From the NCBI GenBank assembly GCA_009783085.1, contig WRHU01000005.1:87177-151176 (forward strand): a DNA stretch of 64,000 nucleotides, in the 5' to 3' direction. Positions 1-64,000 of this stretch are shown here, piece by piece. This stretch comes from Coriobacteriia bacterium. GTDB taxonomy: Bacteria > Actinomycetota > Coriobacteriia > Coriobacteriales > UBA8131. Within the stretch, counting starts at the first letter, position 1; each line of letters starts with the position of its first letter. Under the pieces are notes generated by a model. It had not been told where the DNA came from, made no database searches, and worked only from the letters and a program-made list of their open reading frames with translations. The position numbers and the translations under genes are program-made.

Positions 1-2930
1 TTGCGCGCAGCAGCAATTTCCTCCTCCGAATGGGCATCGCGCACCAAGCGGTTAAGCACCGCATTCATTTGGCGGGTGTCAATAGGCTTTGAGATAAAAT
101 CGTCAAAGCCGTTTTCCATAAAGAGGTCTGCTGCCCCTGCCACGGCGTTTGCGGTCAGGGCGACAATCGAACCTTTGTATCCCAGTTCTCGAATAAGCTT
201 GGTCGCCTCAATGCCGTCCATTTTGGGCATCATGTGATCCATAAAAATGATGTCATAGGTCGCACCCTTCTTGACCTTGTCAAGCGCCTCAAACCCGCTG
301 CTCACCGAATCTATTTCCAGCCCATACGGGAACAAAAGGCCCATGGCAACATAAATGTTTGTTTCCACGTCGTCTACAATCAAAACCTTGCCGTAGGGCA
401 TGGGCTCATGAACTATGACCGCTTGGCGCACGTCTTTAAGATTGTCCTGCACGTCAAACTGTTTGAGAGCCCGCACAATTTCTGGGCCAAGGACTTCAGG
501 GCCGCACGGTTTGAGCGTCAAGCGCACGGTAAAAGTTGTGCCTTTGCCAAACTCGCTTTCAACAACAATGTCGCCGTCCATGAGGTTTATCAGATTTTGG
601 GTGATACTCATACCAAGACCTGTGCCCTCGGTAATGCGATTTGCTTTTTGGTCAAAGCGAGAATATTCGTCAAAGAGCTTATCAAGCTGGTCGGGCGTCA
701 TGCCACGTCCCGTGTCTTCAACACGAAATACAAGGCAAACGCTCTCGGCACTGCCGCCGCTGCTGGTGCCGTCTTTGCTGCCAATGTTGCCGCCAGTGTC
801 ATTCTCGCCCCCTGCACAGTCCTCGGCAAAAATTGAAAACTTGACGGATCCAGACTCCGTATACTTAAACGAGTTCGAGAGCAAATTGTTAAGCACCTGT
901 CGTATGCGCAGCGTATCGCCGTGTACACATTGGGGTAGACGCTCATCGACCTCAAGTTCAAACTTAATGAGTTTTGAGCCCCGGCGCATAAGATTGAGCT
1001 GTACCGTGTCGTTGATGAGGCTCGTCATCTCCATAGGCGCAAGCGTCAGCTCAAGTTTGCCCGCTTCTATTTTTGAAATATCCAAAACGTCGTTGATAAT
1101 GCCGAGCAACAAATTGCCCGAGTTGTGGATTCTGCCAAAGGCCTCTGCGGCCTGCGCTTTGAGCGTTTTGTCTTTGAGCTGAATTTCGGTAATGCCCAAA
1201 ATGGCGTTCATGGGCGTGCGAATCTCATGGCTCATATTTGCCAAAAATGCCGACTTTGCCTGACTCATTTGTTCCGCTATTTCTGCCAAACGCTTTTGGT
1301 CATTCGCCTCTTTGACCGATGAAATGTCGGTAAAGCTTTCGAGCAGCGCCGGACGTCCGTTGTAGTTGACCTTTGATACCGACTTAATAATGGGAATGTG
1401 CTTGCCGTCCGCCTTGAGAAACTGTCGTTCAGAGCGGTCGATAGTTTGATGCAAGTCCATAATGGGACACTCGTTTTGGCAGAACAATTTGTCGCAGCGA
1501 TGACCCACTATCTCATCTTTTGATTCCCCGTATAGCTCAACCGCACGGGGGTTCGCATCAAGGAGAACCCGTGTTTCGGCGTCGATTAAAACAATGCCGC
1601 ACTCAACGTGTTCCCACGCAGTTTCAAATTGCTCAAGGGCAATCCTACCTTGCTCCCGCTGTTTTTCCGCCTCTTTGTTTGCGTTGACAATGCAGTTAAG
1701 CGGAATGTTTACGCCGAGGGCAATTTTTCTTGCCATGCCTTTGCAGGTGTCGCTACCGCAGGCTCCGCAGTCAATCGTTTGCTCCTCGTAGGTTGCCTTG
1801 TTGAGCTCTTTGAAGGCCTTTTCTATGTCGTTTTGGGTTATTTGCGGCAGGTCGCTTAAGAGAGGTCGATATTCTCTGAGAAAATCCGTTAGATTGAGAA
1901 TGCGATCATAGCGCTCGTACAGCTCTTTGAAATAGTTTGTGTCGCGCCCTTCAAGAGCGGCGCTTTTTGCCTCATAGGTTTCGGTATCAGTGGCAAAGGC
2001 GTTGCTCATGCGTGCGCAAGCTGGACCCATCGCACAGCCTTCGACACAGTTGAGCACGTCAAAGACCTCGGGCAAAAGCTCGGTGGACGTTTCTGCATAG
2101 GTTTCAAGTTTTTTATAGACGCTGTAGCCTTTTCCCTGCAAAATGCGGATTTTTTTGCCCAGGAAAAACTCGATATTTTCTTTAAGCCCATCAGACATAA
2201 AAGACAAAGACTCCAAGTTGCCCGCATAAGGGTCAAAATCTGTTTCTTGCTCGGGGAGAACGACGTTGTTCTTATTAAGGTACTCAATGAGCTTGGAAAA
2301 CGTGATGTTGTAGTCCACCTGTCCAGCTTCTTCGAACTCCCGAGTTTTTGCTATACAGGGAGAAAATGCTGCGATTTTGCTGGTTATGCCTTCGTGCTTT
2401 TTGAGATAGACGCCAAGCGCACCCATAGGGCTTTGAAGCGGTGCAAGGCTGCTGAGAAGGTCGGGGCAATACATTTCGCAATACGAAACAATCGGCGGGC
2501 ACGGCTGGGTGATAGTTTTGTTGTTTTCGCAATCGTTCTCTCGCAAGTACTTGACATAGCTCCACACGCACAAGTCGTCGCCAAAAGAGGCGTTGTAGAT
2601 TTTTTCGACACCAAGATTTTTTAGATAGGTAAAGAGGCGCTTCCACTCAGGAATGTTTGTTTTAATTGAGGGAGCGGCAATGAGCGTAAGGGGGTGGCCC
2701 TGCGTAAGGTCTTGGAAAAAGAGTTCGAGATCGTCGTCATAGTGGCGTGCTTTGTGCTTGCACGCCGAGATGCACCGGCCGCACGAAACACATTTTGAGG
2801 TGTCCACCGCTACCTTTATTCTGCCCGCAGCATCTTGGTACGTGATGTTTGCCATTTCCATCGGGCAACTTCGAGTACAGCGACTGCAGCCGGTACACAG
2901 CTCAAGCTCTGTTTTAACAATTCTTTTCAT
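1..2930 (-). CDS. FeFe-hydrogenase-like sensor hybrid histidine kinase (partial, 3' end outside window)
   Basis: This gene is absent from the ORF track because its stop lies outside the window, but the minus frame is open from an ATG at 2930 (preceded by GGGGGAG) to base 1, giving at least 976 residues. Domains in order: two [4Fe-4S] ferredoxin motifs (CTGCSRCTRSC, CVSCGRCISAC; about residues 12-57); an iron-hydrogenase H-cluster-like domain (about 80-340) keeping cysteines in TQPCPP, FSPCIAK and LNCVEGCAMG; a further Fe-S motif (CGACGSDTCKG, about 388-397); a PAS domain (about 440-540); HisKA with NMSHEIRTP (His near 568); HATPase_c with DTGRGM and GTGLGM; and a receiver domain (about 843-960) with acceptor Asp in IIFMDHMMP. 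By family knowledge, the sensory group C/D FeFe hydrogenases couple H2 or redox sensing to kinases. A redox or H2 sensing role here is inferred. No transmembrane segment is seen, so it is likely cytoplasmic. Downstream parts (for example HPt) cannot be seen. Confidence 0.9.
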   Translation of the reverse strand, partial: MKRIVKTELELCTGCSRCTRSCPMEMANITYQDAAGRIKVAVDTSKCVSCGRCISACKHKARHYDDDLELFFQDLTQGHPLTLIAAPSIKTNIPEWKRLFTYLKNLGVEKIYNASFGDDLCVWSYVKYLRENDCENNKTITQPCPPIVSYCEMYCPDLLSSLAPLQSPMGALGVYLKKHEGITSKIAAFSPCIAKTREFEEAGQVDYNITFSKLIEYLNKNNVVLPEQETDFDPYAGNLESLSFMSDGLKENIEFFLGKKIRILQGKGYSVYKKLETYAETSTELLPEVFDVLNCVEGCAMGPACARMSNAFATDTETYEAKSAALEGRDTNYFKELYERYDRILNLTDFLREYRPLLSDLPQITQNDIEKAFKELNKATYEEQTIDCGACGSDTCKGMARKIALGVNIPLNCIVNANKEAEKQREQGRIALEQFETAWEHVECGIVLIDAETRVLLDANPRAVELYGESKDEIVGHRCDKLFCQNECPIMDLHQTIDRSERQFLKADGKHIPIIKSVSKVNYNGRPALLESFTDISSVKEANDQKRLAEIAEQMSQAKSAFLANMSHEIRTPMNAILGITEIQLKDKTLKAQAAEAFGRIHNSGNLLLGIINDVLDISKIEAGKLELTLAPMEMTSLINDTVQLNLMRRGSKLIKFELEVDERLPQCVHGDTLRIRQVLNNLLSNSFKYTESGSVKFSIFAEDCAGGENDTGGNIGSKDGTSSGGSAESVCLVFRVEDTGRGMTPDQLDKLFDEYSRFDQKANRITEGTGLGMSITQNLINLMDGDIVVESEFGKGTTFTVRLTLKPCGPEVLGPEIVRALKQFDVQDNLKDVRQAVIVHEPMPYGKVLIVDDVETNIYVAMGLLFPYGLEIDSVSSGFEALDKVKKGATYDIIFMDHMMPKMDGIEATKLIRELGYKGSIVALTANAVAGAADLFMENGFDDFISKPIDTRQMNAVLNRLVRDAHSEEEIAAAR

Positions 2931-3240
2931 GTATGCTCCCCCATACAAACACCTCGTGTTGCTGGCAGATGCTCCCCGGATTAGCCCTGCCTGTTAACAC
3001 TGGCACCGACACGCCCCCGCTGTGCCTGCACCCTGCGTGCGTTGCTTTTGTGGTGCGTTGCGCTGCCTATCGCACTCTGCGTTCATTGTGCGTTTATATG
3101 CGCCCCGCATGCCTTCCACACGCTTATAGTACGGTTATTGTACTCTCTGCGATAAGGAAACTCAAAGGGTTTGGGCTTCCGTTTGTCGGGATAAACGGCC
3201 TTGGATGGGCTGTGTAGGCGGGCTTTGGGTTGGGCATCAT

Positions 3241-3278
3241 GTGGGGTTTGGGTGGGGTTTGGGTGGGGTTTGGGTGGG
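3241..3278. repeat. 12-bp tandem repeat (GTGGGGTTTGGG), about three copies
   Basis: The unit GTGGGGTTTGGG is repeated head to tail, with related GGGCTTTGGGTTGGG sequence just upstream. G-rich runs of this kind could form a G-quadruplex; that is inference. Confidence 0.8.
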
Positions 3279-3350
3279 CTTCAGCTCTTTTTATAACGAG
3301 CAACGCTGGGGGTTTTGTTTGGGCTTGAGCAATTTTTATAGAATTGTCGT

Positions 3351-3379
3351 TTGCACGAGGGTTTTCTCTGTGCTACCAT
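3351..3379 (+). promoter_or_regulatory. Promoter of tRNA-Asp
   Basis: TTGCAC, a 17-bp spacer and TACCAT end about 30 bp before the mature tRNA 5' end, as expected for a sigma-70/SigA-type tRNA promoter. Confidence 0.55.
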
Positions 3380-3409
3380 AGCGTGCGCTGTTTTTTCGAC
3401 AGCAAACGC

Positions 3410-3488
3410 GGGGTGTTAGCTCAGTTTTGGTTAGAGCGCTGGCCTGTCAAGCCAGAGGTCGCGGGTTCAAGTCCCGTACATCCCGCCA
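3410..3488 (+). tRNA. tRNA-Asp (anticodon GTC)
   Basis: Cloverleaf: acceptor GGGGTGT/ACATCCC (one G-U), D arm GCTC/GAGC, anticodon stem CTGGC/GCCAG with loop CTGTCAA giving anticodon GTC, T arm with TTCAAGT, discriminator G and encoded CCA. Confidence 0.95.
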
Positions 3489-3526
3489 CTCTACCCCTGT
3501 AGACAAACTTGTCTGCAGGGGTAGAG
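3489..3526 (+). terminator. Long hairpin immediately after tRNA-Asp
   Basis: An 18-bp stem (CTCTACCCCTG.../...CAGGGGTAGAG, one G-U) starts on the first base after the encoded CCA. It is not followed by a T run, so it could be a processing or attenuation hairpin, or the scar of an integration site, rather than a classical terminator. Confidence 0.5.
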
Positions 3527-3596
3527 TGCGTTTGAAGGGTGGACGGGACGCAGAAGCCAATCTTTTAGATAGTACAACAAAAATATGTACAGCGTA

Positions 3597-3625
3597 TTGA
3601 CAATGCACAGCCACGGCACTATACT
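3597..3625 (+). promoter_or_regulatory. Near-consensus promoter of the toxin-antitoxin operon
   Basis: TTGACA, a 17-bp spacer and TATACT lie 33 bp before the antitoxin ATG. This is the closest match to the sigma-A consensus that I found in the window. Confidence 0.8.
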
Positions 3626-3657
3626 AGCTTCTCAGTATCCAAAGGAGGTGCTAGGAA

Positions 3658-3945
3658 ATGGCTGAAACAACGAATGTTACATTGCGAATGGATAAAACTC
3701 TTAAGGAGTCTGCCGAAAAACTATTTAGCGAGTTTGGCATGAACATGACTACTGCACTTACTGTTTTTCTGCGCCAGACTGTTCGCCAGGGCAAGATACC
3801 TTTTGAGATTTCTGTTGATACTCCCAAACTTGATACGCTCGCTGCCATGAGAGAAATTGAGGATATGGTAGCTGGTGTGCTTCCCAAAAACACGCAAAGT
3901 GTCGAGGATTTTTTCGAGGAGAATAATATCCATGTTGGCAGCTAA
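3658..3945 (+). CDS. RelB/DinJ-family antitoxin
   Basis: 95 residues. The ATG at 3658 follows AAAGGAGG with good spacing. The N-terminus (TTNVTLRMDKTLKESAEKLF) is the ribbon-helix-helix DNA-binding segment of RelB/DinJ antitoxins, followed by the FGMNMTTALTVFLRQ helix. The C-terminal half (about 50-95) is the toxin-binding part, ending in EDFFEEN. By family knowledge it neutralises the toxin and, with it, represses its own promoter. Its stop overlaps the start of the following toxin gene by 14 bp, the usual translational coupling in type II modules. It lies right behind tRNA-Asp, which suggests a mobile or recently gained pair. Confidence 0.9.
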   Translation: MAETTNVTLRMDKTLKESAEKLFSEFGMNMTTALTVFLRQTVRQGKIPFEISVDTPKLDTLAAMREIEDMVAGVLPKNTQSVEDFFEENNIHVGS

Positions 3946-4207
3946 CTATTCGACAAGATTCAAAAAGGATATAAAACTCGTCGAAAAACGTGGCTATGCT
4001 ATGCAAAAGATTTTTGATGTTATGGTTGCCATTCAAAATGAAAGCAAACTTGATGAACGCCTGAAAGCCCACGCACTTATAGGCGATTATACTGGCTATA
4101 TGGAGTGCCACATTGAGCCAGATTGGTTGCTTGTCTACAAGATTGATGAGTTTGCTAAGGAAGTTTATTTTGCCAGAACCGGCACGCATTCAGACCTATT
4201 TTCGTAA
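3932..4207 (+). CDS. YafQ-type mRNA interferase toxin (RelE/ParE superfamily)
   Basis: The ORF track starts this at 3875. I choose the internal ATG at 3932 (MLAANYSTRFKKDIK), preceded by GAGGAG and overlapping the antitoxin end by 14 bp, giving 91 residues. Family features are an N-terminal S..FKKD basic helix, LKAHALIGDYTGYMECHI in the middle (YafQ pattern L.DH.L.G.y.g..ecHi) and a late WLLVYKID strand. By family knowledge these are ribosome-dependent endoribonucleases. The His of the final catalytic region is represented by GTHSDLF at the C-terminus. The type II pairing with the RelB homologue is clear; the exact toxin subfamily is less so. Confidence 0.87.
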   Translation: MLAANYSTRFKKDIKLVEKRGYAMQKIFDVMVAIQNESKLDERLKAHALIGDYTGYMECHIEPDWLLVYKIDEFAKEVYFARTGTHSDLFS

Positions 4208-4406
4208 ACTTTGCTGCCCTGTCTGCCTGTGGTATTTTCACGACATTTCCCAAAAATGTTCATAAAAATACTGCTTGTGACGCTTCCCTTTTGATTTGAA
4301 ATGTTGTAGAATAGTGCAAGCCGTTAAAAAGACGGTATATTTTTTATGCAAGACTTTGTTTTCTGTGCAGGATTATTGAACGATTAAGTAAGCAGTCGTC
4401 GACGGG

Positions 4407-5039
4407 GTGTACGTGCAAGAAACGAAAACTCATACCAAGCAACACAGACTAGCTATATGGTCCCTAGCTCTTGTTATTGCCCTTACCTGCAGCATTTTGC
4501 CGCAGGCTTTTGCCGATTTTGCTCCCAACTCAGAAGCAACTAAGGTACTCGGCGTGGGTCGTATTCAAAGTGCGGTTGCCGAAGACGCCAAAAACGCCGT
4601 TGAGGGTCGTTTCTCATCTGACATTGAGCTCTCTGCCGCTGACGCAAAAACTCTTAAACAACTTTCCAAGCCACTTACCCGCGAAGTTTATCCCCTTGCA
4701 GCTCCTAACACTTCTACTTCTGGCGCAACTGGCCAGTGGACTACCTGCCTTGCTTCTGCTTACGGCCCCAGCAATGCGGGAAGCAGAACTGCCTCGGGAA
4801 CAGCACTTACTAACGACAGCTTTGGCGTTGCCGTAGATGTTTCCATGGGGTACTTGCTTGGTCGCACCGTTGAGGTTCGCTACAACGGCATGGTGGTCAC
4901 CACCACTATCGTTGACACAGGAAACTTGGTAGCCTCAGGCGGACGTGGACTTGATTTGCAGCCAGGTGTTTGGAAGTCATTTGGCTTCTCAAGCGAGAAT
5001 GCTTGGGGCGTGCGTAGCGTCGAGTGGCGTCTGGTCTAA
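4407..5039 (+). CDS. Secreted RlpA-like double-psi beta-barrel (3D domain) protein
   Basis: 210 residues from a GTG at 4407 (a second GTG at 4413 is possible). An N-terminal signal peptide (about residues 16-36, LAIWSLALVIALTCS...ASA-like site FADFA) is followed by an uncharacterised linker (about 37-105). The C-terminal RlpA-type double-psi barrel (about 110-210) shows ASAYGPSNAGSRTASGTA and, further on, VTTTIVDTGN and GLDLQPG, matching the conserved TA.G, V.D.G and iDLs positions. By family knowledge these bind or cleave peptidoglycan; no enzyme activity can be assigned from sequence alone. It has no obvious operon partner. Confidence 0.75.
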   Translation: MYVQETKTHTKQHRLAIWSLALVIALTCSILPQAFADFAPNSEATKVLGVGRIQSAVAEDAKNAVEGRFSSDIELSAADAKTLKQLSKPLTREVYPLAAPNTSTSGATGQWTTCLASAYGPSNAGSRTASGTALTNDSFGVAVDVSMGYLLGRTVEVRYNGMVVTTTIVDTGNLVASGGRGLDLQPGVWKSFGFSSENAWGVRSVEWRLV

Positions 5040-5055
5040 CAGCTTCGGCGGTTGT

Positions 5056-5499
5056 ATGCCGAGTATGCCAAAAAACCCATCTGCCATAAACTCTCTTTTC
5101 ATCAGCTCCTTTTCTCGAACGCAAAATTCGGTGTGCGCTGATATTCAGGGGGTCCAACTCACAGCCTCCCCCGCCCTCGCCGCCGCCCTCCTCAAAATAC
5201 GCCCCAACCTCGCACACCATGCCTGCAAAAGCGCCGGCACGGGAAACTTCAAAGATCGCCTTGTTGGAGCGCTGCTTCCCCATGTTGTTGAACACGTTGC
5301 CATCGACTTACTGGTAGAATTAACGGACGCAACTCAGACCTTTGCTGGAGCAACCACGTGGCTTGACCGAGAAACAAACACCATGTGCGTGCGTGTTGGC
5401 TGCACAAGCGATGAGCCTTCCCTCTATTTTGAGGCGACCAAAAAGGCTCTCGAGCAAGCCGTACACCTGCTAAATCGCTTGCTTTCAGAGGTTGCGTAG
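5056..5499 (+). CDS. Stand-alone protein resembling the cyanophycin synthetase N-terminal domain
   Basis: 147 residues from ATG 5056 (ATG 5065 is an alternative; no strong SD is visible). The ORF-track start at 4945 would run through the preceding gene in another frame and is rejected. The segment PNLAHHACKSAG...FKDRLVGALLPHVVEHVAIDL resembles, position by position, the N-domain of CphA (L.gH.Cs....GGf..R...gt..gHv.EHvaLEL). The later TFAGATTW and VRVGCTSDEPS resemble the GrTRet..Y.vv.ey.dE stretch. The ATP-grasp and Mur ligase domains of CphA are absent, so polymer synthesis is not expected. Function is unknown; the homology is from memory and needs a profile search. It sits 102 bp before an aminotransferase gene. 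Confidence 0.6.
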   Translation: MPSMPKNPSAINSLFISSFSRTQNSVCADIQGVQLTASPALAAALLKIRPNLAHHACKSAGTGNFKDRLVGALLPHVVEHVAIDLLVELTDATQTFAGATTWLDRETNTMCVRVGCTSDEPSLYFEATKKALEQAVHLLNRLLSEVA

Positions 5500-5602
5500 G
5501 GCAAAACGGGCGACAAAAACTCCCAAAAGGTCTATCGTAGGTACAAACAAGTAACCAAAGGCAGCCAAAACATCAAGGGCATTACAGGCAGTGAGGGTAG
5601 CT

Positions 5603-6901
5603 ATGGGCACACATCAAGAAGCAATTCCGGGGCTTATTCAGTTTGACGAGTGGCGAGATTTGTACGCCGGTCGTGTGGAAACCATGCGCTCAAGCGCAGT
5701 CCGTGACCTGTTTGCCGCTGCTTCTCGCTCAGATATTATCTCGCTTTCGGGCGGTATGCCAGACATTGCGGGGCTTCCTCTTAAAGAAATTGGTGCTTCC
5801 ATTGCAAACGCCATTGTGGAGGAAGGCGTTGCTGGTTTGCAATATGGCGATACCACGGGGCGCACACGTCTCAAAGAAATACTGTGCGATTTGCTGGCAG
5901 AGGTAGACATCAACATCACTTCTGATGACCTCATTGTTACCACGGGCGGCCAGCAGGCACTCGACCTGCTCGGCAAAACCTTTATCAACCCAGGCGACGT
6001 TATCATTACCGAAGGGCCTACCTATCTGGGGGCACTTCAGGCTTTTTCTGCGTACGAGCCCGATGTTCACACCGTCCCTCTTGATAACGACGGCATGAGA
6101 ACCGACCTCCTCGCCAAAGAGCTTGAACGCCTTGGCCCTCGTGGTGCGAAGTTTATCTATACCATTCCTACGTTTCAAAATCCGGGCGGCGTAACCATGA
6201 CGCTCGAGCGACGCAAACACTTGCTTGAACTGGCGCACGCCTACAACATTCCCGTTATCGAAGACGACCCCTACGGGCGGGTGCGCTTTGAGGGAGAAGA
6301 CGTGCCCACGTTGCGTTCGCTTGACCCTGAGGTCATTTACATGAGCACGGTTTCCAAGGTTTTTGCACCGGGACTACGCACCGGCTGGGTGGTTGCTCCT
6401 CACCCTATTCTTAACAAAATTAAGCTGGTTAAGCAGGGAGCTGATTTGTGTGGGTCTGCGCTCAATCAGGTTATTGTCGAGCGCTATTTTACCGAGATAG
6501 ACTGGCGCCCAGCACTTGACGGGGCACGTAACCGTTACCGCAAGCGTCGTGATGCCATAATCGCTGCACTTGAGGAGTTTTTTCCGGCGGAGGCAACGTG
6601 GACGCACCCGCAGGGCGGTCTGTTCATTTGGGTTACGCTGCCAGAATATATTGACACGCCGCAATTGCTTTCGGTCGCATTGGACAACGGAGTAACCTTT
6701 GTGCCGGGCGACGGCTGTTATCCTGCCGGAAGCGGCTTAGGTCGCTCGTCCATGCGGCTGTGCTTTAGTTTTGAGGAACCCGAAAAGTTGCGTGAGGCGA
6801 TTCGTCGTCTTTCGGTAGTAATAAATGAACGACTTGAGATTTATCGTGCCTTTGTTGATGCAGGGCGCCTTAAGAAACCGGAACAGAACGCCTTAGATTA
6901 G
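5603..6901 (+). CDS. PLP-dependent aminotransferase, class I/II (LysN/MocR-like fold)
   Basis: 432 residues. The ATG at 5603 is preferred over the GTG at 5591, because GAGGGTAG lies just before it. It has the fold-type I signature: DLIVTTGGQQALDLL (cofactor phosphate region, about 120), YTIPTFQNPGG (about 190), EDDPYGRVRF (PLP-ring Asp), TVSKVFAPGLRTGWV with the Schiff-base Lys (about 254), and a C-terminal RLCFSFEE with the carboxylate-binding Arg. This pattern belongs to the 2-aminoadipate/2-oxoglutarate aminotransferase group, without the N-terminal GntR domain of MocR regulators. The substrate cannot be told from sequence. It is followed 111 bp later by ddl on the same strand. Confidence 0.88.
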   Translation: MGTHQEAIPGLIQFDEWRDLYAGRVETMRSSAVRDLFAAASRSDIISLSGGMPDIAGLPLKEIGASIANAIVEEGVAGLQYGDTTGRTRLKEILCDLLAEVDINITSDDLIVTTGGQQALDLLGKTFINPGDVIITEGPTYLGALQAFSAYEPDVHTVPLDNDGMRTDLLAKELERLGPRGAKFIYTIPTFQNPGGVTMTLERRKHLLELAHAYNIPVIEDDPYGRVRFEGEDVPTLRSLDPEVIYMSTVSKVFAPGLRTGWVVAPHPILNKIKLVKQGADLCGSALNQVIVERYFTEIDWRPALDGARNRYRKRRDAIIAALEEFFPAEATWTHPQGGLFIWVTLPEYIDTPQLLSVALDNGVTFVPGDGCYPAGSGLGRSSMRLCFSFEEPEKLREAIRRLSVVINERLEIYRAFVDAGRLKKPEQNALD

Positions 6902-7012
6902 AACACCTTGTGCTCGGCGGGCGCAAGGCAGGCGCAAGAAACTATGCTTGAAAAAAAACGTGTAAGAAACCGAGATTAAGACCCGAGATACGTAAGGAAG
7001 CGTGAGGAAACC

Positions 7013-8029
7013 ATGGCTCTCAAACCAATGAAAATAGCAGTTTTGATGGGTGGCACTTCCTTTGAGCGTGAGTTTTCGCTCAACAGCGGTCGCAACGTAA
7101 CGCGCACGCTTGAGGCGGCGGGACATACTGTTTTGCCGCTCGACACCACCAAAACGCTCGTTGAAACCCTGCGTGACCAAAAGCCCGACGCCGTCTACAT
7201 AGCCCTGCACGGCAAAAACGGCGAGGACGGCACCATTCAAGCACTCCTTGAGTTTCTCGGTATTCCCTTTGTGGGCTCGTCTGCAAGCGTGTGTCGTCAG
7301 GCGTGGAACAAGGCTTTGCTGCCGCACATTGTTGCAACGCAGCAGGCTGCCAATCAGGCTTGCGGTAGCGAAACCTTTGCTGCCCACTGGCTTTCTCGCA
7401 TCAACCTTTCTGAGGTCACGTTGAGAGAAATGGGAGCAGCAACTGCCCTTGATTTAGTGGCGGAGCGCATCGAAGGTGGTTATCCTGTTGCAGTCAAGCC
7501 AACTCGTGGTGGCTCGGCGATGGGTGTAAACAAGGTTGACTCAGTAGGCGGGCTTGCCGATGCCTTGCTTGATGCGCTTTCTTTTGATGCGGAAGCACTT
7601 ATTGAGCCGTGGGTTACCGGTACCGAGATTGCGGTGTGCGTGGTAGGAACCGGTGTTGACGCACGTATTTTGCCTCCCGTTGAGATTGCCGCTTTGCAGG
7701 GCTTTTTTGATGTAGAGCATCGCCTTGACGCTAATCTTGTCGAATACTACAGCCCAGTGCGCCCAGCGTCGCTTGCCAAAACCGAGAACGAAGCGCAGGC
7801 TGCGCTTGCCGCCATTGAAGCTGCTGCACTTGAAGTACACCGAGCGTATCAGTGTCGAGATTTAAGTCGTGTTGACATGATCTGGGACGGCACAAAGCCT
7901 ATCGTGCTGGAAATTAACGTGTCGCCTGGTATGTCGGAGTCGTCTTTGTTCCCCATAGCTTGCGAGGCAGCTAACCTTACGCTCGACAGTCTTTTTGAGG
8001 AGCTTCTTGCCAACGCACTGGGGCACTAG
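7013..8029 (+). CDS. ddl: D-alanine--D-alanine ligase
   Basis: 338 residues, starting after TAAGGAAGCGTGAGGAAACC. It is an ATP-grasp ligase making D-Ala-D-Ala for peptidoglycan in the cytoplasm. Seen: N-terminal VLMGGTSFEREFSLNSG (the usual VlmGG.S.EreiSl.SG), ALHGKNGEDGTIQALLE, GIPFVGS (about 80), PVAVKPTRGGSAMGV (ATP binding, about 160), DMIWDG (metal ligand region) and EINVSPGMSESSLFP near the end. The length is typical. A Phe/Tyr-type active-site distinction for D-Lac ligases was not attempted. Confidence 0.96.
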   Translation: MALKPMKIAVLMGGTSFEREFSLNSGRNVTRTLEAAGHTVLPLDTTKTLVETLRDQKPDAVYIALHGKNGEDGTIQALLEFLGIPFVGSSASVCRQAWNKALLPHIVATQQAANQACGSETFAAHWLSRINLSEVTLREMGAATALDLVAERIEGGYPVAVKPTRGGSAMGVNKVDSVGGLADALLDALSFDAEALIEPWVTGTEIAVCVVGTGVDARILPPVEIAALQGFFDVEHRLDANLVEYYSPVRPASLAKTENEAQAALAAIEAAALEVHRAYQCRDLSRVDMIWDGTKPIVLEINVSPGMSESSLFPIACEAANLTLDSLFEELLANALGH

Positions 8030-8116
8030 GCTCTCCCGCGCAGGCTCGGGCGCTCAAGCTCGAGCATCAGCTCGCACGAAGCCTGCACGCGCAAGCTCGC
8101 ACACCAAACTGAGGCA

Positions 8117-9478
8117 CTAGTTCCGCAGCTTAAGACGCATTTCTGCTGCACGCTCAAACACACGCTCGACGTCAATATCGTGGCGATGATGCCCGTCGTA
8201 GACAACCTCACCGTCAATCATAGTCATAAGAATGTTATCTTGCGTAGCCGTGTGAACAATGGCAGAGCTGGGGTTGTGCGTGGGCACTTGGTTGGAGTTT
8301 GAAAGGTCAACAGCAATAATGTTGGCAACCTTGCCAGCGTCAAGCGAGCCGATTTTATCGTCCGCATGGATAGCCTCCGCAGCCCCCAGCGTTGCAAAGC
8401 GCACCATCGCCTCAGAAGTAAGAAACTTGCTTCGATTTCCTAGGGCACGCTGGAGCAGCAGACCAATGCGCATCTCTGCAATCATGTCGGTAGTGTCGGT
8501 GGCGGCGGGAGAATCTGTGCCCAAACCCACACGCAGCTTCGCCTCTAAAAACTTCAAAAGAGGCGGCACTCCCATTGCAAGCTGAGCATTACAGCGAGAA
8601 CACACCACAACACTTACGTCATTGTCGGCAAGCTTTTCGATATCCTCATCGTCAACCTGCACGCAATGAATAGCCAAGACCTCGGGAGCTTCGAGCAGGC
8701 CCCAGTTAAGAATGTAGCGCACCGGCGATACGCCCGTAGCAAGCCACGGTGGCATATCTATGCCGTAACCACGCTCTTGCTCGGTAGCATGAACAGAAAA
8801 CGGCGAGGAGCCATAGCGGATAAACTCGTACTCCTCTTGACTGCCCGCCAAATGGACGGCAACTGGTGTGTTGGGCGTGCTGGTGGCATACTCGCCAAGA
8901 CGCTCAAAAATACGGGGGTGACAGGTAACCAAAGCCGCAGGTGCAACGCCAATGCGAATGCGTGATGCAGTTGATTTTTTGCGCCACGCTTCAACATCGC
9001 TGAGCGCAGCATCAAGCACCGCATCAACCTCGCTTACCTCCATTGTTCCTACTTCACGATAGATATTGCCGTGCAGCCCAACCGCCTCAACAGCAGCCTG
9101 CGATGCTCCCGTTGTGGTTATGTCGGCAACGGTAGTAATGCCGCTGCGCACCACCTCAAGCGCACCAAGAAGCGCAGAATCCTCCCAGTCTTGCAGGCTA
9201 AACCGCTTTTCTTTCTCGGCAATATGGAGCTTCCATGCAGCGTAGGGAACGTCGTTGACGAGCCCACGCAGCGCAGAGTATTCAAGATGAGTGTGAATAT
9301 CAACAAAGCCGGGCATGAGCGCGGCAAGACCAAAGTTCTTAGTTTCCTCGTCTGGATAGCGAGTTTTAAGCTTCGCAGCTGTTCCAACATCGACAATTTT
9401 GCCGTTTTGGACAAGAACAGCTCCGTTTTCTATGTGCGGAGAGCTAACCGGTATAACATAGCGTGCGATAAGGAGCAT
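8117..9478 (-). CDS. mtaD: Amidohydrolase, 5-methylthioadenosine/S-adenosylhomocysteine deaminase family
   Basis: 453 residues on minus; ATG at 9478 after AGGAGGTTTCAA. Amidohydrolase superfamily, TrzA/MtaD group: metal-binding GFVDIHTHLEY (HxH, about 60), AVHLAGSQEEYEF (about 207), LAIHCVQVDDEDIEKL (His, about 270), GLGTDSPAATDTTDM (metal Asp, about 320), and the C-terminal beta-sandwich part with GSLDAGKVANIIAVDL. By family knowledge it deaminates adenosine-like nucleosides (MTA, SAH, adenosine); guanine or cytosine deaminase relatives are the alternative. It is convergent with ddl, leaving an 87-bp interval with short inverted repeats of GCTCG type. Confidence 0.82.
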   Translation of the reverse strand: MLLIARYVIPVSSPHIENGAVLVQNGKIVDVGTAAKLKTRYPDEETKNFGLAALMPGFVDIHTHLEYSALRGLVNDVPYAAWKLHIAEKEKRFSLQDWEDSALLGALEVVRSGITTVADITTTGASQAAVEAVGLHGNIYREVGTMEVSEVDAVLDAALSDVEAWRKKSTASRIRIGVAPAALVTCHPRIFERLGEYATSTPNTPVAVHLAGSQEEYEFIRYGSSPFSVHATEQERGYGIDMPPWLATGVSPVRYILNWGLLEAPEVLAIHCVQVDDEDIEKLADNDVSVVVCSRCNAQLAMGVPPLLKFLEAKLRVGLGTDSPAATDTTDMIAEMRIGLLLQRALGNRSKFLTSEAMVRFATLGAAEAIHADDKIGSLDAGKVANIIAVDLSNSNQVPTHNPSSAIVHTATQDNILMTMIDGEVVYDGHHRHDIDVERVFERAAEMRLKLRN

Positions 9479-9622
9479 TTGAAACCTCCTAGTTCAATAA
9501 ACCGTGGAAGCTCATTATAGCTCTTATGGAGGTTTTGCTGGTAGGACGTTTGGGGGAAGAGCTCCTTTGGGAGAAAATGCCCCTGGGGATAAATTGCCCT
9601 GAGGAAAAATTGCCCCTGAACG

Positions 9623-9697
9623 CCGATATAGGGCGCAACCTCTGGAGTCTATGGTGGTGGGGTTCATAGATCTCACTTCGATTGCACCCTATATCGG
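9623..9697. repeat. 16-bp inverted repeat with 43-bp loop
   Basis: CCGATATAGGGCGCAA and TTGCACCCTATATCGG pair with one mismatch. This could be an operator-like dyad or the ends of a minimal element; no function can be assigned. Confidence 0.75.
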
Positions 9698-9902
9698 GTT
9701 TCAATAGCTCTTGCGTGTGTGTCTGACGCTCACGCTCAGCCATGCGATGTGGTAAGTTTTCAAATTACAGCTCGTTTGCTTTACTTTACAGATGCGCTTG
9801 GTTGGTTCTCTTTTTTTGCTTAATCCTGTCCTTTTCGCTGAAAATAGTATAGCACGCTGACAAGCCAAAAATAGCCTGATTTCCGCCCTCTCATCCGGAT
9901 AA

Positions 9903-10004
9903 AGCGCATATATGCGCTGGTTAGGGGCTTGTTTTGTGCCACTCGTCCGGACGAGTGGCACCTGAGGCCACAACAAGAAAACATGCTGTTTTCTTGTTGT
10001 GGCC
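9903..10004. repeat. Three consecutive perfect palindromes
   Basis: AGCGCATATATGCGCT is a perfect 16-bp palindrome (9903-9918). GTGCCACTCGTCC followed directly by its reverse complement makes a perfect 26-bp palindrome (9936-9961). GGCCACAACAAGAAAACA, a TGC loop and the exact reverse complement make an 18-bp stem (9966-10004), followed about 18 bp later by a T6 run on plus. The last one could act as a terminator for either flank; the first two could be protein-binding sites. Confidence 0.85.
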
Positions 10005-10070
10005 GACTAAGCCTTGTTGGGCCTTTTTTGAAGGTGTTGAGGAGGACGGTACGATTTTGTCACATTTCTC

Positions 10071-10136
10071 GGCAGGCAGGGGTGGTTCTGTATTCCCTTT
10101 GCAAAGCAAGGGGAGCAAAGTCACCCCTGCCTGCCC
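10071..10136. repeat. 66-bp dispersed element, copy 1
   Basis: It begins GGCAGGCAGGGGTGGTTCTG and ends with the inverted CACCCCTGCCTGCC, with an internal CCCTTTG...CAAGGGG dyad. A second copy with the same ends and layout is at 47779-47844, so this is a repeat family of the genome (REP or tiny MITE type). Confidence 0.85.
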
Positions 10137-10150
10137 TATAAGTTTTTAAC

Positions 10151-10999
10151 TTATGCCAAGTTGAGCTTCTTGGTCATAAAGTGGCGGCTAATAAAGTAGC
10201 CAGCAATCGCAAAGGCAATCAGCAGCAGGCCATAGAGCAAGGTGCCCAGGACAAGAGCCTGTTCTCCTGCCACCGAATACAACTGCGAGTCATACGGCAA
10301 GCGGTCAATTCTCTGCATTATCCCCACAAACGCAGGCATAACTGCCGCCGTAAAGATGCTTGAGATAATCTGAATGGCAACTGTGATGATAAGGTAGGCA
10401 AGCACTGTTCCGCCAAGACGACTTTTGATAATGTTAGGGCCAATGGCTATCGCCGTGTAATAGGTAAGAATGCTCGAAACAAACGACACCACTATAAGGA
10501 AAATGCCACAAATTATCCAAAGGCTTGGGTGGAACCCATTTGACACAGCATCGCGCCAAAACTCCGCTATTCCCTTAAAGATATCGGGCAATCCTGCTGG
10601 CGTTGCAAGTATCAAAAAGCTGAGAAGCAGCACAACAAAACTTGCAAGCGACCACACCGTTCCAACAATGAGCTTGCTTATGAGGTGCTGGTCAGCCGTT
10701 ACGGGAAGCGTAAACCACAAATAACCCTCGTCACCAAGCATTCGATAAAAACGCACCACAATAATAACCAAGGTCGCAACAAACAAAGCCGTAATTGCCA
10801 CTATGTACAGAGTAACCACAAGCCCTTCCATAATAGCTGAAAGATTCTTGGCAAAGCCAGGGGTGGTGCTTGTGTAGATGTCAGGAGCAAAATAGCTGGT
10901 AATGGCGGTAATCATTGCTAACACCAAAACTCCGGCGTACATCAGCAAAAAGGTTCGTGATGTTGCCTTGAATTCATATTTAAGTAGTTTTCCTAGCAT
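10151..10999 (-). CDS. ABC-2 type transporter permease
   Basis: 282 residues. Six hydrophobic segments can be seen (for example FLLMYAGVLVLAMITAITSYF, VVTLYIVAITALFVATLVIIV, VGTVWSLASFVVLLLSFLIL and a C-terminal LGTLLYGLLLIAFAIAGYFIS). The loop with YRMLGDEGYLWFTLPV, found in GntR-linked ABC-2 permeases, follows the second pair. Its start overlaps the end of the ATPase gene by 7 bp, so the two are translationally coupled. Substrate unknown; linked exporters often serve in drug or peptide defence. Confidence 0.85.
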   Translation of the reverse strand: MLGKLLKYEFKATSRTFLLMYAGVLVLAMITAITSYFAPDIYTSTTPGFAKNLSAIMEGLVVTLYIVAITALFVATLVIIVVRFYRMLGDEGYLWFTLPVTADQHLISKLIVGTVWSLASFVVLLLSFLILATPAGLPDIFKGIAEFWRDAVSNGFHPSLWIICGIFLIVVSFVSSILTYYTAIAIGPNIIKSRLGGTVLAYLIITVAIQIISSIFTAAVMPAFVGIMQRIDRLPYDSQLYSVAGEQALVLGTLLYGLLLIAFAIAGYFISRHFMTKKLNLA

Positions 11000-11691
11000 C
11001 GGAATACCTCCCTGAACACCTCGTTAACGCTCTTTCCGGTTTCCTCACGTATCTGGTCAACACTCGCCACGCGCTCGACATAGCCACCCCACAAAAAGAC
11101 TACATCGTCCAAAACGTGTTCGATGTCATAAATGAGGTGCGTGCTAATAAGCACCGTGCCATGCTCGTTGTAGTTGCGAATGATCGTGTCCAAAATGTAA
11201 TCGCGCGCCGCTGGGTCAACCCCACCAATGGGCTCGTCAAGCAGATAAAGATGCGCTTGGCGACTCATCGCCAAAGCCAGCTGAACCTTTTCTTGCATAC
11301 CTTTTGATAAGGTCTTGAACGTCTTGCTGGTGTCTATGCCGAGTGCAGCGAGCATGTCATTCGCTTTTGCAGAATCAAAGTTCTCGTAAAAGTCTGCGAA
11401 AAGGGCCACGCAATCTTGCACCTTCATCCAACTGTCGAAGTAGGGACGGTCGGGCAAATAGCTCACAATCTTTTTTGTTTCTGGGCCAGGCTTGATGCCG
11501 TTAATAAAAATCTCACCGCTTGAGGGAGTAAGCAGTCCGCTTGCGAGCTTCATAAACGTTGTTTTGCCGCTCCCGTTAGGGCCCAAAAGCCCCACGATGC
11601 GCCCTGCTCCCAGCGAAATGTTGACGTTGTTCAACGCCGGCATAACGCCAAAGTTTTTGGTGAGATTTTGCGTTTGCAATATCATGCTCAT
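10993..11691 (-). CDS. ABC transporter ATP-binding protein
   Basis: 232 residues with a full nucleotide-binding domain: Walker A GPNGSGKTTFM (about 38-46), Q-loop region VSYLPDRPYFDSW, signature LSKGMQEKVQLALAM (about 132), Walker B LYLLDEPIGGVD (about 152) and switch His in LISTHLIYDIEHVL. It is encoded between a GntR regulator (whose stop is adjacent) and the permease, forming a three-gene operon in which the regulator probably controls the exporter. Confidence 0.93.
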   Translation of the reverse strand: MSMILQTQNLTKNFGVMPALNNVNISLGAGRIVGLLGPNGSGKTTFMKLASGLLTPSSGEIFINGIKPGPETKKIVSYLPDRPYFDSWMKVQDCVALFADFYENFDSAKANDMLAALGIDTSKTFKTLSKGMQEKVQLALAMSRQAHLYLLDEPIGGVDPAARDYILDTIIRNYNEHGTVLISTHLIYDIEHVLDDVVFLWGGYVERVASVDQIREETGKSVNEVFREVFRC

Positions 11692-12426
11692 CTATTTCAT
11701 CTCCTTACCTGCAGCCTTGTTGGCGGTCGATGCCACTTTTTTGGCAGTTGAGGCAGCTTTGCTTGCAGACGATGCAGCCTTCTTGGCAGTTGGGGCAGCT
11801 TTGTTGCCAGCTGGGGCAGCTTTTTTATGGCTGGAAGCAGCTGGCTTCTTGCGAGCCGGTGCTTTTGCCGGTGCTGCCGCCGTCGTTTTTGCCTTAGCTG
11901 CTGCTGTTTTTGCCGCCGCCGCTGTTTTTGCCGCTGTTTTTGCCGCCGCCGCTGTCGAAGTCTTTGCCCGAGGTTTTGCTGATGCTTTCGCTCGTGCGGC
12001 TGGTGCCTTTGCTTGCGTCGCAGACGCCTTTGGTTGAGCCTTTGTTTGCGCTGCCCGCGCTGCTTGAGGCGTTTCCTGCACAACAAGCATATTCGCAGCA
12101 GCCGAACGACCAATTCCCAAACTTTGCATACCAACAAAATACTGTTCGATATAGCCTTCTGCCATACGTTCTTTGAGAGCCTTTACCAGTTGAACGTCGG
12201 TAGTAACGGTTCTGCCGCTCGTTCTTTGCGTGTACAAAAGCCCTTGAGCTTCCAGCTCGGTCAGCGCCTTTTGCATAGTGTTCGGGTTTACGTTGGCTTC
12301 AAGTGCCAGCACACGAACGCTCGGAACAGGAGAGCCCATCGGATAGATTCCCAAAAGAATCCTCTTTTGAATGAGCTCCATAATCTGAGCATAAATAGGA
12401 CGGTCTGTGCTAAAAACCCAGTTCAC
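11692..12426 (-). CDS. GntR-family (YtrA-like) regulator with long Lys/Ala-rich tail
   Basis: The track starts at 12528. I choose the GTG at 12426, preceded by GAAGGAGG and giving MNWVFSTDRPIYAQIMELI, so 244 residues. Residues 1-75 form the GntR winged helix (QIMELIQKRILLGIYPMGSPVPSVRVLALEANVNPNTMQKAL), and about 75-115 are the short YtrA-type extension. From about 120 to the end the protein is a low-complexity Ala/Lys/Thr tail (AKTAAKTAAAAKTAAAKAKT, then KKAAPAG, AKKAASSASKAAS) resembling bacterial histone H1 tails. YtrA regulators usually end near 125, so the tail roughly doubles the protein. It is first gene of the ABC operon and likely autoregulates it through the dyad upstream. Confidence 0.85.
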   Translation of the reverse strand: MNWVFSTDRPIYAQIMELIQKRILLGIYPMGSPVPSVRVLALEANVNPNTMQKALTELEAQGLLYTQRTSGRTVTTDVQLVKALKERMAEGYIEQYFVGMQSLGIGRSAAANMLVVQETPQAARAAQTKAQPKASATQAKAPAARAKASAKPRAKTSTAAAAKTAAKTAAAAKTAAAKAKTTAAAPAKAPARKKPAASSHKKAAPAGNKAAPTAKKAASSASKAASTAKKVASTANKAAGKEMK

Positions 12427-12500
12427 TGCACACCTCCTTCTCTCGTACGTTTTGAGCCACATTTTGAGCCCTGCTGACTTTCGAGATTGCCTCGGGCTCT

Positions 12501-12540
12501 GTATTACTGTACTAATTATATAATACAATACCGTATTAAG
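12501..12540 (-). promoter_or_regulatory. Promoter/operator region of the GntR-ABC operon
   Basis: An AT-rich block with an imperfect dyad (TACTGTACTAATTATA against TACGGTATTGTATTATA on the other strand), containing a TATAAT on minus at 12520-12515. It lies about 90 bp before the GntR start. I found no good -35 box, as might be expected for a regulated promoter. Confidence 0.5.
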
Positions 12541-12799
12541 ACAGCTCCGTCAAGAAACTTTTTGAAAACTTTTGGGTGACGAGGGAGGGGACCAAACGTG
12601 TGACAAAGTGTGCCAACTTAAACGCACCCGTGCGACAACGTGCGACATCTCTGATGGGCCCCGTGTGCTTAGAGGTTGCCGTAAAACCTTTGGCAGCGCG
12701 CTGGAGCGTTTTGTTTTTGCTAGAAAACCGCAGCTCAGAGGCAGGGTGATGACAGATTTTGCAACGTCGCTGGCAGATGATATAATAGTCCCTCGCTGC
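12541..12799. other. Interval between GntR promoter and tRNA-Ser
   Basis: No supported gene (the track ORFs 12536-12853 and 12572-12916 are rejected). The right end carries the tRNA promoter TTGCAA (12759-12764), a 16-bp spacer and TATAAT (12781-12786). Confidence 0.6.
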
Positions 12800-12887
12800 G
12801 GAGGAATGGCCGAGTGGTTGAAGGCGGCAGTCTTGAAAACTGTTGTGCCGCAAGGTACCGTGGGTTCAAATCCTACTTCCTCCGCCA
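12800..12887 (+). tRNA. tRNA-Ser (anticodon TGA)
   Basis: Acceptor GGAGGAA/TTCCTCC with discriminator G and encoded CCA; anticodon loop CTTGAAA gives TGA; a long variable arm (TGCCGCAAGGTA) is typical of serine tRNAs; T loop TTCAAAT. A TATAAT -10 box ends 13 bp upstream. Confidence 0.95.
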
Positions 12888-12912
12888 GTTTAGTTTTTTA
12901 CAAGGGAGCTTC

Positions 12913-13185
12913 ATGATACAAACCGTACTGTCTGTGCTGGGCAAAGACCGCAAGGGCGTAGTTGCCACCGTGGCTACCACGCTGTTTGAGGCTGGTGCTA
13001 ACATTGACGACATCTCACAAACCATTTTGGGCGATATGTTCTCCATGACCATGATGGTAACGATCGACGAGGGCGCGTGCGGCTTTAATGAGCTTCAAGA
13101 GCGCCTTGCCGCTGATGCCGAGCGCCTTAATATGCAGATTACGCTGCAGCGCTCAGATGTCTTTGATTTCATGTACAAGGTGTAG
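12913..13185 (+). CDS. ACT domain protein (UPF0237 family)
   Basis: 90 residues from the ATG at 12913 (GGGAGCTTC just before); the track start at 12814 lies inside the tRNA and is wrong. It is a single ACT fold: VLSVLGKDRKGVVATVATTLFEAGANIDDISQTIL (N-terminal beta-alpha-beta), MTMMVTID, then a second helix and QITLQRSDVFDFMYKV. By family knowledge ACT domains bind small ligands such as amino acids; this stand-alone family is conserved but uncharacterised. Confidence 0.9.
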   Translation: MIQTVLSVLGKDRKGVVATVATTLFEAGANIDDISQTILGDMFSMTMMVTIDEGACGFNELQERLAADAERLNMQITLQRSDVFDFMYKV

Positions 13186-13199
13186 CTTAGCTCTCGTTT

Positions 13200-14243
13200 T
13201 TACCCCAACGCATCTACGTCTGCGCCATTTAAGCCCGCGTCACTCAACCCCACAACATCTACGTCCACGCCATTTAAGCCCACAACGGTTGCCATTCTGC
13301 CCGAGGCTTCTTTGTCCCTGCGTGCGGAATGCAAAAGCGGATTTCTTTTTGTTGAGCCAAAATACCACTCTATGTTTTGCGGCTCAACGCCCTGTGAGGT
13401 TAAAATTGCTCGTGCCGAGCCGGGCAAATCTGCGAGCCAATGCCCCGTGCGGCTTGCCACAAATAACTCAGATACCTTTTCTGCAATGGCAGGTCGTTCC
13501 AAGAGTGCGCTGCGAACCTCAGTGGAAACTTCGTAATCCCCTTGCGTAATCGCTGGACCAATCCAAACCTTGAGAGAGCTGGGTGCTATGCCGTGGTCTT
13601 TTTGCAAGCGCTCTAATGCCCCTTCGATGATGCCGCCAGCAAGGCTTTTCCAGCCTGCATGAAGTGCGGCAGCCACCTTATGTTGCTCGCTCACGCAGAC
13701 AACAGGCAGACAGTCGGCGGTGGTAAAGGCAACAGCGGTGCCCTTTTGGGTGAGCAATGCGCCATCGGCGTTGATGCTTGGGGGTATGGCGGCGGCGCTT
13801 GGGGGCTCAGCGGCACTTGCTGGTGGCATAGCAGCGGCGCTTGGGGGCTCAGCGGCACTTGCTGGTGGCATAGCAGCGGTGCTTACTGGTGGCAAAGTTG
13901 GATTGTGCGATGATACCGATGACAAAGCGGGGTTGTGCGGCGGCACACCAACAACGCGCACCCCATGTTCAAGAGCAAGCCACGTTACGTGCAACGGCGC
14001 AAGGGCACGCTCCAGCTCACGACGCTGCTCCTCACACTCGCCAGCCTTAAAGCTCACTGGCTCGCCCCTGTGCAAAGCAAGCGTGGTAAAAACAGTGAGC
14101 CAAGGAAATCCAAGGCTCACCGGTTCAATAACAGAAAAATTGCGGGTTTCTAAGGGGGCTTCTAAGCGGGCTTCTAAGCGGGCTTCTAAGCGGGCTTCTA
14201 AGTGGGTTTCTGCCACAGCAAGCTCAGCAATCTCAGCAATCAC
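13200..14243 (-). CDS. pgeF: Polyphenol oxidase / purine nucleoside phosphorylase PgeF family, with repeat-encoded insertions
   Basis: 347 residues on minus (GTG start at 14243; the RBS is weak and an in-frame GTG 24 bp on is possible). YfiH/PgeF family core: VTWLALEHGVRVV, AFTTADCLPVVCVSE (metal Cys), AAALHAGWKSLAGGIIEGAL (metal His), WIGPAITQGDYEV and a late FGSTKRNPLLHSARRD. By family knowledge it is a Zn enzyme acting on purine nucleosides, or editing peptidoglycan precursors. Three stretches are not in the family: LEARLEARLEARLEAP near the N-terminus, two copies of AAMPPASAAEPPSA in the middle, and VVGLNGVDVD/VVGLSDAGLNGADVD at the C-terminus. All come from short tandem DNA repeats. Confidence 0.85.
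   Translation of the reverse strand: MIAEIAELAVAETHLEARLEARLEARLEAPLETRNFSVIEPVSLGFPWLTVFTTLALHRGEPVSFKAGECEEQRRELERALAPLHVTWLALEHGVRVVGVPPHNPALSSVSSHNPTLPPVSTAAMPPASAAEPPSAAAMPPASAAEPPSAAAIPPSINADGALLTQKGTAVAFTTADCLPVVCVSEQHKVAAALHAGWKSLAGGIIEGALERLQKDHGIAPSSLKVWIGPAITQGDYEVSTEVRSALLERPAIAEKVSELFVASRTGHWLADLPGSARAILTSQGVEPQNIEWYFGSTKRNPLLHSARRDKEASGRMATVVGLNGVDVDVVGLSDAGLNGADVDALG
13789..13890. repeat. 42-bp tandem repeat inside pgeF
   Basis: GGCGCTTGGGGGCTCAGCGG... with GGTGGCATAGCA is present in two full and one partial head-to-tail copies. It keeps frame and encodes the AAMPPASAAEPPSA duplication. Confidence 0.85.
14147..14210. repeat. 12-bp tandem repeat inside pgeF (five copies)
   Basis: The unit GCGGGCTTCTAA occurs about five times in a row with drift at the ends (GGGG at one end, GTGGG at the other) and encodes LEAR repeats near the PgeF N-terminus. 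Confidence 0.85.
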
Positions 14244-14252
14244 AAACAGCCG

Positions 14253-15284
14253 CTACCGAGAAAGCAGCAGCTGGGCTATCTGCACGGCGTTAAGGGCCGC
14301 ACCCTTACGAATCTGGTCGGCAACGTTCCAAAATGCCAGACCATGCGGCACCGACGTGTCTTGGCGCAAGCGGCCAACGTAGACGGGGTCGCTTCCTGCC
14401 AATAGGCCCGGCATGGGGTAGCTCTTGGCAGCAGGATCGTCCATCACCACAATGCCCGGTGCAGCCTCAAGGGCGGCTCGTGCGTCGGCTACGCTTAGCT
14501 CCGAAGCAAACTCAACATTTATCATCTCGGCATGACAGCGCAAAACAGGAACCCGCACGCAATTAACCGCAAGCTCAAGGGCGGGTGCATGCATAATCTT
14601 TTTGGTTTCCACCACCATTTTCCACTCTTCTTTGGTGTAAGCGTCGTCCATGAACACGTCAATATGCGGAATACAATTAAACGCAATCTGGTGCGCAAAA
14701 TGCTCAACAGCAAGGGGCTTATCGTCAAGAAAATCGCGCGACTGATTGTACAGCTCGTCCATCGCCGCCGCACCAGCTCCGCTTGCCGCCTGGTAGGTAG
14801 ACACCACCACGCGCTTGATAGGAGCAATCTTATTAAGCGGTGCGAGGGCAGCCACCATTTGAATGGTTGAACAGTTGGGGTTGGCAATAACTCCCTGATG
14901 CTCAAAGGCGTCATCTGGATTAACCTCGGGAACAACGAGCGGCACGCCGCTTTCCATACGAAATGCCGAGGAGTTGTCTATCATAACTGCGCCTGCAGCA
15001 ACAACTGCCTCACGGAGTTCTATTGACACATCGGCGCCCGCAGCAAATAGAGCAATATCCACGCCCTCAAAGGACTCTGGGGTCATCGCTTTAACGGTAA
15101 GCTCTCCGCCTGGAGCAGGCTTAAAGGGCACCGTCTTGCCGGCGCTGCGCTCGCTTGCCAAGGCACGCACCTCGGCGGCAGGAAATTCAAGCTGCTCTAG
15201 CACAAGCAACATTTCGCGCCCAACTGCACCCGTAGCTCCAGCTACTGCAACAACAGGGTTGGCAGGAAGTGATTTGAAAGCCAT
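14253..15284 (-). CDS. asd: Aspartate-semialdehyde dehydrogenase
   Basis: 343 residues; ATG at 15284 with GGAGC upstream. It reduces aspartyl phosphate to the semialdehyde for Lys/Thr/Met and diaminopimelate. Seen: NADP-binding VAVAGATGAVGREMLLVLEQ (about 11-30), VMIDNSSAFRM (about 95), PNCSTIQMV with the catalytic Cys (about 133), STYQAASGAGAAAMDEL and a late VPVLRCHAEMINVEF with the active His region. It is divergent from mobB-lysC, whose product makes its substrate; the shared 103-bp intergenic region probably holds both promoters. Confidence 0.96.
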   Translation of the reverse strand: MAFKSLPANPVVAVAGATGAVGREMLLVLEQLEFPAAEVRALASERSAGKTVPFKPAPGGELTVKAMTPESFEGVDIALFAAGADVSIELREAVVAAGAVMIDNSSAFRMESGVPLVVPEVNPDDAFEHQGVIANPNCSTIQMVAALAPLNKIAPIKRVVVSTYQAASGAGAAAMDELYNQSRDFLDDKPLAVEHFAHQIAFNCIPHIDVFMDDAYTKEEWKMVVETKKIMHAPALELAVNCVRVPVLRCHAEMINVEFASELSVADARAALEAAPGIVVMDDPAAKSYPMPGLLAGSDPVYVGRLRQDTSVPHGLAFWNVADQIRKGAALNAVQIAQLLLSR

Positions 15285-15387
15285 CTGAATGCTCCGTTCT
15301 CTCTATTCAGGTATACTTCTCGCTAGGTACCATGCCTACTGCAGGCATCTACGTATCCATAATACCCGATTCTTGCGAGGAGTTTGC

Positions 15388-16077
15388 ATGACTAATGCCT
15401 TACCCCTACCAGCGGTTGCTTTTGTGGGCAAACAGAACTCTGGAAAAACAACCCTGCTGGTCAAGCTCATAGCGGAGCTTACCGCACGAGGCGTGCAGGT
15501 GGGTACCGTTAAACATCATTCGCATTGCGGTTTTGAGTTTGATAAAGAGGGAAAAGACTCGTGGCGCCACACTCAGGCGGGCAGTTGTTACACCGTCATT
15601 GCCGCGCCCGACCAGATTGCCAGCGTGCAGCGTGTTGACGAGAATGTTGACGTGCCCCTTGAACTCATCATAAAAAAGATGGCTGAAACAGCAAGTGCAA
15701 AACTTGATGTTGTTTTGGTTGAGGGCTACCGACAGTCGGGCTTGCCTACCATTGAGCTTTTTAGGGCGGAGAATCCCCGCGATGCTGAGCGCACGCTGGG
15801 CGCAGAGGACAATCCACTTGTTGCCGTGGTAACCGACATACGCCGTGTGGAGCAAGAGGCGGCGGTTTTTGGTGGTGCAGGGGGTGCAGGGGCTGCAGCT
15901 TGCGCAAGTGACACAGGGGGCGCAGGTGGTGCGGTGGGCGCAAGTGGCTCAGGTGGCGGCAGCGATAGTGGTGGTAGCGATAGTGGGGGCTGCGAACCTC
16001 TCCCCACTTTTGGCTTTGAAGACATCGCTGCGCTGGCAGATTTTGTGCAATCCGCTATTATAGAGCCATGTCAATAA
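15388..16077 (+). CDS. mobB: Molybdopterin-guanine dinucleotide biosynthesis protein MobB
   Basis: 229 residues from the ATG at 15388 (GCGAGGAGTTTGC before it); the track start at 15289 is upstream and unsupported. P-loop GTPase: VAFVGKQNSGKTTLLVKLI (Walker A), GTVKHHSHCGFEFDKEGKDS (metal/GTP binding, typical of MobB), VVLVEGYRQSGLPTIEL. MobB assists MGD or MCD cofactor insertion, so this organism has molybdo- or tungsto-enzymes. Residues about 165-200 are a Gly/Ser/Ala-rich insert (GGAGGAGAAA, GGGSDSGGSDSGG) from short DNA repeats. The stop overlaps the lysC start by 10 bp. Confidence 0.88.
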   Translation: MTNALPLPAVAFVGKQNSGKTTLLVKLIAELTARGVQVGTVKHHSHCGFEFDKEGKDSWRHTQAGSCYTVIAAPDQIASVQRVDENVDVPLELIIKKMAETASAKLDVVLVEGYRQSGLPTIELFRAENPRDAERTLGAEDNPLVAVVTDIRRVEQEAAVFGGAGGAGAAACASDTGGAGGAVGASGSGGGSDSGGSDSGGCEPLPTFGFEDIAALADFVQSAIIEPCQ

Positions 16078-17342
16078 TTGTTACAAAGTTTGGTGGAACT
16101 TCGCTTGCTACGTCAGAGCGCGTGCGAGCTGCTGCTGAGCGCCTGGTTGCCTATCATAACGAGGGCAAACAGGTGGTGGCAGTGGTGAGCGCCATGGGTG
16201 CGGCAACCGACGAGCTGCTTGCCTTGGCAAAAAGCGTCAACCCCAGCCCTCCGGCACGTGAGCTGGATATGCTTTTGGCAACGGGTGAGCAGGTAAGTAT
16301 GTCGGTGGTTGCTATGGCGGTTGAGGCGCTGGGTGTTCCTGCCATGAGCCTTACGGGCCGTCAGGCGGGTATTCTCACCAGCAAAGCACATAATAAAGCT
16401 ACTATCAGCGAGCTTAAGTGCGACCGTGTGCAAAAAGCGCTTGACGGCGGGCACATTGTTATTGTTGCGGGATTTCAAGGCACCACGCTTGAAGGCGAGC
16501 TTACTACCTTGGGGCGTGGCGGGTCGGATACCTCGGCGGTTGCTCTAGCAGCGGCACTTGCGGCGGACGTGTGTGAGATTTACTCCGACGTTGACGGCAT
16601 TTATACCTGTGACCCACGTGTGGTTCCCCGTGCGCATAAACTCGATGAGGTGTCCTACGAGGAGATGCTTGAGCTTGCAGCGGCAGGCTCGGGTGTGCTG
16701 CAAATGCGTGCCATTGAGTTTGCACGCAATTTTAAGGTAAAACTCCATTGTCGGAGCGCATTTAGCAGCGCAAACGGCACTTTGGTCAAGGAGGAAACTA
16801 TGGAACAAGCAGTTGTTTCGGGGATTGCATTTGATAAGTCCGAGGCAAAAGTTACCATTCGCAACGTGCCCGATGCTTTGGGTATTGCCGGTGAGCTTTT
16901 TGGAGCCATTGCGACGGCGAACATTAACGTTGACATGATTGTGCAAAATATCTCGGAGCATGGGCATACCGACATCAGCTTTACCGTGCCCATTGGCGAT
17001 TTAACCAAGATAAAAACGGTGCTTGACGGGCTGCTGGACAAGTTGGGCATTCGTGAATACGTGGTTGACGACACCATTGCCAAAGTAAGCATTGTGGGCG
17101 CTGGCATGAAAAGTAATCCCGGAATTGCCGCTAAAATGTTTACGGTGCTTGCCAAAAATGGCGTTAACATCTCAATGATTTCCACTTCTGCCATTCGTAT
17201 TAGCGTGGTTATTGACGAGCCCTCTGTTGAGAGTGCTGTACTTGCTCTGCATACCGCTTTTGGCTTAGATGCAGATGAAGTTTTTGAGGAAACTCAGCTT
17301 TCTGACGAGGAACTTGCCGCCAAGGCCAAAAAAGGACGGTAG
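16068..17342 (+). CDS. lysC: Aspartate kinase (alpha subunit)
   Basis: 424 residues; the start overlaps the mobB end. First step of the aspartate pathway. Kinase domain: IVTKFGGTSLATSERVRAAA (KFGGTS), VAVVSAMGAATDELL, FQGTTLEGELTTLGRGGSDT, EIYSDVDGIYTCDPRVVP. Two C-terminal ACT domains (about 265-340 and 345-410) with GIAGELFGAIATANINVDMI and SNPGIAAKMFTVLAKNGVNI bind feedback inhibitors (typically Lys plus Thr in this class). It contains a strong internal ribosome binding site for a beta subunit (next entry). Confidence 0.96.
   Translation: MSIIVTKFGGTSLATSERVRAAAERLVAYHNEGKQVVAVVSAMGAATDELLALAKSVNPSPPARELDMLLATGEQVSMSVVAMAVEALGVPAMSLTGRQAGILTSKAHNKATISELKCDRVQKALDGGHIVIVAGFQGTTLEGELTTLGRGGSDTSAVALAAALAADVCEIYSDVDGIYTCDPRVVPRAHKLDEVSYEEMLELAAAGSGVLQMRAIEFARNFKVKLHCRSAFSSANGTLVKEETMEQAVVSGIAFDKSEAKVTIRNVPDALGIAGELFGAIATANINVDMIVQNISEHGHTDISFTVPIGDLTKIKTVLDGLLDKLGIREYVVDDTIAKVSIVGAGMKSNPGIAAKMFTVLAKNGVNISMISTSAIRISVVIDEPSVESAVLALHTAFGLDADEVFEETQLSDEELAAKAKKGR
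16800..17342 (+). CDS. lysC: Aspartate kinase beta subunit from internal in-frame start
   Basis: Inside lysC an AAGGAGG (16788-16794) lies 5 bp before an in-frame ATG at 16800, giving MEQAVVSGIAFDKSEAKVTI, 180 residues covering just the two ACT domains. This is the arrangement known for alpha2-beta2 aspartate kinases of Corynebacterium and Bacillus, whose beta subunit begins with a near-identical sequence. The start is seen; the expression is inferred. Confidence 0.8.
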   Translation: MEQAVVSGIAFDKSEAKVTIRNVPDALGIAGELFGAIATANINVDMIVQNISEHGHTDISFTVPIGDLTKIKTVLDGLLDKLGIREYVVDDTIAKVSIVGAGMKSNPGIAAKMFTVLAKNGVNISMISTSAIRISVVIDEPSVESAVLALHTAFGLDADEVFEETQLSDEELAAKAKKGR

Positions 17343-17609
17343 GCTTCTTGTTTGTTCGTTTCTTTGCGTCCTAGTGAAAGCAATGTGACAACGGCTTTTT
17401 GTCATCTAGCCGTATACAAACAAATGTTTGCTTTTTGGCTTGCGCTATGGTATCGTGTAAATAGTCAATGTTGGGGCACCCGAAAGCCCTGAGTGTATCC
17501 CACGCATTAAAAATTGAAAATCTACGAAAAGAAAGCAGGACAGCAGTAAGATTTTTTAATATGCGCTATGATGGAACACAGGCAGGAACTGATAGGAGAC
17601 AAGCTCAAA
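17343..17609. other. Intergenic region before the R-M pair
   Basis: 267 bp, more AT-rich than its left flank. A -35-like TTGCTT (17429) and -10-like TATCGT are weak. It contains GGGGCACCCGAAAGCCCTGAG but I match it to no RNA family. Confidence 0.4.
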
Positions 17610-18656
17610 ATGAATGAAAAAAGTATAAAAATAATTTCGCTTTTCTCTGGCGCAGGAGGCTTAGATTTGGGCTTTTCTCGGGCAGGGTTTGACATTGTAA
17701 TGGCAAACGAGTACGACAGTTCTATTTGGGAAACTTACGAAAAAAACCACAATGCTCCACTGATAAAGGGTGATATTAAAGAAGTTCCCTCTTCCGTCTT
17801 TCCAGAATGTGACGGTATTATTGGTGGTCCACCTTGCCAATCGTGGAGCGAAGCTGGCAGTCTTCGTGGCATAGAGGATCCTCGGGGTAAACTATTTTTT
17901 GAATATGTTCGTTTACTAAAAGACAAGCAACCTAAGTTCTTTTTAGCAGAAAATGTATCGGGCATGCTTGCCGCTCGGCACAAAGGAGCTGTTGAAAACA
18001 TTACGAAGCTTTTCAAAGAGGCTGGGTATGATGTTTATATAGACCTGTTAAATGCGGCTGATTTTTCTGTTCCGCAAGATAGAAAACGAGTGTTTTTTGT
18101 GGGAATAAGAAAAGACCTGAGATGCACGTTTGAGTTTCCCACCCCATCAACAGAAAAAATCACACTGCAGCAAGCGATAGGAGATCTCCAAAACACAGCT
18201 ATCCCTGCCTTGGTTCGCAATAAAACAAATGGTGAGAATTGTGTTGTTGCTAACCATGAGTTTATGATTGGTGGATTTTCGAGCATCTTTATGTCGCGGA
18301 ACAGAGTGCGCTCGTGGGACGAACAATCTTTTACCATTCAGGCGGGCGGCAGACACACTCCCCTTCACCCACAAGCTCCAAAAATGCTGCTCGTTGAACA
18401 AAATAAACGCGAATTTGCTAGGGAAAAAGAAGACCTCTATAGACGCTTGTCTGTCAGAGAATGTGCGAGGATACAGACCTTCCCCGATACGTTTAAGCTT
18501 TACTACAATGATGTTGCCGATGGCTATAAAATGATTGGAAACGCTGTTCCCGTCAACCTTGCTTATGCAATGGCAAATGCTATCAAACATACACTGAGTT
18601 CAACTTGTGCTGCTCCTGCAGATGAGAACATGATTGAGATGGCAAAAGCAGTATGA
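17610..18656 (+). CDS. DNA (cytosine-5) methyltransferase, HaeIII type
   Basis: 348 residues from ATG 17610 (TAGGAGAC before it; 17568 is the track start). All C5-MTase motifs appear: [20 protein letters not shown] (I, SAM), GDI (III), [20 protein letters not shown] (IV, catalytic Cys), [10 protein letters not shown] (VI, ENV), [10 protein letters not shown] (VIII), [14 protein letters not shown] (target-recognition edge), [16 protein letters not shown] (IX) and [14 protein letters not shown] (X). The wording of IV, IX and X follows M.HaeIII closely, so GGCC methylation is predicted. It protects against the endonuclease encoded next, with a 4-bp ATGA overlap. The pair is AT-richer than its flanks, suggesting transfer. 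Confidence 0.92.
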
Positions 18657-19609
18657 GCAATTTGAGCAACAGAAATGGCAGAGCCTACGAGTATGCCTAT
18701 TTGTTGCTGCTGGAGGAAAACCTAGCGCCTTTCAGGAATGTTGTTGTTGAGAAAAACAGCAGCTATTTTGCTTCCAAAAGCGCATGGGATGCTCTTAGCA
18801 ACAAAGAACATGAAACCTACAAGGTGAGCGCAAGTGCAGGAATAACAGCTTTGACAGACCTAGAGCCGCTTATTTTGGAAGACGACAGTAGTCCTCTGGA
18901 AATTAAACTGCAGTCTGATGACGCTGGCAAACAGGGCGACGTTAGAGATATTGTTATCGTCCGCAAAAATATTCACTGGGAAATAGGGCTTAGTCTAAAA
19001 CACAATCATTTTGCTGTTAAGCATAGTAGGCTTTCAAAAGACCTAGATTTTGGCGAGAAGTGGTTTGGAATTAAGTGCTCTGGCAAGTATTGGTCTGAGG
19101 TAGCTCCGGTATTCGAATACCTCTCTAAAATGAAAGATAAAAATGCGACTTGGAGCGAACTCCCAGCAAAAGAACATGACGTGTATGTCCCCTTGCTTAA
19201 TGCTTTTCTCAATGAGATTAAGAGAAGTCATGATGCAAGTGACGGCAAAATAGCAAGAAAAATGGTTGAGTATTTGCTTGGAAAGTTTGACTTTTACAAA
19301 ATTATTGGTCTGGACAACAAGCGAACAACCCAAGTCCAACCTTACAACTTACAGGGAACTCTCAACAAAAGCAGCAAGAAACAAGAGCCTTTGCTAGTAA
19401 TTCCTGTTTCGGAGTTGCCTACAAAGATTGTTGGAACAGAGTTCAAGCCTAGCTCTAGCAACACCGTCATGGTCTACATGGACAACGGTTGGCAGCTTAG
19501 CTTTAGAATACATAATGCGAGCACTAAGGTTGAAACAAGCCTGAAGTTTGATGTGCAAATTATTGGTATGCCAACAACTATAGTGTGCATTGACTGTAAG
19601 TGGGAATAA
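18653..19609 (+). CDS. HaeIII-family type II restriction endonuclease
   Basis: 318 residues, matching the length I recall for HaeIII. Start ATGA overlaps the methyltransferase stop. N-terminal [17 protein letters not shown], then [59 protein letters not shown] are characteristic of RE_Hae[11 protein letters not shown]...WEIGLSLK contains the D...ExK-type metal site. It ends 1 bp before the convergent purD stop. It should cut unmethylated GGCC; specificity is inferred by family. Confidence 0.88.
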
Positions 19610-19610
19610 C

Positions 19611-20933
19611 CTACTCCCAAGCTGAGCGACCTTTGAGGGCGCGCGCGCCAATGTCGCGGCGATATTGCTTGCCTTCAAAGTCAATGAGCTCAACTGCTTT
19701 GTATGCCTGCTCGAGCGCACCCTCAAAGGTCGCGCCTAAGGCTGTTACGTTAAGCACGCGTCCGCCGCTGGTAACTACAGCAGCAGCACACTCAGTGTCC
19801 TCACAAGCCTCGTTGTCTTCAAGCAGCTTAGTTCCCGCGTGATACACCGTAACGCCTGCAAGTTTCTCGGCAGCTTCTATGCCTGTAATTGGCTTGCCTG
19901 TTTCGTAATCGCCCGGATAGCCTGCCGAGGCAAGCACCACGCTCACCGCCCAAGCACTATCCCAAACAAGCTCAATCTCACTGAGCCGCCCTTGCGCCAC
20001 GGCACGTGTTACCTCAACCAAATCCGTAGTAAGACGGGGCAAGATAACCTGTGTTTCAGGGTCACCAAAGCGTGCGTTGAACTCCAAAACTTTGGGACCG
20101 TTTGGCGTGAGCATAAAACCACCATACAAAACACCACGGTAGTCAATGCCCTCAGCACGCAAAGCAGCAACCGTTTGTTCCATATAGGCAAGCATGGTTG
20201 CGTGCTCCTCGTTGGTAACAATAGGCACGGGAGAATACACGCCCATACCGCCCGTGTTGGGGCCCTCGTCACCCTCAAGTGCACGTTTGTGATCTTGTGC
20301 CGGAGCCATGGGCAACACGGTAGTGCCGTCGGTAAAGACTAGGAGCGAACACTCGGGGCCCGTCATAAACTCCTCAATAACCACGGTTGCGCCCGCCGCG
20401 CCAAATCTCCCATCAAAGCACTCATCAACCGCGGCGTGCGCCTCCTCAATCGTAGCCGCTACCGTCACACCCTTGCCCGCAGCAAGGCCATCGGCTTTGA
20501 CCACAATAGGAGCCCCTTGCTCATCTATGTAGGCGTGCGCAGAGCCTGCCTCGGTAAAAGAACCAAAACTCGCCGTGGGAATGTTGTGGCGCTCCATAAG
20601 TTCTTTTGAAAACTCTTTTGAACCCTCAAGTTGCGCCCCTGCCGCACCCGGTCCAAAACAATCCAGACCTGCGGCACGTGCGCTGTCTGCCAGCCCGTCA
20701 ACCAGAGGTGCTTCAGGGCCAACAACCACCAGCTCAACCTTGTGCGCCAGTGCAAAAGCAACCACCGCAGCATGGTCTTTTATATCCAGCTCAGCCGGGC
20801 TTACATTGAGCGCACCTGGCGCACTACCGCCGTTGCCGGGCGCAACATAAATCGTATCGCTTAAGGGCGACGCTGCCAGCGAGCAAACAATTGCGTGTTC
20901 CCTACCACCGCTACCAATAACAAGAATGTTCAT
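19611..20933 (-). CDS. purD: Phosphoribosylamine--glycine ligase
   Basis: 440 residues; ATG 20933 after GAGGAGAAACT. ATP-grasp enzyme of purine synthesis making GAR. Seen: NILVIGSGGREHAIVCSLA at the N-terminus, VVVGPEAPLVDGLADSAR, CFGPGAAGAQLEGSKEFSKE, APIVVKADGLAAGKGVTVA (ATP binding), VVIEEFMTGPECSLLVFTDG, HKRALEGDEGPNTGGMGVYS and EFNARFGDPETQ. The C-terminal domain is complete. It stands alone on minus; no other pur genes are adjacent. The stop abuts the R-M operon. Confidence 0.97.
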   Translation of the reverse strand: MNILVIGSGGREHAIVCSLAASPLSDTIYVAPGNGGSAPGALNVSPAELDIKDHAAVVAFALAHKVELVVVGPEAPLVDGLADSARAAGLDCFGPGAAGAQLEGSKEFSKELMERHNIPTASFGSFTEAGSAHAYIDEQGAPIVVKADGLAAGKGVTVAATIEEAHAAVDECFDGRFGAAGATVVIEEFMTGPECSLLVFTDGTTVLPMAPAQDHKRALEGDEGPNTGGMGVYSPVPIVTNEEHATMLAYMEQTVAALRAEGIDYRGVLYGGFMLTPNGPKVLEFNARFGDPETQVILPRLTTDLVEVTRAVAQGRLSEIELVWDSAWAVSVVLASAGYPGDYETGKPITGIEAAEKLAGVTVYHAGTKLLEDNEACEDTECAAAVVTSGGRVLNVTALGATFEGALEQAYKAVELIDFEGKQYRRDIGARALKGRSAWE

Positions 20934-21043
20934 AGTTTCTCCTCAACGCTCAAAAACTTTTTGCACTACATAAGCATATCGAACTCATAAAAACGGGGCA
21001 ACGCCTACCAGTGTAGCCTTGTGCCCTGCGGCGCACCGTGCAA

Positions 21044-21262
21044 TTAGAAAGGAAAAAATCCAAGAAAAAGCCTAAAAAATGCTCGGGCTTTTTTTGAAGA
21101 TATACAGCCCCCTATCAGTCCTACGAGAATCATGCCTAAACTTACAGCCAGCACAACAACAGCACCCAAAGGCTCAACAAGCTTCCCAATAACGTACATA
21201 TCCAGAACAAAGAGTATAATTCCCGCTACAAAAAGGCCTACGAAAAATTTTGTTTTGCTCAT
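21044..21262 (-). CDS. Small two-segment membrane protein, unknown
   Basis: 72 residues; ATG 21262 with AAGGGTG 5 bp upstream. Two hydrophobic segments (about 6-25, FFVGLFVAGIILFVLDMYVI; about 33-52, AVVVLAVSLGMILVGLIGG) and a short Lys/Arg-rich, Phe-rich tail. I do not recognise a family. It is next to dinG on the same strand (53 bp after dinG in coordinates, so upstream of it is dinG's end). The RBS and residue pattern support a real gene. Confidence 0.6.
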   Translation of the reverse strand: MSKTKFFVGLFVAGIILFVLDMYVIGKLVEPLGAVVVLAVSLGMILVGLIGGCISSKKARAFFRLFLGFFPF

Positions 21263-21315
21263 GGCGCACCCTTCTTTTTTGTGCTCTTTGCGTATCCCTC
21301 GTTGCGTCTTTTGCC

Positions 21316-24300
21316 CTACTGATGCTCTCGGCGCATTTCCTCAACAATTTGCGCAACTTCAAGTGCGTGTTGCTGCTGCGAGGGCAAGGCGGTCAAAAAG
21401 CTTGTGCCGTACCATTTGGTGCGCAGACGAGCATCTGCAAGCACCAAACAGCCAGTATCAGTTGACGAACGGATAAGCCGCCCCGCCGCCTGTTTGAGGT
21501 CGATAACCGCCTCGGGCAGCACGTAGCGTTTCCACGCCTGCTGCTCGCGCCGATTGCGCTCTTGTTGCAACGGGTCATTGGGGCGACCAAACGGCAGCTT
21601 GGGAATAACCACGCAGCGCAAGGTTGTGCCCGGCGCATCAAATCCCTCCCAAAATGACCGCAATGCAAAGAGGCTGAGACTCTCGTTTTCAACAAACTCA
21701 TCGCGCAGGCGCTTAGCACTCATCGACCTAAACTGACACTTAAGGCTTAATCCGAGCTCGGCAAGACGGGGGTTTAAGTTTGCGTACAAGGCCTCCATCT
21801 CGCGCCGATTAGTAAACAAGGTAAGCACGCTGCCGCCCATAGCTCCGTGTACCTCAAAAAGCAACTCCTCGAGCGCTTTGGCATAACCTGACGTATTAGG
21901 CTCAGGCATGCCAAGCGGCAAGTACACCGCCATATTGCGCTCAAAATCATAACTCGAGGCAAGCTGGGTTGCGCTCCACATCTCGCGCGGCACATTGCCC
22001 AATCCAATTCCGTGCGTAAAGTATGAGAAATCCTCCCCTGCCGCCAAGGTTGCAGAAGTAAACACGAGGCTGCTTTGCTGCGGAAAAAACTCTGTTGCCA
22101 ACGTAGAGCCCACGTCCAAAACTGCGGCAACAAGCCGGTCGCTTAAAACATTCTCACGGCGGTCAAGCTCGGCATAATACACATAGTCCTCGTTGGTACC
22201 GTCCAAAATGAGCATAAGCGCCGCTTGAGCCTCTTGCAGACGCATGACCAAACCCGCAAGGTCGCTTTGCTCCTCCAAAAGCTCGTCATAAGCAGCACAG
22301 GCGCTTATCGCATCGCGGCACTCCTTAACCAGCGTTTCAAGGCGCTTGGCAAGCGATGAGCCCGTTGAAAGTACGCCGTCCCACTCTGCGCTCTCTCGCA
22401 CGCGCGGGTTAATCCAGAGGTCAACACGGTCGTAATTGCTGCGTTCTGCTAATTCTATTAAATCTTTTACTGAGGAGAAAAACGAGCTTGCTAATGCCTC
22501 AGTTGCCTGCGCATCAAAACGTGCCTTGTCCACCAAGCCGCCAACCAGCAAGCCGCCATCGGTTTTTATGCCACGATTTTTAAGACGAGCAAGCGCGCCG
22601 TCAACTCCAAAGAGCTGGGAGAGTACCTCGGTCAAACCCCGTGCCTCTACCGTAACGGTGAGTTGACGGCGCGCCTCGCTTTCTGCCGAATGCGCCTCGT
22701 CAATAACCCAGTGACTAATAGGCGGCAAAATTGCCCCCTCAAACAAGTGGTCACAAAACAGCAGTGCGTGATTGGTCACCACAATATCGGCATTTGCCGC
22801 CTGCCTGCGTGCGCCATGCAGCAAGCAGCTGCCGTAATAGTGACATTTATTGCGCAGGCAATCGTCCGCACTTGCACACACCTCAAAACGGGGCACCCCT
22901 TGCCAGCGTAGTGGCAGCGGGTCTAAATCTCCCGTTGAGCTTTGACTCACATAGGTAAGAAGTTGAGCCACTAAAACCAGCGGGTCTGGGTTCTCAAAGC
23001 TATGGTCTTTGGCGGAGTAACGCATAAGCTTACGCAAACAGGGGTAGTGGTCATAGCCTTTAAGGGCAATGTATTCAAGATTGGCGTGTTGCAGCCCCTC
23101 GTTTTGAGCAGAAGCTTGCCCCGTGGACAGCGCTTGCTCTCCTGACGCACCAGCTTTTTTGGCCTGTTCGCCAAGCTCAACAGCTCCCTCGCCAGAAGCA
23201 ACGCCGCTCTCTCCAAGCGCCGCCGCCAAGCGAGGCAACTCGTGATACACCAGCTGGTCAAGCAAGGCATTGGTCTTGGTAGCAACACCACAAATCACCT
23301 TGTTGCGCTTGGCAAACAAGGCCAGCGGCAGCAGGTATCCCATTGACTTACCAACACCCGTACCCGCCTCAATGACGCTGTGCGTTGACGTGTTGTAGGC
23401 TTCAGCAACCGCACATGCCATCTCAACTTGCTCCACACGTGGCTCGTATTCAGAATACATCGCACCCGCCAGCCCCGTACCGGTGTAGGCAGCTTCAATC
23501 TCTTCACAGTCCAGTGGCTCAAGTTCTAAAATACCACCGTCAAGCTCAGTTGCATCTATTTTATCTTGCTTTTTGAGCGTGCGCTTGCGCTCGTCACGCG
23601 CTAATCCCAGAGAAAATCGCAGCTCTTTAGCCTCCGTCTTGCCGTTGCTCATGGCCTGGTCAAGCGCAACCATCTTAAACACGTCACGCACGCCCCACGT
23701 AGTTTGCTCAAAGAGTTGCGAGATATAATGCGGCAACCCTAACGGCAAATCATGCAGGGCTACCAGCAACACACGCCAAATGTGACACAGAGCCTCAACG
23801 TCATCTATAGCACGGTGCGTCGAAGGCGTGTCGGGGCAAAAAGCAGCGCTTAACATCTCCAAATTGTGAGCACGAAAACGAGGCAAACCAATGCGGGCAA
23901 GCTGAACCGTGTCTATCCACGGCTCACTGGACAAAAGCGGCGGCAGGTTGTCAGAGTTTTGGTCGGAGTTTTTGTCGGCAGCCCCGCCAGCGTCCTTGCC
24001 AGCACTCCCGCCAGACCCTTTCCCGGCCCCCTCGGCCCCTTGTGACACCAGCCCACACTCACGCGCATTAACCTGAATAAACTCTTGGTCAAAGGGTGCG
24101 TTATGCGCAATAACCTCACGCTGCCCCACAAAAGCTATCAGCTCCTCTAAGGCCTCACGCACCAGCGGAGCATCTTGCACGTCCGCATCACAAATGTTGG
24201 TAATCTCGGTAATAATCTCAGGAATAGGGCGCTCGGGGTTCACAAAAGTAGAAAAACGCTCAACAATCTCTGTGCCCGACACAACCGCAGCCGCTATCTC

Positions 24301-24477
24301 GATAAGAGCATCGTTTTCTGCCGAGAAGCCCGTGGTTTCTGTATCGAGAACCACGTACTCAGGCTCAATAAGCCCAAAACGCTGGGTTTTGGCACGCTCA
24401 GAGAGCGTCGCATACCGTTGAACGACGTCCTCGTCCGTTCCAGAAATCAAACTGCTTGCAAGCTCAGGGTTCAGCAC
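21316..24477 (-). CDS. dinG: DinG-type helicase with N-terminal DnaQ-like exonuclease
   Basis: 1053 residues. Residues about 38-245 form a DEDDh 3'-5' exonuclease: YVVLDTETTGF, AHNAPFDQEFI and STHRAIDDVEAL, interrupted by a Gly/Ser/Lys/Asp-rich insert (KGSGGSAGKDAGGAADKNSD). The rest is an XPD/DinG superfamily 2 helicase: IEAGTGVGKSMGYLLPLA (Walker A), a cysteine cluster CASADDCLRNKCHYYGSC (Fe-S type), IVVTNHALLF, WVIDEAHSAES (DEAH), VFTSATLAAG, LSLFALRSFWEGFDAPG and QAAGRLIRSSTDTGC (motif VI). By family knowledge it acts on single-stranded DNA ends and repair intermediates. The fusion is the Bacillus-type form. Confidence 0.93.
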   Translation of the reverse strand: MLNPELASSLISGTDEDVVQRYATLSERAKTQRFGLIEPEYVVLDTETTGFSAENDALIEIAAAVVSGTEIVERFSTFVNPERPIPEIITEITNICDADVQDAPLVREALEELIAFVGQREVIAHNAPFDQEFIQVNARECGLVSQGAEGAGKGSGGSAGKDAGGAADKNSDQNSDNLPPLLSSEPWIDTVQLARIGLPRFRAHNLEMLSAAFCPDTPSTHRAIDDVEALCHIWRVLLVALHDLPLGLPHYISQLFEQTTWGVRDVFKMVALDQAMSNGKTEAKELRFSLGLARDERKRTLKKQDKIDATELDGGILELEPLDCEEIEAAYTGTGLAGAMYSEYEPRVEQVEMACAVAEAYNTSTHSVIEAGTGVGKSMGYLLPLALFAKRNKVICGVATKTNALLDQLVYHELPRLAAALGESGVASGEGAVELGEQAKKAGASGEQALSTGQASAQNEGLQHANLEYIALKGYDHYPCLRKLMRYSAKDHSFENPDPLVLVAQLLTYVSQSSTGDLDPLPLRWQGVPRFEVCASADDCLRNKCHYYGSCLLHGARRQAANADIVVTNHALLFCDHLFEGAILPPISHWVIDEAHSAESEARRQLTVTVEARGLTEVLSQLFGVDGALARLKNRGIKTDGGLLVGGLVDKARFDAQATEALASSFFSSVKDLIELAERSNYDRVDLWINPRVRESAEWDGVLSTGSSLAKRLETLVKECRDAISACAAYDELLEEQSDLAGLVMRLQEAQAALMLILDGTNEDYVYYAELDRRENVLSDRLVAAVLDVGSTLATEFFPQQSSLVFTSATLAAGEDFSYFTHGIGLGNVPREMWSATQLASSYDFERNMAVYLPLGMPEPNTSGYAKALEELLFEVHGAMGGSVLTLFTNRREMEALYANLNPRLAELGLSLKCQFRSMSAKRLRDEFVENESLSLFALRSFWEGFDAPGTTLRCVVIPKLPFGRPNDPLQQERNRREQQAWKRYVLPEAVIDLKQAAGRLIRSSTDTGCLVLADARLRTKWYGTSFLTALPSQQQHALEVAQIVEEMRREHQ

Positions 24478-24493
24478 AAACTATCAGCCTTGC

Positions 24494-25204
24494 CTAAGCG
24501 TTGTTTGCTTTATTGTCAGACATTTTGTCAAACGCTTTGTCAGGCTCTCCGCAACAACAAGAGCTATCAGCACAACAAGCGCCATCATCGCTTTGGTCGC
24601 CCAAAGCCTCGCTCAGCTCAGCATCAAAACCCTCAAGCAGCTCGACATCAAACTCGCCTGCGCCAAACAAAGAGGGAGCCTCGCCCAGTCCAAAAATAGC
24701 GTCCTCAAACTCAATGCTGCCGTCGCCCTCCTCGTCCATGGTGTAAAGCAGAGCAAACGCCTCGCCCACCTCGGCAGTTTTTTCGGCACGCTCAACGATA
24801 AGCGCATCGCGCGCGCCCTCATCAAGCTGCACGTAACCGTCGTAGCAAAATACATAGGCATCGGCGAGCAAGTCCATCTCAAACATAGTTTTGCGAGCCG
24901 AATTAAAACACTCGACAATGTCGTCGCCTGGGTGGCTTTCAACGTACAGCTCCTCGCCAGCAAGAATAACCGTAAACGGCTCTACATCGCTTCCTTGCTC
25001 AAGTTTTTGCCGAGCCTCATCAAAAGCGTAGAGCATAACTTTATTGAGCGGCGCATCGGCGTCCATGTCAATTACGTCTGCATCGTCGTTGGTGGTGGCA
25101 ACAGCTGCGTCTGCCGAGCCCGCTGCTGCATCGGTCGCTGCGTCTGCCAGTGTATCTGTCGCTTTCTCGTCTTGCGCCTTGTTATTTTTAGTGTCGTTCG
25201 TCAC
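24494..25204 (-). CDS. Acidic protein of unknown function with C-terminal cysteine cluster
   Basis: The track starts at 25213; I prefer the GTG at 25204 with GAGAGG 8 bp before it, giving 236 residues. Residues 1-45 are low complexity (KAQDEKATDTLADAATDAAA), then a compact acidic region with VMLYAFDEARQKL and YVFCYDGYVQLDEGARDALI. The tail has CCADSSCCCGEPDK. No family recognised. The N-terminal stretch closely resembles the N-terminal extension of GyrB in this window. It lies 16 bp upstream of dinG on the same strand, so it may be its operon partner. Confidence 0.65.
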   Translation of the reverse strand: MTNDTKNNKAQDEKATDTLADAATDAAAGSADAAVATTNDDADVIDMDADAPLNKVMLYAFDEARQKLEQGSDVEPFTVILAGEELYVESHPGDDIVECFNSARKTMFEMDLLADAYVFCYDGYVQLDEGARDALIVERAEKTAEVGEAFALLYTMDEEGDGSIEFEDAIFGLGEAPSLFGAGEFDVELLEGFDAELSEALGDQSDDGACCADSSCCCGEPDKAFDKMSDNKANNA

Positions 25205-25408
25205 CGCAATCACCTCTCAATCATTACAATTTTGCAAAAATTCGCCACATTTGCGTGTGACTGTTGTAGGATTGGATTATACCCGAATGCAGCGTTAAAA
25301 AAGGTGTGCTGTGTGGGTGGTTGCTGGACGGTTGCTATTGGCGAGCAGCAACGGTTGCTCTTGGCGAGCTGCCCATGCAAGTTAAAGCGTCAAGAAAGGA
25401 TATGCCCC

Positions 25409-25924
25409 ATGAAATATGAGCTTAACGAGAAAAGCGTCACGGGAGTTCAATACATTTCCAAACACTGTCTGGTGTGTGGCACCGACAACGTGCTTGGCCT
25501 CCATGCACAGTTTTTTAATCTCGAGGACGGCAGCATTTGCGCCCTGTTTTCTGCACAAGATGAACACCAGAGCTATCCCGGACGTGTTCACGGCGGCATG
25601 GTGAGCGCCATTCTTGACGAAACGCTCGGGCGTGCCATTCAGGTAAGCGAGCCTGAAGCCTTTGGCGTAACTATCGAGCTTAACGTAAAGTTTAGACAGC
25701 CCGTGCCACTTGGTGAGGAGCTTAAGGTTGTGGCACGCCTCGACAGCAACACTAAGCGGACGTTTGGGGGAACTGCCGAGCTGCTTTTAGCCGACGGCAG
25801 CGTTGCCGCACAGGCCACGGCAAAATACTTGCGTCTTGACGTGAATGATATTGTTGATGGTGGACTTGAGGACAGCAATTGGGTTACCGATGAGCGCCCC
25901 GCTCCGCAAAAAATAGAGGCCTAG
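25409..25924 (+). CDS. PaaI-type hotdog thioesterase
   Basis: 171 residues from ATG 25409 (AAGAAAGGATATGCCCC before it); the 443-residue track ORF from 24593 is mostly antisense to the preceding gene. Seen: CLVCGTDNVLGLHAQF near the N-terminus, HQSYPGRVHGGMVSAILDETLGRA (hotdog catalytic helix), VTIELNVKFRQPVPLGEEL and a late AAQATAKYLRL. By family knowledge it hydrolyses acyl-CoA thioesters; the substrate is unknown. The 204 bp before it carry imperfect repeats of ACGGTTGCTNTTGGCGAGC. Confidence 0.85.
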   Translation: MKYELNEKSVTGVQYISKHCLVCGTDNVLGLHAQFFNLEDGSICALFSAQDEHQSYPGRVHGGMVSAILDETLGRAIQVSEPEAFGVTIELNVKFRQPVPLGEELKVVARLDSNTKRTFGGTAELLLADGSVAAQATAKYLRLDVNDIVDGGLEDSNWVTDERPAPQKIEA

Positions 25925-26012
25925 CAAGCTACAGCTATTTTGTTGCTGCTAAAAGGTTGTTGCCAGAAAGTTCATGCAAGAAAGATTGTCGCCGGAAAGC
26001 TCGTTGTTAAAA

Positions 26013-26417
26013 CTACTTGCTGCTTGAAAGCACCTGTTTCATGGTGATTTTTGAGAAGTGTTTGTCCAAAACCGTTTTGGTGGAATCCCACACATAGTTT
26101 GAAAGACAGCCCTTCTCGCACGAACACCACGGGGCTTTATCAACATCAAGGGTAGTTGCAAGGGATTCTTGGGCGGCTTCAAAAACGTCGAGCAGGGTTA
26201 TCTCGTCAAGTTCTTTGACCAACATAATGCCGCCGTTTATGCCACGAGTTGTTTTGATGATTTTTGCGTCGAGGAGCCCTTTTTGCACGGTGCGCGCAAA
26301 GGCATACGTCACGTTATGACGGTCCGCCAGCGTTCGCAGCCCGAGAGATTTATCAGGATTTTCTGCAAGTTCAGCAATCAAATGAATAGCGTAGTCGGTT
26401 CGACGCGTAATCTTCAT
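26013..26417 (-). CDS. Rrf2-family transcriptional regulator
   Basis: 134 residues from the ATG at 26417 (AGAGGAGAGCAAG before it), not the track start 26507. Winged helix MKITRRTDYAIHLIAELAENP...LRTLADRHNVTYAFARTVQKGL typical of Rrf2, then wing TTRGINGGIML and LLDVFEAAQE. The later CSCEKGCLSNYVW supplies three cysteines at the position where IscR/NsrR/RsrR bind Fe-S clusters. A redox or NO response is plausible; target genes are not identifiable here. Confidence 0.9.
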   Translation of the reverse strand: MKITRRTDYAIHLIAELAENPDKSLGLRTLADRHNVTYAFARTVQKGLLDAKIIKTTRGINGGIMLVKELDEITLLDVFEAAQESLATTLDVDKAPWCSCEKGCLSNYVWDSTKTVLDKHFSKITMKQVLSSSK

Positions 26418-26661
26418 CTTGCTCTCCTCTTTGTTGTGCGGCATAGCGTTGCCTGCTTGCCTTGCTGCTTGCCTGCGAGCCCTACACCACAAGAGCTTTG
26501 AGTGCATAAAAGCGCTCCAAAACGAGGCGCTTTTTAGTGCTTCCTTATATTGCCTGATACTATATCACTTTTAATAGAGATTGCAAAGAGCAATTTTATA
26601 AGCTGCTTGTTTTGGTGATTTGTTGCTTTTTCCCTTAAATTGCTGCGCTCCCCTCGCTCCC

Positions 26662-27315
26662 TTATGCCAGCATTATTATGACTGAAATAATAACGTCGGC
26701 AAGAAAGAGCCCGGCAAGCACAATAAAGAGAATGGTGTTGGTGTTTTTGCTTATCCGCTTGAGGAACCATTCAACCAGAGGCACCACGGCGTACAGCTCG
26801 AGCAGCCCAAGCACAACAAAACGCAAGGTGTCCTCAAGGCAAATCCTGCCGTTGAGGTTAAAGGGCTTCTCGGTATAATCCCAAGGTCTAAAATTGAAAA
26901 AGGTGTCCAAAATCCAGTGCCCGACGTATTCGACAACACCTGTTATAGCAAAAATTGCCAGCGCAATAAACACAGGCATTATGTTGAGCGGACCAAGATA
27001 GATTTTCTTTTTGACCGCACGCTCAAGGAGCAGGAGAATAACAACGCCGCCAAAACCGTAGATTACAAGCCACGGACCGTGCAGGGGGCCTTGCCATTGC
27101 CAGAGGTGCTTGTAGACAAAGAAGTCGAGAAGGTTCTCGTAGATGAAGCCCATAAAGGCACAGAGGATAAAGTAGTAAAAGAGTCTTTGCCAGAGTGGGA
27201 CGTTTTTGTTTGTGGAGTTGGGGCTGTCTGCTTTGGGGCTGCTGGCTTTGGGACTGCTGGCTTTGGGGCTGCTGGCTTTGGGGCTGCCGACGACAGGCTT
27301 GGTTTTCTTGGGCAC
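26662..27315 (-). CDS. Putative ABC transporter permease, CmpB family (PF06541-like)
   Basis: 217 residues. The cytoplasmic N-terminus is built from four copies of SPKAS-type repeats (GSPKASSPKASSPKAS), encoded by a 15-bp tandem DNA repeat. Membrane part: LFYYFILCAFMGFIYENLLDFFV, GPWLVIYGFGGVVILLLLE, FIALAIFAITGVVEYVGHWI, FVVLGLLELYAVVPLVEWF and a last segment. The order GFIYE...W.GPL.GPW..IYGFGG matches a widely distributed Gram-positive family of unknown role. No ATPase partner is nearby. Confidence 0.8.
   Translation of the reverse strand: MPKKTKPVVGSPKASSPKASSPKASSPKADSPNSTNKNVPLWQRLFYYFILCAFMGFIYENLLDFFVYKHLWQWQGPLHGPWLVIYGFGGVVILLLLERAVKKKIYLGPLNIMPVFIALAIFAITGVVEYVGHWILDTFFNFRPWDYTEKPFNLNGRICLEDTLRFVVLGLLELYAVVPLVEWFLKRISKNTNTILFIVLAGLFLADVIISVIIMLA
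27228..27292. repeat. 15-bp tandem repeat in the PF06541-family gene
   Basis: GGCTTTGGGGCTGCT is repeated about four times head to tail with small changes (GGGACTGCT), encoding SPKAS units at the N-terminus. Confidence 0.85.
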
Positions 27316-27381
27316 GGCTGCTTCCTCTCCGTAGGGGCTCTTTTGTGGTCTGAGCTTTTACCTATAGTACCAAATGTGGCA

Positions 27382-27418
27382 GAAAAAAGCTCCGAGGGCT
27401 GAGGAGCCGTCGGAGCTT
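27382..27418 (-). terminator. Rho-independent terminator of the SDR gene
   Basis: On minus, AAGCTCCGA, a loop and TCGGAGCTT (perfect 9-bp stem) are followed by TTTTTC. It lies 43 bp after the SDR stop. Confidence 0.85.
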
Positions 27419-27460
27419 AATTCTCAAGTTTAGCCGTCGAGGAATATCTTTTCCGCAGAC

Positions 27461-28219
27461 TTAGAACGCTACAAAGCCGCCGTCAACAGGAATTGCCGCT
27501 CCGTTGATGTTGATAGCCTCGTCGGTTGCCAAGAACAGCGCAACGCTTGCAATCTCGCTTGCCTCCGCAAGACGTGAGGTGGTTGCCGTAATTGCGTCAC
27601 CAACACGACCATAGCCAAAAGCACTCGGACGCATGTTGGCGCTAATCTCAGTGGCAACACCGCCGGGGCAAATGGCGTTACAGCGAATGCCCGAGCGACC
27701 ATACATAAAGCCTGTGTTTTTGACCAAACCAACAACGCCGTGCTTTGAGGCGGTATATGCGGCGCCAGCTCGTCCGCCCATGAGCCCGCCCGCAGACGCA
27801 ATAACAATGATGCTGCCTGCCTTTTTCTCCAACATAGGCTCAAGCGCAGCGCGCGTAGTCCACATGACCGAGGTAAGGTTAGTTTGAATGCATTTGTCCC
27901 AAACCTCGTCGGTTACTTCTGCGGCAGGGAGAAAATCGTCGAGAACGCCAGCGTTGTTTACGAGAATGTCGATGCCTCCGTGATTTTTGATGGTGAAGTC
28001 CATAAGGTTTTCGACGTCCTCTTTAATGCACAGATCGCCCACAAACGGTACCACCGTGCCAGCTTCGTTTGCGGTTTGGGCGACCAACTCGTCAAGGCGC
28101 TCCTTGCGGCGGGCAAATGCAACAACGGTTGCGCCCTCTTTTGCGTACAGCTTAGCGATTGCGTTGCCCATGCCAGATGATGCTCCCGTTACAATGGCAA
28201 CTTTTCCTTCGAGTTTCAT
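27461..28219 (-). CDS. SDR family NAD(P)-dependent oxidoreductase
   Basis: 252 residues from the ATG at 28219 (AAGGAGCTAAC before it); the track start at 28438 is too far upstream. Classical short-chain dehydrogenase: VAIVTGASSGMGNAIAKLY (TGxxxGxG), VVPFVGDLC, ILVNNAGVLDD (NNAG), SIIVIASAGG (Ser), AAYTASKHGVVGL (YxxxK), CNAICPGGVATEIS and VDGGFVAF end. FARRKERL suggests NADP preference (inference). The substrate is unknown; many coriobacterial paralogues act on steroids or bile acids. It has its own terminator. Confidence 0.93.
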   Translation of the reverse strand: MKLEGKVAIVTGASSGMGNAIAKLYAKEGATVVAFARRKERLDELVAQTANEAGTVVPFVGDLCIKEDVENLMDFTIKNHGGIDILVNNAGVLDDFLPAAEVTDEVWDKCIQTNLTSVMWTTRAALEPMLEKKAGSIIVIASAGGLMGGRAGAAYTASKHGVVGLVKNTGFMYGRSGIRCNAICPGGVATEISANMRPSAFGYGRVGDAITATTSRLAEASEIASVALFLATDEAININGAAIPVDGGFVAF

Positions 28220-28577
28220 GTTAGCTCCTTCCGCTTGTTTGCTTTTGTTTTTTAATTCCGGGGTGCTTTTTTTGTTCCGGAGAACTAGTTTACGCCTTTG
28301 TGCGTTTGTGCGCTCGGTGGCAGAGTGCTTTTTTGCCGAGAATGTTGCGGATTGGGGGAGTTTTAGCGGTAAACGGCTGTTGGCTTTGGCTTGCAGGGGA
28401 GTTTTAGTGGTAAACGGCTGTTGGGCTTTGGCCGACAAGCTGTTTTTGGTGACAAACGACTCTTGGCTCTAGCTTACAAAGTGTTTTTTGATGGATTTTA
28501 GACATTATGGCTTTACCTTAAGCACTGAGAGCGGTATCATGCTCAAGTACCCATTTCGGGTAGCAGGCATTATTTGC
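28220..28577. other. Gene-free interval with degenerate 41-bp tandem repeats
   Basis: 358 bp. From 28358 to about 28480 the phrase GAGTTTTAGCGGTAAACGGCTG followed by TTGGCTTTGGC recurs three times with decay. The right end must contain the tRNA-Ser promoter; TATCAT at about 28537 is a weak candidate. No gene supported. Confidence 0.65.
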
Positions 28578-28668
28578 GGAGAGCTGACCGAGAGGCCGAA
28601 GGTGCTCGCCTGCTAAGCGAGTATACGTCACAAGCGTATCTGGGGTTCGAATCCCCAGCTCTCCGCCA
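28578..28668 (+). tRNA. tRNA-Ser (anticodon GCT)
   Basis: Acceptor GGAGAGC/GCTCTCC, discriminator G, encoded CCA. Anticodon stem CTCGC/GCGAG with loop CTGCTAA gives GCT. The long variable arm (TATACGTCACAAGCGTA) is class II as expected for serine; T loop TTCGAAT. Confidence 0.96.
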
Positions 28669-28696
28669 TCACCCTACCCATTGGAGATGCCCAACA

Positions 28697-29536
28697 ATGG
28701 AACCACTAAAAGACAGAGTTTTTAACACCATATCCTCAACAAGAAAAGACTATAGCCCTAGCACCATATTTAACTATGCCATGATTGCGCTGATTCTTAC
28801 GAGCTTCGCAATTCTTATCACCGAAACCTTTAGCAGCCTGCCCCAAGGAGTCAAAACTGCCCTTACGGTTGTTGATGTTTTTATCACGATAGTCTTTACC
28901 ATCGAGTACGCACTGCGCCTGTGGACCTGCGACAAACTCTATCCTCATTTGGGGCCCGTAAAAGCTCGTTTGAAGTTTATTGTGTCGGGTTGGTCAATAA
29001 TAGACTTGCTTGCAATTTTGCCGTTTTACGCACTGCTGCTCATACCGCTTGACCTCACAGCTCTGCGCTCGCTGCGTATGCTCAGAATACTGAGGCTGCT
29101 CAAGCTGGGGCGTTATATTTCTGCGCTGGATTCTGTGTTTGTGGTTCTGCGTAACAAGCGGCATGAGCTTATCGCTTCGGTGAGCGCAATAATGGTGCTG
29201 CTCCTTGTTGCCTCGGTGCTTATGTATTATGCCGAAAACGAGGTGCAGACCGAGATTTTTCAAGACGCCTTCTCGGGGCTTTGGTGGGCAGTTGCAACCG
29301 TTACCACCGTTGGTTACGGCGACATATACCCTATTACCGCTGCTGGCAAGCTGGTGGGCAGTTGCATCGCCTTGCTCGGAATTGCTCTGGTGGCTATACC
29401 CACAGGTATTATCAGTGCTGGATTTAGTGAGGTGGCTCGCAAAAACGAGCGAGAGCGTCACGAGCGGGAGCTGCAAGAGCAGAAACGAGAGCGTGAGCAA
29501 GGGAAAGCTGAAGTATCTGAGCATCCCAAGCCATAA
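28697..29536 (+). CDS. Voltage-gated potassium channel family protein
   Basis: 279 residues from ATG 28697 (TTGGAGATG upstream); the track start at 28574 overlaps the tRNA. Six transmembrane segments: S1 FNYAMIALILTSFAILI, S2 LTVVDVFITIVFTIEYALRL, S3 WSIIDLLAILPFY, S4 with regularly spaced arginines (RSLRMLRILRLLKLGR), S5, and a pore loop WWAVATVTTVGYGDIYP with the TVGYGD selectivity filter. The C-terminal tail is a charged Glu/Arg coiled segment (ERERHERELQEQKRERE). It starts 28 bp after tRNA-Ser and is probably co-transcribed or monocistronic. Confidence 0.93.
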   Translation: MEPLKDRVFNTISSTRKDYSPSTIFNYAMIALILTSFAILITETFSSLPQGVKTALTVVDVFITIVFTIEYALRLWTCDKLYPHLGPVKARLKFIVSGWSIIDLLAILPFYALLLIPLDLTALRSLRMLRILRLLKLGRYISALDSVFVVLRNKRHELIASVSAIMVLLLVASVLMYYAENEVQTEIFQDAFSGLWWAVATVTTVGYGDIYPITAAGKLVGSCIALLGIALVAIPTGIISAGFSEVARKNERERHERELQEQKREREQGKAEVSEHPKP

Positions 29537-29549
29537 AAAAATACGGTAA

Positions 29550-30920
29550 CTAGTTCTTTAGGCTATTAAGCGGAGCGGGGAAGCGACCGCCTCGAGCGGC
29601 AAGTACCGTGCCGGCGTTGCGGTTGACTTCCATAACAGGCGCGCTGCCTAAAAGCCCGCCAAACTCGAGGCGGTCGCCTGCTTTTTTGCCAATCGCAGGA
29701 ATAAGGCGCACGGCGGTAGTTTTGTTGTTGATAACGCCAATTGCCATTTCGTCAGCAATAATGCCAAAAATGGTTTCCGCATTAACGTCGCCCGGAACCG
29801 CAATCATATCAAGCCCCACCGAGCAAACGCTCGTCATGGCTTCAAGCTTTTCTAAAGTAAGCGCACCAGATTCTGCGGCGGCAATCATGCCAGCGTCCTC
29901 ACTCACGGGAATAAACGCACCCGAAAGCCCGCCAACTGATGATGATGCCATAACGCCACCCTTTTTAACCGCATCGTTGAGCAGAGCAAGGGCAGCCGTA
30001 GTGCCAGGCCCTCCACACACGCCAACGCCAATAGCCTCAAGAATCTGCGCTACCGAGTCGCCCTCTGCAGGAGTGGGCGCAAGCGACAAATCAAGAATGC
30101 CCATTTGCACGCCCAGCCGCTCGGAGGCCTCACGAGCGACAAGCTCGCCAGCACGGGTTATCTTAAAGGTTGTTGCTTTGATTTTTTCTGCCACGGTGGT
30201 GAGGTCTGCCTCGGGTGACAAATCTTCCAAAACCGCTCTTACTACACCGGGGCCGCTCACGCCCACGTTGACAACTGCCTCCGCCTCGCCCGAACCATGA
30301 AAGGCACCCGCCATAAAGGGGTTGTCTTCAACGGCATTGGCAAAAACAACGAGCTTTGCACAGCCGATTGCGTCACGCTCGGCGGTAGCTTGTGCCGTTG
30401 CCAAAATAGTCTGCGCCATGAGCAAAACAGCATCCATGTTGATGCCGGCACGGGTGGAGGCAACGTTGACCGACGAACAAACCCGCTGCGTGGTGGCAAG
30501 CGCCTCAGGGATAGAGGCGATAAGCTTGGCATCACTTGAGCTGGTGCCCTTTTGAACCAAAGCAGAAAAGCCTCCAACAAAATCAACGCCCACCTCTTGG
30601 GCAGCACGGTCGAGCGCCAAAGCAATGGGCACGTAATTCTCCGCCGTTTGAGCGGCGGCGGCACACACCTCCGCAATGGGGGTAACCGAGATACGCTGAT
30701 TAACAATGGGAATACCAAACTCACGGGCAAGCTGCTCGGCAGTAGGTACGAGCTTTTCAGCCGCCGTGGTGAGGCGATCGTAAATGCGTTGGGCACAAAC
30801 TTCAATGTCCTCGTGCCCGCAGTTGCGAATAGAAAGACCAAGTGTAATAGTACGAATATCAAGATGGTGCTTTGAAATCATTGCGAGCGTTTCGCTGACC
30901 TCAGCAGGTGTAATGTGCAT
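29550..30920 (-). CDS. UPF0210 / DUF711 (PFL) family protein
   Basis: 456 residues, the usual family length. Seen: [89 protein letters not shown] and [17 protein letters not shown]. The family is conserved in anaerobes and its structures resemble glycyl-radical enzymes, but the reaction is unknown. It lies 42 bp downstream of serS on the same strand. Confidence 0.88.
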
Positions 30921-30962
30921 GGTTATTCCGCCTTACTGTGTTTTGTTCTGCTTCAATGCTTT

Positions 30963-32291
30963 TTATTCCGCCTCAATACGGGTAAGCCCACCAAGGTACG
31001 GCTGCAGCACCGTTGGAACCGTCAAAGAACCGTCGCTGTTTTGATAGTTTTCGATAATGGCAGCCATGGTGCGTCCCACCGCAAGCCCCGAGCCGTTAAG
31101 CGTGTGCACAAAGCCGGTGGTTTTCTCGCCCGCCTCGCCTACCGAACGATACTTGATACTTGCACGACGTGCCTGAAAATCGCCACAGTTGGAACACGAG
31201 CTTATCTCTTTGTAGTCCTCGTACGACGGTAACCACACCTCAAGATCGTAGGTTTTGGTGGCAGAAAAGCCAAGGTCGCCCGTACAAAGCTCAATTACTC
31301 GGTAGGGCAACTCAAGCAGCTGGAGAATGTTCTCGGCATCGGCAACCATGCTTTCAAGTTCATCAAAGGAGTTTTCTGGCGCACTGAGCTTAACCATCTC
31401 GACCTTGTCAAACTGATGCACACGGATAAGCCCCCGTGTGTCACGCCCAGCGCTGCCAGCTTCCTCCCTAAAACACGAGGTAAAAGCACAGTAGCGGCGT
31501 GGCAGCGTGTCTGCGTCAAGCACCTCGCCACGGTGAATATTAGTGAGCATGACCTCTGCCGTGGGGATAAGGTACAGCCCCTCGGTGGTCTTGAACAAAT
31601 CGTCCTCAAACTTGGGAAGCTGTCCCGTACCAGTAAGCGTGTCGGCATTGCCAAGCAGCGGACACCACCATTCTTTGTAACCACGGCTGCCGTGCGTGTC
31701 GGCCATAAAGTTGATGAGGGCCCGCTCAAGACGAGCGCCTTGCCCGCCGAGCAAAATAAAGCGGGATTTGGTGAGTTTAACGCCGCGCTCAAAGTCAATC
31801 ATGCCCAGCTCAGGGCCTAAATCCCAGTGCGGCTTGGCCTCAAAGCCCTCTTTGTCAAAGGCGCGTGGCGTACCCCAGCGGCGGACTTCAATATTGTCTT
31901 CCTCGCTTGCGCCCGCTGGCGTGCTGGCGCTTGGCAAATTGGGAAGCGAAAGCACCTCGTTATTGAGCTCTGCCTCAACGCCCGCAAGCTCGTTTTCGAG
32001 TGTTTCTGCCTCGGTGTTGATGGCGCGCACCCGCTCCTTAGCAGCCTCCGCTTCTACTTTGGCGCTGTTTGCCTGAGCCTCGTCGGTTTTTGAGGCGGCG
32101 GCGCGCATCAGCTCGCCAACTTGCTTGGACGTGGTGTTGCGCTCTGCCTTCAAGGCCTCTATCTGCCCAATGAGCGCGCGCCGCCGCCCGTCGAGTGCTA
32201 AAAAGCCCTCGGCATTCCATTCTTTATTTCGTGAGCGCATGGCATCTAACACCACGTCAAGATTTTCTCGAACAAACTTAGTGTCGAGCAT
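30963..32291 (-). CDS. serS: Seryl-tRNA synthetase
   Basis: 442 residues from the ATG at 32291 (AAGGACAACA before it); the track start at 32468 is too long. N-terminal long coiled-coil tRNA arm (about 30-105, [16 protein letters not shown]...[14 protein letters not shown]), then the class II catalytic core: motif 2 [22 protein letters not shown] and motif 3 [27 protein letters not shown] and [13 protein letters not shown] complete the serine site. It charges both tRNA-Ser genes found in this window. I looked for an upstream T-box leader and saw none. Confidence 0.97.
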
Positions 32292-32388
32292 TGTTGTCCT
32301 TGTCCTTATCTTGTTTCGAGCCAGCTTTTGTAGGACCCCGCTTGCGTGAGGCGCCCAGTTGCTCTCTTGGCTCGCTCGGCTTATCTGG

Positions 32389-32859
32389 TTAATCCTTTTT
32401 GGCCTTTGTTGCCTTGCCACCTTTTGCTCCCTTGGCAGCAGCGTCAATCTGACCCTTGACCACGTCAACGGCCTGGTTGATTTTTTCGCTTGCTACGGGA
32501 ACTTTGTCGTTGATGGTGTCACGTGCGGCAGCTGCATTTTTGGCAACTTGGTCGGCGATAACCGAACGAGCGCTCTCGATTTTCTCACGAAGCTCGTCGT
32601 TTTTCTTTGCGATAACCGGTTGCGCAGCATGAATGCCCTCTTGCACCTTGTCGATGACTGGCTGAGCAGCAGTAATGCCTTCTTGAATCTTGGTGTAACC
32701 TTGGCTGTAAAACTCCTGCCCTTGTCCCCAAATCTCGTCAACCTTGTCGGCAACAATCGCACGGGTTTCGTCCCCACGTCGCGGAGCATACAGCAACGCA
32801 AGCGCAGCACCAATAGCGCCACCAACTATGAGCGAGCCCAATCCAAATCCTTTAGCCAT
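32389..32859 (-). CDS. YtxH domain-containing protein
   Basis: 156 residues; ATG 32859 with AGAGGAGGTATC. An N-terminal hydrophobic glycine-rich segment ([22 protein letters not shown], about 4-26) followed by RRGDETRA is the YtxH signature. The rest is a long amphipathic helix with repeated phrases ([26 protein letters not shown]), ending in a Lys/Ala/Gly tail. By family knowledge these are stress-related membrane-anchored proteins of unknown mechanism. Confidence 0.85.
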
Positions 32860-32949
32860 GATACCTCCTCTAATCGCTGAGCGCCTTTATTACGAGAAAA
32901 GCGCTCCTCGTCTTGTATTTGTGCTTTATTGTACCGCAGATAGGGAGGT

Positions 32950-33112
32950 TTCTGGGCGACAACTGCTCGGGGCAGCAGCCGTAAGATTGCGGGTCGAGCC
33001 CGCAATGACAGAACCTTTCTGGACAACAACCCTTTCCAACCTACCGCTCTCCCTCTAGGCACCGGGTCAAGCCCAGTGCGACAACGGTAAGATTGCGGGT
33101 CGAACCCGCAAT
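32950..33112. repeat. Interspersed palindromic repeat cluster A (two REP units)
   Basis: ATTGCGGGTCGAGCCCGCAAT occurs at 32986-33006 and, with AA for AG, at 33092-33112. Between them is TGGACAACAACC...CTCTAGGCACCGGGTCAAGCCC.GTGCGAC. Related composites occur at 46549-46756 and 47861-47955. It fills the gap between the heme operon end and the YtxH gene and may act as the operon's transcription end. Confidence 0.88.
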
Positions 33113-33142
33113 GGCGTACGGAGCGACAACCGAGAGTTGTAG

Positions 33143-34432
33143 CTAGGCTCTCAATGACAGCAGGCTCTCCTCAGCGGCAGCAACAAAAGCAGCAATGTGT
33201 TCTTTTGTGTGCGCAGTTGAGAGAAACAGAGCCTCAAACTGGCTCGGGGCGATAAGAAAGCCGTGCTGCAGCATGCCTCTAAAATAACGTGCAAACAGCT
33301 CGGTGTTGCTTGCTTGGGCTGTTTCCCAATCCACAACGGCTTTATCCGTAAAGAACAAGGTAGCGACCGAACCAACGCGGTTTACCGTTGCTTCACAACC
33401 GCTGTTTGCACAAGCCGCAAGCAAGCCTTCCTCAAGCTGTGCGCCCAGAAGCTCAAGCTGCTCGTAAGTGCCCGGTTTTTCAAGCTCACTTATCAGGGCG
33501 AGTCCGGCAGCCATCACCACAGGGTTGCCCGAAAGCGTTCCTGCCTGATAAACCGAGCCAACGGGAGCAAGACATTCCATAATTTTGCGCTTGCCACCAA
33601 AGGCACCCACAGGAAAACCGCCGCCAATGATTTTGCCCAAAGTTGTAAGGTCGGGCGTAACGCCATAAAGCTCCTGTGCGCCACCGAGGGCCGCACGAAA
33701 ACCAGAGATAACCTCATCAAAAATAAGCACAACCTCGTGCTCGTCGCACAAGTTGCGCAAGCCCTGTAGGTAGCCGTCACTAGGAGAAACAACGCCCATG
33801 TTTCCGGCGATGGGCTCAATGATAAGTGCTGCGACCTCGCCTTTGTTAGCCTCAAGACAGGCCGCTACCGCCTCAAGATTGTTGTAGGGCAAAACCAGCG
33901 TATCGCCCGCCGTGCCTTTTGTGACCCCCGGCGTACCCGGAATGCCCAGCGTCGCAACGCCTGAACCAGCAGCAACCAGCAGCGAGTCGCTGTGTCCGTG
34001 GTAGTTTCCGTCAAACTTAATAAGTTTTTCACGCCCCGTAAAACCACGGGCAAGCCTAATGGCGCTCATAGTAGCCTCAGTGCCCGACGAAACCATACGC
34101 ACCATTTCTATTGAAGGAACAACTTCTGCAAGTTTTTGAGCAAGTTTGACCTCGAGCTCGCACGGCGCACCAAACGAGGTGCCGTTTTCGAGCTGCGCAC
34201 GAACTGCGTTGATAACTGCCTCTGGCGCATGCCCTAAAATCATCGGTCCCCAAGAAAGCACAAAGTCAAGATACTCGTTGCCGTCAACGTCAAGCACCTG
34301 TACCCCTTTTGCTTTCTCATAAAACACAGGGTCGATGCCTACCGACTTAAACGCACGAACCGGTGAGTTTACGCCTCCCGGAATGAGCGTTTGCGCGGTA
34401 GCAAAAAGGTTTGTTGAGTTTTTGGTGTTCAT
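33143..34432 (-). CDS. hemL: Glutamate-1-semialdehyde 2,1-aminomutase
   Basis: 429 residues from the ATG at 34432 (the track adds 50 upstream residues). It converts glutamate-1-semialdehyde to 5-aminolevulinate with PLP. Seen: TLIPGGVNSPVRAFKSV at the N-terminus, LSWGPMILGHA, MVSSGTEATMSAIRLARGFTG, NYHGHSDSLLVAAGSG, LIFDEVISGFRAALGGAQ, GKIIGGGFPVGAFGGKR with the Schiff-base Lys and GTLSGNPVVMAAGL. Last gene of the heme operon, 43 bp after ahbAB. Confidence 0.97.
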   Translation of the reverse strand: MNTKNSTNLFATAQTLIPGGVNSPVRAFKSVGIDPVFYEKAKGVQVLDVDGNEYLDFVLSWGPMILGHAPEAVINAVRAQLENGTSFGAPCELEVKLAQKLAEVVPSIEMVRMVSSGTEATMSAIRLARGFTGREKLIKFDGNYHGHSDSLLVAAGSGVATLGIPGTPGVTKGTAGDTLVLPYNNLEAVAACLEANKGEVAALIIEPIAGNMGVVSPSDGYLQGLRNLCDEHEVVLIFDEVISGFRAALGGAQELYGVTPDLTTLGKIIGGGFPVGAFGGKRKIMECLAPVGSVYQAGTLSGNPVVMAAGLALISELEKPGTYEQLELLGAQLEEGLLAACANSGCEATVNRVGSVATLFFTDKAVVDWETAQASNTELFARYFRGMLQHGFLIAPSQFEALFLSTAHTKEHIAAFVAAAEESLLSLRA

Positions 34433-34475
34433 GGTTTGCGCACCCAGCTTTCTGCATTGTTGCGATTCAGTGTTG

Positions 34476-35507
34476 TTAAAGCTCCTCGGCAAAATAAGAC
34501 ATCGAAGTTTTTTTGAACTCCTTGGTGGAGTACAACAACACGGGAGCGTCAAGTCCCGTTGCCTCCTGAATGCGCTGCGCAACCGCCTCGCATTCGTCCT
34601 TGCTTTTGCCGTGTATCATCGTGTAGGTGTTTGCCGTCCACGTTGGCGTCGATGGTCGCTGGTAACAATGACTCACTTCCTTAAACGACGCCATAATGGG
34701 CCCAAGCTCGTCAAGTTTTTCTTCGGGAACCGTCCACGTGCCCATAGCGTTGCAGGTAAAGCCCGTTTTGTGATGCTTGATAGCCGCACCAAGCCGTCGA
34801 ATAACACGCTCGTTCACCCAAGTTTCTGTAGTTTTTAGCACCCAAGCCTCGTCGCAAGAAAAACCCTGCTCGGTAAGTTTTTGAGCAAGCTCTTTGTAGG
34901 GAGTAAGTCCTGCGGGGAGGTCTGCCTGCAGCAGACGAACAAGGGCTTTTTCCTCCTCGGTTGCTTTGATGGCAGCGGAAAGTGCCGGCTTCAAAACGGG
35001 GAGTTTTTCCTCACGCACGCTGCGCTTTCCCGTGAAATCAAAATCAACACGAATCTTAAAAAGACGAATGGCGGGGAGGTTGAGAATGTCATCTATGCTG
35101 GTGCTCTCGGCAATCTCAGCCAAAATCTCCTCAATGCGCTGCTCGGACGGAGCAATAAGCGTGAACCAGACGTTGTAACGATTTTCTCGGAGGTAATTGT
35201 GAGTTACGTTGGGGTAGCTGCTGATGTGCGCTGCCACTTCCTCAACCTGTTCATTTGGAACAGCAATCGCACACAAGGTCGAACGATAGCCCAATTTATA
35301 GGAATCAAAAATCGCACCTAAACGCCGAATGACGCCGCCTTTGCGCAGCTCATCTATGCTGGCGTAGGCTTCGTTTTCGGTTATGCCAAGTTTTTCTGCG
35401 AGCTCACCGTACGGTCTTTGCGACACGGGAAACCCCGATTGGATAACCGATAGAAGTTCTTTTTGCAGCTCGGTGAGCTGAGTTATTGCCGTGTGTTCTC
35501 TGTTCAT
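34476..35507 (-). CDS. ahbAB: Siroheme decarboxylase, AhbA-AhbB fusion
   Basis: 343 residues containing two Lrp/AsnC-like units. First: winged helix QRPYGELAEKLGITENEAYASIDELRKGGVIRRLGAIFDS, then a ferredoxin-like domain with VTHNYLRENRYNVWFTL (to about 165). Second: TPYKELAQKLTEQGFSCDEAWV...RVIRRLGAAIKHHKTGFTCNAMGTW with VSHCYQRPSTPTW (about 190-343). This is the tandem NirDL/AhbAB layout; in Desulfovibrio AhbA and AhbB are separate genes. By family knowledge it removes two acetate carboxyls of siroheme to give 12,18-didecarboxysiroheme. 1 bp after ahbD, and 43 bp before hemL. Confidence 0.93.
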   Translation of the reverse strand: MNREHTAITQLTELQKELLSVIQSGFPVSQRPYGELAEKLGITENEAYASIDELRKGGVIRRLGAIFDSYKLGYRSTLCAIAVPNEQVEEVAAHISSYPNVTHNYLRENRYNVWFTLIAPSEQRIEEILAEIAESTSIDDILNLPAIRLFKIRVDFDFTGKRSVREEKLPVLKPALSAAIKATEEEKALVRLLQADLPAGLTPYKELAQKLTEQGFSCDEAWVLKTTETWVNERVIRRLGAAIKHHKTGFTCNAMGTWTVPEEKLDELGPIMASFKEVSHCYQRPSTPTWTANTYTMIHGKSKDECEAVAQRIQEATGLDAPVLLYSTKEFKKTSMSYFAEEL

Positions 35508-35508
35508 C

Positions 35509-36852
35509 TTACGCCCTCAAAGCCTTGGGAACATACGCACAATACGGCTCTTCGTCAAGATAATCTCCTGTGTTTTCAAGCGCACGCGCACGGCAACCTC
35601 CGCACACCGCCTTGTATTCACACGCTCCGCATTTACCTTTGAGCTTACTGTAGTCACGCAGGTCATTAAAGACCGGCGAGTTAGTCCAGATCTCACCAAA
35701 GGGCTGCTCCTTGACGTTGCCCAGCTGCATATCAAAGTATCCGCAGGGCTGCAAATCGCCCACGTGCGAAATAAAACAAAAGGTGATGCCGCCCAAACAA
35801 CCCCGTGTCATCGCATCAAGGCCATAAGTTTCGGGAGTGACCTCCCTGCCCTCCTCTTTTGCTTTTTGCCGAATAATCCGATAATACTGCGGAGAGTCCG
35901 TGGGCTTGAAGTGCAAAGATGAGGTCTGCTGGCGGTCATACGCCCACGTGAGCGCATCTTCATATTCCTGCGGCGTAAGCTCTAAATCGCGCAGATTGTC
36001 GCCCCGTCCCGTAGGAACGAGCATAAAAATGTGGAAAGCATCAACGCCAAGGCTCTCGGCAAGGTCGTGCATTTCTACCAGTTTTTTATGGTTGAGCTTG
36101 GTCACCGTGGTGTTAATTTGCACACCAACGCCGTGTGCCTTAACGGTTTTAATGCCCCGAATGGTGTCCTCAAAACAACCCTTTATGCCTCTGAACTCGT
36201 CGTGTTCTTGGGCGTTTGGAAAATCTATCGAAACAGAAATGCGGGGGATTTTATGCTCTTTGAGTTTTTGTGCAATCTCATCGGTGATGAGCGTGGCGTT
36301 AGTGCCTACAACGGGCATCGCACCTTTTTCTTGCGCATAGTCAATGATGTCCCAAAGATCAGGACGCAAAAGAGGCTCGCCGCCGGTCAGAATTAAAATT
36401 GGGTTGGTGATGGCAGTAATGTCGTCAATAGTGTTTTTAATTTGGTCGAGCGACAGTTCACCGGGATAGGTGCCGAACTCAGAGGCGGCACGGCAATGCA
36501 CGCAGCTCAAGTTGCACGACCGGGTAATTTCCCATGCGATAATGCGTGGTGGTTTGATGCCGGTGCGCTCCTCATAGGCGATCGCAGCAGGCCCACCTCC
36601 CGGACGAAAACCAACCGAGCGTGCGCCGCCGTGGCGTTGGAGAGCTGCAGGGTGGCCGCCTGTTTTCGGTACACCAGCGGGATGACCGCCGCCAGAACTG
36701 CTGCCGCCGCCAGAACTGCTGCCACCGCCAGAACCACCGCCCAAGGGAATGCCCACGCCTGTTTTTCCGCAGCCAGCCTCTATCTCGGCAAGCTCTTGTT
36801 CTCTTTTGATATCTTGTTTGTCATTAAACATAGTATTTTGCCTAGCTTTCAT
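35509..36852 (-). CDS. ahbD: Heme b synthase AhbD (radical SAM)
   Basis: 447 residues. Radical SAM motif CNLSCVHC at about 117-124 with IIAWEITRS before it, TGGEPLLRPDL, then a C-terminal SPASM-like cluster CGACEYKAVCGGCRARA. By family knowledge AhbD decarboxylates the propionates of Fe-coproporphyrin III to vinyls, giving heme b. The choice of AhbD over AhbC rests on CVHCRA and the CGACEY...CGGCRARA tail. Residues about 30-85 are a Gly/Ser/His-rich insert (GGGSGGGSSSGGGSSSGGG) from short DNA repeats, absent from the family core. An ATG 21 bp downstream is another possible start. Confidence 0.88.
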   Translation of the reverse strand: MKARQNTMFNDKQDIKREQELAEIEAGCGKTGVGIPLGGGSGGGSSSGGGSSSGGGHPAGVPKTGGHPAALQRHGGARSVGFRPGGGPAAIAYEERTGIKPPRIIAWEITRSCNLSCVHCRAASEFGTYPGELSLDQIKNTIDDITAITNPILILTGGEPLLRPDLWDIIDYAQEKGAMPVVGTNATLITDEIAQKLKEHKIPRISVSIDFPNAQEHDEFRGIKGCFEDTIRGIKTVKAHGVGVQINTTVTKLNHKKLVEMHDLAESLGVDAFHIFMLVPTGRGDNLRDLELTPQEYEDALTWAYDRQQTSSLHFKPTDSPQYYRIIRQKAKEEGREVTPETYGLDAMTRGCLGGITFCFISHVGDLQPCGYFDMQLGNVKEQPFGEIWTNSPVFNDLRDYSKLKGKCGACEYKAVCGGCRARALENTGDYLDEEPYCAYVPKALRA

Positions 36853-36870
36853 AGACTCTCTATAACTCCC

Positions 36871-37848
36871 CTACCCGCGCAACCAGCGAGCAACGTCTTT
36901 GGCGTGATAGCTAATAATCAGCTGCGCTCCAGCACGCTTAAAGCCCGTCATGGTTTCCATTACCACACGCTGCTCGTCAATCCAACCTTGAGCTGCCGCG
37001 GCCTTGACCATTGCGTACTCTCCAGAAACGTTATATGCCACCACGGGATACCCAAACTCATCTTTTACCCGACGGATAATGTCCATATACGCCAGCGCAG
37101 GCTTTACGATAACCACATCGCAGCCCTCCCCAATGTCGAGCGCAACCTCTCTGAGCGCCTCATCACCATTGGCAGGATCCATCTGATACGCACGACGGTC
37201 GCCAAAGGCAGGCGTAGAATCCGCCGCCTCTCTAAACGGTCCGTAATAACCGCTCGCATACTTGGCAGAATATGCCATGATGGGCACGCTCTCAAAGCCA
37301 GTGTCATCAAGAGCGGTGCGCAAGGCAGCAACCCTTCCGTCCATCATGTCTGACGGCGCCACCATATCAGCACCGGCACGTGCGTGAGAAACCGCCTCTT
37401 TAGCAAGCAGCTCAAGCGTTTGGTCGTTAAGCACTGCGCCGTTCTCGTCCACAATGCCACAGTGACCGTGGTCGGTATACTCACACAAACACACATCGGT
37501 AATCACATAAAAATCAGGGTGGCTTGCCTTGATGGTGCGTATTGCCTCTTGCACAATGCCGTGGTCATCATAAGCCTCCGAGCCCAGCGCATCTTTGTTC
37601 TCGGGCAGCCCAAACAAAATAACCGCCAAAATGCCCAGCTCAACAAGCTCGGTTATCTCGGCTTCAAGTTTGTCGAGCGAAACTTGATACACGCCTGGCA
37701 TTGAAGAAACCTCGTCGCGCAGGCCCTTCCCCGGCTTTACAAACAGCGGATAAATAAAATCGCTCGCCGAAAGCCGTGTTTCGCACATCATGGCACGAAT
37801 GCTTGCGTTTGCCCGCAGGCGACGGGGGCGATACTCTGGATAGTTCAT
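36871..37848 (-). CDS. hemB: Delta-aminolevulinic acid dehydratase (porphobilinogen synthase)
   Basis: 325 residues, full length. It condenses two 5-aminolevulinate molecules. Seen: [20 protein letters not shown] at the start, [20 protein letters not shown], the Zn-type cysteine site [52 protein letters not shown] with the first Schiff-base Lys and [15 protein letters not shown] with the second. Cytoplasmic octamer by family knowledge. It sits 18 bp before ahbD; the 89 bp behind its start carry GCAACACTCCT repeats. Confidence 0.97.
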
Positions 37849-37937
37849 ACTGGCACTCCTAACTCGGCGTTCTTGCGGCGCTCAGCAGTGTTCTTGCAAC
37901 ACTCCTGCGACACTCCTGCAACACTTCTCCAGTGCTC

Positions 37938-39140
37938 CTAATCAGCCTTTTTTATTTCCTCGTCGGTGAGGTAGCAGGCGGGGTCGGTATCCCACAAGTC
38001 GCCCGTTGCGGCCTCACTTCTCACTCGGAAGTTGCCTCCGCAAATATCAAGCCAACGGCACTCCTCGCAACGACCCTTTACGTACGGACGTTTATTTTTG
38101 AGGCGCTTCATAAGTTCGCTGCGCTCATCGTTGCCAGAAACATCGGTCCAAATCTCGCTAAACGGACGCTCTCGCACGTTGCCAAGCGAAAAGTGTCGCC
38201 AAAATTGGTCGGGGTAGACCTCGCCGTCCCACGAAATACAACCAATACCGTTGCCCGAGGAGTTGCCCTGGTTCCACTGGAGGAGCTGCAATACGTCCTC
38301 GGCACGCTTGGGGTCCTCTTTGAGAAGCTCCATGTAAACAAACGGGCCGTCGGCGTGGTTGTCAACCGTCAATATCTCAGGCGTGAGCCCCTTGTCAAAC
38401 ATGGCTTGGGTGCGATCCATAATAAGGCGCACCGCCTTGCGCGTTTCGTCGTGGTCAAGATCCTCTTTCATAAGTTCGCTTCCCCGTCCGGTGTACACAA
38501 GGTGATAAAAACACGCACGAGGGATATTTTCTTGCTCAAGCAGGTCAAAAACGTCGTTAATATCTTGCCAGTTGCGCTTGTTGATGGTCATGCGCAGGCC
38601 CACTTTGATACCAGCGTTGGTAGCGTTTCGCACGCCACGGATTGCCTTGTCAAACGAGCCTGGGATTCCTCTAAAATCGTCGTGCGTTGCGGGGCCTCCG
38701 TCAAGCGAAATGCCCACGTACGAAAGCCCTACCTCGGCAAATTGCTCAGCAAGTTTGGGCGTAATAAGCGTGCCGTTTGTTGAGATAACCACCCGCATGC
38801 CCTTGCCCTTTGCGTAATGCATAAGCTCGATAAGGTCTTTGCGCATGCAAGGCTCGCCGCCACTAAACAGCAGCACCGGCGCACCAAAGGCAGCAAGGTC
38901 GTCTATCATTACTTTAGCTTCCTCAGTGGTAAGCTCGCCGGTGTATTGACGATTTTCTGAGTGAGCATAGCAGTGTACGCACTTAAGATTGCAGCGCTGC
39001 GTGCAATTCCAGACAACCACCGGTTTTTTGTCGGCAGAAAACTGAAGGAGTTCGCTCGGCAGCTTTTTTGAACTTCGGTTATAGCGAAGCACATCGGCTG
39101 CCTCAACTGCCCCACAATACAGTTTGGATATTCCTATCAT
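37938..39140 (-). CDS. ahbC: 12,18-didecarboxysiroheme deacetylase AhbC (radical SAM)
   Basis: 400 residues, start MIGISKLYCG, which I recall as the usual AhbC N-terminus. Radical SAM motif CNLKCVHC at about 49-56 within VVVWNCTQRCNLKCVHCYAH, FSGGEPCMRKDLIELM, VGLSYVGISLDGG, and a C-terminal cysteine group GRCEECRWLDICGGNFRVR. By family knowledge it removes the two acetate side chains to leave methyls (Fe-coproporphyrin III). ATG 39140 after AACGTGAACAA; the RBS (GAAAGGAAACG) is good. It lies between hemB and cobA-hemD. Confidence 0.92.
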   Translation of the reverse strand: MIGISKLYCGAVEAADVLRYNRSSKKLPSELLQFSADKKPVVVWNCTQRCNLKCVHCYAHSENRQYTGELTTEEAKVMIDDLAAFGAPVLLFSGGEPCMRKDLIELMHYAKGKGMRVVISTNGTLITPKLAEQFAEVGLSYVGISLDGGPATHDDFRGIPGSFDKAIRGVRNATNAGIKVGLRMTINKRNWQDINDVFDLLEQENIPRACFYHLVYTGRGSELMKEDLDHDETRKAVRLIMDRTQAMFDKGLTPEILTVDNHADGPFVYMELLKEDPKRAEDVLQLLQWNQGNSSGNGIGCISWDGEVYPDQFWRHFSLGNVRERPFSEIWTDVSGNDERSELMKRLKNKRPYVKGRCEECRWLDICGGNFRVRSEAATGDLWDTDPACYLTDEEIKKAD

Positions 39141-39195
39141 TTGTTCACGTTTCCTTTCGTCGAGCTTTTATTCTTGAGCGTTTATTCTTGAGCTT

Positions 39196-40746
39196 TTATA
39201 TTTCTTTGCCGAACAACTCAGCGACCGCAAGAACGAGGCCGTCGATGGTAGCCTGCTTTGCTTCGCAGTCAACAACAAGTCCGAGTTCTTGGGCGGTCTG
39301 GCTCGTAATTGGTCCAATAGAAACAATTTTTACGCCTTTAAGAACCTCACTTGCGCTCGTGCCTTTAGGCAAGCCAGCACGCAAAAGTTCCATAAAGTTT
39401 TTAACCGTTGATGATGAAGTGAAGGTGACCACGTCAATGTCGCCTTCGACAAAGCGCTCAACAACACTTGCAGAGCCGTGGCCCATAACAGTTTCGTAAA
39501 CTGCTGCAACGTCTACCTGCACGCCGTGCTCTCGTAGTACGCTGGGCAAAACCTCTCGGGCCTCTTTGGCACGAGAAACTAAAACCTTGCTTTTGGCGTT
39601 CAAGCCTTGCTCCAAGAAGCCTTCCAAAAGACCTTCTGCGTTGTACTCTGCAGGAACATAGTCTGCCCGGATACCACGTTGTGCGAGGCTGGTTGCCGTC
39701 GTAGAGCCAACGGCAGCAAAGCGTGCCTGCGCAAGACAGCGCACGTCTTTTTCTTTGGTTTTTAGACGGTCAAAGAACCCATCTACTCCGTTTGTGCTGG
39801 TAAATACTATCCAATCATAGCTCTCGATAGCAGCAATAGCCGCATCTGCCTCTGTCCAACTGCTTGGTTCTTTAATCCGAATGGTTGGAAACTCCAGCGT
39901 TTCTGCCCCCAGCTCGGCAAGTTTATCAACAAGATCGCTTGCTTGCGCACGCGAGCGGGTAACCACAATGCTTTTGCCAAAGAGCGGCTTGTTTTCAAAC
40001 CACTGCAGCTTCTCGCGCAGAGCAACCGCCTCGCCCACCAAGGTAATTGCGGGAGCTTGAAAGTTCGCTTGGGCTGCTTTCTCGGCAATATCTGCAAGCG
40101 TTCCCACCAACACTTCTTGGCGGGGTGTTGTTCCCCAACGAATAAGAGCGACGGGCGTATTCTCGTCACGACCGTTTTCTACAAGGCGCGCGGTGATAGT
40201 AGGGAGGTTTTTGATGCCCATAAAAAAACAAATGGTTCCTACTGCAGTGGCAAGACCTTTCCAGTTGATGTCGCTTGTTTGCTTGGTGGGATCCTCGTGC
40301 CCGGTGACAAACGCCATGTCGGTGGTGATGCCCCGATGCGTTACCGGTATGCCGGCGTAGGTGGGAGCGGCATAACCAGACGAAATGCCCGGCACCACTT
40401 CAAACGAGATATTGTGCTCGCTAAGCGCAAGCGCCTCCTCGCCACCACGACCAAAGATAAAAGGGTCGCCACCTTTAAGGCGGGCAACAATTTTGCCGCC
40501 GTCGCGCTGGGCAGTTTCTATGAGGAGCTCGTTGATTTCGTCTTGGGTAACGTGTTTGGAAAAGCCTTTTTTGCCAACATAAATAAGCTCAGCGTCAAGA
40601 TTTGCATACGCCAAAAAACAGGGGTTGGCGAGGTAGTCGTAGACCACAATGTCGGCTTTTTTTAGGCACTCAAGACCCTTTATGGTCATAAGGCCCGGGT
40701 CGCCCGGCCCTGCTCCTATTAAATATACCAGCGGCTTTGTAGCCAT
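39196..40746 (-). CDS. cobA-hemD: Uroporphyrinogen-III C-methyltransferase / uroporphyrinogen-III synthase fusion
   Basis: 516 residues. Residues 1-245: SUMT with VYLIGAGPGDPGLMTIKGLE, VVYDYLANP, RLKGGDPFIFGRGGEE and FEVVPGISSGYAAP (SAM binding). Residues about 255-510: HemD with KSIVVTRSRAQASDLVDKL, VFTSTNGVDGFF, YNAEGLLEGFLEQG and DVVTFTSSSTVKNF. One chain therefore closes the tetrapyrrole ring and then methylates it to precorrin-2. In this pathway both steps are needed on every molecule made into heme, which fits the fusion. It reads from ATG 40746; the 154 bp before it hold hexamer repeats. Confidence 0.96.
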   Translation of the reverse strand: MATKPLVYLIGAGPGDPGLMTIKGLECLKKADIVVYDYLANPCFLAYANLDAELIYVGKKGFSKHVTQDEINELLIETAQRDGGKIVARLKGGDPFIFGRGGEEALALSEHNISFEVVPGISSGYAAPTYAGIPVTHRGITTDMAFVTGHEDPTKQTSDINWKGLATAVGTICFFMGIKNLPTITARLVENGRDENTPVALIRWGTTPRQEVLVGTLADIAEKAAQANFQAPAITLVGEAVALREKLQWFENKPLFGKSIVVTRSRAQASDLVDKLAELGAETLEFPTIRIKEPSSWTEADAAIAAIESYDWIVFTSTNGVDGFFDRLKTKEKDVRCLAQARFAAVGSTTATSLAQRGIRADYVPAEYNAEGLLEGFLEQGLNAKSKVLVSRAKEAREVLPSVLREHGVQVDVAAVYETVMGHGSASVVERFVEGDIDVVTFTSSSTVKNFMELLRAGLPKGTSASEVLKGVKIVSIGPITSQTAQELGLVVDCEAKQATIDGLVLAVAELFGKEI

Positions 40747-40756
40747 GTTTTCCCTT

Positions 40757-40813
40757 TCTCTTGCCCTTGTTCTTGCTTTTGCTCTTGCCTTTGCTCTTGC
40801 TTTTGTTCTTGCG
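40757..40813. repeat. Short CTTGC/TTTTGCT tandem repeats between hemC and cobA-hemD
   Basis: TCTTGCCCTTGTTCTTGCTT, TTGCTCTTGCCTTTGC and so on: a degenerate 12-bp array. A second small direct repeat (CGGTTTTAGTTTG) follows at about 40838-40865. Noncoding. Confidence 0.75.
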
Positions 40814-40900
40814 TGCCTCGTTTTTTGTGCTTCCGGTTTTAGTTTGACTCGGTTTTAGTTTGCCTCGGCTTTAGCGTGCGTCGTTTTTGTGTTTGCGGCT

Positions 40901-41872
40901 TTAGACCGCTTCTGCCTCAGTGCGCACTGCTTCCAAAATCTCTGCTGCTCCACGTGCCTTAAGTGCTTCAACCATAGCTATTCCAAGTGCCTCTGGCTCT
41001 GCTGGCGAACCAACAAGCTGCTCTCGAATAAGCGTTGCGCCGTCAACCGAGGCTACCATTGCGTCCATTACTAGCGTTTCGTTTTCTCTGCGAGCGTACG
41101 CCCCAATGGGAACTTGACAGCCTCCCTCAAGGCCACTCATAACAACACGCTCGCTTGTTACGCAAGTCATGGTGTCTGCATCATTGAGAGCAGCACAAAT
41201 CTCCTGCATGAACGCATCATTTTCGCGGATTTCAACAGCGATAGCACCCTGCCCCACCGCGCTTATCATCTCCTCGGTAGGAATATAGCCAGTAATTCTT
41301 TCCTCCCAGCCCATGCGCGTGATTCCTGCGCTTGCCAAAACCACAGCATCAACCTCGCCCGTTTCTGCCTTGCGCAGGCGCGTATCCAAGTTTCCCCGCA
41401 CGTCCACCAGTATAAGGTCGCTGCGTAAAGCTGCGATTTGTGCCCGACGGCGCAGCGAACTTGTTCCCACGCTCGCACCGTGCGGTAGCTCTTTCAAACC
41501 GCCTTTTGTTGCCGAAACAATTACGTCACGGGCATCAACACGCGGAGGCGTTGCTGCGATAACCAGTCCATCGGGGAGCTGGGTGGGCATATCCTTCATA
41601 GAATGCACGCACAAATCAACGCTCCCGCCAAGAAGCTCAAGTTCGAGCTCTTTGGTAAACAGCCCTTTTTCGCCTATCTTTGCAAGCGGTACGTCAAGAA
41701 TCTTATCGCCTGTTGTTTTGATGATTTTGATTTCGACCTGCACATCGCAAGACTTCTGAATGAGCTCTTTGATGTGCTCAGACTGCCAGAGCGCAAGCTT
41801 GCTGCCCCGCGTTCCGATGGTCAGTTTTTTTTGGGCATCTTGTGTGTCCGGTATGCCTCGTGTATCTAACAC
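40901..41872 (-). CDS. hemC: Porphobilinogen deaminase (hydroxymethylbilane synthase)
   Basis: The track starts at 42043 inside hemA. I choose GTG 41872 after GAGGAGCCTAGC, giving 323 residues. Seen: LTIGTRGSKLALWQSEHIKE, IKTTGDKILDVPLAKIGEKG, SVDLCVHSMKDMPT, ASVGTSSLRRRAQI, VDVRGNLDTRLRKAETGEVDAVVLA, and LEGGCQVPIGAYA carrying the cysteine that holds the dipyrromethane cofactor. It starts 1 bp after the hemA stop, so it is coupled. Confidence 0.96.
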   Translation of the reverse strand: MLDTRGIPDTQDAQKKLTIGTRGSKLALWQSEHIKELIQKSCDVQVEIKIIKTTGDKILDVPLAKIGEKGLFTKELELELLGGSVDLCVHSMKDMPTQLPDGLVIAATPPRVDARDVIVSATKGGLKELPHGASVGTSSLRRRAQIAALRSDLILVDVRGNLDTRLRKAETGEVDAVVLASAGITRMGWEERITGYIPTEEMISAVGQGAIAVEIRENDAFMQEICAALNDADTMTCVTSERVVMSGLEGGCQVPIGAYARRENETLVMDAMVASVDGATLIREQLVGSPAEPEALGIAMVEALKARGAAEILEAVRTEAEAV

Positions 41873-41873
41873 G

Positions 41874-43361
41874 CTAGGCTCCTCTCTTTGGAGCTGGGGA
41901 GGTGGTTGGTGTGTTGTCGCCCACTTCTTGGTTTGCCTCGCTGCTTGTTTCTTGCTCAGTTGGCAACTGCGGCGCTGTTGTCGCTGTCGCCGGTTGCGCC
42001 GATGCATGATGGTGCCGTTTTGGTTGCGGAAAATCCTCGGCACTTTTTCCTAAAAGATTTCTAATGAGCCCCCGGTGACGAGGCTTCTCGTCAGGGTTTA
42101 TATCAAGACCATACAAAAAGCGTGCCGTTTCAACACGTTCGTAGCTGTTGTCCTCTGCCGCTCCTGCCTTGAGGCGCATGGTGGGGCCATGAAGCAGCTT
42201 GTTTACCAGAGCATTTGCCATTGCATCAACAACCGCCTTGTCGGTATCATCAAGATTGCCAAGACGCTTCATGGCTTTAGCGACCTCATCATCTCGAATG
42301 CCCTCTGCTTTGGCACGTATTTGCGCAATAGTAGGCTCGACAATAAGTGTTTCAATCCACTGAGAAAAACTGTTGGTTTCCTCAACTATGATTTCCTCGG
42401 CACGAACCGCCTCGCGTTTGCGCTCCTCAAGATTGGCATCCACCACACCGTTAAGATCGTCAATGTCATAAAGATAGACGTCGTTAAGCTCGTGGACCGC
42501 TGGGTCAATGTCGCGCGGCAGGGCAATGTCAATGAGAAAGAGTGCCTTGCCACGAACTCCTTTGCGAGCCTTTGCCACCTCGTCTTTGGTAATCACGTAG
42601 CCGGGCGCAGCGGTGGAGGAAATAACGATGTCCGCATTTCTCATGTGCGCAAAAAGCTCCTCGTAGCGAATTGCCTCGCCCTCAAAAAGCTCAGCAATCT
42701 CACAGGCTTTCTCATAGGTTCTGTTTGCCACCAGCACCGAACCAACGCCCTGGCTTACCAGGTGTTTTGCCGTAAGCTCGCTCATTTTGCCCGCACCAAC
42801 AATCAAGATGGTGCGTCCCTCAAGCGCATCAAATACACGGCGTGCAAGCTCAACGGCAGCATAGCTTATCGAAACAGCACTTTCGCCAATGCCGGTTTCT
42901 GAGCGAACACGCTTTCCCAGCTCAAAACTCTGTCTAAAAAGTTTGTTAAAAATGCGATCTGTCGCCCCGTTGCTTGAGGCAAAGCCGTAGGCCTCTTTAA
43001 TTTGCCCCAATATCTGTGCCTCACCAAGCACCATAGACTCCAACGATGAAACTACGCGGAAAAGATGCCCCACCATTTTCATGTCTTGGTGATGATAGAG
43101 ATACTTTTTGATTTCGCAGAGATCAAGGTTGTGATAGCCCGCCATAAACTCGGCAACAACCTCAAAACCATTACAGGCATCGCGCGTAACCGCATAAATC
43201 TCGGTTCGGTTGCAGGTCGAAAGAATGACGGCTTCTGCAACTTCATCTTTTGACACCAGCAAAGAGAGCGCATCTGCCTGAATGCTCTCGGGAAAGGTAA
43301 GTTTTTCCCGTATTTCTATGGGTGCTGTTTTATGGCTAAGCCCAACCACGGTAAGATGCAT
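41874..43361 (-). CDS. hemA: Glutamyl-tRNA reductase
   Basis: 495 residues. First committed step of C5 tetrapyrrole synthesis. Seen: VVGLSHKTAPIEIREKLTF, ILSTCNRTEIYAV with the catalytic Cys (about 50), SLESMVLGEAQILGQIKEAYG, IGESAVSISYAAVELA, RTILIVGAGKMSELTAKHL (NADPH domain), VLVANRTYEKA and ALFLIDIALPRDIDP. The C-terminal 60 residues are a Thr/Pro/Ala/Glu-rich tail beyond the usual dimer helix. Its substrate tRNA-Glu is encoded just upstream of the operon. Confidence 0.97.
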   Translation of the reverse strand: MHLTVVGLSHKTAPIEIREKLTFPESIQADALSLLVSKDEVAEAVILSTCNRTEIYAVTRDACNGFEVVAEFMAGYHNLDLCEIKKYLYHHQDMKMVGHLFRVVSSLESMVLGEAQILGQIKEAYGFASSNGATDRIFNKLFRQSFELGKRVRSETGIGESAVSISYAAVELARRVFDALEGRTILIVGAGKMSELTAKHLVSQGVGSVLVANRTYEKACEIAELFEGEAIRYEELFAHMRNADIVISSTAAPGYVITKDEVAKARKGVRGKALFLIDIALPRDIDPAVHELNDVYLYDIDDLNGVVDANLEERKREAVRAEEIIVEETNSFSQWIETLIVEPTIAQIRAKAEGIRDDEVAKAMKRLGNLDDTDKAVVDAMANALVNKLLHGPTMRLKAGAAEDNSYERVETARFLYGLDINPDEKPRHRGLIRNLLGKSAEDFPQPKRHHHASAQPATATTAPQLPTEQETSSEANQEVGDNTPTTSPAPKRGA

Positions 43362-43367
43362 AGGGCA

Positions 43368-44156
43368 TCAGCTGCCGTTCTTTTGATTGGGGGCGGGCGT
43401 GGGTGTGTTGGGTTCAGGCGATGAGGCTGCAACAGACGTAGCCTTGTTTACCGCCCGCCTACAGCTCGTATCGCATGAAGCACATTCGCCCAGCTTACAG
43501 GCAAACTCAGCAGGAGCAAACTCATCAAAAAGTTGCTCGGCACTCAACAGCTCACCTGCCTCAAGACGGTCAAACAAATTGGCGTGCGCCATTGCCTCAA
43601 AGAGAGGCTTGCGTGCCTCCTCGCCACCAGGAATACGCGAAAGCACCAGCGGACGCACCTCGCCAAGAAGCGCTACGTAGTCGCCCCACATGTCGTCATA
43701 GGTTTCCTCAAGTTGCCTGCGAATAGTGCGAGCAACCACCGGAGAAGCGCCGCCCGTTGAAATGGCAATTTGCAGCGGGCCTCGCTTGAGCGTTGAGGGC
43801 ACAATAAAGTTGCAGTAGGGCGGATAATCGACCATGTTAAGCAGCGTGCCCAGCTCCTCTGCCTCCTCATAAACCGCACGGTTGACCTCGGCGTTATCGG
43901 TTGCACACACTACCAAAAAAGCTTTTTTGAGGTCGCCTTTTTGATAGGCACGTGCGTGATAGGTAATTTTATTTTCGGCGGCAAGGTCTTTGACCAGCGG
44001 TGTGGTCTGCGGTGCTATAACGTGCACGTCTGCGCCTTGCTCCGCAAGGTTTTCGATTTTGCGTTGCCCCACATTGCCTGCGCCAATAACAAGCACGCGG
44101 CGGTCTTCTAAATCCAAAAACGCAGGATAATATGAACGATTGTAACTATGCGTCAT
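43368..44156 (-). CDS. Precorrin-2 dehydrogenase / sirohydrochlorin ferrochelatase (Met8/CysG-N type)
   Basis: 262 residues from ATG 44156; the track uses a TTG at 44162. Rossmann start RVLVIGAGNVGQRKIENLAE, FLVVCATDNAEVNRAV, LLNMVDYPPYCNFIVPSTL with the catalytic Asp, IAISTGGASPVVARTIRRQLE. By family knowledge it oxidises precorrin-2 to sirohydrochlorin and in some forms inserts iron. No separate CbiX/SirB chelatase is in this operon, so this protein may do both (inference). The C-terminus adds CKLGECASCDTSCRRA, a five-cysteine cluster unusual for the family. Confidence 0.9.
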   Translation of the reverse strand: MTHSYNRSYYPAFLDLEDRRVLVIGAGNVGQRKIENLAEQGADVHVIAPQTTPLVKDLAAENKITYHARAYQKGDLKKAFLVVCATDNAEVNRAVYEEAEELGTLLNMVDYPPYCNFIVPSTLKRGPLQIAISTGGASPVVARTIRRQLEETYDDMWGDYVALLGEVRPLVLSRIPGGEEARKPLFEAMAHANLFDRLEAGELLSAEQLFDEFAPAEFACKLGECASCDTSCRRAVNKATSVAASSPEPNTPTPAPNQKNGS

Positions 44157-44162
44157 GGTCAA

Positions 44163-45125
44163 TTATGCTCCCAGCATGAGTGCAGAAATTGCTTCTGCAG
44201 GCAGGGTCGCAGGGAACATTGTTGCCGACATGAGCGCGGGGCTCGTAGCCGCCGGCAAGAATGCTGGACTCTCGGATATCGGCACAAACGCAGGGCCTAC
44301 CGTCGCCGGCAAAAACATAGGAACCATTCCCATAACAATGAGCAAGAGTACGGCGAGCGAACCAATTGAAATCGCAAGAAACGAGGACGATTTTACCGAA
44401 ACACCGTTGCGGTAGACCTGCAAAAGATAGAGCGCGCAGATGAACCAAAGAACGCTCACCAGCACTATGCGCGGAGCAACAAACCACGAAGTGTAACTCA
44501 GTCCCGCCGTCATAACAGCACCAACAAACATTCCCACGGTAAGAAATGGGAAGCCAACCAGAATTGACGAACGGGAAACTCGTTTAAGCGTAGAGAGCGG
44601 CGGAATACGGCGGCTCACACGTGTGACCTTGTGCTTTTTGAGGAGCGCATCTTGATAGACGAGTAATCCTGCCGAAATTGCTCCCAAAATAAGTGCCGCA
44701 AAAGCGATAAGCAGCACAACAATATGAAAGACCAAAAGAACTTGTGAGTCGGAGGCATAGTCCGCTGCCCACTCAGGGTTAATGCTCGTAAGAATACGCC
44801 CTACCGACATAAGAAGCGCAGCGATGATTGCCAAAAACGCTCCGTAAGCTTTTGATTTTGTTATAAGCTCGAAAATGATATAGAGCAGTACCGCCACCCA
44901 CGAAGCAAGCGTGACCACATTTGGCCCTGAAAGCAGGGTTCCGTGCGTAAGAACCGAGCTAAACCCAATCGAAGCCGTCTGGGCAATAAAGCCAAGGACT
45001 ATAAGGATAAGAGCGTAGTTGCCGATTTTTTGCTGACGGAGCAAAAACTGGTACGCATAGAGGCACGCTCCAACGCAGTACAGCACGAGGGCTGCCCAAA
45101 AGAAACTTGCGGCTGCAACAGACAC
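44163..45125 (-). CDS. CcsA/HemX-like cytochrome c assembly membrane protein
   Basis: 320 residues; GTG 45125 after TAAGGAGGAAAC. Eight hydrophobic segments (SFFWAALVLYCVGACLYAY, ALILIVLGFIAQTASIG, VVTLASWVAVLLYIIFELI and others), with the HemX/CcsA pattern but no clear WWD motif in the loops. The last 45 residues are an Ala/Pro/Thr/Met-rich repeat (PAFLPAATSPALMSATMFPA). By family knowledge such proteins handle or export heme, or support HemA. First gene of the heme operon; its stop touches the next start. Confidence 0.8.
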   Translation of the reverse strand: MSVAAASFFWAALVLYCVGACLYAYQFLLRQQKIGNYALILIVLGFIAQTASIGFSSVLTHGTLLSGPNVVTLASWVAVLLYIIFELITKSKAYGAFLAIIAALLMSVGRILTSINPEWAADYASDSQVLLVFHIVVLLIAFAALILGAISAGLLVYQDALLKKHKVTRVSRRIPPLSTLKRVSRSSILVGFPFLTVGMFVGAVMTAGLSYTSWFVAPRIVLVSVLWFICALYLLQVYRNGVSVKSSSFLAISIGSLAVLLLIVMGMVPMFLPATVGPAFVPISESPAFLPAATSPALMSATMFPATLPAEAISALMLGA

Positions 45126-45176
45126 GTTTCCTCCTTAGCTTGCTTGCCTACTAGGACATTTCTGAAATCGTAACCG

Positions 45177-45252
45177 TGGTGCCCCCAGAAGAATTTGAAT
45201 CTCCGTTTCCACTCTGAGAGAGTAGCGTCCTTGGCCGCTAGACGATGGGGGC
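45177..45252 (-). tRNA. tRNA-Glu (anticodon CTC)
   Basis: On minus: acceptor GCCCCCA/TGGGGGC, discriminator A, encoded CCA; D arm with TCTAGCGGCCAAGGACGC; anticodon stem CTACT/AGTGG, loop CTCTCAG giving CTC; T arm GGAGA/TCTTC with TTCAAAT. It lies 51 bp upstream of the heme operon start on the same strand. Confidence 0.95.
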
Positions 45253-45281
45253 ATTTTGGAACAAAAACATCGCCCGAGTGT

Positions 45282-45310
45282 ATCATAAAGCTGCACTTTT
45301 TCGGGGTAAA
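45282..45310 (-). promoter_or_regulatory. Promoter upstream of tRNA-Glu
   Basis: On minus: TTTACC, a 17-bp spacer and TATGAT, about 30 bp before the tRNA 5' end. No terminator is seen between the tRNA and the heme operon, so this promoter may serve both. Confidence 0.6.
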
Positions 45311-45411
45311 TAGCGTGCGAGATAGCAAAATACCCTATAACATAGGGGAGTGGACGGAAAAGGGCGTGTATGCTGTACAGACGTCCCTAAGTTTTCCTGT
45401 TGTTGTTGCTG

Positions 45412-46506
45412 TTAGGATCTGGGAGCAAAAAAGTGGTTGGCGTTTTGGAAAATCTGCTCGTAGAGGGCAAGAGCTTTTGTCGCATCTAGGGCAGGAGTTT
45501 CGCTCGGTGTTTCGGTGGCGGTAAAACACTCAGCAAGGCGGGCTGCGGTGTAAATGACGTGTTCGGGCCCACAGGTAACGCCGCGAACGGGGTGCGGCGC
45601 CATGAAGGGCGCATCTGTTTCGGTAACAATTTTACTCTGCGGAGTGCGACGGGCGGCATCGCGTGCTTCGTCACTTTTTTTGAAAGTGAGCGGGCCACCA
45701 AATGCCACCAAACAACCAAGTTCCAAAAAAGGCTCAAGCGTAGCGTAATCAAGATTAAAACAATGGAGCAAGGTACCCGCAGGTGGCATACCTATTTCTT
45801 TGAGAATAGCTAAGCCGTCGCTGTGTGCCTCGCGCAAATGAAGGGCAACGGGCAAGTTGAGCTCATGCGCTAACTCGAGCTGACGACGAAAAACCTTCTG
45901 CTGTGTTGTGCGGGGGCTGCGATCATAATGATAGTCAAGTCCAATCTCGCCAAGGCCGCAGGCGCGCGGGTCTTTGAGGGTGTCAAGAAGGGCTTGTTCT
46001 ATGGAGGCGTTGTATTGAGAAGCATTGTGCGGGTGACAGCCAGCGATGAGACGAACTTCGGGCAAGATGGGTAAGGTGGGCTGAATGTTTTTGTTTAGCG
46101 AGATGGGCTGAGTGTTTTCGCTCGGCATGACGGGCTGGTCGTTCTCGCTCGGTGCGGCAAGCTGGGCATTTTTCTCGCAGGCAAACTCCGCAAGCAGCAC
46201 GCCTGCTTTTGAGAGCCAGTCGTCAAGATTTTCGCAGGTATAGGTGGGCTTTTCGGTTGGATCAATGACCGTAATAATGAGGTTTACGTTGTGAGCAGCG
46301 CAGCGGGCAAGGGCAAGCTCGGGGTGCTTGAGCATATCAAGGTGGGCGTGGGTGTCGGCAAAGCGTGCGCCTTGAGGAAAGCTCGGAGGCGCAACAATGC
46401 GCTCTTTTACGTCCCTAAAGTGGGCATCATAAAAGACGGTAGGTTCGTTCTCGGTGGCAGCATTGTTTGCTGCCTCAGCAGTTGTTGTTAGTTTGCTCGT
46501 TCTCAT
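45412..46506 (-). CDS. tatD: TatD family deoxyribonuclease/hydrolase
   Basis: 364 residues, longer than the usual 255-260. Core: ARFADTHAHLDML (HxH metal site), LIAGCHPHNASQY, GLGEIGLDYHYDRSP, LPVALHLREAHSDGLAIL, LLHCFNLDYATLEPFL and TETDAPFMAPHPVRG. The extra length is an N-terminal extension of about 50 residues and an insert (QLAAPSENDQPVMPSENTQP) produced by imperfect CTCGCTCGG/TTTTCGCTCGG repeats. By family knowledge TatD proteins are Mg-dependent 3'-5' exonucleases in DNA repair. Confidence 0.93.
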   Translation of the reverse strand: MRTSKLTTTAEAANNAATENEPTVFYDAHFRDVKERIVAPPSFPQGARFADTHAHLDMLKHPELALARCAAHNVNLIITVIDPTEKPTYTCENLDDWLSKAGVLLAEFACEKNAQLAAPSENDQPVMPSENTQPISLNKNIQPTLPILPEVRLIAGCHPHNASQYNASIEQALLDTLKDPRACGLGEIGLDYHYDRSPRTTQQKVFRRQLELAHELNLPVALHLREAHSDGLAILKEIGMPPAGTLLHCFNLDYATLEPFLELGCLVAFGGPLTFKKSDEARDAARRTPQSKIVTETDAPFMAPHPVRGVTCGPEHVIYTAARLAECFTATETPSETPALDATKALALYEQIFQNANHFFAPRS

Positions 46507-46548
46507 AGTTTGCCTCTCGCTGCGTTGCTTGTTAGTTGCGCGTGCGGT

Positions 46549-46756
46549 TTCTGGACAACAACCGCTTCTATCCTACACTTCTCCCGCTAGGCACCGCATC
46601 AAGTGCGGTGCGACATACGTAGTACTAGCCTACCACTCTCCCTCTGGGTTCCGCATCAAGTGCGGTGCGACATACGTAGTACTAGCCTACCACTCTCCCT
46701 CTGGGTTCCGCATCAAGCGCGGGGCGACAGCCAAGATTGCGGGTCAAGCCCGCAAT
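46549..46756. repeat. Interspersed palindromic repeat cluster B with a 57-bp tandem duplication
   Basis: TTTCTGGACAACAACCGCTT leads into CCGCTAGGCACCGCATCAAG-TGCGGTGCGAC. The 57-bp unit starting CCGCATCAAGTGCGGTGCGA and ending CTCTGGGTT stands at 46594-46650 and 46651-46707 and restarts at 46708. The cluster ends in ATTGCGGGTCAAGCCCGCAAT (46736-46756). It fills the tatD upstream gap, and no gene is supported from 46507 to 46863. Confidence 0.9.
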
Positions 46757-46787
46757 GACGGAGCAGTTCAGCACACCGACGTAGCAC

Positions 46788-46847
46788 AAAAACGGGGGCG
46801 TCGGCAGCAAAACAAAGCTTGTTGCTTTTGCTACTCAACACCCCCGC
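46788..46847 (-). terminator. Terminator of the lipoprotein gene
   Basis: On minus: CGGGGGTGT, an inner AGCAAAAGCAA/TTGTTTTGCT stem and CGACGCCCCCG, followed by TTTTTGT. It is about 15 bp after the lipoprotein stop. Confidence 0.85.
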
Positions 46848-46863
46848 TTGCTGTTACCTCTTA

Positions 46864-47616
46864 TTATAGCTGGTTGCCGTCGAGGTCAAAAATGATTGTT
46901 TTTGCGTCTGGCTCCCACTGGTAATACCCGTCTGTGGCGCGTACGGAAAAGCCAATGTAGATGCTCGTAGGCTCTTGGTCCGCTATATAGACATATCCCT
47001 CATGCTCCACAGCACGAAATCGCTTGCCCTCCGGCATAACATAATCGCCGTCATTCAAATGTAGAGCATTGGCAATTTTTGTACCCATCTCAGGCGTTAC
47101 CCCCTGAACGCTGGAGGAAAACACTGCCTGCGCAAGAATGTAGGCGTTTGACATGCCACCCCATAACTCATGGTCATAGTTTATGTTAAAGTCAACAAGA
47201 ACCACTTCTTTGTTGCCGTCAAACTTGATTAAGCCATGTCCATCAATCGTCCACTCCCGATAGTCCGTTTTCCAAAGACCTCCTTCGTTAGGAGTGTAGT
47301 CTTTGAGGAGAAACTCGCTGCCCCTTTCATCAAAACCTTTAAGAACAGTGAGCTTGTTTTTGTCGCGCACAAGATCATTTTCTTTGTAGTAGACATACAC
47401 TGGCTTAAGTATGGTGTCCATGCTCTCGAGGATAGCATTAAGATCGTTCATAGGTGCAATTTGAATTTCTGGCGTGGGGTCGTCTTCGGGCAGAGCTGTG
47501 TCCTCTGCGGAGGTGGTGTCCTCTGGTGCCTCGCTCGGTGGCGCTGCGGTGTTACCGCACGCAACAAGCAGCATCATGAGGGATAGGGTAAGAAAAAGAG
47601 CAAGTAGTTTTTTCAT
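46864..47616 (-). CDS. Lipoprotein of unknown function
   Basis: 250 residues; ATG 47616 with GGAGGAACC upstream. N-terminal signal MKKLLALFLTLSLMMLLVAC with lipobox LVAC (Cys 20), then a Pro/Glu/Asp-rich linker (about 21-50). The remaining part has YREWTIDGHGLIKFDG, VLVDFNINYDHELWGGMSNA and a C-terminal YYQWEPDAKTIIFDLDG. I recognise no family. It is predicted to be anchored outside the cell membrane. It is monocistronic, with a clear terminator. Confidence 0.8.
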   Translation of the reverse strand: MKKLLALFLTLSLMMLLVACGNTAAPPSEAPEDTTSAEDTALPEDDPTPEIQIAPMNDLNAILESMDTILKPVYVYYKENDLVRDKNKLTVLKGFDERGSEFLLKDYTPNEGGLWKTDYREWTIDGHGLIKFDGNKEVVLVDFNINYDHELWGGMSNAYILAQAVFSSSVQGVTPEMGTKIANALHLNDGDYVMPEGKRFRAVEHEGYVYIADQEPTSIYIGFSVRATDGYYQWEPDAKTIIFDLDGNQL

Positions 47617-47778
47617 CGTAGGTTCCTCCTTTTTGATAGGGCTTTAGATAAAAGCCGCTTGACCAAAGACGTGTGCTCCCCGTATCAGGTTACCCCAACC
47701 CACACGTATACTGCAGAAAAGTATAACGCTTTTTTATTTCAGTCGTGGGTATTTTTGCAAAAATACACTTTTGCTCTG

Positions 47779-47844
47779 GCAGGCAGGGGTGGTTCTGTGG
47801 CCCCTTTGTGAAACAAGTGGGGGCGCAGGGCCACCCCTGCCTGC
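47779..47844. repeat. 66-bp dispersed element, copy 2
   Basis: Same ends as copy 1 at 10071: GGCAGGCAGGGGTGGTTCTG at one side, CCACCCCTGCCTGC at the other, with a CCCCTTTG...CAAGTGGGG centre. The middle differs at several sites but pairing is kept. Confidence 0.85.
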
Positions 47845-47860
47845 TTATGACCTACACGTT

Positions 47861-47955
47861 TTATGGACAACAACCGCTCCTATCCTACGGCTCCCCCGCT
47901 AGGCCCCGCGTCAAGCGCGGGGCGACAGCCATAAGATTGCGGGTCAGGCTGCAAT
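47861..47955. repeat. Interspersed palindromic repeat cluster C
   Basis: TATGGACAACAACCGCTCCT, CCGCTAGGCCCCGCGTCAAG-CGCGGGGCGAC and ATTGCGGGTCAGGCTGCAAT in the same order as cluster B; the last palindrome is decayed. Confidence 0.85.
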
Positions 47956-48064
47956 GACGAAGGTAGAGATGGCGCAGCCGCATGGGCGCTACCAGCAAGG
48001 TAGCGATTGGTGCGGCGGTCGCAGCAGCGAAGCGGCTGGCGTGGCCGTTTGGTAGGAGCAACAA

Positions 48065-48697
48065 CTAGAGCAAGGCGGGGAGTTCGGTGATGGTGTTGGC
48101 AGTAATTTCTGCTCCTGCATCGAGAAGGCGATTGAGGGCAAACATTCCCCATGGAGCAGCTATGGCAAGCATTCCTGCGGCGCGTGCAGCCTCCATATCA
48201 TAGGGGCTATCGCCAACGTAAGCGCAGTGTTTTGCTTTGAGTTTTAGGGCTTTTGCTGCGGCGAGCAAGGGCTCTGGGTTGGGCTTATGGAGCGTGGTTT
48301 TATCTGCGCCTTGTACAAACTCAAAGAGCTTAGTGTAGTCAAAAAGGTCGAGATCGCGCAGGGCAGAAGTGGTGTGTTTTGAGGTAACCACCGCAAGACG
48401 ATAGCCCTGCTCTTTGAGTGTGGTGAGCGTTTGAACGGTGCCGGGGAATTCCTTAATGAGCTTGCCGCATGATGCCCAGTTATGCTCACGGTAGGTTTCG
48501 AGGAGTTCGCTGGCGTGCTCGGCGCTGAGCTTTTTCATTTGGTATTCAAGGGGAATACCAATCATTTCTTTTAGCTCGTTGTCTGGTGGTGCAGCGCCGA
48601 GCACGGTTTTTGTAGCATGGCGAAACGAGGCAAGGATGTGCTCCTCGGTGTCGAGGAGCGTTCCATCCAAGTCAAAAATAACTGCTTTAATTTTCAT
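48065..48697 (-). CDS. HAD-superfamily phosphatase (phosphoglycolate/pyrophosphatase type)
   Basis: 210 residues from ATG 48697, overlapping the gyrA end by 11 bp (the track start at 48859 lies within gyrA). HAD motifs: [14 protein letters not shown] (motif I), LAVVTSKHT (motif II), [14 protein letters not shown] (motif III Lys) and [17 protein letters not shown] (motif IV). Cap type C1, as in PpaX/Gph. The substrate is not determinable. Coupled to gyrA as last gene of the gyr operon. Confidence 0.9.
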
Positions 48698-51344
48698 CGT
48701 TCTCGGTTGCGCCGGGTGCGGCGTCTTCGGCAGCGTCATCTTCCGTGTCGGCAGCGCTATCGCCCTCGCCATCGCCCTCATTCTCAAGCGCCTCTTCGCT
48801 AAATAAAGATTCCTGGGTGGCGGTTTCCTCATCAGAAGCATCGCTGTCGCTGCCATCATCTAACACGTCTTCGGCGCTGCCTTTTGCGCCTTTTTTGCCC
48901 GACGAAGCCACGCGCGCAACCGCCGTTACACGGTCGGTGTCAGAAACATTCATCACCTTAACGCCTTGTGTTGAGCGGCCTTGCTGCGAAACATCGGTGG
49001 ATTTGAGGCGGATGACTACGCCCTCCTCGCTTACTAATATAAGCTCTTGTCCTTCGGTGACAACTTTCATGCCAACGAGCGGACCTTTTTTGTCAGTCAT
49101 TTGAATGGTAAAGACGCCTTGCCCGCCGCGATGGTGCGTGGGATAGTCCGAGATGTGGGTGCGCTTGCCAAAGCCGCGCTCGGTTACCACAAACAGTTCG
49201 CTCTCCTCGGGGGCGATTTCCATACCAATTACCTGAGCGTCTGCTGGCGCATTCATGCCTTTGACGCCCATGGTGTCGCGGCCCATGGGGCGTGCTTCGC
49301 TCTCATCCCAAACAATCGCCTTGCCCGCGCTGGACACCATAACCACGTGTTCGCCGGGCTTGACCCGACGCACAGCAATAAGCGCATCGCTGTCGCGCAG
49401 GTTAATGGCGATAAGTCCTTCGCGGCGTGAGCGGTCATACGCACTCATTGCCGTTTTCTTGACCATGCCCTCGCGGGTGGCAAAGAGGAGGTATTCGTCG
49501 CTCGGGAACTCTTTGGTTGAGATAACTGCTGCGATTGCCTCGTCGCCTTCAAAGGGCAGCAAGTTGACGATTGCGGTGCCGCGCGCATGGCGAGAGCCCA
49601 TGGGGAGCTCGTGAACTTTGAGGCGGTAGCATTTGCCGCGCGTTGAGAAAAAGAGCATATAGTCATGCGTTGAGGCGATAAAGAGATGCTCCACAAAATC
49701 GTTTTCTTTGAGGTTAACACCTTGCAGGCCCTTGCCGCCGCGCTTTTGCTGGCGATAAGTTGCCACCGGCAAACGCTTGACGTAGCCGGTGCGCGTGATG
49801 GTTACTACCATATCTTCTTCGGCGATAAGATCCTCGACTTCAAGATCTCTGGCTTCGTCGGCAAGCTCGGTGCGGCGTGGATTGGCGTAGCGCTCCTTAA
49901 TCTCCGTAAGCTCCTCTTTGATAATTTGGCGCTGGAGGGCGTTGCTTGCCAATACCTCTTTATAGTATTTGATGCGCTCGTGCAGCTCGGCGAGTTCAGT
50001 TTCGAGTTTTTCTCGCTCAAGACCGGTGAGGCGGCGCAGACGCATTTCAAGGATTGCATCAGTTTGCGCTTGGCTGAGTTTGAAGCGCTTCATAAGGCTT
50101 GCACGTGCCTCGGCATCATCTTTTGAAGCACGAATTATTTTGATAACCTCATCAATGTTGTCGAGTGCAACAACCAGGCCTTCGAGAATGTGAGCGCGGT
50201 CGGTTGCTTTGTTGAGATCAAAAGTGGTGCGGCGAACAATGACTTCTTCTTGATGCTCAATGTAGTATTGCAGCGTCTTTTTGAGGCCGAGCGTGCGCGG
50301 CACGCCGTCAACGAGCGAAAGCATAATGATGCCAAATCCCGTTTGCATTTGCGTGTGCTTGTACAGTTTGTTGAGTACCACCTGCGGGATAGCGCCCTGC
50401 TTGAGCTCGACAACAAAACGGGTGCCTTTGCGGTCGGATTCATCGCGGGCTTCGCTAATCTCGGGGATTTTTTTATCGTTGACCAGCTCGGCGATTTTCT
50501 CATGGAGTTTTGCCTTGTTGACCATATAGGGAAACTCATAGACCACAATGCGGTCGCGCCCAGTTGAGGTTTTTTCGAGGCGTGCCTTGGCGCGAATGGT
50601 AAGCGAGCCGCGCCCCGTTTCATAGGCATCACGAATGCCTTGCTTGCCCATAATCATTGCGCCCGTGGGAAAGTCTGGGCCGGGCAGAACCTTCATGAGC
50701 TCGTCAAGTTCTACGTCCTCGTTTTCAAGACACAAGCAGGTTGCGTCAATGACTTCGCCAAGATTGTGCGGCGGAATGTTGGTTGCCATGCCAACGGCGA
50801 TACCCGTGGTGCCGTTGACGAGCAGATTGGGAAACCGCGCCGGTAGCACGGTGGGCTCTTGAAGCGACTCGTCATAGTTGGGCTGGAAATCAACCGTTTC
50901 TTTGTCGAGGTCGCGTAAAAGTTCCATTGCTGATTTTTGCAGACGGGACTCGGTGTAGCGCATAGCTGCTGCAGAGTCGCCGTCGGGCGAACCAAAGTTG
51001 CCGTGTCCGTCGATGAGCGGCACGCGCATAGAAAAGTGTTGCGCCAGGCGCACCATGGTGTCATAAACCGCAGAGTCGCCATGCGGGTGGTACTTACCAA
51101 TAACTTCGCCGACCGTCCAGGCGGATTTTTTGTGCGGCCGCGCCGGAGTGAGTCCGCTTTCGTGCATAGCGTATAAAATACGGCGGTGTACGGGCTTAAG
51201 TCCGTCGCGTACATCAGGTAGCGCACGAGCAACAATAACGCTCATGGCATATTCAAGGAAGCTTTGGCGCATCTCGGTTGCCATCTCGGCAGGCTTGATG
51301 GTGCTCCCGCTTAAATCGAGTTCTTGTGTTTTATCTTCTGCCAC
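48687..51344 (-). CDS. gyrA: DNA gyrase subunit A
   Basis: 885 residues from the GTG at 51344 (AAGGAGTTTTCA before it), nine codons inside the track ORF. Seen: [44 protein letters not shown] with catalytic Tyr region following, and the GyrA box QKRGGKG in the C-terminal pinwheel. In the quinolone-resistance region the Ser and Asp positions (GDSAVYD) are wild type. The last 75 residues are very acidic ([14 protein letters not shown]...). 32 bp after gyrB. Confidence 0.97.
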
Positions 51345-51376
51345 TGAAAACTCCTTATATATCGGTGTCAACTAGA

Positions 51377-53503
51377 CTAAATGTCGAGGAAACGAACGTC
51401 TTTGGCGTGCCGCTGGATAAACTCTTTGCGCGGCTCGACCTTATCACCCATCAAGTCGCTCACTACTTTTTCTGATACGAGCGCATCGTCGATGGTTACT
51501 TGGAGCAGGGTGCGTGCGGTTGGCTCCATGGTGGTCTCCCACAGTTGCTCGGCGTCCATCTCGCCCAAGCCTTTGTAGCGCTGAATGGTGTATTTGGTTT
51601 CTGGTGCGAGCTTGGCGATTTCTTTTGAGAGCGCTTTGTCCGTGTAAATGTATTGGTGCTTGCGCCCAACGCTGAGGCGGTACAGCGGCGGCTGCGCAAT
51701 ATAAATGTAACCGTGTTCAATCATTTGCGGCATAAAGCGGAAAAAGAAGGTGAGCAAGAGCGTGCGAATGTGTGCGCCGTCAACGTCGGCATCGGTCATG
51801 ATGATGGCTTTGTGATAGCGAGCTTTCTCGATGTCAAAGTCATCGCCAATGCCCGTGCCGAGCGCAGTGATAAGTGTGTTGATGGCCTCTGATGAAAGCG
51901 AGCGATGCAAATTGGCGCGCTCGATATTGAGGATTTTGCCACGCAGCGGCAAAATTGCTTGGAAAGAGCGCTCGCGCGCCTGCTTTGCCGAACCGCCCGC
52001 CGAGTCGCCCTCTACGATGTAGAGCTCGGTAAGCTCGGGATCTTTGAGCGTGCAGTCGGCAAGTTTGCCGGGCAGCGAAGCCTTTTTGGCATCACGCTGA
52101 GATTTCTTGTAATTGCTTACTGCCTCACGCACGCGTTTTTCTTCGAGTGCTTTTTTGAGGATTTCGCGGGCAGGATTGGGGTGCTCCTCTAAAAACTCCG
52201 CAAGTCCTTTGGTTACCGCACCACGTGCCAGCTGTCGGATTTCGGTATTGCCGAGTTTAGTTTTGGTTTGACCCTCAAACTGCGGCTCTCGCAGTTTGAC
52301 GGAGATAACGCAGGCAAGCCCTGCTCGGCAGTCCTCACCCGTCATGTTGTCCTCTTTTTCTTTGAGGAGATTATGCGAGCGGGCATACTCATTAAGAATT
52401 GCCGTTACGCCAGCGCGGTAGCCCTCAACGTGCGTGCCGCCCTCGGTGGTGTGAATGTTGTTGGCAAAGGCCAGCGTGGTTTCATAATGCGTTGAGTTCC
52501 ACTGGAGCGCAAACTCAATCTCGCCCACATCTTCTTGCTCCACCGAAAAATAGATGGGTTTTGACAGGCCCGGAAGTACGTCTTTTTCTTGATTGACATA
52601 TTTAACAAAGTCAACGATACCACCGGCATATTGGTACTCCTCGTAAAAAGGACCGGTTCCTTCGTCATTTTTTATGCGCTCATCGGTGTAGGTAATTTTG
52701 ATGTTTTTGTTAAGGAACGCCATTTCGCGCAGGCGTGAGGTAAGAATGTCGTTGTCAAAAATGAGGGTTTCAAAAATTTCCTCGTCGGGCATAAAGGTAA
52801 CCACCGTACCCGTTTTTTTGGTTGTTCCTGTTTTCTCAATTTTTTTGACGGTTTTGCCACGCTCAAACGACATTTCCCAGATGCCGCCGTCACGCATAAC
52901 TTTTACGTCAAGACGGGTAGAGAGCGCATTTACCACGCTAACGCCTACGCCGTGCAAGCCACCGGAAACCTTATAGCCTTCGCCGCCAAATTTGCCGCCC
53001 GCATGGAGAATGGTGAGCACCACCTCAAGTGTGGGGATTTTCATTTTGGGGTGCTTGCCTACCGGAATGCCGCGTCCGTTGTCGGTGACGGTGACGGAAT
53101 TGTCCTCGTGAACTACCACGTCAACACGGTTGGCAAAACCAGCCATTGCCTCGTCGATGCCGTTGTCAACAACCTCATATACTAAGTGGTGCAGGCCGCG
53201 CGGACCCGTTGAACCGATGTACATGCCCGGACGCTTGCGCACCGCTTCAAGGCCTTCAAGTACCTGAATGTCTTTTTCGCCGTAGTCGCTGGGTTGTTTA
53301 TTGTTAGTTTTGGGGGTGCTTTTTTTAGGTGCCTTGTCTGGCACCGTTTCTGATGCTGTGCTTTGCGTGGCCTGCGCCTTTTCTGGCGCTGTTTTTGCCG
53401 TTGCTTTTGCCACTGCGTCCGCCGTTGCGTCCGCTGCTGCGTCCGTTGCTGCATCCGCCGTGCTTTTTGTTGTTTCTTTTTCGTCTTGCGCTTTGCTCGC
53501 CAA
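51377..53503 (-). CDS. gyrB: DNA gyrase subunit B with low-complexity N-terminal extension
   Basis: 708 residues from TTG 53503 (AAAGGACAAGACG before it). About 70 N-terminal residues are Ala/Thr/Asp/Lys-rich (KAQDEKETTKSTADAATDAA) before the standard start YGEKDIQVLEGLEAVRKRPGMYIGS. Then the GHKL ATPase (VVDNGIDEAMAG, DNGRGIP, GGLHGVGVSVVNALS), the TOPRIM part (YIVEGDSAGGSAKQARERSF, DADVDGAHIRTLLLTFF) and the GyrA contact (YKGLGEMDAEQLWETTM). The extension is not part of the family core, and it resembles the start of the 236-residue protein at 24494. Confidence 0.96.
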   Translation of the reverse strand: MASKAQDEKETTKSTADAATDAAADATADAVAKATAKTAPEKAQATQSTASETVPDKAPKKSTPKTNNKQPSDYGEKDIQVLEGLEAVRKRPGMYIGSTGPRGLHHLVYEVVDNGIDEAMAGFANRVDVVVHEDNSVTVTDNGRGIPVGKHPKMKIPTLEVVLTILHAGGKFGGEGYKVSGGLHGVGVSVVNALSTRLDVKVMRDGGIWEMSFERGKTVKKIEKTGTTKKTGTVVTFMPDEEIFETLIFDNDILTSRLREMAFLNKNIKITYTDERIKNDEGTGPFYEEYQYAGGIVDFVKYVNQEKDVLPGLSKPIYFSVEQEDVGEIEFALQWNSTHYETTLAFANNIHTTEGGTHVEGYRAGVTAILNEYARSHNLLKEKEDNMTGEDCRAGLACVISVKLREPQFEGQTKTKLGNTEIRQLARGAVTKGLAEFLEEHPNPAREILKKALEEKRVREAVSNYKKSQRDAKKASLPGKLADCTLKDPELTELYIVEGDSAGGSAKQARERSFQAILPLRGKILNIERANLHRSLSSEAINTLITALGTGIGDDFDIEKARYHKAIIMTDADVDGAHIRTLLLTFFFRFMPQMIEHGYIYIAQPPLYRLSVGRKHQYIYTDKALSKEIAKLAPETKYTIQRYKGLGEMDAEQLWETTMEPTARTLLQVTIDDALVSEKVVSDLMGDKVEPRKEFIQRHAKDVRFLDI

Positions 53504-53857
53504 CGTCTTGTCCTTTCTCTATTTTTTGCTCCGTTTATTCTGCTTTTTTGATGCTCTTTTTGGGCGCACTCCGAGCCGTACCTTGCGCACACGACCACAC
53601 GCACCGTGCTTTGTAGGCGCTCGGCTGCTTCACTTTATGAATACGCTGGAACAAAATTATATCATAACCTTGGTAACAGTAAGGTAAATATTTGGTATTT
53701 CTAGCGTTTGTAGCGGGTTTTAAGGGCTTGTTTGCGGTCTTTTTTGGCTTTTCTATCGTTTTTTAGGGTCTGTTTCTAAATTGTGGCTTTTAGTGCGACA
53801 TTTTTGCGCTTGTTTTTGGTGGACAAACGCCCGGTTTTTGAGGCTTCTTTGGCGCTT
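53504..53857. other. Interval between dciA-like gene and gyrB
   Basis: 354 bp without a supported gene. On minus a TATAAT stands at 53661-53656, about 150 bp before gyrB, with a weak TTACTG -35; this is the probable gyrBA promoter. The part next to the dciA stop shows no clear terminator. Confidence 0.5.
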
Positions 53858-54214
53858 TTATTTAAGACGGGAAACAAGGAACTTAACTTCGTTGAGCGGT
53901 TCGCCGAGTTCGTGTTCGAGCCTGAGGCGATAATACTCCTGCTGCATTCTGAGCTCGGCTGCCCACGGAGAGCTTTCCACATACACAATGACGGTTCTTT
54001 TTTGTGTATTTTTGATGTGCTCTTTGTGTTTGCTAAACATGATTTTGCAGACGTGTTTTTTTATTTGAGGAGCGGCAACTGCCTCCCATGCACGCTGAAG
54101 TTTGAAGCCTTGGTGGGTTTTTTGGGGCAGAGCGTGGTTAACGCAGCGCTGGATTGCGTCGTCAAGCGTAAGGGCTTCTTTTGCACGGAGGTGGTTGTCT
54201 TTGGGTTTATACAT
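53858..54214 (-). CDS. DUF721 / DciA-like protein
   Basis: 118 residues from ATG 54214 (overlap of 8 bp with recF). The 288-residue track ORF is the same frame extended through recF. KLQRAWEAVAAPQIKKHVCKI...TVIVYVESSPWAAELRMQQEYYRLRLEHELGE carries the family pattern W..vvG..ia.ht.p......L.V.v.ss.Wa.qL. By family knowledge it is associated with loading the replicative helicase, and the recF neighbourhood is typical in Actinobacteria. Confidence 0.85.
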   Translation of the reverse strand: MYKPKDNHLRAKEALTLDDAIQRCVNHALPQKTHQGFKLQRAWEAVAAPQIKKHVCKIMFSKHKEHIKNTQKRTVIVYVESSPWAAELRMQQEYYRLRLEHELGEPLNEVKFLVSRLK

Positions 54215-55622
54215 GAGGCGCTGCCTTGGTTTTTGTTGATGCCTGAGATTTTGTTTTGACGGCGGGTTTGGTAGCTGGCTTTTTGGCTGCCGTTCGTTTT
54301 GTCGCTGTTGTCTTAGCAGCTGGCTTTTTTCTCGTGGTTTTCTTGGGCGCAGGTACAGTTTCTTTGAGCGCTCCCCCACTACCGTCAAGCGGCAGCTGAA
54401 TAATCTGCGCTTCTTTGAGAACCTTCTCGTCAAAATAGCTGAGATTGGTAGTGGTAATAAAGGTCTGCGTGCCCGTGCCAATAAGCTCAAGGAGCAAACG
54501 GCGGCGTTTCTCGTCAAGTTCCGACATAACGTCGTCGAGCAGCAAAAGCGGGTCGGTGCCGGTAAGCTCACGTAAAATCTCAACCTCGGCGATTTTGAGG
54601 GCAAGTGCCAAGGAGCGTTGCTGTCCTTGCGAGCCAAAACGGCGTGCGTCATTGCCGTCGATAAAAAAGCGTATCTCGTCGCGGTGCGGACCAATGAGCG
54701 CCCTGCGCGAGCGAGCCTCTGCAAAGTGATGTTTTTCGAGCAGGCTTACAAAGTGCTCTTCGCTGGTTTGGTTGTTGGTTTGCCTGTTATCTTGCAGAGT
54801 TTGCTCTGCTCGTTTTTCGCCGTTTTCTTCAAAAAAAGCAGGTTGCGGAGCCTTATCCTCTGCGCCTAGTTCAACTTCGGGCAACGCCCCCTCGCTGCTC
54901 GAGTAGCTCTCGGGCCGCTCGTTTTTTTCATCAAGCAGCTGCCAGGAGGGAACATACTCGGCACTAAAACTTTCTTTGGGAGCAATTTGATGATACACCT
55001 CTGCCGCTTTTTCTCTCATTTTTTCAAAGAGTGAACGGCGGTGTTCCAACAAGGAACTGCCAAGTTTTGCAAGGTTGCGATTCCACGAGGCAAGAATATG
55101 TTGGTCGGTGTATCCGTCGCGCAAAAGAGCGTTTTTTTGCTTGACCACCCGGGTGTATTCTTGCTTGATGTCAACAAAAGTACGCGAGAGTTGGCAACCA
55201 AGATTGTCAATACAAAGCCGCCGAAACTCGGCAGGACCTTGGATAATTTGTAGATCGCTGGGGGTAAATAACACCGCCGGCAACAAACCTAACAAGTCGC
55301 GTGTTTTTTTTGGTTTCTCGTTGTACTGATAAAAGCGTTTGTTGTCTTTAATTTCAAGACTTGTGTTGTTCTCGCAGCCGTTTGCCTCATACACCAAGCT
55401 TATGTGCGCTTGTTCCTCCCCTTTTTGCACTACGTCGCGCCAGGCGGGTTTTCTAAAAGAATCCATGGTGCTCAGCAGCTGGATACCTTCAATGATGTTT
55501 GTTTTGCCCAGCGCATTATCACCCACAATAATGACAAGGCGGGCAAGCTCACCAAGCTCGAGTTTTGAATAATTTCGAAAACGAGAAAACTCGATAGATT
55601 TTACGGCAACACTTTTATTCAT
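54207..55622 (-). CDS. recF: DNA replication and repair protein RecF, with insert and H1-like tail
   Basis: 471 residues, about 100 more than usual. ABC-type core: RFRNYSKLELGE, VGDNALGKTNIIEGIQLLST (Walker A), LFTPSDLQIIQGPAEFRRLCID, RRALIGPHRDEIRFFIDGN, SQGQQRSLALALKIAEVE (signature) and LLLDDVMSELDEKRR (Walker B). Two additions: an acidic/polar insert at about 225-305 (SYSSSEGALPEVELGAEDKA), and a basic C-terminal tail (TRKKPAAKTTATKRTAAKKP), like histone H1. Starts 13 bp after dnaN. Confidence 0.94.
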   Translation of the reverse strand: MNKSVAVKSIEFSRFRNYSKLELGELARLVIIVGDNALGKTNIIEGIQLLSTMDSFRKPAWRDVVQKGEEQAHISLVYEANGCENNTSLEIKDNKRFYQYNEKPKKTRDLLGLLPAVLFTPSDLQIIQGPAEFRRLCIDNLGCQLSRTFVDIKQEYTRVVKQKNALLRDGYTDQHILASWNRNLAKLGSSLLEHRRSLFEKMREKAAEVYHQIAPKESFSAEYVPSWQLLDEKNERPESYSSSEGALPEVELGAEDKAPQPAFFEENGEKRAEQTLQDNRQTNNQTSEEHFVSLLEKHHFAEARSRRALIGPHRDEIRFFIDGNDARRFGSQGQQRSLALALKIAEVEILRELTGTDPLLLLDDVMSELDEKRRRLLLELIGTGTQTFITTTNLSYFDEKVLKEAQIIQLPLDGSGGALKETVPAPKKTTRKKPAAKTTATKRTAAKKPATKPAVKTKSQASTKTKAAPHV

Positions 55623-55635
55623 GCTTTTGTTCGTA

Positions 55636-56736
55636 CTAATCGAGGCGAACGGGCATGGTTAAGTAGAAGTAGTAGTCGCTGTCTATGGTTTTGAAAATAC
55701 CCGGCTTGAGCGAGGTTTGCGCTTCAAACAACACTTCATCGGTATCTATGGCAGCAAGCCCATCCATGATGTATTGATGATTAAAGCCTATCTCAAGACC
55801 CTCCCCTTCTACCGTAGCATTAAGTTTTTCTGCCGATGAACCAACTTCTTGCGACTGAGTGGTTATTTCTAACAACTGCCCGTCGGGATCAACAATAAAA
55901 CGCACCGACCCGTGGGCTTGGGCAAGTACGGCAGCGCGGCGCACAGCTTCATACAACTCAGCAGTGTTGAGCTTTACCGAAACTAAGCGTTGCTGCGGAA
56001 TAATTTGCTCGTAGTTAGGATAACTGCCCTCGATTTTTCTTGAAACAAAGGTGGTTGTTCCAAACTTAAAGAGTATTTGATTTTCTGATTCACCAATGAG
56101 GAGTTTTTCTTCCTCGTTGGCAAGACGGCTTACTTCTTCAAAAATAGCGCCGGGAACAATGAGATCAAGCGTTTCACCTAAAGCTTCGTCAAGATTAAAA
56201 CGCGAAACAGCCAAACGGTAGGAATCGGTTGCAACAAGCTGGAGCGTTTTTTCCTCAGCTTTGAGATAAATGCCCGTTAACACCGCCCGAGATTCATCGC
56301 GCGACACCGCTTTATATACCTTTTTGACTGCTTCTGCCACCACTTTTGTGGGAAGTTGCAGTGAGCGCTCCGTAACAATACTCGGAAAACTGGGGTAGTC
56401 AACGGGATCCATAGTGGTAATACTAAAAGAGGAATCCAGGCAGGTAATAAGGAGGGTATTATCTTTTTGTTCCAGTGTTATGGCTGCCTCGGGCAAACTT
56501 TTGATGATGTCACTAAAAAGTTTGCCAGGAACAACCGTAGCACCGCGTTGTTCAATAAGTGCTTCTGCAATATGTTTTATAGATATTTCAAGATCGGTTG
56601 TTTGAAATATAACACCATCGATAGTTGTTTCGATATAGATGCCAGAAAAAACGGGAAGCGTTGAGCGCGACGACATTCCCTTAGAAACAACGTTGATAAT
56701 TTGGAGGAGCCTATTTTTTTCAATTACAAATCTCAT
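55636..56736 (-). CDS. dnaN: DNA polymerase III subunit beta (sliding clamp)
   Basis: 366 residues, usual length. Three clamp domains: MRFVIEKNRLLQIINVVSKG, STLPVFSGIYIETT, IIKSLPEAAITLEQKDNTLLI, LQLVATDSYRLAVSRFNLDE and a C-terminal YYFYLTMPVRLD, matching the family end (y.yl.mPmrl). ATG 56736 after GGAAGTGAAGAACC. Confidence 0.97.
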   Translation of the reverse strand: MRFVIEKNRLLQIINVVSKGMSSRSTLPVFSGIYIETTIDGVIFQTTDLEISIKHIAEALIEQRGATVVPGKLFSDIIKSLPEAAITLEQKDNTLLITCLDSSFSITTMDPVDYPSFPSIVTERSLQLPTKVVAEAVKKVYKAVSRDESRAVLTGIYLKAEEKTLQLVATDSYRLAVSRFNLDEALGETLDLIVPGAIFEEVSRLANEEEKLLIGESENQILFKFGTTTFVSRKIEGSYPNYEQIIPQQRLVSVKLNTAELYEAVRRAAVLAQAHGSVRFIVDPDGQLLEITTQSQEVGSSAEKLNATVEGEGLEIGFNHQYIMDGLAAIDTDEVLFEAQTSLKPGIFKTIDSDYYFYLTMPVRLD

Positions 56737-57113
56737 GGTTCTTCACTTCCCTATCTCTTGGTTTTTATTTTTTTAAGGTTTGTTGCTTTCGACTGAAATT
56801 GAGAGCAACTTTTATTTTTACGTTTGGTGGTACTGGATGGAGCTTTTGGTAGTGCGGTGGTAGAAATTTTGCTTGTTCTTTTTATTACATAAATATAATA
56901 ACTAATAGTAGTAATAAGTCTTGTGAAACATTGGGAAAACTTGCGTTTTTACTTGTCAATGACCGCGTATCTCTTGTTAGTAAGGTGTAAAAAATTTTGC
57001 GGGTAGTTCACAGGAACAGACGTTTGTGGGTTGGTTATCCTCATGTTGGGGTTGTTTTTTCACAATTTAGTCACGAGATGTTCAAACCACGTTTTGTTTA
57101 AGGTTAGCTTGTT
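56737..57113. other. dnaA-dnaN intergenic region
   Basis: 377 bp, AT-rich. A hairpin GTTGCTTTC/GAGAGCAAC (56782-56809) is followed on plus by TTTTATTTTTA. A DnaA-box-like TTATCCTCA is at about 57037. No gene supported; it may be a second cluster of origin or autoregulatory sites. Confidence 0.5.
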
Positions 57114-58790
57114 TTAATTCATAATTAACTCCGCGAGGCGTTCAATTTCAATTTTACGGTTGATGTCTTTCATTATTTTTTGTTCAATGTTGCGGTGTGC
57201 ATAAAGGACCGAGGTATGGTCTTTTCCGCCAAACATTTTTCCTATTTCTGGGAAAGATTTAGTGGTAAGACGGCGTGAAAGATACATGGCAACTTGACGG
57301 GGGAACGAGATATTTTTTGAGCGACGTGAGCCCACCATGTCGGCATGACTGATGCCATAGTGATTTTCAACGACGCGCTGAATTGAGCGCACGTCAATTT
57401 GTTTGAGGTCGTTATGGAGAAAAACGGTGCCGACGATTTGTTCTGCTGCTTCTATGGTAATTTGTGTGTTTTTCTCGTCGCCTGCGTGATGTGCAATGTA
57501 ACCAACAATGGTTGAAGTTGCGCCTTCAAGTTCGCGGATATTTGAGCTTGAAAGTCCAATGATATGGTCGGCGACCTCTTGAGGAACGTTAATCTCGTCA
57601 ACGCCAAACTGATAACAGTAGTATTTGATAAGGTTGTTAAAGATAGCCATTTTCATCTCAAAGCTTGGTGGTTGGATTCCTGCGGTAAGGCCTTGGGCAA
57701 AACGGCTTGCAAAACGCTCATCCAAATTAAGCTCGTTAGGAGCGCGGTCTGCACTGAGAACAATTTGTTTGTGCTGGGCAATAAAGAGGTTAAAAATGTC
57801 AAAGAGTGCGTTGGTGGTTGATTCTTTGCCCTCGAGGTATTGGACATCATCTAATAAGAGTACGTCGCACATGTGGTATTTGATGCGAAAGTCGGTGAGG
57901 TCTTTGTTAATAGAAGCCATCGCTGAGGTAAAGTCGTTGACGAACTCTGAGGTTTGAGCAAAGACGACTTTGCGCTCAGGGTGATAGCGGTTGATGTAAT
58001 CTTTGATGGCGAGCAAGAGGTGCGTTTTACCCAAACCTGAACGCCCATATATAAAGAGTGGATTAAAGCGCAAGCCGGGCATTTCTGCCACCCCTTGAGA
58101 AGCTGAGAAAGCAAAGTCGTTGCTTGACCCAACAATGTAGGTGTCAAAAGTTTTCTCGCTGTGGGACGCTTGGGCTGGGGTTGCTTGGGTTTGCTGGGCT
58201 TGTTGTTGTTGTGATCGCTGCGTTTGTTGAGATTGTTGTGTGCCCTGAGTTTCTTGGCGTGCAGCGGACAAGGCAGAAGTAACCGAGGGCATGTCGGCAG
58301 GGATATCAACGGGGGTGTTGGTTGGCGTGCTTATAGGCATGGCGGCGGGTGCAGTGGTATTTTGCTGTGCCGGTTGCGGTGTTTGTGTTGGTTGCGCCTG
58401 TTGTATTGGTTGCTGAGCTGCCGGTTGTTGTTGAACCGGCTGCTGATTTTGCTCGGCAAGTTGCGCTGCTTGCTGGGCAGCTTGTTGTTGCGCCTGCTGT
58501 TGAATAGCAGAAGGCGCTGGCATCGACGCCTCATCTAAAATGACGATGTTGATGTTTCTTTGCGAGCCAAGCGTGCTAACAATCGCCTCGTCAATAAATG
58601 AAAGATACCGAGCCTCAATCCATTGCTTTGCAAACGCAAGCTCAGTTACCACCGTTAGAGTTGTTTCGTCCAAGTCTTGCGGAACAAGGTAGGAAAGATA
58701 CGCCTCGGCGGCGGGGTTATTGGTTTCTTGTCGGCCCAAAAGGTTTTTGTAAACCTGGTCCCACAAGGTGGTTGCTTCAAGCTGTCCCAT
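57114..58790 (-). CDS. dnaA: Chromosomal replication initiator DnaA
   Basis: 558 residues, about 100 above the usual size. Domain I (1-85, LWDQVYKNLLGRQ...). Domain II (about 90-215) is a Gln/Pro/Ala/Thr-rich linker (QQQAQQQAAQQAAQLAEQNQ). Domain III AAA+: NPLFIYGRSGLGKTHLLLAI (Walker A), CDVLLLDDVQYLEGK (Walker B), DERFASRFAQGL (arginine finger region). Domain IV: SRRSKNISFPRQVAMYLSRR...FGGKDHTSVLYAHRNI for DnaA-box binding. ATG 58790 after AAAGGCGCGTTAC. Confidence 0.97.
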   Translation of the reverse strand: MGQLEATTLWDQVYKNLLGRQETNNPAAEAYLSYLVPQDLDETTLTVVTELAFAKQWIEARYLSFIDEAIVSTLGSQRNINIVILDEASMPAPSAIQQQAQQQAAQQAAQLAEQNQQPVQQQPAAQQPIQQAQPTQTPQPAQQNTTAPAAMPISTPTNTPVDIPADMPSVTSALSAARQETQGTQQSQQTQRSQQQQAQQTQATPAQASHSEKTFDTYIVGSSNDFAFSASQGVAEMPGLRFNPLFIYGRSGLGKTHLLLAIKDYINRYHPERKVVFAQTSEFVNDFTSAMASINKDLTDFRIKYHMCDVLLLDDVQYLEGKESTTNALFDIFNLFIAQHKQIVLSADRAPNELNLDERFASRFAQGLTAGIQPPSFEMKMAIFNNLIKYYCYQFGVDEINVPQEVADHIIGLSSSNIRELEGATSTIVGYIAHHAGDEKNTQITIEAAEQIVGTVFLHNDLKQIDVRSIQRVVENHYGISHADMVGSRRSKNISFPRQVAMYLSRRLTTKSFPEIGKMFGGKDHTSVLYAHRNIEQKIMKDINRKIEIERLAELIMN

Positions 58791-58890
58791 GTAACGCGCC
58801 TTTCTTTGTTAATCCTTTGCGTGCGCCAGCGGCACGGGGTAAAGGGTGTACGTCGTTTGGTGTGGGTCACCACTGCGGCGCACGGGTTAG

Positions 58891-59898
58891 TTATGTGTGC
58901 AAGCTCTGCGCTTGGATATACGCAAGCCCGCTGTTTGAGAGAATCCGTTTTTTACTTGCCGAAGTTTCTACCAGACCGAGCTGCTCAAGCCGCTGCAGCA
59001 GACGGGTTGCCGTTGGAGCACTGACCCCGAGGGGCTCGACTAAATCTCCCGAACCAACCGTTCCTTCTTGATACAGGAGAAAGAGTGCTTTTTCTTCTCG
59101 CTTTTTAAGCTGGATGGGAGGAATATGAGTTGGGGTGGGGGGTGAAGCCGGGGGTGAAGCTTGAGGAGGCATTGCTTGCAGGGCTGCTTGTGGTGTTGCT
59201 TGGAGCGCTGCTGCTGCGTGCGGTGCGACGGTTGTTGCTGTCGCATTTGGGGCAACGGCTGTTGCAGTAGTGCTGGGCGCAACAACTCCTGTTGCTGTGC
59301 TCGGCACAACGGGCACAACCGACAAGGTGATAACCGTTCCGTCAACAGCATTGTCATCAACGGTGAGAAACCCGTCTGAGCGTCCCAGATATTCGCAGAC
59401 GATAGGAAAGCCTGAGCCAACCCCTCTAATATACTGCTTCATGCTTGTGGTAGCCGAACTAATGCCGGGCTGCAAAACGAGATCTTTTTTCTCGATACCC
59501 GGGCCTTGGTCGGCAAAACGAACCGTGTTGCCGCCGTTGAGAACCGACACCGTACATTCTTTGAAATCGGCGTGAATAAAGTTTTCGGCGATTTCTCGAA
59601 TAACCGTGTAGGGAAGGCTCCCCCCTTGCGTGCGTGCATTTTCATAGGTGGTAACGGTGATGTCCTCGATGAACTCAGGAATCGCCGTTGGTTGTATGTC
59701 AATAATGCGGGGAGAGGAGAGCAGGTCGTCGTAGACGGCGACGCGGGCAGAGATTGCCGTTGCGGTTTCTGCGCTTCTATCGTTTTTTGTGGTGCTGGTG
59801 TTATCCGTGATAGTGGTGCTTTCTGCAACTTCTGCAACTTCTGCAACTTCTGCAACGTTGTTTTCGATGGTCGCTTCGCTCTGATGAGCAACAGTCAT
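58891..59898 (-). CDS. GHKL ATPase - winged-helix protein next to oriC, function unknown
   Basis: 335 residues; ATG 59898 after GAGGAGCC. N-terminal repeat AEVAEVAEVAES (from a 9-bp DNA repeat), then an HATPase_c domain (about 65-200): N box REIAENFIHADF, FADQGPGIEKKDL (G1), GISSAT and YIRGVGSGFPIVCEYLGRS (G2). A Thr/Ala/Pro-rich linker (about 200-265) leads to a C-terminal winged helix, KALFLLYQEGTVGSGDLVEP...SAPTATRLLQRLEQLGLVE, MarR-like. No His kinase dimer domain is present. Divergently placed at the origin, 100 bp upstream of dnaA in the same direction. A role in controlling initiation or dnaA expression is only a guess. Confidence 0.75.
   Translation of the reverse strand: MTVAHQSEATIENNVAEVAEVAEVAESTTITDNTSTTKNDRSAETATAISARVAVYDDLLSSPRIIDIQPTAIPEFIEDITVTTYENARTQGGSLPYTVIREIAENFIHADFKECTVSVLNGGNTVRFADQGPGIEKKDLVLQPGISSATTSMKQYIRGVGSGFPIVCEYLGRSDGFLTVDDNAVDGTVITLSVVPVVPSTATGVVAPSTTATAVAPNATATTVAPHAAAALQATPQAALQAMPPQASPPASPPTPTHIPPIQLKKREEKALFLLYQEGTVGSGDLVEPLGVSAPTATRLLQRLEQLGLVETSASKKRILSNSGLAYIQAQSLHT
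59820..59861. repeat. 9-bp tandem repeat (ACTTCTGCA), four to five copies
   Basis: TTCTGCAACTTCTGCAACTT: an intragenic repeat encoding EVAEVAEVAE near the start of the GHKL protein. Confidence 0.85.
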
Positions 59899-60480
59899 GG
59901 CTCCTCCTCTCTGAAAGAAAAAGTGAAATCAACAGGTTTTTCCACAGAAACGAAAGTAAAAAGTGGAAAACTCTGTAAAATTTTCTTGATAAAACCCCTG
60001 AATAACCCCGCCTCCATAAATGCAGTGAAAACTGGTGAAAAAAAGACACGGGGATTTATCAGGGTGTTTTCGAATTTTTGCAAGTATTTCACAATTGTTG
60101 AAAAATGTGTGAAAAAATGAAATCTGGTGAAATTGTGTTGTGGATATTTGCATACATTTGGTGGGATATTTTTGTATCCTGTGTAAATTGCTCTTATTAA
60201 CAACACGATTTGCTTATTCTATGTTGTTAGACAAAACACAGATTAAGTTTTAGAAACTTCGTTGTTAAAAACTGATTCTATTCTCAAGGTTCTTTTGCAA
60301 AAGTGCAGATAAAAAGCACTTTTTATAAATAGTTAGGGTATGAATGATGCCACATTTTTTGAGCTTGTCAACAGGAAAAAATGTTCGTTTTTTTCGAGTT
60401 TTCCACAAGTCTTTTCTGTAATCATTCGGTTTTCCACATTTTCCACAGGCAAAAAAGTGAAATATAAAAAAATGTGAAAT
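59899..60480. other. Probable chromosomal origin (oriC)
   Basis: AT-rich, gene-free, between the dnaA side (minus) and rpmH side (plus). DnaA-box-like TTTTCCACA occurs at 59938-59946, 60399-60407, 60430-60438 and 60439-60447, with variants AGTGGAAAA (about 59960) and TGTGGATAT (about 60138). A series of GTGAAA motifs (for example GTGAAAACTGGTGAAAAAA) lies between. The last two boxes abut head to tail. Strand polarity of genes switches here. Confidence 0.8.
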
Positions 60481-60573
60481 TATTTTGACAATTTTACCTT
60501 TTCGCTCCCCTTTTTCAAATTATTTGAAAAATGAGGCGAAAAACAGGGAAAACTTGACAAAAATGCAGGCGAA

Positions 60574-60649
60574 CCGTTGGGTCGGCGGTATTACCCTTGA
60601 GTGGCAGCATAACCCTTGGGCCGGCAGCATGATCCTTGGTCTGGTAGCC
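60574..60649. repeat. Four-copy 19-20 bp tandem repeat
   Basis: CCGTTGGGTCGGCGGTATTA, CCCTTGAGTGGCAGCATAA, CCCTTGGGCCGGCAGCATGA, TCCTTGGTCTGGTAGCC. An iteron-like array just outside the AT-rich origin. Confidence 0.75.
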
Positions 60650-60707
60650 TCCCTCCCCCGCTCCGAAAGTAAATCCCAAAAAAATCCAAATAATTTGCGC
60701 TGCTCTG

Positions 60708-60737
60708 TTGACAAAACTACAGGAAAACCGATACAAT
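60708..60737 (+). promoter_or_regulatory. Promoter of rpmH-rnpA
   Basis: TTGACA, an 18-bp spacer and TACAAT, followed by a leader of about 230 bp to rpmH. Confidence 0.65.
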
Positions 60738-60975
60738 CTGGTGTTCGCACAAAAAGGTACTGCTTTTGTGTGCCTTGAGTGTGCGTAAGTGTGTGCTCGT
60801 ATGCGTGGCTGTGGGTGGCTTATGCAGAGCTGTGAGTGGGTGTTAGCCAGCAAAAATGCGTTGCGCGCACCGAAATGTTCGTTATGTTGTTGTAGGTTGG
60901 GTGGCCAAGCGGTGCTGCAAAAGCGCACCAAAACGCCAAGAAGCCTGCCTCACTATAAGACTAAAGGAATGAATG

Positions 60976-61110
60976 ATGAAAAGAACGTATCAACCAAATA
61001 CGCGCAAGCGTGCAAAATGTCACGGCTTTAGGTCGAGAATGTCTACTAAGGGCGGCCGTGCGGTTCTTTCTGCGCGCCGTGCTAAGGGTCGCAAGCGTCT
61101 GTGCGTGTAA
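60976..61110 (+). CDS. rpmH: 50S ribosomal protein L34
   Basis: 44 residues, too short for the ORF track. [20 protein letters not shown]...[18 protein letters not shown] fits L34 throughout. AAAGGAATGA precedes; an ATG directly before (60973) is also possible. First gene of the classic rpmH-rnpA-yidD-yidC-jag cluster. Confidence 0.97.
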
Positions 61111-61138
61111 GCCCTGCGTAGGCTGTGCGTAGACAGGC

Positions 61139-61498
61139 ATGAAGGGCACGATTAAATCCAGTAGCGAAATGGCTCTTTTGTTTGAGCGCGGAAGACGAAT
61201 TAACACTGCTAGCATACTAGCATTAGTTTTGGAAACGGACAATTCTCTTTCGAGCCCGCCCAGCGGTTCTCAAAACAAAACGTCAGGCAGAATAGCAGTT
61301 GTAGCTGGTAAGCGCCTTGGAAGCGCACCGCAAAGGAGCACGGCTAAGCGAAAAATACGCGAGGCGGCTCGTTTGGCGGGGTTTCCTCGGCAAGGCTTTG
61401 ACATAGTTTTTGTGGCTCGAGATGCTCTTTTGAGTGCCGAGTTTTCAAAAATTAGAAAAGATATGGACACGATTGCCGCGCGCATGGAGAAAAAGTAG
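61139..61498 (+). CDS. rnpA: Ribonuclease P protein component
   Basis: 119 residues, 28 bp after rpmH. TIKSSSEMALLFERGRRINT (the usual rl....eF..vf..G), IAVVAGKRLGSAPQRSTAKRKIREAAR with the RNR-type motif (KRKIRE) and FDIVFVARDALLSAEF. A short Ser/Pro-rich insert (DNSLSSPPSGSQNK) widens the loop. It partners the RNase P RNA in tRNA 5' processing. Confidence 0.95.
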   Translation: MKGTIKSSSEMALLFERGRRINTASILALVLETDNSLSSPPSGSQNKTSGRIAVVAGKRLGSAPQRSTAKRKIREAARLAGFPRQGFDIVFVARDALLSAEFSKIRKDMDTIAARMEKK

Positions 61499-61655
61499 CA
61501 CTTGCATGAGCGGCATGAACAACGTTCGTATGAGCAGGCTGGCGATACACGGTAGCACGGTAGGCAAAAAGGTAATCGAACGTGTAACTAATAGTGTAAC
61601 TAAAAGTGTAACCATAGACGAAGCCAAGGTGTGAGCATGATAAATAGGGTGCGAC
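61499..61655. other. rnpA-yidD spacer with GTAACTA repeats
   Basis: 157 bp; three copies of AGTGTAACTA-like sequence (61585-61615). An in-frame ATG at about 61506 opens a 43-codon ORF without SD, and I do not call it a gene. Confidence 0.45.
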
Positions 61656-61961
61656 ATGAGCAAGACAGGTAACGTGAGCAACGAGGATACAGCGGGCGAG
61701 GTAGATAAAATGGGCAAAGTAGGCAAAGCGCTGAGGTTCGTACGTGATATACCGCGCAAGACTGCCGTTGGGCTTATCCGTTTTTATAGTCGGGCAATTT
61801 CACCGGCGCTCCCGCCCTCGTGCCGCTTTTTGCCAACGTGCTCAGAGTATGCTTTGACGGCGTTTCAGCGTTACGGATTTTTGAAGGGCTTTGTTTTGTC
61901 CGTCAAGCGCATTGGACGGTGTCACCCGTGGAACCCCGGAGGGTATGATCCTGTTCCCTAG
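61656..61961 (+). CDS. yidD: Membrane protein insertion efficiency factor YidD
   Basis: 101 residues. The N-terminal 25 residues are a non-conserved polar stretch; then [41 protein letters not shown] and [16 protein letters not shown], with the three conserved cysteines. By family knowledge it supports YidC, which is encoded next but one gap away (219 bp with GTGACCGAGCGG repeats). Confidence 0.95.
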
Positions 61962-62180
61962 GGCTTAAGATTTCGAGGTTTGAGTTCGAGGTTATGTGGT
62001 TTTGAGCAAGTGTGACCGAGCGGTAGCCAGTAGAGTCAAGTGCAAGCAGGCGTGATTAAGTATGACCGAGCGGCAGCCCGCAGTGGCTTAACACTGACGT
62101 ACGATACTAACGTACGAGCAAGGTGTGTGAGCAAGGTGCTGCGAGTGGCCGTGTAATAATCGAGTGACTGGAGGACTTCT

Positions 62181-63053
62181 GTGTGGGATGCATTTCAAGA
62201 CGCGATTTTCGCGGTGCTTCATTGGTTTTACACCCTAGCAGGTGATTGGGGCGTAGCCATTATTCTGATTACTATACTTTTTCGTATACTAATCTATCCA
62301 ATAACCAGAAAACAGTTCAAATCAACGTATGCTATGCAAAAATTGCAGCCGCAGATTAATGCGATTAACGAGAAATACGCCGATGATCCTGCGCGCAAGC
62401 AAGAGGAAACAATGAAAGTATACCAAGAAGCTAAGTTTAACCCGCTTTCTGGTTGTTTGCCTATGCTGCTGCAGATGCCTATTATGATTGCGCTGTTTTG
62501 GGTATTACGTGAGCTTACTACGAGGGCTGCAGCTGCAGGTTTGCCCGCGGATATGAAGTACACGTTCTACAACATTATTTCTGACATTTCCAAAACACCG
62601 AACGATATGTTTACTGCTGGCATGAGCGTGTACAATCAGCTCGGCCAGTTTTTTGTTCCTGGAGGCGTTGAGGCAGTTTACAACACCGACGGCGCCGTTC
62701 TTAGCACGAGCGGACTGGTGAGTGCAATCCCCTATGTCATTTTGCTGGTGCTGTTTGGCGCGTCGATGTTTATTCCTACGCTGCTCAACAAGCAAGCACA
62801 AAACCAGAAGCAAATGCGTATTATGATGGGCGTTATGACGGGCTTCATGCTCTTTATTGGTTGGAGTATGTCGGCTGGTGTGTTGTTGTACTGGGTTGTT
62901 TCGTCATATATTGGCGTTGGACAGCAAATCGGCTCTCGCTATATGCTCAAGAAAAAAGACGAGCGAGAAGAAGCTGAGCTTATCGACGTGACACCAGCAA
63001 AGGTTGAAGTCGACCGCAAGGAGCGCAAGGCGCGCCCTCGTAAGAAAAATTAG
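62181..63053 (+). CDS. yidC: Membrane protein insertase YidC
   Basis: 290 residues; GTG 62181 after GGAGGACTTCT. Five-TM Gram-positive form: WGVAIILITILFRILIYPIT (with the conserved groove Arg), KLQPQINAINEKYADDPARKQEE (cytoplasmic helical loop), NPLSGCLPMLLQMPIMIALFWVLRE and two C-terminal segments, then a basic tail (KERKARPRKKN) for ribosome contact. No lipobox and no large periplasmic domain. Confidence 0.96.
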   Translation: MWDAFQDAIFAVLHWFYTLAGDWGVAIILITILFRILIYPITRKQFKSTYAMQKLQPQINAINEKYADDPARKQEETMKVYQEAKFNPLSGCLPMLLQMPIMIALFWVLRELTTRAAAAGLPADMKYTFYNIISDISKTPNDMFTAGMSVYNQLGQFFVPGGVEAVYNTDGAVLSTSGLVSAIPYVILLVLFGASMFIPTLLNKQAQNQKQMRIMMGVMTGFMLFIGWSMSAGVLLYWVVSSYIGVGQQIGSRYMLKKKDEREEAELIDVTPAKVEVDRKERKARPRKKN

Positions 63054-63061
63054 TCAACTAA

Positions 63062-63091
63062 GGCCGGCTTATTTGGAGAGCCGGTCTTGTT
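63062..63091 (+). terminator. Weak hairpin after yidC
   Basis: GGCCGGCT, a 9-nt loop and AGCCGGTC, followed by TTGTTAT; an attenuator at most between yidC and jag. Confidence 0.4.
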
Positions 63092-63159
63092 ATATCGTTT
63101 GTGGTGCTGCGAGTGTGCCGTGATGTGGATTTGGAGCACCTTTGCTGAAGGGAGTTACT

Positions 63160-63858
63160 ATGGTCAAAAAAACCCAAGAAACTGACAATCTTGACGAGCT
63201 TGAGAGCGTTGAGGAGGTCGAGGAGGGTGCGGAGGTCGAAGACGGTGCGGCTGAGGTTTCTGGTGAGGAAACTGAAGTTGTAGACGCTGGCGAGGAGGCT
63301 GTTGAGGAGGTCGCTGAGGAGGCCGCTGTGGAGGCGGACGGTGCAGGAAGCGCAGCGCGTGCGGGAGGTGAGCGTCCTGAGATAACGGACGAGGAGCTTG
63401 ACCGTATTGCGGATACGGCTATCGAAACGCTTCGCGAACTGCTTGTGTTCTTTGGTGCTCAAGACAATGTGATTGATGAGTACGAAGGTGACGAGGGCGA
63501 ACTCATCTTGGACGTGGTGGGCGACAACCTTGCTGTGCTGATTGGACGTTACGGCAAAACGCTCGATGCCCTGCAGTATCTGGTGGCGTCATTGGTGAAC
63601 AAGAAAATTGGCTACCGGTATCCCATCGCTGTTGATGTTGAGGGGTATCGCAACCGTCGTCGTCGTAAACTTGAGAATCTGGCTAAGTCAGCAGCAGCTC
63701 GTTGTATTCGCTCAGGCAAAGAGGTTCGCTTGCGTCCTATGACGCCGTATGAGCGTCGTGCTATTCACATTATTCTTCGTGATGAAACACGAGTCGAAAC
63801 CTATTCTGAGGGTGCTGACCCCCAGCGTCAGGTTATTGTGAAACCCAAGGAGAGCTGA
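63160..63858 (+). CDS. jag: Jag/KhpB RNA-binding protein
   Basis: 232 residues from ATG 63160 (GAAGGGAGTTACT before it) rather than the TTG at 63142. Residues about 5-75 are a long acidic Glu/Ala/Val segment (EEVEEGAEVEDGAAEVSGEE) in place of the usual Jag-N domain. Then a KH domain (about 100-160: DVVGDNLAVLIGRYGKTLDALQYLV) and an R3H domain (about 170-225: RRRRKLENLAKSAAARCIRSG...PYERRAIHIIL). By family knowledge KhpB forms a pair with KhpA and binds small RNAs and mRNAs. The gene normally followed by rsmG; that gene is not seen in the remaining 142 bp. Confidence 0.9.
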   Translation: MVKKTQETDNLDELESVEEVEEGAEVEDGAAEVSGEETEVVDAGEEAVEEVAEEAAVEADGAGSAARAGGERPEITDEELDRIADTAIETLRELLVFFGAQDNVIDEYEGDEGELILDVVGDNLAVLIGRYGKTLDALQYLVASLVNKKIGYRYPIAVDVEGYRNRRRRKLENLAKSAAARCIRSGKEVRLRPMTPYERRAIHIILRDETRVETYSEGADPQRQVIVKPKES

Positions 63859-64000
63859 GAAAACACGCTTTCTCGGTGCCCGAAGGGCTGAGGAGGCAGG
63901 GTTTTAGGCCTCTGAGGGTCCAAAGAAGGGGCTTTGTGGCGGGGGGGGGGGGGGGGGGGCCCGCGCCCGCCCCCCGTCTTTGTTTTTTGTGGTGTCCTTT
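63859..64000. other. Window end with 19-G homopolymer
   Basis: After jag, a run of 19 G (63941-63959) is followed by CCCGCGCCCGCCCCCC. This composition is unlike the rest of the window. Confidence 0.8.

Follow-up and report, generated by a model that had tools for sequence, protein, structure and literature searches.

The tRNA-Glu(CTC) gene at the head of the heme operon in the window (the whole analysed stretch of 64,000 nucleotides) is probably co-expressed with, and largely dedicated to, the glutamyl-tRNA reductase (GluTR) HemA of that operon, to judge from comparative sequence data. HemA uses glutamyl-tRNA-Glu as its substrate, and the sequence of the operon tRNA suggests that it serves mainly heme and not protein synthesis, a split of tasks that would be rare among tRNAs. 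An earlier note on this DNA had proposed that co-transcription ties the supply of the tRNA to the pathway; the conserved linkage described below supports this, with transcription predicted from the gene layout. What goes beyond that proposal is that the operon tRNA is a separate, divergent tRNA-Glu, of which the anticodon loop has drifted while the T-arm has been held.

Both ARAGORN and Rfam identified the gene, exactly 51 nt upstream of the operon and on the same strand, as had been noted earlier (Table 1), and with both a cloverleaf, a Glu anticodon and a CCA end were all found to be present. U33 is located at 45219, the anticodon at 45218-45216, A53 at 45200 and U61 at 45192. The window copy retains U33 and a standard anticodon loop of 7 nt, and no decoding defect is visible in it. 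The identity bases for GluRS, which we take to be U35, C36, U11-A24, U13-G22, A46 and the absence of base 47, were all recovered from the sequence and the alignment, and charging of the tRNA is predicted on that basis.

The common strand, the 51-nt gap and the lack of a terminator between the tRNA and the first open reading frame together form the layout of an operon member. A scan of the spacer (45126-45176) for terminators revealed no terminator-like site, in agreement with the earlier note, and the spacer folded no better than shuffled sequences (z -0.95). A terminator-like hairpin is located at 45347-45333, between the upstream TatD-like gene and tRNA-Glu, which makes it plausible that the tRNA starts the transcript. 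The promoter of its own that had been ascribed to the tRNA exists as a candidate, but it is weak and barely above chance level, as the region contains four promoter-like matches where 1.6 would be expected by chance.

From the tRNA onwards, the operon encodes HemX-like, CysG-N, HemA, HemC, CobA-HemD, Ahb, HemB and HemL proteins, and hemL ends at 33143. The presence of two radical SAM proteins and an AhbA/AhbB-like fusion, next to CysG-N and CobA-HemD, points to the siroheme-dependent (Ahb) route of heme synthesis. HemA (41874-43361) carries a C-terminal extension of approximately 70 residues past the dimerisation domain, which overlaps the listed hemC open reading frame. The start listed for hemC falls within this overlap with hemA, and the real start is probably located further downstream.

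Table 1. Features of the tRNA-Glu/heme operon region, in window coordinates
Feature	Position	Strand	Evidence and remarks
Candidate sigma-70 promoter TTTACC-17-TATGAT, putative tRNA/operon transcript	45282..45310	(-)	Consensus scan, 9/12 matches, weak
tRNA-Glu(CTC)	45177..45252	(-)	76 nt, CCA encoded; ARAGORN; Rfam 51.4 bits
T-arm GGAGA-TTCAAAT-TCTTC with A53-U61	45188..45204	(-)	Conserved signature of the tRNA group; alignments and group comparison
Spacer from tRNA to first operon ORF	45126..45176	(-)	51 nt; ribosome-binding site AGGAGG; no terminator
HemX/CcsA-like membrane protein (Cytochrom_C_asm)	44163..45125	(-)	Pfam PF01578; first operon ORF
Precorrin-2 dehydrogenase (CysG-N/SirC-like)	43368..44162	(-)	Pfam PF13241, PF14824
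HemA, glutamyl-tRNA reductase	41874..43361	(-)	Pfam GlutR_N, Shikimate_DH, GlutR_dimer; STCNRTEIY motif
HemC, porphobilinogen deaminase	40901..42043	(-)	Pfam
CobA-HemD fusion	39196..40746	(-)	Pfam TP_methylase and HEM4
Radical SAM protein, AhbC/AhbD-like	37938..39140	(-)	Pfam Radical_SAM and SPASM
HemB	36871..37848	(-)	Pfam ALAD
Second radical SAM protein, AhbC/AhbD-like	35509..36852	(-)	Pfam Radical_SAM and SPASM
AhbA-AhbB-like siroheme decarboxylase fusion	34476..35507	(-)	Pfam PF22451, PF17805 twice
HemL	33143..34582	(-)	Pfam Aminotran_3; tRNA directly 3' of hemL in most relatives

The source genome (1.58 Mb in 19 contigs, 91 % complete) contains three tRNA-Glu genes. Next to the operon copy, the other two, which were not known to the earlier note, are a tRNA-Glu(CTC) on contig C1, which adjoins tRNA-Gln(CTG), and a tRNA-Glu(TTC) on contig C2, so that the operon copy is redundant for decoding. 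With 51.4 bits it is among the lowest-scoring tRNAs of the genome, and it has A53-U61 where both other tRNA-Glu species have G53-C61. Only one synthetase of family PF00749, GluRS, is encoded. GAG is the more common glutamate codon in the sampled genes of the window (274 GAG versus 166 GAA).

A covariance model built from four operon tRNAs was used to search 251 Coriobacteriales genomes. The carrier class comprises the 24 genomes with matches of at least 87 bits, all of which had A53 on inspection; as the score gap between the operon type and ordinary tRNA-Glu is small (87.6 versus 86.5), the class was set by sequence rather than by score; the search may have overlooked copies that score under 86 bits. 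In 23 of these 24 genomes, which belong to several families, the tRNA is located at an Ahb-type heme operon. Among the relatives discussed here, G075 is taken to be Eggerthella lenta DSM 2243, G025 Cryptobacterium curtum and G214 Slackia heliotrinireducens. Most often, the tRNA follows hemL on its 3' side in the same orientation, after a gap of 7-170 nt and in one case of 1,116 nt, while in G002 and G020 it is flanked by hemL and hemX. The window copy instead precedes hemX at its 5' side, and hemL closes the operon at the opposite end. The synteny considered in the earlier note is thus conserved at the level of linkage to the heme operon but not of exact place; with the linkage kept in relatives, the proposal is not refuted by the change of place.

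An exception to the usual arrangement is G014, in which the tRNA is located 0.9 kb from hemL on the opposite strand. This copy (L114:1876-1950), which a small AbrB-like gene separates from the antisense hemL, has an anticodon loop of 6 nt and was not called by ARAGORN. The sole carrier without visible hem genes is G032, the genome of which is 78 % complete. Its A53 tRNA-Glu(CTC, C33) forms a tandem pair with a tRNA-Glu(TTC) of the ordinary type (L143:5307-5569), and an integrase gene adjoins a nearby tRNA-Met. Conversely, the flank in question could be seen for 24 Ahb operons, and of these only the one in G241 was without the tRNA. That genome carries, away from the heme operon, a tRNA-Glu(TTC) with G33 and G53-C61 (L142:3041-3116), which is possibly a displaced and altered copy.

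A terminator scan of 21 loci revealed strong intrinsic terminators within approximately 10-15 nt after the tRNA in many of them (for instance in G043, G053, G104, G075, G100, G061, G196, G244, and G235), while in the interval that separates hemL from the tRNA terminators were absent or weak, G214, where the gap is long, being the exception. In five genomes (G169, G053, G232, G002, and G046) this interval is 7-15 nt, which leaves scant space for a separate promoter outside hemL. The short gaps, combined with terminators right after the tRNA, make co-transcription likely in those relatives. In G235, G190, and G226, the tRNA is immediately preceded by a TATAAT- or TATACT-like box, which suggests that the gene may have an additional promoter of its own there.

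The tRNA occurs together with one type of HemA. HemA (PF05201) was found in 55 of the 251 genomes at a loose threshold, of which approximately 46 were convincing. It is present in 22 of the 24 tRNA carriers versus approximately 24 of the 227 other genomes (Fisher p ~1e-16, uncorrected for kinship). HemA presence alone was rejected as a predictor of the tRNA, as the tRNA is missing from the genomes with a B12-type HemA operon. The B12-type operon consists of HemA, CobA-HemD, HemB, and HemL without Ahb proteins, a label given from the absence of the heme genes. In the HemA tree, the B12-type enzymes are separated from the heme-type enzymes with a support of 93/86. In the four genera that comprise both states (g47, g81, g50, and g24), possession of the tRNA goes along with that of the heme-type HemA, and the congeners without the tRNA have either a B12-type operon or no convincing HemA. 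All tRNA-Glu species found in 10 B12-type genomes and in 11 genomes without a convincing HemA had G53-C61 and U33 in this comparison. G190 contains both a heme-type and a B12-type HemA (C1:205313 and C1:1020512), and offers a natural test of which tRNA-Glu is used by each type.

The distribution of sequence variation in the operon group is the inverse of that in ordinary tRNA-Glu. Among unique sequences, the mean pairwise difference per site in the anticodon loop was 0.271 in the operon group versus 0.000 in ordinary CTC and 0.026 in ordinary TTC species, while in the T-arm it was 0.091 versus 0.203 and 0.169, respectively. The operon group has A53 where G53 is near-universal in ordinary tRNA-Glu, and U35 and C36 are invariant in it. 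Strict A53-U61 pairing was rejected as a hallmark, as about half of the group has A53-C61. At position 33, the usual U has given way to C, A, or G in 8 of 19 unique operon sequences, versus a non-U base in 2 of 38 ordinary ones (p 0.001). Loss of U33 as proof of non-decoding is weakened by the occurrence of C33 in two ordinary tRNA-Glu(TTC) sequences; in the source genome itself, C33 replaces U33 in a tRNA-Val(GAC) (C6:79241-79313, L023). That the operon tRNAs are pseudogenes was rejected because conservation of their acceptor, D-arm and T-arm extends over several families. The inverted constraint would be expected if decoding had been relaxed while charging and use by GluTR were kept.

In sister orders of the class, the ordinary tRNA-Glu(TTC) combines U33 with A53-U61 and is presumably used in translation and tetrapyrrole synthesis alike. 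Such tRNAs were also seen in other members of the phylum, and A53 as a block to translation was rejected on this ground: A53 predates the link with the operon and is no bar to translation. An A53 tRNA-Glu(CTC) in which position 33 is C or G occurs in some sister-order genomes, as a rule adjacent to or in the vicinity of tRNA-Val(TAC) rather than of hem genes. A plausible history is that A53 fits the vertically inherited GluTR of the class, that the extra CTC tRNA of Coriobacteriales relocated to hemL with its A53 retained, and that the ordinary tRNA-Glu copies of this order drifted to G53.

These data are best explained by a specialised second tRNA-Glu that would share a transcript with the heme operon of the siroheme (Ahb) route and act mainly as the glutamate carrier of HemA. 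The single GluRS would charge it by means of the retained identity bases (positions 35-36 and the D-arm), the heme-type glutamyl-tRNA reductase would take Glu-tRNA from the operon copy, probably favouring its T-arm (A53), and decoding would be covered by the two ordinary tRNA-Glu genes. Expression of the carrier with hemA and hemL could match the supply of tRNA to the demand of the pathway, with less competition from EF-Tu. For the window's own copy, which has kept U33 and may still decode GAG, dedication is suggested by the behaviour of the group. Whether the same holds across Coriobacteriales, Eggerthella lenta included, as a pathway-dedicated cofactor tRNA-Glu that hardly or not at all decodes in many lineages and is co-adapted through A53 with its own GluTR, is about evenly balanced.

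A slightly divergent but otherwise ordinary tRNA-Glu(CUC) might instead serve both translation and heme synthesis, its location raising Glu-tRNA levels when the operon is on. The U33 and intact anticodon arm of the window copy would allow this, as would the predominance of GAG over GAA and the A53 tRNA-Glu(TTC) of the sister orders, which presumably translates. As this genome and almost all relatives checked already have an ordinary CUC tRNA, and as relatives have C33, A33, G33, or a 6-nt loop within an inverted constraint profile, we consider such double use rather unlikely. The linkage to hem genes could also be an inherited neighbourhood without any functional tie, since tRNA genes are often located in operons. 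A tRNA-Ala(CGC), which is no substrate of the pathway, is conserved between hemD and hemB on the same strand in sister-order heme operons (L278-L297; e.g. L278:9250-9325 and L294:10903-10978), and location in an operon alone should therefore not be over-read. Against mere hitchhiking, the tRNA is gained and lost along with the heme-type HemA within genera, it is redundant for decoding yet matched in its amino acid to the pathway, and the link has survived moves between three sites (3' of hemL, between hemL and hemX, and 5' of hemX), so that we regard this explanation as improbable. Finally, the leader position in the window could suit a tRNA-like element that senses the state of GluRS, GluTR, or heme and controls the operon in cis. 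A leader-type regulator was judged unlikely, as the tRNA is found at the 3' end of the operon in most relatives, and with its CCA end, intact acceptor and D-arm it looks chargeable; the chance of a regulatory role is very slight. Dedication to HemA is thus the reading that we prefer.

It has long been asked how cells divide Glu-tRNA over translation and tetrapyrrole synthesis, and the split appears here to be built into the genome. The separate operon-encoded carrier with its own signature occurs in culturable gut bacteria, relatives of the same genus with and without the tRNA are natural controls, and A53 and U33 provide direct mutational handles on the requirements of GluTR versus those of the ribosome.

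A53-U61 is a feature noted for the chloroplast and cyanobacterial tRNA-Glu used in ALA synthesis. A literature search for A53/U61 in connection with GluTR found no open paper, and no tRNA-Glu gene within a heme operon was reported in the literature searched, the coverage of which was partial. The chloroplast and cyanobacterial tRNAs are dual-function UUC species, whereas the operon group consists of extra copies with A53-U61 or A53-C61. In Acidithiobacillus ferrooxidans, as in the Coriobacteriales studied here, there are several tRNA-Glu species, which differ there as substrates of GluTR: three of the four serve both pathways and one is no GluTR substrate, the specialist thus being a translation-only tRNA, with no hem linkage described in the accessible part of that account (PMC4284751). 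Like the operon tRNA, tRNA-Glu2 (CUC) of Coxiella burnetii is an extra CUC species proposed to act in heme synthesis, and its deletion slows growth; a direct role in ALA synthesis is putative. It differs in being confined to a single lineage, in being thought to be horizontally acquired, and in its reported location beside a toxin-antitoxin pair and not in a hem operon (PMC5423948). The clearest functional parallel to the relaxed-decoding pattern of the operon group is the plastid trnE of Balanophora, a tRNA-Glu predicted, in the source and the works cited there, to serve tetrapyrrole synthesis only, although it belongs to a plastid genome that has lost photosynthesis, shows more extreme decay and is not located in a hem operon (PMC13128298). 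The idea of a tetrapyrrole-dedicated tRNA-Glu is already known, while a bacterial version that is encoded in an operon, shared by a whole group and marked by a sequence signature appears to be new.

Follow-up and report, generated by a model that had tools for sequence, protein, structure and literature searches.

A GHKL ATPase fused to a winged helix lies beside dnaA and oriC in at least three bacterial phyla and is a candidate regulator of chromosome replication

GHKL proteins are recognized by the N, G1 and G2 boxes of their ATP site, and the N-box is assigned its role in Mg-ATP binding here by analogy with MutL, SpoIIAB and the histidine kinases. Typical histidine kinases start this box with an asparagine; SpoIIAB has two helices preceding the ATP lid. 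Among solved structures, the closest to the protein described here is DIP2311 of Corynebacterium diphtheriae (PDB 3lmm), which combines a GHKL domain with a winged helix (wHTH). We take DIP2311 to be of the COG2865 type, with an N-terminal AlbA_2/Schlafen-like domain, and we know of no report that places it at oriC. A review of origin-binding proteins names no such protein in the passages searched, and the words ‘winged’, ‘histidine’ and ‘MarR’ are absent from its text (PMC4285127). The relevant passages of a 100-genome actinobacterial survey put a DUF3566 gene close to oriC and contain no GHKL/wHTH gene (PMC4255298). We found no paper describing the gene in the open-licence literature, which leaves room for a mention elsewhere, and no curated family model describing its product. 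The preliminary description of this DNA knew of no regulator with such a layout: the literature searched holds none, but the domain pair itself has a precedent, since the structural search proposed there matches DIP2311 across both domains.

The gene is a 335-codon open reading frame on the minus strand (58891-59898) of the window, the 64-kb stretch of DNA analysed here, and it encodes 335 amino acids. Conserved as it is in hundreds of genomes, it cannot be a chance reading frame and is a genuine gene. Two Pfam models match above their curated cut-offs: HATPase_c at residues 97-194 (E = 2e-6) and MarR (PF01047) at residues 270-315 (E = 4e-8). AlphaFold2 models both domains confidently, mostly with pLDDT >90, and leaves residues 1-45 and the linker (about 196-265) disordered. 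The GHKL (Bergerat-fold) domain spans residues 51-195 (59314-59748, minus strand), supported by HATPase_c, by pLDDT mostly >90 and by Foldseek matches to histidine-kinase CA domains. A low-complexity linker, residues 196-265 (59104-59313, minus strand; pLDDT mostly about 47-60), joins it to the winged-helix DNA-binding domain of residues 266-334 (58897-59103, minus strand), where pLDDT is about 95 over most of the length. This domain is of MarR type in the window protein, and other members score better as TrmB/IclR-like; with ~70 residues attached to the GHKL domain, it differs from MarR proteins that stand alone and bring their own dimerisation helices. Pfam gives no match, at E up to 1, to a HisKA/DHp phosphoacceptor or sensor domain, nor to AlbA_2 or HATPase_c_4. 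The earlier picture of a histidine-kinase-like ATPase without phosphoacceptor domain, joined to a MarR-like domain, is thereby borne out.

Over 97 sequences of the family, the sole invariant columns are E102, N106, H109, D130, G132, G134, G145, G159, G163, G176 and G187, and they take in the N, G1 and G2 boxes. The N-box, E102-xxx-N106-xx-H109, lies at 59572-59595; conservation and profile matches place the G1 box, D130-Q-G-P-G-I135, at 59494-59511 and the G2 box of the ATP lid, G159-V-G-S-G163, at 59410-59424, all on the minus strand. All 97 members match HATPase_c, and the window protein shows the GHKL signature of an N-box Asn with G1 DxGxG and G2 GxGxG motifs on a Bergerat fold. Because these residues are invariant and the fold matches are histidine-kinase CA domains, Mg-ATP binding by the GHKL domain is strongly predicted; ATP hydrolysis is possible.

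The same domain could be read as a SpoIIAB/RsbW-like anti-factor or kinase, which would bind and perhaps phosphorylate a partner, DnaA being the obvious candidate, while the winged helix merely localises it. We judge this distinctly improbable. Histidine-kinase CA domains are the better structural match, the DNA-binding domain is always attached, and no partner-switch gene lies beside the gene among the marker genes mapped. The resemblance consists in profile matches to the anti-sigma F factor SpoIIAB (1l0o, 1th8; E about 2-5e-4), in the invariant glutamate at the N-box position, in two helices that precede the lid in the AlphaFold2 model as they do in SpoIIAB, and in matches of the curated SpoIIAB model TIGR01925 to 14 of 22 members, all below its cut-off (24.8 bits against 135 for the member at L063).

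In the window, the gene order is rpmH - oriC - GHKL/wHTH - dnaA - dnaN - recF. The GHKL/wHTH gene is the first before dnaA (57114-58790), dnaN (55636-56736) and recF (54207-55622), all on the minus strand, with a gap of 100 nt to dnaA. On its other side, rpmH starts at 60973 on the plus strand; rpmH, rnpA, yidC and jag are all on the strand opposite the GHKL gene. The AT-rich intergenic region of 1.07 kb between them, oriC (59899-60972), has a GC content of 39%, compared with 51% for the window, falling to 32% in 60000-60560. It contains five DnaA boxes with at most one mismatch; the rest of the 64 kb has 9. These are TTTTCCACA at 59938-59946 (plus strand), about 40 nt before the start codon of the GHKL gene, ATATCCACA at 60139-60147 (minus strand), TTTTCCACA at 60399-60407 (plus strand) and two abutting copies of TTTTCCACA at 60430-60447 (plus strand). 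A variant DnaA-like box, TTTTCAACA, of the TTWTCAACA class enriched in oriC, is found at 60096-60104 (minus strand). No Rfam match to a conserved RNA was found in this region. With the DnaA-box cluster lying between the GHKL gene and rpmH, the gene does sit between dnaA and the origin, as first described. Elsewhere in the cluster, a long linker rich in Gln and Pro (58190-58530) separates the N-terminal domain of DnaA from the ATPase domain, and recF is followed by a DciA-domain open reading frame (53858-54724, minus strand) that overlaps the end of recF in a different frame and probably has its real start further downstream.

The family is present in at least three phyla. A search with the window protein finds a relative in 271 of 300 genomes from the class Coriobacteriia at E up to 1e-3, a count that may include a few weak hits to ordinary histidine kinases. 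A 22-sequence profile detects the family in 158 of 397 genomes of the window's phylum (E up to 1e-20), in 38 of 43 of a second phylum (with CSP1-3; NCBI Candidatus Sysuimicrobiota) and in 13 of 101 of a third, which carries the label Bacillota/Clostridia in its records. Each of ten genomes examined closely has a single full-length match of about 300 bits, as opposed to 30-50 bits for histidine kinases; a scan for the one motif ENL[IV]HA covered the best 80 of 189 relatives, and the family may be spread more widely. Phages gave no match, and plasmids and viral contigs one weak partial match each (37% covered for the plasmid); a mobile or phage origin was rejected. Membership of a defence system was also rejected: similarity of the winged helix to Csa3/CasR and the like was all that pointed to it.

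The position of the gene is kept along with its sequence. Of the 173 loci in which marker genes mapped both, 171 have it directly before dnaA and in the same direction (170 were scored so by script, and L200 proved adjacent on inspection; as some loci come from one genome, distinct genomes are somewhat fewer). Counted by genome, it is directly adjacent to dnaA in 65 of 70; in the other five, the genes stand at the ends of contigs or are split between contigs. The order is no different in 18 further loci, of which 11 belong to the third phylum. The two deviating loci, L196 (2977-3765) and L199 (2859-3593), belong to a single genus and may reflect one event: the GHKL gene is inverted and reads away from dnaA, and all DnaA boxes lie between the two genes, so that it is still beside oriC. 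Since the boxes separate the inverted gene from dnaA, these loci suggest linkage to the origin and not merely to the dnaA transcript. Where dnaN-recF or rpmH has been relocated (L015, L023, L025, L200 and L223), the GHKL gene stays with dnaA. In L015, L023, L025 and L223, dnaN, on the other strand, is found upstream of the GHKL gene, the usual dnaA-dnaN order being broken and the GHKL-dnaA linkage kept. Linkage to oriC and dnaA, as an oriC regulator should show, is thus a property of the family. The preliminary description had proposed synteny among relatives as a check, and separation from dnaA as the outcome that would speak against it; the linkage, kept over three phyla or replaced by adjacency to oriC, turned out far stronger and older than it had guessed.

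Such a place would also suit a local transcription factor with no direct role in the orisome, which would activate the dnaA operon or repress it, its own gene included, and would sense ATP/ADP or some other ligand through its GHKL domain. The gene is the first of the dnaA cluster, a short gap (100 nt) from dnaA, its winged helix is MarR/TrmB/IclR-like, and oriC overlaps the operon promoter. However, the L196 and L199 copies point away from the dnaA promoter and yet remain at oriC, and we found upstream of the gene no conserved operator-like palindrome of its own. We consider this explanation unlikely.

The winged helix is also retained across the 97 sequences, and the recognition-helix region is strongly conserved in distant members (STAYRDL-like), which suggests a conserved DNA site. 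In oriC, we found no binding motif of the protein's own beyond DnaA boxes, their variants, promoters and a LexA box. The words enriched upstream of the gene are DnaA boxes and their variant, promoter hexamers and, in basal Actinomycetota, a LexA-type palindrome. TTWTCAACA is enriched ~21-fold in oriC (105 occurrences in 81.5 kb; flanking DNA has 80 in 1296 kb). We discarded it as the protein's site: it occurs in 4 of 8 gene-less loci as well and is one letter off the DnaA box, and in these origins it is probably a variant DnaA box. The palindrome AAACAnnTGTTC was set aside because the same motif stands at the promoters of RecA-like and LexA-like genes, and we read it as a LexA box. In the form AAACAnnTGTTC or GAACAnnTGTTC, the LexA-type palindrome occurs in the rpmH-GHKL interval (oriC) of many basal Actinomycetota (L061, L062, L064, L095, L105, L116, L140, L149, L158, L162, L163, L168, L171, L173, L176 and L178), and also at promoters of RecA-like (L242, L253) and LexA-like (L254) genes. 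Given this shared palindrome, the origin or the dnaA operon may be under SOS control in those bacteria.

Eight loci (L181-L185 and L190-L192) lack the gene with rpmH, oriC and dnaA in place. No other full-length copy was found in their genomes, and the candidates for relocated copies were dismissed as matches of histidine-kinase level, scoring about 28-42 bits where true members reach about 300. Initiation can therefore proceed without the gene, which is not universally essential and is dispensable in some lineages; these lineages form a natural comparison group for its function. Losses with dnaA intact, together with the oriC motif that was not found, would fit a regulator of distant genes or of segregation and origin positioning, kept near oriC for dosage or for co-expression with dnaA. 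Linkage across three phyla, despite local inversions and rearrangements, nevertheless exceeds what co-expression usually preserves, and we hold such a role to be rather improbable.

The divergence of the gene is comparable to that of the neighbouring replication genes, with a mean p-distance of 0.59, next to 0.54 for dnaA, 0.65 for dnaN and 0.66 for recF. A tree of 73 members requires 4 changes of four taxonomic labels, where the minimum is 3, as expected for mainly vertical descent that follows species groups. Co-evolution with DnaA was tried by mirror-tree and abandoned: the partial r for GHKL-DnaA, with neighbours controlled, is 0.46, no higher than in the control pairs dnaN-yidC (0.46) and dnaA-yidC (0.41).

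We propose, with middling confidence, that the GHKL/wHTH protein, passed on by vertical descent, resides at oriC and regulates chromosome replication there as a nucleotide-dependent switch. In favour of this are the exclusive dnaA-adjacent position, kept after inversions and rearrangements; the spread over phyla, with a tree that follows taxonomy and a divergence like that of replication genes; and the invariant ATP-site residues, the retained winged helix and, weak partial matches apart, the absence of the gene from phages and plasmids. Against it count the lack of an own oriC motif, the losses with dnaA in place, a GHKL-DnaA correlation no higher than controls and the fact that operon position alone can mean shared expression. 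In such a switch, the GHKL domain would bind Mg-ATP, as its residues strongly predict. By analogy with other GHKL proteins, ATP binding or slow hydrolysis would close the lid, and lid closure could alter how the protein dimerises or where its tethered winged helix is placed. The winged helix would bind DNA in oriC or in the adjoining dnaA-operon promoter, and its binding may set both the readiness of the origin for DnaA assembly and the amount of DnaA.

A bolder version, possible though doubtful, makes the protein an ancient multi-phylum initiation factor, an ATP-switched GHKL protein on oriC that licenses or restrains DnaA. It could have escaped notice because, to our knowledge, the gene is missing from E. 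coli, B. subtilis, Streptomyces and Caulobacter. If true, the textbook origin run by DnaA alone would be incomplete for much of deep Actinomycetota and Sysuimicrobiota. More generally, the GHKL/wHTH protein probably helps control DNA replication. A single-copy origin gene for which we found no name, family model or paper, it is a strong candidate for an undescribed initiation control, because it lies beside dnaA over at least three phyla and combines an invariant ATP site with a DNA-binding domain. Coriobacteriia include many human gut and oral bacteria, and the gene bears on the timing of initiation in bacteria outside the model organisms.

How does it compare with known proteins? Foldseek aligns DIP2311 with it over about 270-300 columns, GHKL domain first and winged helix second; identity is nevertheless 12-18%, and a TM-score of 0.36-0.45 with an rmsd of 12-17 Å indicates that the domains are arranged differently. 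The AlbA_2 plus HATPase_c_4 pairing of COG2865/DIP2311-like proteins is missing, while GHKL-wHTH order and fold agree. The GHKL part finds its best match, in sequence and fold (Foldseek), in the CA domains of the histidine kinases CpxA, HK853 and KinB; unlike sensor histidine kinases, the protein has no HisKA/DHp domain or sensor, and a glutamate replaces their first N-box asparagine. With SpoIIAB/RsbW it shares a weak profile match and the character of a small cytosolic GHKL protein, but its winged helix is fused and its gene belongs to the dnaA cluster. The N-terminal GHKL ATPase of MutL has the same E-x-x-x-N box and a weak match over residues 96-148; here, a winged helix is present, and the transducer and endonuclease domains of MutL are not. 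Finally, the known oriC-binding regulators SeqA, Fis, IciA, AdpA, MtrA and HP1021, covered by the review cited above (PMC4285127), share the proposed place of action with the GHKL/wHTH protein and belong to other protein families.
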